From contig JAJSAI010000030.1 of the NCBI GenBank assembly GCA_024274695.1, positions 1 to 21,515 of the forward strand: 21,515 nucleotides of DNA. The letters run 5' to 3'. The stretch is from an archaeon (GTDB taxonomy: Archaea; B1Sed10-29; JAJSAI01). The translations under genes were made by a program, and so were the position numbers. The stretch's first letter is position 1. Each line of letters starts with the position of its first letter. The notes below the pieces were generated by a model that was not told the DNA's origin, ran no database searches, and worked only from the letters and a program-made list of their open reading frames with translations. This document shows positions 1 through 21,515 of the stretch, piece by piece.

Positions 1-765
1 AAAGAAGTTGGGATTGTGAAAAAGGGTTTTCCGTTAGAGGAGTACGAGAGGATCAAAAGGAGTTTCAGAACGTGGGACGCCACCCAGGAAGCGTGGGAGG
101 AGAGAATCTTCAAGAGCAAGAAGGAGGTGCTGAGGGTAAAGAGAGCCGCTCGGTGGACGTCAAGCGTTTTTGAAGATGTCCTGGCAAACGTTTCCCCAGG
201 CATGACAGAAAAGCAGGTTGCTGCAGCGCTTGCCGGGAAACTCCTTGAGAAGGCCGAAGCACTCTCATTCCCCACGATCGTGGCAAGCGGGCCTAATTCC
301 CAGAGAATACACGTTTACCCCACTAACCGCAAGCTGAGGAGAGGAGATCTCGTGATAATAGACGCAGGGGTTATCATGAACGGATACTGTTCTGACATGA
401 CAAGAACCCTCCTCCTGGGAAACAATAAAAAGAAAAGAGAGCTTATTGAAGCGTGCGCGAGCGCCCTGGATGCTTTTGAAGACACTAACCCTGCCACGGT
501 AGAGGACGCTGTTAACGCGATAGAAAACGCGTTGGGAAAAAAGAAAAAATTCGTAAAGTACGCTTACGGTCACGGTATAGGCGCTGACGTTCATGAGCCG
601 CCCACCCTCCAGAAGGGCAGCAGGCTAACGTTCAGGAAAAACGTGACCTTGGCAGTGGAGCCCGGACTGCACGCAAAGGGCGTGGGGGGCGCGAGAATAG
701 AAGACGACTACTACTACAACGGAAGAAAATGGGAGAGGCTGACGAAATGCTGGAGGATGCTCTAA
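1..765 (+). CDS. M24-family Xaa-Pro aminopeptidase/dipeptidase, 5' end outside the window
   Basis: A metallopeptidase of the pita-bread (M24) fold, probably a cytoplasmic enzyme that removes residues next to proline. Counting from an in-frame GTG at 16, all five metal ligands are visible: Asp116 (IIDAG), Asp127 (SDMTRT), His186 (GHGIG), Glu215 (VEPG) and Glu229 (RIEDD), plus supporting His100 and His193. The frame stays open to base 1, and residues before about 30 look like the tail of the N-terminal creatinase-type domain. Full PepQ-like proteins are about 350 residues, so I take the gene as truncated by the window edge and the GTG at 16 as internal. It ends with TAA and overlaps the start of the phosphatase gene, suggesting one transcript. 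M24 membership is firm; prolidase versus aminopeptidase P is not resolved. Confidence 0.9.
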   Translation, partial: KEVGIVKKGFPLEEYERIKRSFRTWDATQEAWEERIFKSKKEVLRVKRAARWTSSVFEDVLANVSPGMTEKQVAAALAGKLLEKAEALSFPTIVASGPNSQRIHVYPTNRKLRRGDLVIIDAGVIMNGYCSDMTRTLLLGNNKKKRELIEACASALDAFEDTNPATVEDAVNAIENALGKKKKFVKYAYGHGIGADVHEPPTLQKGSRLTFRKNVTLAVEPGLHAKGVGGARIEDDYYYNGRKWERLTKCWRML

Positions 766-1298
766 GGATAGTGAAAAAGCATGTTCCTGTACTATTGATC
801 GTCTGCATAGCCACTGCGCTGTGCCTTCCCCTGGACGAACCGGTGGAGAAGGTAGTCAGCGAGTACAGGACTCCCCAGACCGTGAGAGTGGCAGAGGCTG
901 TCACTGTCATAGGCAACGTCTACTACGGCATACCCACTCTTCTTGGGATAGTGTTCCTCGCCAGGAGAAAGGACTTCCGAAGAGCTCTGCTGGCCGTGCT
1001 CATGGCAGTCACGGCCGCGTTCATAATAAAAGGGATCGTGAGCAGGCAGAGGCCTATTCCCGCCGGAAAGTTTGACGCGTACCCGTCAGGACACACTGCA
1101 GCATCATTTTCTTTATTCGGTGTCCTGGCAGAGTCCACCAGAAGAAGGCGTGTCCTGATAGTGCCTGCCATGGTGGGAATCAGCAGGATAGTCCTGGGCA
1201 GGCACTACCTCAGCGACGTGGTCATGGGAGCAGGAATAGGGATAGTCATGGCAATGGCTTCAGGGGACATCCTGAAGCTCATTCGGTCTCGAGCTTGA
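747..1298 (+). CDS. PAP2-superfamily membrane phosphatase
   Basis: An integral membrane phosphatase, probably acting on lipid phosphates or polyprenyl diphosphates at the outer membrane face. The three PAP2 signatures are present: K-x6-RP (KGIVSRQRP), PSGH, and SR-x5-H-x3-D (SRIVLGRHYLSD), which hold the catalytic histidines and aspartate. Several hydrophobic helices surround them and the length of about 183 residues is usual for short PAP2 proteins. I chose ATG 747 because a GGGAGAGG ribosome site lies 8 nt upstream; ATG 729 in the same frame would add six residues. Either start overlaps the preceding peptidase gene, so translation is probably coupled. The 3' end overlaps the convergent small gene by 20 nt. 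The substrate cannot be told from sequence. Confidence 0.9.
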   Translation: MLEDALRIVKKHVPVLLIVCIATALCLPLDEPVEKVVSEYRTPQTVRVAEAVTVIGNVYYGIPTLLGIVFLARRKDFRRALLAVLMAVTAAFIIKGIVSRQRPIPAGKFDAYPSGHTAASFSLFGVLAESTRRRRVLIVPAMVGISRIVLGRHYLSDVVMGAGIGIVMAMASGDILKLIRSRA

Positions 1299-1500
1299 AC
1301 ACCACCGTGGTTCCTTTCAGGGTCTCGTAAACCTGGTCCGCCAGGTTTATGGCATCCTCTACGGTCGCGTGTTTTCCCCAGTCGTAAACGTAGTCGTAGT
1401 TGCCCTTGACCGGCCTGAAGCCCATGGACATGAGTCTTTGAGTGATCTCGCTTGTCCTCTCTCCCCTTGTGTCAAACCATATCGTGAGGTACGATTTCAT
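1279..1500 (-). CDS. small conserved protein, tandem paralogue A (73 aa)
   Basis: Unknown function. The protein matches its upstream neighbour without gaps at about 37 of 73 positions, including the block GFRPVKGNYD, then YDWG, and a C-terminal FKLET. I chose ATG 1500 because it makes both copies exactly 73 residues; an upstream start at 1518 would add six residues with no counterpart. The predicted layout is strand, helix, two strands, helix, strand, which would fit a small ferredoxin-like alpha/beta fold. There is no signal peptide or membrane segment. It lies 4 nt after paralogue B, so both are probably on one transcript, and its last 20 nt overlap the end of the convergent phosphatase gene. 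Selection on both copies is implied because conserved residues run end to end. Confidence 0.82.
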   Translation of the reverse strand: MKSYLTIWFDTRGERTSEITQRLMSMGFRPVKGNYDYVYDWGKHATVEDAINLADQVYETLKGTTVVFKLETE

Positions 1501-1504
1501 ACTA

Positions 1505-1726
1505 TCACACCGTTTCAAGCTTGAACAGGACAGCCGCGTCCTTCAACAGCGCCTGGACCCTGTCTCCCAGGTCCAGCACCTCCTCCACGGTCACGGGCCG
1601 GCCCCAGTCATACTCCATGTCATAGTTCCCCTTGACAGGCCTAAAGCCTATGTCCTCAAGCTTTTTTATGACCTGCGAAGGAGGTATTCCCTCGCTGTTG
1701 AACCAGAGCGTGATGTACGTTTTCAT
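1505..1726 (-). CDS. small conserved protein, tandem paralogue B (73 aa)
   Basis: Unknown function; first gene of a two-gene transcript with paralogue A. It shares about half of its residues with that copy without a gap: W8, F9, the block from Gly27 to Asp36, YDWG at 39-42, TVE at 46-48 and FKLET at 68-72. Differences cluster in the first helix (around residues 14-26) and the second helix, as expected if the two copies form a heteromer or bind different partners, though that is inference. A TATA-like box at 1750-1757 lies about 27 nt from the start codon, which supports ATG 1726 and a leaderless message. No Cys, no transmembrane segment. I do not recognise a named family. Confidence 0.85.
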   Translation of the reverse strand: MKTYITLWFNSEGIPPSQVIKKLEDIGFRPVKGNYDMEYDWGRPVTVEEVLDLGDRVQALLKDAAVLFKLETV

Positions 1727-1749
1727 GTGAGATATTCCGGCCTAAGGGG

Positions 1750-1757
1750 TATAAAAA
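1750..1757 (-). promoter_or_regulatory. TATA-like box for the tandem paralogue pair
   Basis: Reads TTTTTATA on the minus strand, centred about 27 nt before the start codon at 1726. It lies back to back with the box of the divergent methyltransferase gene. Confidence 0.6.
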
Positions 1758-1775
1758 AGTTCTCTTGGAGGAAAA

Positions 1776-1786
1776 CTTTTATTATT
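1776..1786 (+). promoter_or_regulatory. TATA-like box for the Mtq2-like gene
   Basis: CTTTTATTATT, centred about 30 nt before ATG 1811. No ribosome site lies between box and start, suggesting a leaderless or nearly leaderless message. Confidence 0.55.
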
Positions 1787-1810
1787 CTGGCGCGCGGATT
1801 TTCCAATCAG

Positions 1811-2371
1811 ATGGTGTACTCTCCCGCCGAAGACTCTTGGCTGCTCGCAGAACATGTTCCCGAACCCTTCGGGTCAAGAGAGTTCCTGGACCTTGGGTGC
1901 GGTACAGGGGTCGTAGGCGTTACCGCGGCCAAGAAGGGATGGAGGGTCACCTGCACTGACTTAGACCCTCTCGCGGTGGAAAGCGCGCGGGAGAACTTCG
2001 AACAGCATGGCCTTCCCGGAGAGTTCCTGGTGGGAAACCTGTTCGAGCCCGTGCGCGGAAGAAGGTTTGACGTGATAGCATTCAACCCCCCTTACCTCCC
2101 AACAGGCCCTGAAGACAAGAAGGCTGAAGACAGGATCGTGTGGGACGGAGGGCCTGACGGGGCGCGGCTTGCCGTGGAAGCGGTCAAGAGCGCTGGAGAC
2201 CATCTCGCCCCAGGAGGAGTAATGCTTCTGCTCGCATCCAGCCTGGGCAATGTCAAAAGGATCGTCAGGACAGCAGGAGAATCTGGGCTGACGGCGAGGG
2301 TGATCGCGGGCAAGAGGCTTTTCTTCGAAGAGCTGGTTGTGCTGGAGATCGCCCGGAAAAACACTTTCTGA
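1811..2371 (+). CDS. HemK2/Mtq2-like protein-glutamine N5-methyltransferase
   Basis: A class I SAM-dependent methyltransferase of about 186 residues, probably the archaeal counterpart of eukaryotic Mtq2/HemK2 that methylates the GGQ glutamine of release factor aRF1. It starts with the family-typical YSPAEDSWLL, has the SAM-binding motif LDLGCGTG at 26-33, an acidic motif II (TCTDLDP) and the catalytic NPPY at 92-95. The reading frame is open far upstream, but that part is antisense to the tandem paralogues and unlike the family; ATG 1811 restores the usual N-terminus and sits about 30 nt after a TATA-like box. In eukaryotes and haloarchaea this enzyme class works with the small partner Trm112; no clear Trm112 gene is seen here. 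Lysine or tRNA targets cannot be ruled out. Confidence 0.87.
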   Translation: MVYSPAEDSWLLAEHVPEPFGSREFLDLGCGTGVVGVTAAKKGWRVTCTDLDPLAVESARENFEQHGLPGEFLVGNLFEPVRGRRFDVIAFNPPYLPTGPEDKKAEDRIVWDGGPDGARLAVEAVKSAGDHLAPGGVMLLLASSLGNVKRIVRTAGESGLTARVIAGKRLFFEELVVLEIARKNTF

Positions 2372-2398
2372 ATACTCGTCGGCCGCGCGTGAGAAACT

Positions 2399-2407
2399 GT
2401 TATATAA
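2399..2407 (+). promoter_or_regulatory. TATA box for mcm
   Basis: GTTATATAA, close to the archaeal consensus and centred about 29 nt before ATG 2432. It rules against TTG 2408 as the helicase start. Confidence 0.7.
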
Positions 2408-2431
2408 TTGTTGGGACAGAAAAGGGTTCTG

Positions 2432-4504
2432 ATGACCGAAGCGCCCGTTTCAAAGGAAGTACTGTTCGAAGACTTCTTCAACCTGCCGAAGTACAGGAGG
2501 GCGCTTAACGAACTGTCCCTTTCTTACCCTCAAAAGAAGAGCCTAGAAGTAGACTATCATGATCTAGACGAGTACAACATAGACCTTGCCGACGAGCTCC
2601 TGGAAAGACCTCACGAAGTGATAGAGGCTGCTGAAAGGGCAATAGAGAACATGGGAGTCCTGTCGCCGCAGGGGGAGATAGTAAAACCTCACGTCAGATT
2701 CCATTCCATTCCAGAGTCCAACAAGATACTCATAAGGAACATTAACTCCAGCTGGATAAACAGGATGCTCTGCCTTGAGGGAGTGATAACCAAAATAACC
2801 ACGGTGAAACCGAAGATAAGCACTGCAGTGTTCAAGTGCAACAGCTGCGAGAGAGTGTACAGGATAGAACAGCACAGGTACCAGGACGCGCTGAAGACTC
2901 CTGGAGAGTGCGTGTGCGGGAAGAAATCGTTCACCCTCCTTGTTGAGGACTCCGAGTTCGTGGACGTGCAGAGGGCAGAAATCCAGGAGCCTCTGGAGTA
3001 CATGAGGGGAGGAGAACAGGCCAAGAGTGTCACGGTGTGGCTCTCGTCAGACCTGACAAACAAGTTCGTTGCAGGAGACAAGATAGAGGTAACAGGAGTC
3101 CTAAAGCTTAACACCGGGAAAAAGAAAAGCTCCGTGTACGATGTTTTTGTTGACGCGAACCACGTCAAGAAACTGGAGCAGGAGTTCGAGGAAATAGAGA
3201 TAAGCGAGGAGGACCGAGAATGGATTCACGAGATGAGCAAAGACCCCAAGATCTATGAGAAGATAGTGGCGTCCATCGCACCCAGCATTTACGGTCACAA
3301 GGAAATAAAAGAGGCTATCGCCCTGCAGTTGTTCGGGGGGACTGCGGGGAAAGTAAAGCCTGACGGAATGAAGATAAGGTCTGACATGCACATCCTGCTC
3401 ATAGGAGACCCTGGGACCGCGAAAACACAGTTGCTCAGGTACGTGAAGGAACTCGCTCCAAAGGGGATATACGTTTCAGGAAAATCTTCTTCTGGAGCAG
3501 GGCTCACGGCCACCGCAGAAAAGGATGATTTCGCGGAGGGAGGCTGGACCCTGAAGGCAGGAGCCCTGGTGCTCGCGGCAGGAGGGATAGCGCTCATAGA
3601 CGAGTTCGACAAGATGGGGGACGAGGACAGGAGCAGCATGCACGAGGCCATGGAAAGCCAGACCATCTCCGTGGCGAAGGCGGGGATAGTGACCACGTTC
3701 AGGGCGAACGCGAGCATACTCGCGGCGGCGAACCCCAAGTACGGAAGGTACGATCCATTCGACCCGCCGGCAGAACAGTTCAACATCCCGCCGACAATAC
3801 TCTCAAGGTTTGACCTCATATTCCCGATCAGGGACGTGCTGAACCCTCAGAGGGACAGCGAGATGGCTGACCACATCCTCCTCACCCACAAGCTCGCGGC
3901 CAAGAGCAGGAGGGAGGAGCTCACCGAGGAAGAGAAAAAGGATGTCATACCAGTCATAGAACCTGAGAAGCTCAGGAAGTACATCGCGTACGCGAGAAAG
4001 AACTCGCACCCAATACTCTCGGACGAGGCGATAGAAAGAATAAAAAGGTTTTACGTGGACATGAGAAAACTTGGGGAAACCCAGAAGTCCGTACCCATAA
4101 CCGCCAGGTACCTTGAGGCGATAGTGAGGCTGGCGGAAGCCAGTGCCAAGGTAAGGCTCAGCGACACCGTGGAACTCCAGGATGCTGAAAGGGCCATAAG
4201 ACTCCTGCAGTTCTCCCTCAGGGAGATAGGGGTTGATCCAGAAACCGGCCAGTTCGACATCGACATAATAGCCACGGGCACTCCCAAATCCAAGGCGGAC
4301 AAGATAAAAACAGTGCGCAGGATAATCAAGGACATCTCCTCAGAAAAGGGAGAAGCAACGCACGCTGACGTGCTGGAAGAAGCCAAGAAGAACGGCATAA
4401 ATCCCGAGGACCTTGAGGAGATACTCAACGTGCTCAGAAGAGAAGGGGACATATACTCTCCGAAGCACGGGGTGTACAAGCCGGCTGAAAGAAGGGAGGG
4501 CTGA
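2432..4504 (+). CDS. mcm: MCM replicative DNA helicase
   Basis: The minichromosome maintenance helicase that unwinds DNA at the replication fork as a hexamer. The 690 residues hold an N-terminal DNA-binding region with a zinc site (C136, C139, C160, C162), an AAA+ core with Walker A GDPGTAKT at 325-332, Walker B LIDEFDKM with Asp390-Glu391, an arginine-finger SRFD at 458-461, and a C-terminal winged-helix segment. There is no intein. I chose ATG 2432 over the in-frame TTG 2408 because the TTG lies at the edge of the likely TATA box (2399-2407). The last zinc ligands are spaced C-x-C rather than the more usual C-x2-C. The presenilin-like gene follows directly, so they are probably co-transcribed. 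Confidence 0.97.
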   Translation: MTEAPVSKEVLFEDFFNLPKYRRALNELSLSYPQKKSLEVDYHDLDEYNIDLADELLERPHEVIEAAERAIENMGVLSPQGEIVKPHVRFHSIPESNKILIRNINSSWINRMLCLEGVITKITTVKPKISTAVFKCNSCERVYRIEQHRYQDALKTPGECVCGKKSFTLLVEDSEFVDVQRAEIQEPLEYMRGGEQAKSVTVWLSSDLTNKFVAGDKIEVTGVLKLNTGKKKSSVYDVFVDANHVKKLEQEFEEIEISEEDREWIHEMSKDPKIYEKIVASIAPSIYGHKEIKEAIALQLFGGTAGKVKPDGMKIRSDMHILLIGDPGTAKTQLLRYVKELAPKGIYVSGKSSSGAGLTATAEKDDFAEGGWTLKAGALVLAAGGIALIDEFDKMGDEDRSSMHEAMESQTISVAKAGIVTTFRANASILAAANPKYGRYDPFDPPAEQFNIPPTILSRFDLIFPIRDVLNPQRDSEMADHILLTHKLAAKSRREELTEEEKKDVIPVIEPEKLRKYIAYARKNSHPILSDEAIERIKRFYVDMRKLGETQKSVPITARYLEAIVRLAEASAKVRLSDTVELQDAERAIRLLQFSLREIGVDPETGQFDIDIIATGTPKSKADKIKTVRRIIKDISSEKGEATHADVLEEAKKNGINPEDLEEILNVLRREGDIYSPKHGVYKPAERREG
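4494..4500 (+). promoter_or_regulatory. strong ribosome site before an unusual start of the presenilin-like gene
   Basis: GGGAGGG inside the end of mcm. It is 6 nt before ATA 4507, which is in frame, but 27 nt before TTG 4528, the only ordinary start. Confidence 0.5.
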
Positions 4505-4527
4505 GCATAGAAAGAACAAAAGCGGTC

Positions 4528-5373
4528 TTGTTCGCTCTCGCTCTGTTCCTGCTCGTGCAGGCCATCGGGCTCGCCACCGCGTACAGGTTCAACCAGCTGG
4601 TGGGACAGGGGGTCCTTGAACCAGCGTTCCAGAACCCGCAGGACCCTGGGAACTCTCTGGTCCTGTTCGCGTACATTCTGGCAGTAACGGGCATCGTGAT
4701 ACTCATCATAAGACTAAGGAAAAGACTTTTGGTCTTAGTAGAGGCCATGGCCGTGTTCCTGGCCTCTGACATAGTTTTCGAGCTCCTCATACCCGTGGGC
4801 ATTATGGGAGTGTCAGTAGGGCCCTTCCTGGCCCTCGCGCTAACACTCTGGAAGATCAGAAGGCCGACTCCCTTAAGCCAGAATACTGCCCTCGTGCTGT
4901 CGGTTTCAGGAGCAGGAGCGCTTCTGGGAGCGTCCATGGGAATACTTCCCGTGCTCGTGCTCATGCTCGCGCTCTCTGCGTACGACTTCGTTTCTGTCTT
5001 CCTCACCAAGCACATGGTCTACATGGCTAAGGCAATAACAGAAAGGCCAATGGCCTTCACCGCGTCAATACCCTGCCAGTTCAAAAAGCCAGTGAAGGTA
5101 AAGGATGTACGGTCTGGGAAGACGCTGAGGAAAAAGGTTCATGTTTTCCAGCTCGGAGGAGGGGACTTTGCCATCCCCCTCGTTTTCACCAGCAGTGTAC
5201 TCACGTACGCTTCTCCGGTTCACGCTCTAGCGGCCGCCGCAGGGGCAGCAGTCTCGCTCGTGCTCCTGTTCGAGTACGTTACCCGCAGGCCGGGAAACGT
5301 CCTGCCGGCCCTGCCTCCATTGTGCGCTGGCGCGAGCATTGGGTTCGTGCTCGCGGCAGTAGCCCTCGGGTGA
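4528..5373 (+). CDS. presenilin/signal-peptide-peptidase family intramembrane aspartyl protease
   Basis: An archaeal presenilin homologue (peptidase family A22) expected to cut transmembrane helices within the membrane. Counting from TTG 4528, the signatures are YD with Asp153 in a hydrophobic helix, GxGD as GGGD with Asp213, and a PAL motif near 260 (PALPP); they occur in the right order and the protein is almost all hydrophobic helices. A polar, lysine-rich loop (about 184-204) separates the two catalytic helices, where presenilins have their cytoplasmic loop. The start is uncertain: TTG 4528 is the only ordinary start, but a strong GGGAGGG site at 4494-4500 points to ATA 4507, which would add seven residues including charged ERTK before the first helix. 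The gene follows MCM almost without a gap. Natural substrates are unknown. Confidence 0.88.
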   Translation: MFALALFLLVQAIGLATAYRFNQLVGQGVLEPAFQNPQDPGNSLVLFAYILAVTGIVILIIRLRKRLLVLVEAMAVFLASDIVFELLIPVGIMGVSVGPFLALALTLWKIRRPTPLSQNTALVLSVSGAGALLGASMGILPVLVLMLALSAYDFVSVFLTKHMVYMAKAITERPMAFTASIPCQFKKPVKVKDVRSGKTLRKKVHVFQLGGGDFAIPLVFTSSVLTYASPVHALAAAAGAAVSLVLLFEYVTRRPGNVLPALPPLCAGASIGFVLAAVALG

Positions 5374-5376
5374 TCG

Positions 5377-5386
5377 TATTAAAAAC
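5377..5386 (+). promoter_or_regulatory. TATA-like box for the translation-initiation operon
   Basis: TATTAAAAAC, centred about 28 nt before ATG 5410 and just after the presenilin-like stop. Confidence 0.6.
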
Positions 5387-5409
5387 CAGCGCATTCAATA
5401 AAATAAGAG

Positions 5410-5709
5410 ATGACAAAATTCCTGAACCCAGAAGATCTTGACCGCCTTGAAGAAAACGAGAGGTTTGTAACCGCTGGAAAAGTGACGAGAGTACTGAAAA
5501 AAGAGAACAGTACAGTAATAGGGTTCGGGGATCATGCGGTGATATGCTTCCATGACCCAAGAGTAAAGGAAGGAGACACGGTGAGGATCGTAGGAAGAAA
5601 GGGACAGAAGCTGCCGATAGCAGAAGCAGTAAAAAAAGTCCCTGAGGAATACCTGGAGCTCTGGGCGAAGGAAGTTGGGAAAGAAGGCCCCTTCGTGGAA
5701 GAACTTTGA
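5410..5709 (+). CDS. small OB-fold-like protein of unknown function (99 aa)
   Basis: I do not recognise a named family. The middle (about residues 19-75) alternates short beta strands with Gly and Lys (TAGKVTRVL, STVIGFGDHAVICF, DTVRIVGRKGQKL) in a way that suggests a five-stranded OB barrel, the fold used by many nucleic-acid-binding proteins. The flanks are acidic helices and the C-terminal helix ends in EEL. A TATA-like box at 5377-5386 lies about 28 nt before the ATG, so this is probably the first gene of the aIF2-beta/DUF424/aIF1A operon; the next gene starts 11 nt downstream. Its position between replication and translation genes is consistent with an RNA- or DNA-binding role, but this is inference. 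Confidence 0.8.
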   Translation: MTKFLNPEDLDRLEENERFVTAGKVTRVLKKENSTVIGFGDHAVICFHDPRVKEGDTVRIVGRKGQKLPIAEAVKKVPEEYLELWAKEVGKEGPFVEEL

Positions 5710-5717
5710 AGGTGATC
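5710..5717 (+). promoter_or_regulatory. ribosome binding site deciding the aIF2-beta start
   Basis: AGGTGATC (5710-5717) matches the complement of the archaeal 16S 3' end and precedes ATG 5721; it selects this ATG over TTG 5706. Confidence 0.65.
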
Positions 5718-5720
5718 ATC

Positions 5721-6128
5721 ATGGAAACGTACGAGGAAATGCTCGCAAAAGTGTACGAAAAACTGCCTGAGAAAAAGGGCGAGGGCGAAAGGTTCGAAAT
5801 GCCTAAATTCCGCTCGTTCATAGAAGGAAAGACAACTGTCATCACGAACTTTAAGGACGTTGTCAGCACCCTGAGAAGAGACCCTCAGCACCTCCTAAAG
5901 TTCCTGAACCGAGAGCTCGCGACACCAGCACACTATGACGGCAGAAGAGCAATACTGCAAGGAAGGTTCAAGGAGGAACAGCTGAACGCGAGGCTCACAG
6001 CATACGTTAAAGAGTACGTCCTGTGCAAGGAATGCAGAAAACCGGACACAGAACTGATCGTCTTCGAGGGAGTGAAGTACAAGAGATGCGAGGCCTGCGG
6101 GGCCAGGGCGCCGGTGAAGCCACTGTGA
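5721..6128 (+). CDS. translation initiation factor aIF2 subunit beta
   Basis: The beta subunit of archaeal initiation factor 2, which with the gamma and alpha subunits carries initiator Met-tRNA to the small ribosomal subunit. The 135 residues are the usual length. The N-terminal helix (METYEEMLAKVYEKLP) that contacts gamma, the central alpha-beta domain (TTVITNFKDVVSTLRRDPQHLLKF split by the family's conserved N and R/H residues), and the C-terminal zinc ribbon with C102, C105, C123 and C126 are all visible. ATG 5721 is chosen because an AGGTGATC ribosome site, matching the end of 16S rRNA, lies just before it; an upstream TTG at 5706 would overlap the preceding gene. The stop overlaps the DUF424 start as GTGA. 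Confidence 0.96.
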   Translation: METYEEMLAKVYEKLPEKKGEGERFEMPKFRSFIEGKTTVITNFKDVVSTLRRDPQHLLKFLNRELATPAHYDGRRAILQGRFKEEQLNARLTAYVKEYVLCKECRKPDTELIVFEGVKYKRCEACGARAPVKPL

Positions 6129-6403
6129 GGTTCTACGCCAAACGCCACCAGGACACGCTAGCAGTATGCGACGAGAAACTCCTCGGCAAGTCCTTCGAAG
6201 AAGGGGAGAAAGTGCTCACAGTAAGCGAGAGTTTCTACCAGGGCGGCCTAGTAACGCCCGAAGAAGCTGTTGGCATGATACGAGAAAGCAACAACGGAAT
6301 GCTAGCAGGAAATAATATAGTGGACCTTGCCCTGCAGGAAGGTCTGGTAAAAGAGTACGACACCGTGAAAAAAATTAAATACGCGTTATACGTTAAGATG
6401 TGA
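6125..6403 (+). CDS. DUF424 family protein
   Basis: A 92-residue archaeal protein of the DUF424 family. The family pattern is clear: a short N-terminal strand, then CDEKLLGKSFEEG, the strand VLTVSESFYQGG and a central segment built around GNNIVDLALQEGLV. The role is not established, but the gene commonly lies beside translation-initiation genes in archaea, and here it is between aIF2-beta and aIF1A. The GTG start overlaps the TGA of aIF2-beta in the four bases GTGA, so the two are translationally coupled; a GGTGAAG site lies upstream inside the previous gene. The longer upstream frame reads the aIF2-beta zinc ribbon out of frame and is not coding. Cytoplasmic; no membrane segment. Confidence 0.88.
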   Translation: MRFYAKRHQDTLAVCDEKLLGKSFEEGEKVLTVSESFYQGGLVTPEEAVGMIRESNNGMLAGNNIVDLALQEGLVKEYDTVKKIKYALYVKM

Positions 6404-6407
6404 TAGT

Positions 6408-6713
6408 ATGAAGAGGAACCGAGACAAAGGAACGGATGAAGTGCTCAGGGTAAAACTCCCTAACGAGAAACAGGTTTTCGGCAGGGTGGAGGCCCTGCTC
6501 GGAGGAAGGAGAATGAGGGTAAAATGCAGTGACGACAGGATAAGAATCTGCAGAGTCCCTGGGAGAGTACGGCTCCCCAGGATAAGAGAAGACGACTACG
6601 TGCTGGTAGAACCCTGGGAAGTAGGAGGCCATGACCGGGGGGACGTTGTGTACAAGTACAGAGAAACCGAGGTACAGTGGCTCAAGAAAAGAGGGTACCT
6701 GGAAGGCCTCTGA
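6408..6713 (+). CDS. translation initiation factor aIF1A
   Basis: The archaeal homologue of eIF1A/bacterial IF1, which occupies the ribosomal A site during start-codon selection. The 101 residues contain the S1-like OB domain: EVLRVKLPNEKQVFGRVEALLGG, then RRMRVKCSDDRIRICRVPG and the strand DYVLVEPWE, followed by a C-terminal helix with YKYRETEVQWLKKRGYL. The N-terminus is basic (KRNRDKG), as expected for the flexible tail that reaches the decoding centre. The ATG at 6408 lies 4 nt after the DUF424 stop, so it is the last gene of the initiation operon. It ends 9 nt before the stop of a convergent small membrane protein gene. Confidence 0.95.
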   Translation: MKRNRDKGTDEVLRVKLPNEKQVFGRVEALLGGRRMRVKCSDDRIRICRVPGRVRLPRIREDDYVLVEPWEVGGHDRGDVVYKYRETEVQWLKKRGYLEGL

Positions 6714-6722
6714 AGGAAAAGA

Positions 6723-6929
6723 TCATGTTGGAATGTACCCGAACGCGAGAAGAAAACCTACTACTCCTGCCAGGACTATGATCCTCCAGTCCCTAGTAAC
6801 CATCCTGGCGATCATCATGAACATGAGGATTATCCCAAGCCCGAAAAGGACCCTGAGCTCGGAATAGTACGGGACAACCCTCGGGACCACGTTCTCCCAT
6901 AACATGTCAGTAATGGACAGGAGAGTCAT
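6723..6929 (-). CDS. small two-helix membrane protein (68 aa)
   Basis: Unknown function. After about 26 N-terminal residues there are two hydrophobic helices, roughly 27-43 (VLFGLGIILMFMMIARM) and 48-66 (WRIIVLAGVVGFLLAFGYI), with a short charged turn TRD between them, so it is a helical hairpin in the membrane. A TATA-like box at 6951-6960 is centred about 26 nt from the start codon, supporting ATG 6929 and a leaderless single-gene message. An overlapping plus-strand frame has no such pattern and runs out of the end of aIF1A, so I prefer this strand. The assignment is moderate because the gene is short and I see no family motif. Confidence 0.6.
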   Translation of the reverse strand: MTLLSITDMLWENVVPRVVPYYSELRVLFGLGIILMFMMIARMVTRDWRIIVLAGVVGFLLAFGYIPT

Positions 6930-6950
6930 CAGTATACAAACTCAGGAATC

Positions 6951-6960
6951 CTTTAAAAAA
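6951..6960 (-). promoter_or_regulatory. TATA-like box for the 68-residue membrane protein
   Basis: Reads TTTTTTAAAG on the minus strand, centred 26 nt from ATG 6929. It is divergent to the box at 6969-6979. Confidence 0.5.
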
Positions 6961-6968
6961 ACATCCTG

Positions 6969-6979
6969 CTTATTATAAG
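6969..6979 (+). promoter_or_regulatory. TATA-like box for the basic protein/BtrH-like operon
   Basis: CTTATTATAAG, centred 26 nt before ATG 7000; a GAGGAGG ribosome site at 6984-6990 also precedes this start. Confidence 0.55.
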
Positions 6980-6999
6980 CCCAGAGGAGGTTATGCGCG

Positions 7000-7215
7000 A
7001 TGAGCCACCCGAGAAGGCACAAGACAATATGGAAAACGGGCGACAGCCCGATAAAAGACAAGGACAGGAAAGTAGAGCACGAGGCCGTCTCAACACGCTT
7101 AAGAATAGGGAAAAAGAGGATATTCGGATGGACGTTTGAAGAGCTTCTTGAAAGAGCGAGGAGAGCGGTCAAAAGAAAGAAGAGCTTGTACGACGAGAAC
7201 CTTGAAAAGGAATGA
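7000..7215 (+). CDS. small basic protein of unknown function (71 aa)
   Basis: Not recognised. It is strongly basic with Arg, Lys and His spread along the whole chain (PRRHKTIWKTG at the start, RLRIGKKRIFGW in the middle, ERARRAVKRKKSLYDE near the end), which suggests binding to nucleic acid or to an acidic partner. The C-terminal third is a likely amphipathic helix starting at TFEELLERARRAV. There is no Cys, no metal motif and no membrane segment. A GAGGAGG ribosome site lies before ATG 7000 and a TATA-like box at 6969-6979 about 26 nt upstream. It is followed after 6 nt by the C39/BtrH-like gene, so the two probably form one operon. Confidence 0.68.
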   Translation: MSHPRRHKTIWKTGDSPIKDKDRKVEHEAVSTRLRIGKKRIFGWTFEELLERARRAVKRKKSLYDENLEKE

Positions 7216-7221
7216 TGCAGG

Positions 7222-8223
7222 ATGATGGACAACATCCCAATGGACATGGGCCTTGACAGAAGCTACTCCTGCAGCCTGAGAGCACTGACTGCATTCCACG
7301 GGAAAAACTATCCAAGATGGTACTCGTCAGCAGTAGCAGGATTCCACACCAACTTCTACTACTACGAAGGAGAAGAGGGGTTCGCGTACTCTTTCTGCAC
7401 GCCCGAGAAAGTGCTGGCCGGGATCACAAAAGCCCTGGACTGGCTCGGGTTCGAGAACAAGTTCGTTAAGGGCCTTGACTGGCTTGAAAGCTGGGAAGTC
7501 CTGAAAACCGCTTCAGAACAGAAGACTCCTGTCATGATAGGGCCCGTGAACGCCGAACTGCTTTCCAGGAGCGGAAAAGGATTTGACTACTACGCGATAG
7601 TAGCGGGAGTCACCTCCAAAGAAGTCGTGCTAAAAGAGCCTGTCGGAATGAACAACAGCAGGATACCCGTGGACGAGTTCAGGGCCGCCTGGAAAGAAAA
7701 AACACTGTTCTCAAAAGAGGCCTTCAGCAACCCCATGGTGATAGTGAAAAGGAGGACCGCACCGAAATCAGAAGAAAGAACCCTGTGCTCTCAGGCCCTG
7801 AAGGAACTGGCTAAAGACTACTACACTCAGAACAAAAAAGAAGCGGAGCACGGCACGGTATTCTCAGGAAGAAAGGCCCTGGAAGAACTTGCTGGGATGA
7901 TCTCCGGAGGGAGCAAGAAGACGGTCATCAACAACCTCAGAGAGAGCCTGGAGTGGAACAGGAACGCGGGGAACGTGACAAGGTACGAGAACAGTCTGTT
8001 TATAGGATACGCTAGAAAATTCTGGGACACTGAAGAGATGAAGGAACTGAACAGGACCGCGAGCGCCCTGTCAGAAGCCTGGCTCAAGGCAGAGCAGGCG
8101 CTGGAAAGGATAGTGAAAGGAGACAAAAAAGCAAGAGGAGAAGCAGCGCACGCTCTTGAAGAAGTAATGGAAAAAGAGGATGCAGTAAAAGAGAAACTGC
8201 TCAAGATCACGTCAGGCCTCTAG
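7222..8223 (+). CDS. BtrH/C39-peptidase-like protein with helical C-terminal region
   Basis: The first 160 residues resemble the papain-like fold of C39 peptidases and the N-terminal domain of butirosin biosynthesis protein H. A candidate nucleophile Cys17 sits at the start of a helix (SYSCSLRALTAF), a segment TPVMIGPVNAELL leads to the core strand FDYYAIVAG, and then VVLKEP stands where the family has an Asp-Pro. The catalytic histidine expected just before that core strand appears to be Tyr123, so the usual triad is not obvious. The rest, about 185-333, is nearly all charged helix and could be a bundle like the DUF4872 region. Cytoplasmic, no signal peptide. It follows a small basic gene and ends with TAG. 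The fold is inferred from pattern only; it may be a binding or acyl-transfer protein. Confidence 0.62.
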   Translation: MMDNIPMDMGLDRSYSCSLRALTAFHGKNYPRWYSSAVAGFHTNFYYYEGEEGFAYSFCTPEKVLAGITKALDWLGFENKFVKGLDWLESWEVLKTASEQKTPVMIGPVNAELLSRSGKGFDYYAIVAGVTSKEVVLKEPVGMNNSRIPVDEFRAAWKEKTLFSKEAFSNPMVIVKRRTAPKSEERTLCSQALKELAKDYYTQNKKEAEHGTVFSGRKALEELAGMISGGSKKTVINNLRESLEWNRNAGNVTRYENSLFIGYARKFWDTEEMKELNRTASALSEAWLKAEQALERIVKGDKKARGEAAHALEEVMEKEDAVKEKLLKITSGL

Positions 8224-8229
8224 CAAAAC

Positions 8230-8239
8230 GTTTATAATT
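8230..8239 (+). promoter_or_regulatory. TATA box for the AMP-salvage operon
   Basis: GTTTATAATT, centred about 27 nt before ATG 8262, with no ribosome site between, so the first gene is probably leaderless. Confidence 0.65.
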
Positions 8240-8261
8240 AATCCAGACTTTCTTATTTTGT

Positions 8262-9125
8262 ATGAGCCTAAGGACCGTGAAAAAGACCGCCGAGAGCATA
8301 AGAAGGCTTGAGATACAAGGGGCCAAAAACATTGCTAAAGCCGCAGTAAAAGCCCTGAAAAAAGTGAAAGAAACGGAGTACAGTGAAGCGGCTTACATTC
8401 TCACAGAGGCCAGGCCCACAGAGCCCATGCTCAGGAACATCCTGAACTACATCTCCCACAAGATGGACGAAGGGTACTCCCTCAAAGAATCAATATCCTT
8501 TGCCACTGACCTCATGAACGCGTCCGAGAAGAGGATAATAGAAGTCGGCAAAGAAAAGATATTCAACAACTACAGGATACTGACCCACTGTCATTCCAGC
8601 ACGGTCATGAGCATACTCAAGAGAGCGTGGGCAGAAGGAAAACGGTTTGAAGTGTTCGCGTGCGAGGCAAGGCCCTTGTACCAGGGGAGGATTACAGCGA
8701 GAGAACTCGTCAAGGCTGGAATACCCGTGACACTCATAGTAGACTCTGCCGCCAGGTACTACATGAACGACTTTGACCTTGTCCTCGTGGGAGGAGACGC
8801 GTTCACCGCAGAGGGATACCTTGTGAACAAAATAGGCACCAGCATGATAGCCCTGGCCGCGCATGAAGCGCTAACAGAATTCGCGACGGCCATTGAACTC
8901 CTCAAGTACGATCCCGTAACAGGAAAAGGAAAGCCAGAACCTATTGAGGAAAGGAACCCGAAGGAAGTGTGGGAAAAGCCTCCGAAGAACGTCAGGATAA
9001 AGAACCCTGCTTTTGATGTTACACCCCCTGACTACATTGACTTCGTGATAACAGACGCGGGGATCACCAACCCGTTCAACGTGCAGCAGCTCGCGAGAGA
9101 AAACTACCCCTGGATGGCAAAGTGA
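8262..9125 (+). CDS. ribose-1,5-bisphosphate isomerase (eIF2B-like family)
   Basis: Converts ribose 1,5-bisphosphate to ribulose 1,5-bisphosphate in archaeal AMP/NMP salvage. The protein (287 residues) belongs to the eIF2B-alpha/MtnA superfamily; the catalytic pair of the archaeal isomerase is visible as Cys110 (THCHSSTV) and Asp179 (LVGGDAF), with CEARPLYQG at 134-142 and the phosphate-site NKIGT near 189-193. The Cys-to-Asp spacing of 69 residues equals that of the Thermococcus enzyme (133 and 202), as I recall it. This separates it from true eIF2B regulatory subunits. A TATA-like box at 8230-8239 lies about 27 nt before the ATG. DUF1805 and AMP phosphorylase genes follow in the same direction, which strongly supports the assignment. 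Confidence 0.93.
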   Translation: MSLRTVKKTAESIRRLEIQGAKNIAKAAVKALKKVKETEYSEAAYILTEARPTEPMLRNILNYISHKMDEGYSLKESISFATDLMNASEKRIIEVGKEKIFNNYRILTHCHSSTVMSILKRAWAEGKRFEVFACEARPLYQGRITARELVKAGIPVTLIVDSAARYYMNDFDLVLVGGDAFTAEGYLVNKIGTSMIALAAHEALTEFATAIELLKYDPVTGKGKPEPIEERNPKEVWEKPPKNVRIKNPAFDVTPPDYIDFVITDAGITNPFNVQQLARENYPWMAK

Positions 9126-9131
9126 GGGAAC

Positions 9132-9422
9132 ATGGAGACAGAGATAATAGAAACAAAAAAAGGCGCTGCCCTCGGGATAAAGATAATGCTGAGGAAAGCC
9201 CCTCTCCTCATAATACGCGCTGAAAAAGGGTACCTGGCGTGCGGTTACTTCAATCCCAACACGATAGAACTCCTGGAAGACAGGGCAGCGATAATCCCGC
9301 ACGTCTCAAGCTTTGAGGAAATGCTCTCCAAAAAACCCTCTTACGTGAGCAGGGAAGCCAGAAAGCTCGGGGCAAGGCTTAACATGACAGGGAGGGAAAT
9401 ACTTGAAATATTCACAGGATAG
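9132..9422 (+). CDS. DUF1805 family protein
   Basis: A 96-residue protein with the DUF1805 pattern: a first strand pair ending in GAALGIKIML, the strand PLLIIRAEKGYLACGYFNP, then a helix with AAIIPHVSSFEEML. No biochemical function is established for the family. Here it lies 6 nt after the R15P isomerase and 1 nt before AMP phosphorylase, so it is inside the AMP-salvage operon and may affect that pathway, for example as an accessory or metabolite-binding subunit; this is inference from position. It extends about 35 residues past the core with a basic helical tail (YVSREARKLGARLNMTGREIL). Its stop is TAG. Confidence 0.82.
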   Translation: METEIIETKKGAALGIKIMLRKAPLLIIRAEKGYLACGYFNPNTIELLEDRAAIIPHVSSFEEMLSKKPSYVSREARKLGARLNMTGREILEIFTG

Positions 9423-9423
9423 G

Positions 9424-10980
9424 ATGACCCTTGAACTAACCGCCAAGAAAATGGACCTCTTCTCAGGAGGCAAGAAAATAATCGTGCTTAACAGTAAGGA
9501 CGCCGAGTTCTTTGACCTGAAGCCCATGGACAGGGTAAGGGTGTGGCATGATCACAAGAGCGTGATCGCGATAATAGACATTTCAGAAAAGTTCGTGAAA
9601 AAAGGAAGCGCAGGATGCTTTGAAGAAGTTTACAAGTCTCTCGGGCTGAAACAGGGTGACAAGATAAGAATAGAGCCCGTGCCAAAACCGGAAAGCGTGA
9701 GGCTCATCAAGAACAAGATGGACGGGCACGTTCTAACAAGCCAGGAAATTGACATGATAATCAGGGACGTGATGGAAGAAAAGCTTTCGGACATAGAGCT
9801 CACCGCGTTCATGACCAGCGTTTACATAAGAGGCCTTACAGACAACGAGACGGTCAGCCTGACGAAAAGCATAGTAAACTCTGGCACGACACTCAAGCTC
9901 AAGAAGGACATAATCCTGGACAAGCACTGCATAGGAGGAGTCCCCGGGAACAGGACCACCATGCTCATAGTCCCCATAATCGCCGCCTATGGTATGACTA
10001 TACCAAAGACAAGCAGCAGGGCAATAACAAGCCCCGCGGGAACCGCTGACGTGATGGAAGTGCTCGCTCCCGTCTCACTAAAAGAGGACGAGATAGAAAA
10101 AGTGGTGAACAAGGCGAACGGGTGCATAGTATGGGGAGGTGCGGTGAACCTAGCGGCCGCTGACGACAAGCTCATCAGGGTCAGAACACCCCTCAGCCTT
10201 GACCCGCACGGAGTGCTCCTCGCGTCTATCCTGGCCAAGAAAAAAGCGGTGGGCGCGACTCACGTTCTGATAGACATCCCAATAGGACGGGGAGCCAAGG
10301 TACCTGACGAAGAAAGCGCGAGAGAACTGGCCAGAGACTTTATGAGCATAGGCTCACAGCTTGACATGAGCATACACTGTATCATAACTCCAGGGTACGA
10401 TCCCGTGGGAGCAGCAGTAGGGCCCGCACTGGAAGCCAGAGAAATCCTGAGGATACTGTCAGGAGAAAGGGTGAGCCAAGACCTCAGGGACAAAGCAGTC
10501 ATCATGAGCGGTAGGCTCCTGAAAATGAGCGGAAAACTATCGCAAGAAGAAGGAGAGAAGATCGCCGAGAAGATGATCTCCTCAGGAAAGGCCCTCAAAA
10601 AACTTAGGGAGATAATAGAACTCCAAGGAGGAAACCCGAACGTTTCACCCGAGGACATAGAAGTGGGAGAAAAGAAAGTCACAGTAAAAGCCCACAGGAG
10701 CGGCAGGATACACTACATCAACACCAGGTCAATAACCGCGATAGCAAGAGCGGCTGGGGCCCCGAAAACAAAAGGGGCGGGAGTTTACTTGTACATAGAA
10801 AAAGGAGACAAGCTAAAGAAGGGACAGCCCATGTTCACGATCTACGCTGAAAGCGAGCAAAAGCTTGATGTGGCCCTGGACGTCATGCAGAAGATGCCTC
10901 CAGTAGAATTCGAGAAGGTGGTCCTTGAGGAAATGTCCTCAGAGAACGAGTTCAAGCCGTACATGCTCGAATTCCACTAG
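9424..10980 (+). CDS. deoA: AMP (nucleoside-monophosphate) phosphorylase
   Basis: Phosphorolyses AMP, CMP or UMP to base and ribose 1,5-bisphosphate, the first step of archaeal NMP salvage. The 518 residues show the archaeal form: an extra N-terminal beta domain (about 1-85, MDLFSGGKKIIVLN) before the thymidine-phosphorylase fold, the catalytic segment DKHCIGGVPGNRTTML near 166-181, and KTSSRAITSPAGTADVMEVL near 195-214, followed by a C-terminal alpha/beta domain with KAHRSGRIHYIN. I chose ATG 9424, which gives the family N-terminus and lies right after the DUF1805 stop; TTG 9403 would overlap it. It is the last gene of the operon. Its TAG shares the palindrome CTAG with the stop of the convergent amidohydrolase gene. 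Confidence 0.96.
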   Translation: MTLELTAKKMDLFSGGKKIIVLNSKDAEFFDLKPMDRVRVWHDHKSVIAIIDISEKFVKKGSAGCFEEVYKSLGLKQGDKIRIEPVPKPESVRLIKNKMDGHVLTSQEIDMIIRDVMEEKLSDIELTAFMTSVYIRGLTDNETVSLTKSIVNSGTTLKLKKDIILDKHCIGGVPGNRTTMLIVPIIAAYGMTIPKTSSRAITSPAGTADVMEVLAPVSLKEDEIEKVVNKANGCIVWGGAVNLAAADDKLIRVRTPLSLDPHGVLLASILAKKKAVGATHVLIDIPIGRGAKVPDEESARELARDFMSIGSQLDMSIHCIITPGYDPVGAAVGPALEAREILRILSGERVSQDLRDKAVIMSGRLLKMSGKLSQEEGEKIAEKMISSGKALKKLREIIELQGGNPNVSPEDIEVGEKKVTVKAHRSGRIHYINTRSITAIARAAGAPKTKGAGVYLYIEKGDKLKKGQPMFTIYAESEQKLDVALDVMQKMPPVEFEKVVLEEMSSENEFKPYMLEFH

Positions 10981-12065
10981 AACAGGAACTCTCCTCCCAC
11001 CATCACGTGCTCCACACCCCTGTCGCCGAGCAGTATCTGCTTAAGGCTCTTTGCTCGGGACAGGACAAGGTCAGCGTGCCAGCCCTCCTTCACCCTGCCT
11101 GTTCTCGGGATAACTCCTGGAGCGCACATTACATCAAAAACCTTGTGCAAGGGAATCTTCAGGCTGTTGTGCAGGAACCGCGCCTCCTGCTTCAGGTCTG
11201 TTGACGTGTTTATGACCGGCTCATCAGTACCCAACCCCAGACCAACACCTCTTCCCAGGAAAGACCTGACAGGGGGTATCCTGGACCCAACGTTCACGTT
11301 GGCCACGGGACATGTTACAACCCACGATCTCCTATCCCTAAGAATCCTGACGTCCTTTTCGGTCACGTAAGTGCAGTGCACCGCGATAGTGTTCCGAGAG
11401 AAAACCCTTAGGCTGTCAAGGTACTGAACACTCGTCCAACCCTCAAGCCAGGAGGGGACAGGGGCCTCGGCAACGTGCACCTGCAGGCCAGCGTTCCTTT
11501 TCCCTGCCGCGAGCACCACCTTTTCTATCAGGCTCTTGCTCGTTTCCCTCTCGTTCGCAATCCCGTAGTCAGGGGTTACCCTCTCGTACTTTGAAGCTAT
11601 CCTGAAGAGCCTCTCGTTCTCAAGAAACGTTCTCCTGTTTTTTACCGCGATAGCAAGCCTCGCCCGCATTCCCGAGTCAGAGTAAGCTCTCGCGATGGGC
11701 CTGGAGTGAAGGCTCATATTGCACGCCCTGGTTATTCCTTCCAGGAGCATTTTCTTGCAGAACGAGAGAGTATCCCAGTAGAGCTGCTCTCTTGTCACCC
11801 TCTTTTCCAGCCTGAAGAGCTCCTGAAAGTACTCCGGATACCCCTTCCCTATGCCCTTCCCGGCAAAGGAGTGCATGTGAGCGTGCACGTGCGCGTTGCA
11901 GAAGCCGGGGAAGACCGCGTTAGATTGGATCCTCTCGTATCCCCTCGGGCGCAGGAGCTTCCTGGAAACTTCTGTTATGAGCCCGTGCTCAACGAGGACA
12001 GTGCCCTTGAACGGCTTTTCACCTGGAGAGTATACTCTAGCATGGATGACGTACTCCTCTGGCAT
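10977..12065 (-). CDS. amidohydrolase of the MTA/SAH deaminase (TrzA/SsnA) type
   Basis: A metal-dependent hydrolase, probably a cytoplasmic deaminase of a purine nucleoside or related ring such as 5'-methylthioadenosine or S-adenosylhomocysteine. All expected ligands are visible over 362 residues: HxH at 59 and 61 (NAHVHAH), His197 with Glu200 (VHVAE), His230 (AVHCTYV) and Asp281 (GTDEPVINTSTDLKQEARF). The small beta-sandwich formed by both termini is present (start VIHARVYSPGE; end GVEHVMVGGEFLF). The metal site departs slightly from the usual NAHTH with extra histidines (HVHAHMH). It is the last gene of a minus-strand group after the HARP gene (6 nt gap) and converges on AMP phosphorylase. 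Adenine-ring metabolism fits that neighbour, but the substrate is not settled. Confidence 0.85.
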   Translation of the reverse strand: MPEEYVIHARVYSPGEKPFKGTVLVEHGLITEVSRKLLRPRGYERIQSNAVFPGFCNAHVHAHMHSFAGKGIGKGYPEYFQELFRLEKRVTREQLYWDTLSFCKKMLLEGITRACNMSLHSRPIARAYSDSGMRARLAIAVKNRRTFLENERLFRIASKYERVTPDYGIANERETSKSLIEKVVLAAGKRNAGLQVHVAEAPVPSWLEGWTSVQYLDSLRVFSRNTIAVHCTYVTEKDVRILRDRRSWVVTCPVANVNVGSRIPPVRSFLGRGVGLGLGTDEPVINTSTDLKQEARFLHNSLKIPLHKVFDVMCAPGVIPRTGRVKEGWHADLVLSRAKSLKQILLGDRGVEHVMVGGEFLF

Positions 12066-12071
12066 GCAAGA

Positions 12072-12662
12072 TCACTTTTTAATGTATTCCTTCAGTAGCC
12101 GGGGAAAGCTCTCTGCATCAATGAACCTTATCCCCCATTTTTTGGCCCACTCTTTTATCCCCTGGTCCTTGGAAACAACGCCCGCGTTAAGTTCCTTGGC
12201 GAGGAAGAGTATGTCAAGGTCCTCTTTTGAGTCCACGATCCCTTTTCTCATCACGGTCCTGAACTTGTCCCTGAGTTCCCTTATCACGACATCGTCCGGC
12301 CGGTCCACTCCCCTGCTCAGGACCGCTTTTTCAGATTCTCTGAGCGCCTTGTTCATCCGGTTCCTTATCTCCGAAATGTACTCGTAGACGAATTCCGCGG
12401 GCACCATCAGCTCCCTGCGGGACGGGGCCTTCTGAACGAGCCAGGCGTCAAGCTTGCGTATGAGCCTGTCAGAGTATCCTGAGCGTTCAAGCATGGACTT
12501 GAGCTCTTCCCAGACGCTGGGAGGAGTATAGCACGTGATGTTCGCGTCCTTCGCCTTACTGATCAATTTCACAAGGTTTTTCACGTGCTTAACGGTCTCC
12601 CTTTTAGACTGGCCAGGAGCCGTGAACGCGCTGGTGTCAAGCACGAACCGCTGTTTCCTCAT
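12072..12662 (-). CDS. RNA-free ribonuclease P, HARP type (UPF0278, 'RNA ligase partner' PIN protein)
   Basis: A PIN-domain nuclease that matches HARP, the protein-only RNase P first found in Aquifex, which removes 5' leaders from precursor tRNAs. Acidic active-site residues are visible: Asp9 (RFVLDTS), Asp144 and Asp148 (GIVDSKEDLD) and Asp166 (VSKDQG). The helical insert carrying PSRRELMVPAEFVYEY and IRNRMNKALRESEKAV is the HARP-specific part that sets it apart from VapC toxins; length (196) also matches, versus about 130 for VapC. There is no antitoxin gene beside it. A TATA-like box near 12685-12694 lies about 28 nt before the start. Archaea with HARP usually also keep RNA-based RNase P, so it may be a second route. 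Confidence 0.88.
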   Translation of the reverse strand: MRKQRFVLDTSAFTAPGQSKRETVKHVKNLVKLISKAKDANITCYTPPSVWEELKSMLERSGYSDRLIRKLDAWLVQKAPSRRELMVPAEFVYEYISEIRNRMNKALRESEKAVLSRGVDRPDDVVIRELRDKFRTVMRKGIVDSKEDLDILFLAKELNAGVVSKDQGIKEWAKKWGIRFIDAESFPRLLKEYIKK

Positions 12663-12684
12663 GAGAGAACAAAAGGAGGAGAGG

Positions 12685-12694
12685 GTTAAAAAAG
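12685..12694 (-). promoter_or_regulatory. TATA-like box for the HARP gene
   Basis: Reads CTTTTTTAAC on the minus strand, centred about 28 nt before the start codon at 12662, in the gap after the nitroreductase gene. Confidence 0.5.
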
Positions 12695-12710
12695 ATTTGT
12701 CCCTCTTCAG

Positions 12711-13223
12711 TCAGATGATCCACTCAAATAGTTCTTCTGGAGTTTTCCTTTTAGGCCTCTCGGGATTCTCCGCGGGCACGCCTATGGGGATCACGGCAAC
12801 AGGTGTTCCCCCTGCCTTTACCAGTTCTTTTACTCTTGAGGGACTGAAAGCACCTACCCAAACGCTCCCGTACCCCAGGGCGGTCGCAGCCAACTGCGCG
12901 TAGGCTGCTGCTATGGTAGCGTCCTGGACAGCGTACAGTCTCCTCCCCCTTTCACCATACTCTCTCCCGCTTTCCTCAGGAAGGGCTGAAAAGACGAGGA
13001 CCACAGGAGCCTGTGCCACGAAATCCTGGCCGTAGCATGCTTCCGCGAGCTCCCTTCTGACAGCGTCTCTCGTCACCACGTGAACCTCGTACGCCTGAAG
13101 GTTCCCTGCCGAAGGGGCTAACCGCACGGCTTCCAGGATCCGCTCAACATGCTCCCTGGGAACAGGATCCTCTTCAAACTCTCTCACGTAAACCCTTTTT
13201 TCAACCGTTTCAAAGAAGTCCAT
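12711..13223 (-). CDS. nitroreductase-family FMN oxidoreductase
   Basis: A flavin-dependent oxidoreductase, probably a homodimer using NAD(P)H. The 170 residues have the family signature near the start (DFFETVEKRVYVREFEEDPV, with the FMN-binding Arg residues), the segment LEAVRLAPSAGNLQAYEVHV, and the late LGYGSVWVGAF that lines the flavin. ATG 13223 is chosen because it begins the family core and lies 27 nt from a TATA-like tract; a frame extension to 13289 would run through that promoter and into the 5S gene. The natural substrate cannot be predicted; members reduce nitro groups, quinones or dehydrogenate small heterocycles. It heads a minus-strand series with the HARP and amidohydrolase genes, though HARP also has its own promoter-like box. 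Confidence 0.9.
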   Translation of the reverse strand: MDFFETVEKRVYVREFEEDPVPREHVERILEAVRLAPSAGNLQAYEVHVVTRDAVRRELAEACYGQDFVAQAPVVLVFSALPEESGREYGERGRRLYAVQDATIAAAYAQLAATALGYGSVWVGAFSPSRVKELVKAGGTPVAVIPIGVPAENPERPKRKTPEELFEWII

Positions 13224-13245
13224 ACAACAGGAAAAGCACAGAAAC

Positions 13246-13254
13246 TTTTTTAAA
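13246..13254. promoter_or_regulatory. shared TATA-like tract for 5S rRNA (+) and nitroreductase (-)
   Basis: TTTTTTAAA is centred at 13250, 27 nt before the 5S end at 13277 and 27 nt from the nitroreductase start at 13223. It reads as a plausible box in both directions. Confidence 0.55.
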
Positions 13255-13276
13255 CCTGTTGGGAAGAATATTTTAC

Positions 13277-13394
13277 GCTTGGCGGCCACAGCGGGCGGGA
13301 AACACCCGGTCTCTTTCCGAACCCGGAAGTTAAGCCGCCCAGCGATCCTGCGTGTACTGCCCTGTTGGGCGGGAAAGCAGGGACGCTGCCAAGC
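13277..13394 (+). rRNA. rrf: 5S ribosomal RNA
   Basis: A free-standing 5S rRNA of about 118 nt. The terminal stem pairs GCTTGGC at 13277-13283 with GCCAAGC at 13388-13394. Inside are the conserved archaeal 5S segments CCGAACCCGGAAGTTAAGC and CCAGCGAT...GTACTG. No 16S, 23S or tRNA gene lies within the window on either side, so it is transcribed on its own. A TATA-like tract is centred 27 nt before its 5' end and a run of seven T follows 12 nt after the 3' end. Exact ends are estimated from the stem and could differ by a base or two. Confidence 0.95.
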
Positions 13395-13406
13395 ACTTTA
13401 AAAAAC

Positions 13407-13413
13407 TTTTTTT
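13407..13413 (+). terminator. T-run terminator after 5S rRNA
   Basis: Seven T starting 12 nt after the 5S 3' end, the usual archaeal oligo-T stop. Confidence 0.6.
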
Positions 13414-13440
13414 GACAGGAAAACAAAAGGAGAAAGAAGA
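13414..13440 (-). terminator. pyrimidine/T-rich terminator after the TPR protein gene
   Basis: Read on the minus strand, the bases after the TPR stop are rich in T and C (TCTTCTTTCTCCTTTTGTTTTCC in pieces), typical of archaeal termination; it abuts the 5S terminator on the other strand. Confidence 0.45.
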
Positions 13441-13447
13441 GAGGTTT

Positions 13448-14800
13448 TCAGAAGGGCTGGTATTCTTCTTCCATTCCTGTCTCTTCTTCCTCGGGCATTT
13501 CCAGTTCTTCCTCGGGCTTCTTCCTGATCATCCTGAATGCTGCTAACAGGATAACAAGAACAGCAACCCCTATTCCCACGTACAACAGGGTGTTGTCAGC
13601 CTGCTGTTCCTGCCCCTGCCCGGCACCCTCCTGCTCAGGCTTTTTGATCAGCAGGTCGTTCTTGTTTGCTCTCGGGTTTTCTGCGAGGATGCTGATGTTG
13701 TACTTTGACTCTGCTCCTGACCTCAGGGCAAGAGCTTCTGCAGCGAGAACACCGGCTATTTGTTTTGCGGTAGTGTCCTTGATCTTGTCGTAGCATTCTT
13801 TCGCCAGCAGGATCGTGTCAGCCGCTTCTGAATCCGGCTGGGACAGCGCTAGGGTTATGTACTCCTTCGCGCACTTGTAGTAACTGTCTTCTCTTACTTT
13901 CTTGCCCTCCTCGGTTTTGTCGTACGCTAGACAGTCCCCTGCCTTTTCGTAGGCCGCGCCTGACTCAGCGTACTTTCCGACCTGATCGTAGATGTTGGCG
14001 GCGGTAGCGTAGTGCTCCCAGCACTTCTGCATTTCAAGGGTGGCTCTCGGCTTCGGGTAACAGGACCCGGCCCCCTCGTAGTACTCCGCGCTTTTGCTCC
14101 CGGGGGTCAGGCCGATGGCCTTCTGGAAAGCTTGCTCGCACTTCTCAGAATCCTTAGCATAGTCCCTGTAGCATGCTCCGGCAGCAGAATAGTTCTGCGC
14201 TGCCTTGGAGGGATAGGTTGATTTTATGAGGTCCCCTAGTTCTTCGTACACGGGGCACAAGTCTTCTTTCACGTTCCCCTTCACACCGTACTCCACGGCC
14301 AGCTGGTAGTACTCCAGCGCGGTGCTGGGCTCATCATTCTGGACAGCTGTGGCAGCAGCCTGTCTCGCGGCCTCGAACGCGTCATCATCACTTCCAGCAT
14401 CCCTGTAGCACTCGAATGAGGTGATATACGCAGAAACCGCGTTGTCAAGATCACCCTCTGCAAGGTATAGTGACGCGGCCTGCATTGCCTCGTCACCACA
14501 GGACCTCGGCCTGTCCGCCCGGTAGTACTGGGCCGCCTGCATGTAGTCCGCGGCGGCAGGAAGGTTCTCTCCTGCGTGAACCCAGTTCTCTGCAGCCAGC
14601 ACGTAGTACTGGGCAGCCTGAGTGTTCTTGCCCTCGTCAGCATAGCACTCGGCTGCCTGCTCGTACGCTGACGCCGCCCCAGAATAGTCTGACAAGGACA
14701 ACGCGTTTTCAGCGTTCTCTATGTACTGAGGGCAGACAGAAGCGGCCGCTCCCACGCCGAAAAACAGGATTATCATGAACACAGTCCACTGGATTCTCAT
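13448..14800 (-). CDS. secreted, membrane-anchored Cys-rich TPR-repeat protein
   Basis: A cell-surface protein of 450 residues. It begins with a signal peptide (MRIQWTVFMIILFFGVGAAA, cleavage likely near 20-22), continues with about eight helix-turn-helix repeats of TPR type or related to alpha-SNAP, each with an A-A-x-x-Y core such as GAASAYEQAAECY and AAQYYVLAAENW, and ends with one transmembrane helix (about 402-421) and a very acidic cytoplasmic tail rich in Glu. Twelve cysteines all lie in the exported part, mostly at the same place in each repeat, so disulfides are likely. ATG 14800 is chosen because it starts the signal peptide and has a GGTGGTGAGC ribosome site; the longer frame adds unlikely sequence. 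It likely binds proteins or holds an envelope complex. The partner is unknown. Confidence 0.86.
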   Translation of the reverse strand: MRIQWTVFMIILFFGVGAAASVCPQYIENAENALSLSDYSGAASAYEQAAECYADEGKNTQAAQYYVLAAENWVHAGENLPAAADYMQAAQYYRADRPRSCGDEAMQAASLYLAEGDLDNAVSAYITSFECYRDAGSDDDAFEAARQAAATAVQNDEPSTALEYYQLAVEYGVKGNVKEDLCPVYEELGDLIKSTYPSKAAQNYSAAGACYRDYAKDSEKCEQAFQKAIGLTPGSKSAEYYEGAGSCYPKPRATLEMQKCWEHYATAANIYDQVGKYAESGAAYEKAGDCLAYDKTEEGKKVREDSYYKCAKEYITLALSQPDSEAADTILLAKECYDKIKDTTAKQIAGVLAAEALALRSGAESKYNISILAENPRANKNDLLIKKPEQEGAGQGQEQQADNTLLYVGIGVAVLVILLAAFRMIRKKPEEELEMPEEEETGMEEEYQPF

Positions 14801-14837
14801 GCTCACCACCGTAGAGTGAATAAAAAGAGGCTCCCGG

Positions 14838-14847
14838 GTTTTAAAAG
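14838..14847 (-). promoter_or_regulatory. TATA-like box and leader for the TPR protein gene
   Basis: Reads CTTTTAAAAC on the minus strand, about 42 nt before ATG 14800. Unlike most first genes here it leaves room for a short leader, and a GGTGGTGAGC ribosome site lies just before the ATG. Confidence 0.5.
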
Positions 14848-14879
14848 GGTTTCGATGAAGGGGTAATGGCCTGCGCTGG

Positions 14880-15749
14880 TCAGGACTCAAGGATTATCCT
14901 GCTCATGTGAATCCCGGAAAATGCTATGAACATGAGCGCAGTATAGACGGAAAGAACTCCTCCGCCCGCCCACAAGTACTTAAGGTGAGGGTCCTGAAGA
15001 ACAAAACCAGCCAGGGGAAGCAGAGAGCCCACCAGGACCACTGAGAGGAGCGACAGCCTCACCATGGCCAGGCAGAACATGCGCGAGCTCTTGACAGAAC
15101 GTGCTACGGGGACTATCATCACAGACAAGGAAAGGAAAACGAACAGCACGCTGGTCACAAGATTCTGCCCGATGGAACCTCCTGCGGTCACCAGGGACGC
15201 GTTCGCAAGCGCTCCGGCCAGCACTATACCGAACAGGGTCTTGTGCACCAGCCAGGGCGTTCTCCCTTCAAAGAGTGTGCCCACTCCAACCAGCAGGAAG
15301 AACACTCCTGTGAGCAGGCTGTAGCCCAGGAGGTCAGCTCCTGCGAGCGCGCCTAAGAAAAGGAGGACGGATGCCGCCAGGAGTACGACGGCAGCGTGCC
15401 TGAAGAGCCCTTTAGTCTCTCCTGAAACGCACAGGATCTTCCCGGAAGAAAGCGCGAGCTTGGCGGAGTACAAGTAAAATGAGGAAACGAGCCCCGTGAG
15501 CCCCGACAACAGCAGCAGGCTGACATCCACTAACGCTACCACTGACTCTCCCTCCTCCGAGAGCGCGTAGACAAGGGACGCTGACGCCGTAAGACCGAGC
15601 ACGGACAGGGACACGGTCATCCACTTGCTAGCGTTCCCGAGGAAAGAGCCTCTAACGCAAAAAAAGAACATCGCGTAAAAGAGTGCTGTTGCCAGCACCA
15701 TTCCAGAGCCCGAAACCCATGCAAGGAAGATCCAAAAGTCCATTCTCAT
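14880..15749 (-). CDS. polytopic membrane protein of unknown function (about nine helices)
   Basis: Not recognised. About nine hydrophobic helices fill the 289 residues (for example near 4-30, 43-63, 71-95, 116-135, 141-160 and 240-262), joined by short loops. The few charged residues fall in the loops, with a larger cytosolic-type loop SAKLALSSGKILCVSGETKG after helix 3. No transporter or enzyme motif is evident. Its ATG overlaps the stop of the RecA-like gene in ATGA, so the two are translationally coupled and probably act together: a soluble partner plus a membrane part. It ends about 80 nt before the TPR protein gene on the same strand, which has its own promoter-like box. Confidence 0.8.
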   Translation of the reverse strand: MRMDFWIFLAWVSGSGMVLATALFYAMFFFCVRGSFLGNASKWMTVSLSVLGLTASASLVYALSEEGESVVALVDVSLLLLSGLTGLVSSFYLYSAKLALSSGKILCVSGETKGLFRHAAVVLLAASVLLFLGALAGADLLGYSLLTGVFFLLVGVGTLFEGRTPWLVHKTLFGIVLAGALANASLVTAGGSIGQNLVTSVLFVFLSLSVMIVPVARSVKSSRMFCLAMVRLSLLSVVLVGSLLPLAGFVLQDPHLKYLWAGGGVLSVYTALMFIAFSGIHMSRIILES

Positions 15750-16339
15750 CCTACCTCCAGTGTTTTGTCAGCGAGGGTTGCGAGAAGGTTCCGTATTTTT
15801 TGACTGCCCGCGAGGGGTATTGAAAAGAGGATCACCAGAGCATTCTTTTTCCTCACGTTGGAGAGGAGACGGTACAAGAACTTCATTACGTCCCGTTCCG
15901 AGTTGTAAACCGGGAGCACTGCCACGGAGTCAATTATTATAGTGATCCCTTTTGCTGCCAGCGCCGAGATCTTTGTTATCAGCTCGTTAAGATTGGCAGG
16001 AGACTTTACGATCAGAGGTCCTTTCCCTGCGGGAGCATTCTCTCCGGGAACAAGCCCTGAGGCAGCGTCAATCACGACGAAGTTCTTCGCCACAGTCTCG
16101 CTCAGGCTGTTGTAAGGTCTTGAGAGCGAAACGAACACTTTCCGCGACTTCTTCTCCAGAAGAACGCTCTGAACAACCTCTTCCAAAACAGCACTGTACT
16201 CTGACACGTTGTTCACGACTATCAGAACCACGTTAAGCCCTTCTTTCAGACTTTTCCTGAACTCCTCGCGGGTGAACGCGGCAGAAGAACTGTGAAAAAA
16301 CCCGGTTGTCTTAACATCCTCGCGGGTGCTCTCGCTCAT
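15746..16339 (-). CDS. RecA/KaiC-like protein lacking a P-loop
   Basis: The 197 residues follow the pattern of a RecA/KaiC core: strand LNVVLIVVNN, helix, strand RKVFVSLS, strand NFVVIDAAS, then the Walker-B-like strand GITIIIDSVAVLP, a helix, and strand NALVILFSIP. The P-loop is missing: where GxxxxGK[ST] should follow the first strand there is NNVSEYSA. It therefore probably does not hydrolyse ATP and may be a structural or regulatory relative, like inactive KaiC-type domains known in archaea. ATG 16339 is favoured because a TATA-like box lies at 16365-16374; a longer frame would read through it. It is coupled by ATGA to the nine-helix membrane protein. Fold assignment is by pattern only. 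Confidence 0.72.
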   Translation of the reverse strand: MSESTREDVKTTGFFHSSSAAFTREEFRKSLKEGLNVVLIVVNNVSEYSAVLEEVVQSVLLEKKSRKVFVSLSRPYNSLSETVAKNFVVIDAASGLVPGENAPAGKGPLIVKSPANLNELITKISALAAKGITIIIDSVAVLPVYNSERDVMKFLYRLLSNVRKKNALVILFSIPLAGSQKIRNLLATLADKTLEVG

Positions 16340-16364
16340 CTGAGAGCATAGAAAACCGTAAGGG

Positions 16365-16374
16365 CATATAAAAG
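16365..16374 (-). promoter_or_regulatory. TATA box for the RecA-like/membrane protein pair
   Basis: Reads CTTTTATATG on the minus strand, about 30 nt before ATG 16339. It overlaps nearly no coding sequence and rules out the longer N-terminus. Confidence 0.6.
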
Positions 16375-16377
16375 TTT

Positions 16378-16617
16378 TCACTTGCCCTTCTTCCCAGGTT
16401 TTATGAAAACGTCCGCGATTATCTTTGCTATCAGCACGAGTATGAGAAGGTATGTTGGGTACCACCAGAGGTCGCTTCTGGGAGGCCCTGTCCTGGTGAA
16501 CACGAGCGTGTACCACTGGCCCATCATGAACACGAACAGAGTGTACCCGATGAAGAACAAGAGCATGTCCTTTACTGCCACCCAGATGTCCTTAACTTCA
16601 GGCCCTATTATCGCCAT
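16378..16617 (-). CDS. small two-helix membrane protein (79 aa)
   Basis: Unknown function. Two hydrophobic helices are visible, about 15-40 (VKDMLLFFIGYTLFVFMMG then QWYTLVF) and 53-72 (YPTYLLILVLIAKIIADVFI), with a polar, Pro-containing turn RTGPPRSDLWW between them and a basic tail KPGKKGK. By the positive-inside rule the C-terminal end is cytosolic. A TATA-like box at 16640-16649 is centred 27 nt before ATG 16617, pointing to a leaderless message. It lies between the RecA-like gene (38 nt away) and the shortened Bud23-like gene, and if the latter ended at its in-frame TAA at 16644 the two genes would be only 26 nt apart. No motif suggests a function. Confidence 0.72.
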   Translation of the reverse strand: MAIIGPEVKDIWVAVKDMLLFFIGYTLFVFMMGQWYTLVFTRTGPPRSDLWWYPTYLLILVLIAKIIADVFIKPGKKGK

Positions 16618-16639
16618 GGGAGTAATTATGTGCGGGCAT

Positions 16640-16649
16640 GTTTTTAACT
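16640..16649 (-). promoter_or_regulatory. TATA-like box for the 79-residue membrane protein
   Basis: Reads AGTTAAAAAC on the minus strand, centred 27 nt before ATG 16617; it contains the TAA that would end the full-length Bud23-like frame. Confidence 0.5.
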
Positions 16650-16730
16650 GTTTTCACAGCCTCTCTTCCCGGCTTTCAGGAGCACCCAGAAATTTTTTTC
16701 CTCGCGCGTTCCGGGCATGAAAACCCTTTT
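16644..16730 (-). other. in-frame downstream remnant of the Bud23-like C-terminus
   Basis: After the TAG that ends the Bud23-like gene, the same frame continues for 28 codons (KRVFMPGTREEKNFWVLL, then KAGKRGCENS) and stops at TAA 16644-16646. Counting the TAG as one residue, it fits the Bud23 C-terminal pattern GF-x8-P-x-[ST]-x3-K-x-F-aromatic-x2-L with no gap. I read this as the original end of the gene. Its last bases overlap the TATA-like box of the downstream small membrane protein gene. Confidence 0.6.
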
Positions 16731-17267
16731 CTACGCGCGGAATCCTTTTTTCTCAAACTCTCTTAGGACGATTTTCTCTTCCTCTCTTGTTTTAGGGTAG
16801 AACTGGAGTACCACGAGCCCGTTTCTTCTGAGGACCCTGTGGAATTCTCCTGCTATCCGCGAGTAGTTTTCAATAACCTCTTCCCTTGTCTTTCCAGTGA
16901 CCCACTGGAGTGCTGAGATGCACACGATCCCGTCAAAGGAAGAGTCAGGAAAAGGAAGGCTCCTCATGTCCGCTTTAACAACACTGAGGCCTTTTTGCCT
17001 GGCTATCTTGAGCATGGGCTCTGCTACGTCCACTCCCACGACGTCGTAGCCTTCTCTCTCAAGGACCATTGTGGAAAATCCTGTCCCGCAGCCAGCGTCC
17101 AGAATCCTTCCTTTTGACAGCCCGTGCTCCCTGAGGAGTGCCACCGCGTGCTCTGTCATTGCCTCCTGCACTCTCTTCATTCTAGAGCTTTTCTCGTAGT
17201 TCCGGGCAGTGTCTTCTGAAAAGTATACTTCAGGGTAGTAGTACTCTAGTTCCCAGGCTTTTTTCAC
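16731..17267 (-). CDS. Bud23-like rRNA methyltransferase, cut short by an in-frame TAG
   Basis: A class I SAM-dependent methyltransferase resembling eukaryotic Bud23, which makes 7-methylguanosine in the small-subunit rRNA. Family features: N-terminal PEVYFSEDTARNYEKSSRM, motif I LDAGCGTG, the acidic VGVDVAEPML, the Bud23-type ISALQW and the late strand VVLQFYP. At 178 residues it is short. The frame stops at TAG 16731-16733 after EKKGFRA, yet the next 28 codons still match the family's C-terminal strand. The break could be a nonsense mutation, a sequence error or readthrough; the SAM-binding core is intact. Its ATG overlaps the coiled-coil gene's stop (ATGA). The eukaryotic enzyme needs Trm112; no such gene is obvious nearby. 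Confidence 0.82.
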   Translation of the reverse strand: MKKAWELEYYYPEVYFSEDTARNYEKSSRMKRVQEAMTEHAVALLREHGLSKGRILDAGCGTGFSTMVLEREGYDVVGVDVAEPMLKIARQKGLSVVKADMRSLPFPDSSFDGIVCISALQWVTGKTREEVIENYSRIAGEFHRVLRRNGLVVLQFYPKTREEEKIVLREFEKKGFRA

Positions 17268-17635
17268 TGCCTCATCCTCTGGACTTCTGCCTTCAGCTCG
17301 TCCAAAGCCCTCTGGAGCTCCTCAATCCTCCGGCTTATGCTCTCAATATCTCCTGAGACTCCCTTCGCCACGGCCACCGTGGAGTAGGCCTGGGTGACCG
17401 GCTGAGGGTCCAGGGGTTCCTCCTCTTCCAGGGGCTTGGCGTCCCAAACGCTCTTAGGAGGCTTTATGCTCGGAGGAATAGATATCAGCTTCCTCTGCTT
17501 AGGCGCTCCGACAGGGGGCTTCCAGAAAAGCTTTTCCCTCTCAAGCTCTTTTTCCCTGTTCTTCTTCTGTACTTCCTGTATCCTCTGCTGGGCTTCCCTC
17601 TCGTACTTCGCTATTATTTCATTCATCAGGGCCAT
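17264..17635 (-). CDS. coiled-coil protein of unknown function (123 aa)
   Basis: Not recognised. It has two charged helical ends and a Pro-rich middle. Residues about 1-36 (MNEIIAKYEREAQQRIQEV and the following basic stretch) and 93-122 (SGDIESISRRIEELQRALDE onward) have heptad-like spacing of Leu and Ile and should form coiled coils; residues 38-80 are Pro-rich and disordered-looking (WKPPVGAPKQRK, PPSIKPPKS, EEEEPLDP). Such a layout suits an adaptor or small scaffold protein. A TATA-like box at 17657-17665, which contains the stop codon of the preceding gene, is centred 26 nt from ATG 17635. The stop overlaps the start of the Bud23-like gene (ATGA), so the two are made together. Confidence 0.75.
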   Translation of the reverse strand: MALMNEIIAKYEREAQQRIQEVQKKNREKELEREKLFWKPPVGAPKQRKLISIPPSIKPPKSVWDAKPLEEEEPLDPQPVTQAYSTVAVAKGVSGDIESISRRIEELQRALDELKAEVQRMRQ

Positions 17636-17656
17636 GATCTGAAAAAGGAAACAGGG

Positions 17657-17665
17657 TTTTATAAA
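17657..17665 (-). promoter_or_regulatory. TATA box for the coiled-coil/Bud23-like pair
   Basis: TTTATAAAA on the minus strand, centred 26 nt before ATG 17635, and including the TAA of the zinc-ribbon gene. Confidence 0.65.
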
Positions 17666-18018
17666 CCTTTCGCGGCATCCTCTAAAACCGGGTTCAGAGA
17701 GTACTCCTGACCTTTGCGTACCATGATCTTGAGGGACTCCAGCTCGGCCTCATGGTCCTCAAAATCCTTTCCCGACAGGAACTCAAGCTCCCGCAGTGTC
17801 CTGTTCTTTACCAGGAGCAGCTTCACCGCCTTGCGCACCGCGGGAGAGAACTTTTTCCACATGCTCGGGAAAGAGACGACCTTAAGCTCCCCGTACTCGT
17901 CCAGGACCACGAAGGACGGGGTGTTACACTGGCTGCACTTGACCCAGTCAAAGAACACAGAATCTGACGTGAATGCCTTGAGCGTTGTCCCGCACTCAGG
18001 ACACTTCGCCACTATCAT
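17659..18018 (-). CDS. zinc-ribbon protein of unknown function (119 aa)
   Basis: A four-Cys zinc ribbon opens the protein: C6-P-E-C9 and C28-S-Q-C31, joined by about 18 residues and followed by strands SFVVLDEYGELKVVSF. The rest (about 55-119) is helical and charged, with KKFSPAVRKAVKLLLVKNRTLRELEF in the middle, and could dimerise or bind nucleic acid. No named family comes to mind. It is not a clear Trm112, whose zinc site is split between both ends of the chain. ATG 18018 lies about 27 nt from an AT-rich tract shared with the divergent methyltransferase-like gene. Its TAA lies inside the promoter-like box of the next gene on this strand. Confidence 0.8.
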   Translation of the reverse strand: MIVAKCPECGTTLKAFTSDSVFFDWVKCSQCNTPSFVVLDEYGELKVVSFPSMWKKFSPAVRKAVKLLLVKNRTLRELEFLSGKDFEDHEAELESLKIMVRKGQEYSLNPVLEDAAKGL

Positions 18019-18030
18019 GGCCTGAAAACG

Positions 18031-18049
18031 CTTTTATTTTATTTAAAAC
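18031..18049. promoter_or_regulatory. AT-rich divergent promoter of zinc-ribbon and methyltransferase-like genes
   Basis: An A/T-only tract apart from its ends; one half (18031-18040) suits the plus gene starting at 18062, the other (near 18045) suits the minus gene starting at 18018. Confidence 0.5.
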
Positions 18050-18061
18050 ATAATGTTTTTC

Positions 18062-18535
18062 ATGATCATGAACCGCAGGGTATACGAGTCCTGGAAGCCG
18101 GTGCAGTACGCGAAGTACAAGGGGATTCTGGAGAAGGTAAGGCAGTTCATAAGAAAAGGCAGCCTGTTTGATTACGGGATAGGCCCAGGATGGCTTGAGA
18201 TGTTCTTGGACGAACAGGGGATAACATTTGACAGGATAGTAGGTTTTGACACCAACCCTGAGATGACTGAGCCGAGACTGGCGAATGTGGAGTACGTTTT
18301 CGAGGGGCCTGTTGAGGAGGAGTTTGACAACGTGTTCTGCATTGACACCGCGCACTTGCTGCACGAGCCAGAGGAGGAGCTCGCCCACCTTGTCAGAAAG
18401 GGAGGGCTTCTTGTGGTGTCAGTGCCCATGAGGTTCATGAACAAGATGCCAAAGTTCAAGAACATGAGGCTCCTCGCTAAAGGGATTGTCGGCAGCCGGG
18501 AAAAGGATTTCTTCTGGGCCTGGGAAAAGGTTTAA
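18062..18535 (+). CDS. SAM-methyltransferase-like protein (class I fold)
   Basis: A short protein, about 157 residues, with the first half of a class I methyltransferase: a glycine loop LFDYGIGPGW that fits DxGxGxG, an acidic residue ending the second strand (IVGFDTNPEM), and further strands VFCIDTAHLL and GGLLVVSVPMRF. The N-terminal helix carries YESWKPVQYAKYKGI. No target-specific motif is evident, and the C-terminal part is short, so it may be a small-molecule enzyme or an inactive relative. Three in-frame ATGs (18053, 18062, 18068) compete; I favour 18062, which is about 26 nt after the TATA-like stretch at 18031-18040. It diverges from the zinc-ribbon gene across a shared AT-rich promoter. 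Confidence 0.75.
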   Translation: MIMNRRVYESWKPVQYAKYKGILEKVRQFIRKGSLFDYGIGPGWLEMFLDEQGITFDRIVGFDTNPEMTEPRLANVEYVFEGPVEEEFDNVFCIDTAHLLHEPEEELAHLVRKGGLLVVSVPMRFMNKMPKFKNMRLLAKGIVGSREKDFFWAWEKV

Positions 18536-18539
18536 AACC
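18530..18539 (+). promoter_or_regulatory. TATA-like box for the membrane protein/glycyl-tRNA synthetase pair
   Basis: GTTTAAAACC, centred about 28 nt before ATG 18563 and containing the TAA of the preceding gene; a GGAG ribosome site at 18554-18557 also precedes the ATG. Confidence 0.55.
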
Positions 18540-18562
18540 ACTTCCGGGATAAAGGAGAAACG

Positions 18563-19108
18563 ATGCTGGGAACGGATTTAGTGCTCTTGTGGGCCGCGAT
18601 AATAGTACAAGCGTGCCTAGTCGGAATTCTACTAAGGAAATGGCTTCAGGCCCACAACAACCCGAAAGCGGTGCTCATAATCTTCTTCACCACATCCTGC
18701 CTGCTGTTGACCATGACAGCGTTCGAAGTAGCGACCATTGAACACGCTAAGATAGGGGTCCTGGGCCCTGCTGCCGCTTTCATAGCTGTCTCATCCCTGT
18801 TCGATCCCAGGATAAAAAAGTGGTCCGTGACTGCGTACGCGATAGTGACCATCGTGGTCCTGCTGATTCCATTTTCATGGACCCTTAGGGTGATAGCAGT
18901 TTTCCTATCCATAGGCAGCCTGATCATCTCTGGATGGGCGTACGTAACAACCAGGAACAAGGGGATGCTGTACTTCACCCTTGGGATAGCCCTGTTCACC
19001 GTGGCTGGGCTGACCGCAAGCCTTGAACTCCTGCCCCACCAGGTGAACATGGTCGGTATAATAATCGGAGTGCTCATGTGGAGTCTACCATTCGTGCGAG
19101 GCAGTTAG
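18563..19108 (+). CDS. polytopic membrane protein of unknown function (about seven helices)
   Basis: Not recognised. About seven hydrophobic helices fit in 181 residues, with the first from 6 to 24 (LVLLWAAIIVQACLVGILL) and the last near 162-178. Loops are very short; the charged ones (RKWLQAHNNPK, FDPRIKKW, TTRNKG) mark cytosolic sides. No pore, enzyme or transport motif stands out. A GGAG ribosome site precedes the ATG and a TATA-like box (18530-18539) overlaps the stop of the methyltransferase-like gene, so it may start its own message. The TAG stop lies 1 nt before the glycyl-tRNA synthetase start, so both are probably on one transcript. Confidence 0.78.
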   Translation: MLGTDLVLLWAAIIVQACLVGILLRKWLQAHNNPKAVLIIFFTTSCLLLTMTAFEVATIEHAKIGVLGPAAAFIAVSSLFDPRIKKWSVTAYAIVTIVVLLIPFSWTLRVIAVFLSIGSLIISGWAYVTTRNKGMLYFTLGIALFTVAGLTASLELLPHQVNMVGIIIGVLMWSLPFVRGS

Positions 19109-19109
19109 C

Positions 19110-20579
19110 ATGGCTGAAAAAACGTTCTACGAGAAGATAATGGAGAAAATGCTCAAAAGAGCATTCTTTTACCCGAGTTGCGAGATCTACGGAGGGTTCT
19201 CCGGATTCTACGATTACGGGTCCACTGGGACCAGAATAAAGCGCAAGTGGGAAGACTTCTGGAGAAGGTTCTTCCTGGGCCTGGAGGAGAGCTTTTACGA
19301 GATACAGCCCGCGGAAGTAATGCCAGAACCGGTGTTCGAGGCGTCTGGGCACCTGAAGGAATTCGTGGACCCCCTCGTGCAGTGCTCCAAGTGCGGGTAC
19401 TACGAGCGGGCTGACACTATAATGGAAGAACAGTTGCACGAGACGTTCGAGGGAATAACCCCTAAAGAGCTTGACAGGCTTATAAAAGAGCATGGGATCA
19501 AGTGCCCGAAGTGCGGGGGAAAGCTTAAGGAGGTCACGGTCCTCAACCTTATGTTCAACTTTGACGTGGGAATATTCCACTCCGTGACAAAGGGGTACCT
19601 GAGGCCTGAAACAGCCCAAGGATCGTACGTGTGCTTCAAGAGAGAGTACAAGGCCAACCGGGAGAAACTGCCGTTAGGGCTCGCGGTGGTGGGAAAAGCG
19701 TTCAGGAACGAGATATCACCCAGGCAAGGCCTGTTCAGGATGAGAGAGTTCACCCAGGCAGAGCTCCAGATCTTCTTTGATCCTGACAAGATAAACGAAC
19801 ACCCAATGTTCCCTGAAGTAAAGGACAGGGTCCTCAGGGTGGTTCCGGCCAGCGAGAGGGAAAAAGGAGAACAAATGCTCTCGTGCGAGCAACTCGTCCA
19901 AAAGGGATACCCTGAGTTCGCGGTTTATTACATGGCAAGAGTCCAGGAGTTCTACGAGCGGCTTGGAGTCCCGTTAGACAGGTTCAGGTTCTACGAAAAG
20001 AACGAGGAGGAGAGGGCGTTCTACAACAAGCTCCACTTTGACGTGGAGATATTCCTGGAGTCCTTCGGGAAGTACACAGAAGTCGCAGGATTCCACTACA
20101 GGGGAGACCATGACCTGAAGGGCCACCAGAAGGTGTCAGGAGAGGACATGAGCGTGCTCAAGGAAGGAAAAAGATTCATTCCCCACGTGCTGGAGCTGAG
20201 CTTCGGGGTTGACAGAAACTTTTTCACGCTCATGGACCTAGGATACAGGGAAGAAGGGAAGAGGCAGTGGTTCTCCCTGCCGGCGTTCGTCGCGCCCTGG
20301 ACCGCTGGAGTCTACCCCCTCGTGAAAAAGGACGGGCTTGACAAGAAGGCCCGGGAAGTCCAGAGGATGCTCGCGGAAGAGGGTGTTGACTGCTTTTACG
20401 ATGAGAAAGGGTCTATCGGAAAGAGGTACGCTCGGGCCGATGAAATAGGGGTCGCGTACGGGATAACAATAGACTACCAGACACTGGAAGACGACACAGT
20501 GACCGTGAGGGAAAGAGACTCCACGCAACAAGAGAGAGTCAGTATAAGCGAGCTCGCCGAGAAGCTCAGAACATTTTAG
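19110..20579 (+). CDS. glyS: glycyl-tRNA synthetase (alpha2 type)
   Basis: Charges tRNA-Gly with glycine. The 489-residue class II synthetase shows motif 1 region near the start (IYGGFSGFYDYGSTGTRIKRKW), a zinc-ribbon insert with C92, C95, C132 and C135, the glycine-enzyme signature RPETAQGSYVCFKREY near 165, motif 2 FRNEISPRQGLFRMREFTQAE near 198-218, motif 3 ELSFGVDRNFF at about 362-372, and the C-terminal anticodon-binding domain (APWTAGVYPLV, then DEIGVAYGITID). Many archaeal versions are near 570 residues, so this is compact, mainly between motifs 2 and 3. The last 14 nt overlap the convergent KaiC-like gene. It follows the membrane protein gene after 1 nt. Confidence 0.96.
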   Translation: MAEKTFYEKIMEKMLKRAFFYPSCEIYGGFSGFYDYGSTGTRIKRKWEDFWRRFFLGLEESFYEIQPAEVMPEPVFEASGHLKEFVDPLVQCSKCGYYERADTIMEEQLHETFEGITPKELDRLIKEHGIKCPKCGGKLKEVTVLNLMFNFDVGIFHSVTKGYLRPETAQGSYVCFKREYKANREKLPLGLAVVGKAFRNEISPRQGLFRMREFTQAELQIFFDPDKINEHPMFPEVKDRVLRVVPASEREKGEQMLSCEQLVQKGYPEFAVYYMARVQEFYERLGVPLDRFRFYEKNEEERAFYNKLHFDVEIFLESFGKYTEVAGFHYRGDHDLKGHQKVSGEDMSVLKEGKRFIPHVLELSFGVDRNFFTLMDLGYREEGKRQWFSLPAFVAPWTAGVYPLVKKDGLDKKAREVQRMLAEEGVDCFYDEKGSIGKRYARADEIGVAYGITIDYQTLEDDTVTVRERDSTQQERVSISELAEKLRTF

Positions 20580-21312
20580 CCTTGTCCATTTCCCTCAGTT
20601 CTGCGAGAAGGTCTATAACGTTTATTCCCCTCTCGCTTATCTCGTAAGGGAACCACCTGAGCGGGTGCGACTGGTTAGCCATCCTAGCTATTCTCAGCTT
20701 CCTCCTGTCGCCCGCGGCCATCATTTCTATCGCGCTGTCGCACAAGTAAGCGAGAGTGGTCTCGTCCTCGTCGGAGTGAACGTTCCCCTCCAGCAGGAAC
20801 ATTCCAACCGCGTTGTACTTTTTAACGAACCCTATGAGCACCTGCATGAACTTGAAGAACCTGTTCTTTTCTTCGTTCGCCTGGAGCAGGACGTCCGTGA
20901 GCGAGTCGAAAACCATTCTCCCGTGAAACCCTTTCCCAAAACCAGCCCTCTCAAACGCCCTCTTCAGGACGTCCGTGATCTCATTAAAGTTAGAGAGCCG
21001 CTTGACCATGAGCTCCTCCTCAGAATTTCCCCCAGTCCTCCAGGAGTACGCGTCCACGAACACGATCCTCTTAAGATCCTCGTCTGAAAGCCCGAGCTCA
21101 AAACTCCTGAAGCCCCTAACGCACTCCTCTCGGGGGTTACTAGTGGAAAGATAGACAACCTTCTCCCCTCTCCTGAGACCTTCTGCAAGGAACTGCCTGG
21201 CCAAAGTGGTCTTCCCGGACCCAGGAGGCCCCACCACCAGAACAGCAGAAGGAGCGACAAAGCCCCCTGACAGTATCTCGTCAAGCCTCTTAACCCCAGT
21301 AGAGGTCCTCAT
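20566..21312 (-). CDS. KaiC/RadA-like RecA-superfamily ATPase
   Basis: A single-domain KaiC-like ATPase of 248 residues. It opens with the family pattern TGVKRLDEILSGGF, has a complete Walker A GPPGSGKTT at 28-36, a strand VVYLSTSNPREEC where KaiC has its catalytic glutamates (Glu62, Glu63), a Walker B GRMVFDSLTD with Asp136, and late strands ending in FPYEISERGINVID. Unlike RadA it has no N-terminal helix-hairpin-helix domain, so it is more likely a signalling or regulatory ATPase than a recombinase. Its ATG overlaps the stop of the truncated upstream gene (ATGA), and the 3' end overlaps glycyl-tRNA synthetase. Substrate partner unknown. Confidence 0.9.
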   Translation of the reverse strand: MRTSTGVKRLDEILSGGFVAPSAVLVVGPPGSGKTTLARQFLAEGLRRGEKVVYLSTSNPREECVRGFRSFELGLSDEDLKRIVFVDAYSWRTGGNSEEELMVKRLSNFNEITDVLKRAFERAGFGKGFHGRMVFDSLTDVLLQANEEKNRFFKFMQVLIGFVKKYNAVGMFLLEGNVHSDEDETTLAYLCDSAIEMMAAGDRRKLRIARMANQSHPLRWFPYEISERGINVIDLLAELREMDKAKMF

Positions 21313-21515
21313 TCTATCACGTCCAGGATCCTCAACCGCTTCCCATCGTACTCTCCCATGAAAATCCGCTTACCCACGCCGGGCAGACCCGCCTTTATTA
21401 TGACCTTCTCGTCAGCCCTCCTGAACAGGATCTCCCCATCCACGTCCCTCCGGAGCACAGGACTCCCCGGGCCTGTCCTGACCACGAAAACACAAGACGC
21501 TCCCACGCTCTTCGT
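21309..21515 (-). CDS. hypothetical protein, 5' end outside the window
   Basis: Only the C-terminal 68 or so residues are present. They look beta-rich with alternating hydrophobic residues (CVFVVRTGPGSPVLRRD, GEILFRRADEKVIIKAG, KRIFMGEYDGKRLRILDVIE). An in-frame GTG at 21504-21506 could be a start, but the frame remains open to the window end, so truncation is more likely. The stop overlaps the KaiC-like start as ATGA, so the two products are made together. No family is recognisable from this piece. Confidence 0.6.
   Translation of the reverse strand, partial: TKSVGASCVFVVRTGPGSPVLRRDVDGEILFRRADEKVIIKAGLPGVGKRIFMGEYDGKRLRILDVIE

Follow-up and report, generated by a model that had tools for sequence, protein, structure and literature searches.

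Results

The analysed window, a stretch of 21,515 nt, was contig 25 of an archaeal genome of 825 kb in 32 contigs, which was estimated to be 91% complete. Based on TFB, the relatives of the source genome were Diapherotrites and Micrarchaeota MAGs (DPANN archaea). Genome statistics were taken from 487 kb of the 825 kb, and tRNAs, PylS, aRF1, uS13, ValRS and TFB were searched genome-wide. On the minus strand of the window, the frame of a putative Bud23-like class I SAM methyltransferase started with GTG at 17267 and ran for 178 codons (16734–17267) to the residues KKGFRA, where it met an in-frame TAG (16731–16733). The frame then stayed open for 28 codons (16647–16730, KRVFMPGTREEKNFWVLLKAGKRGCENS) up to a TAA at 16644–16646, which is probably the original gene end. 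This arrangement had been described in the original prediction, and its coordinates were confirmed. The upstream gene on the same strand (17264–17635) encoded a coiled-coil-like protein of 123 aa and overlapped the methyltransferase start by 4 nt. The next downstream gene, also on the minus strand (16378–16617), encoded a small membrane protein of 79 aa, and it started 26 nt past the TAA and 113 nt past the TAG. In the genome sample, the median gap between same-strand genes was 12.5 nt, and gaps of at least 100 nt made up 18%. The possibility that the gene is broken by a frameshift and not by a stop was rejected, as the other two downstream frames, judged by eye, were unlike the family.

The methyltransferase body matched Pfam Methyltransf_11 (E 9e-23), and its translation contained the motif LDAGCGTG. 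The best PDB sequence matches were human BUD23 (E 4e-24) and yeast BUD23 (E 1e-22), and the PDB BUD23 match covered residues 10–201, which means that it crossed the TAG into the tail. The top five distinct PDB sequences were all Bud23 or Bud23-like (82–88 bits), with the next best at 61 bits. In a fold search with a low-confidence model, Bud23 structures took the top eight places. The family assignment of the original prediction was thus upheld, and by its sequence the interrupted gene is a Bud23-like methyltransferase. The C-terminal strand P-x-[ST]-x3-K-x-F-aromatic-x2-L was present, but the TAG parted it from the core. Strand and core would share an uninterrupted frame only in the case of an erroneous or read-through TAG. 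The basic C-terminal WBS_methylT extension of eukaryotic Bud23 (PF12589) had no match in the genome, and the archaeal relatives, judged by length, did not have it either. No Trm112 partner (PF03966) was found in the genome, estimated to be 91% complete.

Twelve archaeal homologs from 11 genomes were 33–45% identical to the body up to the stop. Of the 19 genomes of the phylum, 10 contained Bud23-like homologs, as did two other archaeal genomes. The family was patchy across DPANN archaea (L002–L012). A scan of the genome contigs with the protein gave no confirmed relative.

The column of the TAG was then compared with the homologs. In 12 of 12, a sense codon (E, G, K, R or D) stood at this position and was followed by the conserved hairpin, and none of the homologs ended at GFRA. 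The C-terminal hairpin and strand conserved in the family were represented by the first 18 codons of the tail. In an eight-position signature drawn from the homologs, the tail kept 8/8 positions (V3, P6, K12, F14, W15, V16, L17 and L18), and it was the only one to do so among 12,506 post-stop open 20-mers of the 487-kb sample. The original prediction had stated that the tail fits a six-position Bud23 C-terminal pattern without a gap. This held, since the pattern was matched 6/6 in this tail alone among the same 12,506 20-mers. The score of the tail against a profile including human and fungal BUD23 gave a shuffle p of 3e-4. These results indicated that the tail, as read from its sequence, is homologous to the final strand of the family.

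The same prediction had regarded the TAG as the sole break in an otherwise conserved end. The TAG did cut a homologous strand, but the end was strongly diverged. The tail shared 0–4 of 20 identities with the archaeal relatives, which share 52% among themselves. The invariant Asp before the Pro was absent, and the basic RKRK run was gone too. With leave-one-out profiles, built without the scored sequence, the tail added 5.7 bits, compared with 18–44 for each relative. In contrast, the score of the body was normal (193.9 bits vs 124–246 in relatives), and no other lesion was observed.

The collapse of identity at the stop, with 33–45% kept upstream of it, had made an older lineage-specific truncation our working view. 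In such a case the protein would long have ended at GFRA and would still work, and the tail would be a decaying remnant. This view was dropped because of the complete signature and the neutral-decay simulation. Among about 27,000 simulated tails that were still open, 0 combined such low identity with the full signature, in a test made somewhat favourable by signature sets that were picked from homologs with this tail in view. The codon usage of the tail also remained coding-like, at the 26th percentile of real C-termini and therefore within range. An older truncation is accordingly quite improbable. Since the signature was kept and simulated neutral decay never matched it, the tail seems to have been translated until recently. 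Most likely, it was translated under relaxed surface constraint until recently or is so today. Single-sequence AlphaFold2 models were made for both forms. The read-through form gained strands 176–181 and 193–199, with a pLDDT of 59.2 vs 52.4 for the stopped form, where both were poor, low-confidence models predicted without an alignment.

Amber recoding of the TAG was evaluated. An amber-encoded residue, either pyrrolysine or another, had been proposed among the explanations, and the only point in its favour was that the frame continues beyond the TAG. The PylS N-terminal domain had no match in the genome (91% complete). PylS-C gave weak matches only, far below the cut-off, as it did in all 14 control genomes. 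None of the 41 tRNAs found genome-wide had a CUA, UUA or UCA anticodon, with all anticodons read, and the anticodon loops of the intron-bearing tRNAs were read by hand. aRF1 was intact, with its NIKS, YxCxxxF and GGQ motifs. TAG was also a common terminator, ending 34 of 206 crude gene calls (~16%; 207-kb sample). TAG terminators are usually rare in archaea that use pyrrolysine, with Sifarchaeia as an exception at 21% (PMC9723677). In addition, the relatives carried ordinary and variable residues at the TAG column. Amber recoding was thus rejected, and neither an amber-encoded residue nor an amber-suppressor tRNA was borne out; the probability left to an amber residue is very small. Among the tRNAs, non-canonical introns were observed in Gln-UUG (L084:6721–6825) and Lys-UUU (L087:150–260), both in the D-loop region, and in His-GUG (L088:180–330), apparently in the T-loop, all read by hand.

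A same-frame coding scan of the 487 kb identified five further in-frame stops in conserved genes that were intact on both sides. The valyl-tRNA synthetase gene (ValRS) had a TAA in place of the conserved Gln in SRQR (L075:7272–7274, G000:C13). TFB had a TAA (L082:9592–9594, G000:C29) in a column where 56 of 80 further relatives had Glu and most of the others Gln or Asp. In uS13, a TAA (L085:656–658, G000:C32) replaced a residue that is K, E or T in relatives. The family matches of GlmS and of an aminotransferase spanned a TAG (L071:5185–5187, G000:C5) and a TAA (L073:5189–5191, G000:C9), respectively. TFB, ValRS and uS13 each had one orthologous match genome-wide; a second, weak ValRS match was a paralogous synthetase. 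No stops were found in the genes of relatives among 20 ValRS, 16 uS13 and 21 TFB matches and 80 more TFB loci. TFB, ValRS and uS13 are essential in any archaeon. Because they are essential and single-copy, their stops must be either wrong bases or codons that are read through.

Two candidates, at L079:15767 and L073:3415, were rejected as in-frame stops because they look like normal gene boundaries. An LdcA-like C-terminal fragment with a TGA at 10076 (L091:9926–10291, G000:C4) was not counted, as its N-terminal half is missing; this LD-carboxypeptidase-like fragment is a probable remnant. The same contig carried a CRISPR-like array (L091:4–1253) with 19 identical repeats ATTTCAATCCTAACAAGGCACTATTGAAAC at a spacing of 66–71 nt.

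Including the TAG of the Bud23-like gene, the six stops were 4 TAA, 2 TAG and 0 TGA. Uniform random substitution predicts TAA, TAG and TGA at 0.35, 0.44 and 0.22, and 4.2% of substitutions create stops. The observed mix was compatible with random base errors. With 4.2% of substitutions making stops, six stops in ~372 kb of coding sequence correspond to ~4e-4 errors per base. For an assembly with good coverage this rate would be high, and only thin coverage of a MAG makes it plausible. Some public MAG contigs from these groups have a stated coverage of 1–4. No clear frameshift was found in conserved genes by a coding-potential scan that was noisy and too permissive. The codons flanking the stop were identical in three of the six cases (AGA-TAA-AGA, GCA-TAA-GCA and GAC-TAG-GAC), with no insertion compared to relatives; this is probably a coincidence. 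In ValRS (L123), the conserved Ile at residue 397 was changed to Arg, three codons before the TAA. These two radical changes within 11 nt could be a local cluster of errors.

Tolerated readthrough was weighed against these data. In this case, some TAA and TAG codons would be misread by near-cognate tRNAs, such as those for Gln, Glu and Lys, and full-length products would be made. The in-frame TAA codons of TFB, ValRS and uS13, which are single-copy informational genes with conserved sequence on both sides, were consistent with this. The replaced residues were also polar and compatible with near-cognate reading, namely Q in ValRS, mostly E or Q in TFB, K, E or T in uS13, and E, G, K, R or D in the Bud23-like gene. 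However, no suppressor was present among the 41 tRNAs of an assembly that may lack ~9% of the genome, and aRF1 was intact. TAA and TAG served as normal terminators too, and no common context was evident around the stops. Tolerated readthrough of the Bud23-like TAG is therefore improbable, though it stands above an older truncation. Slightly less probable is a genome-wide state of ambiguous TAA and TAG, including those of TFB, ValRS and uS13, in which both codons are read by near-cognate tRNAs and yet still terminate. To our knowledge, such an ambiguous stop-codon state is undescribed in archaea.

Discussion

Based on the above results, we consider that the TAG at 16731–16733 is a single wrong base in the metagenome assembly, with a probability of about one half. 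The living archaeon would have a sense codon at 16731–16733. The full-length Bud23-like methyltransferase would be ~207 residues long and would end at the TAA at 16644, and the beta hairpin that closes the methyltransferase fold would be made of its last residues. Since other genes of this assembly that are essential and single-copy also contain stops, a shared non-biological cause is the simpler explanation for the TAG in the Bud23-like gene. We infer that all six stops arose in the same way, through base error and not through biology.

Several points counted against a base error. The tail was an outlier among its relatives in both bits and identities, and this is not accounted for by a stop that is purely spurious. 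The gene is dispensable, as its presence in about half of the genomes of the phylum suggests, so that a genuine loss is readily conceivable. The error rate is high for a well-covered assembly. In addition, conserved genes gave no clear frameshift in the noisy scan.

Part of this evidence pointed to the main rival of a base error, a recent and real nonsense mutation. The archaeon itself would carry the TAG, the enzyme would end at GFRA as a truncated or dead protein, and the tail would be a fresh untranslated remnant. The patchy distribution of the gene, which marks it as dispensable, was consistent with such a loss. The tail had also evolved faster than that of any relative, as in a gene under relaxed selection, and it was still recognisable. 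However, the body was as conserved as those of the relatives and carried no further lesion. Stops of this kind in essential single-copy genes were also explained more simply by a shared cause outside biology. A recent nonsense mutation is thus unlikely, at clearly lower odds than a wrong base, and ahead of the other alternatives. Both a base error and a recent nonsense mutation had been among the explanations of the original prediction, and they remained the best branches.

A lone in-frame stop would be ordinary. The notable part was that stops were found in single-copy essential genes of the same assembly. Either a published genome contains base errors at a rate that can mislead gene calling, or stop codons are read through in this organism.

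The locus was compared with known systems. It resembles the pyrrolysine-recoding archaea, such as Sifarchaeia (PMC9723677), in that a frame is open across a TAG in a gene with a methyltransferase fold in an archaeon. However, those archaea have PylS, PylBCD and tRNA-Pyl, and here PylS and tRNA-Pyl were not found. Unlike in their case, the interrupted gene is not a methylamine methyltransferase.

The nearest PDB sequence over the whole length was that of eukaryotic Bud23/WBSCR22, an 18S rRNA m7G methyltransferase (PDB 4qtt/4qtu, 6g4w and 7wtw); this match covered residues 12–199 with an E of about 4e-24. The archaeal protein has in common with it the N-terminal PE-x-YF-x8-Y-x-x-(S)-SRM-x-x-Q region, and the archaeal locus shares the final P-x-[ST]-x3-K-x-F-aromatic strand. 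In contrast to Bud23/WBSCR22, the archaeal gene has a TAG within the last hairpin. A 2017 review reported that Bud23 homologs could not be identified in archaea (PMC5372719), and given this negative the Bud23-like family of DPANN archaea may itself be of interest. The tail of the DPANN relatives is well conserved as I-D-x-P-x4-[KR]-x-[KR]-K-x-[FY]-[LI]-V-[LM], unlike the one observed here. Up to the stop, these DPANN Bud23-like methyltransferases have the same length and motifs as the protein of this locus.
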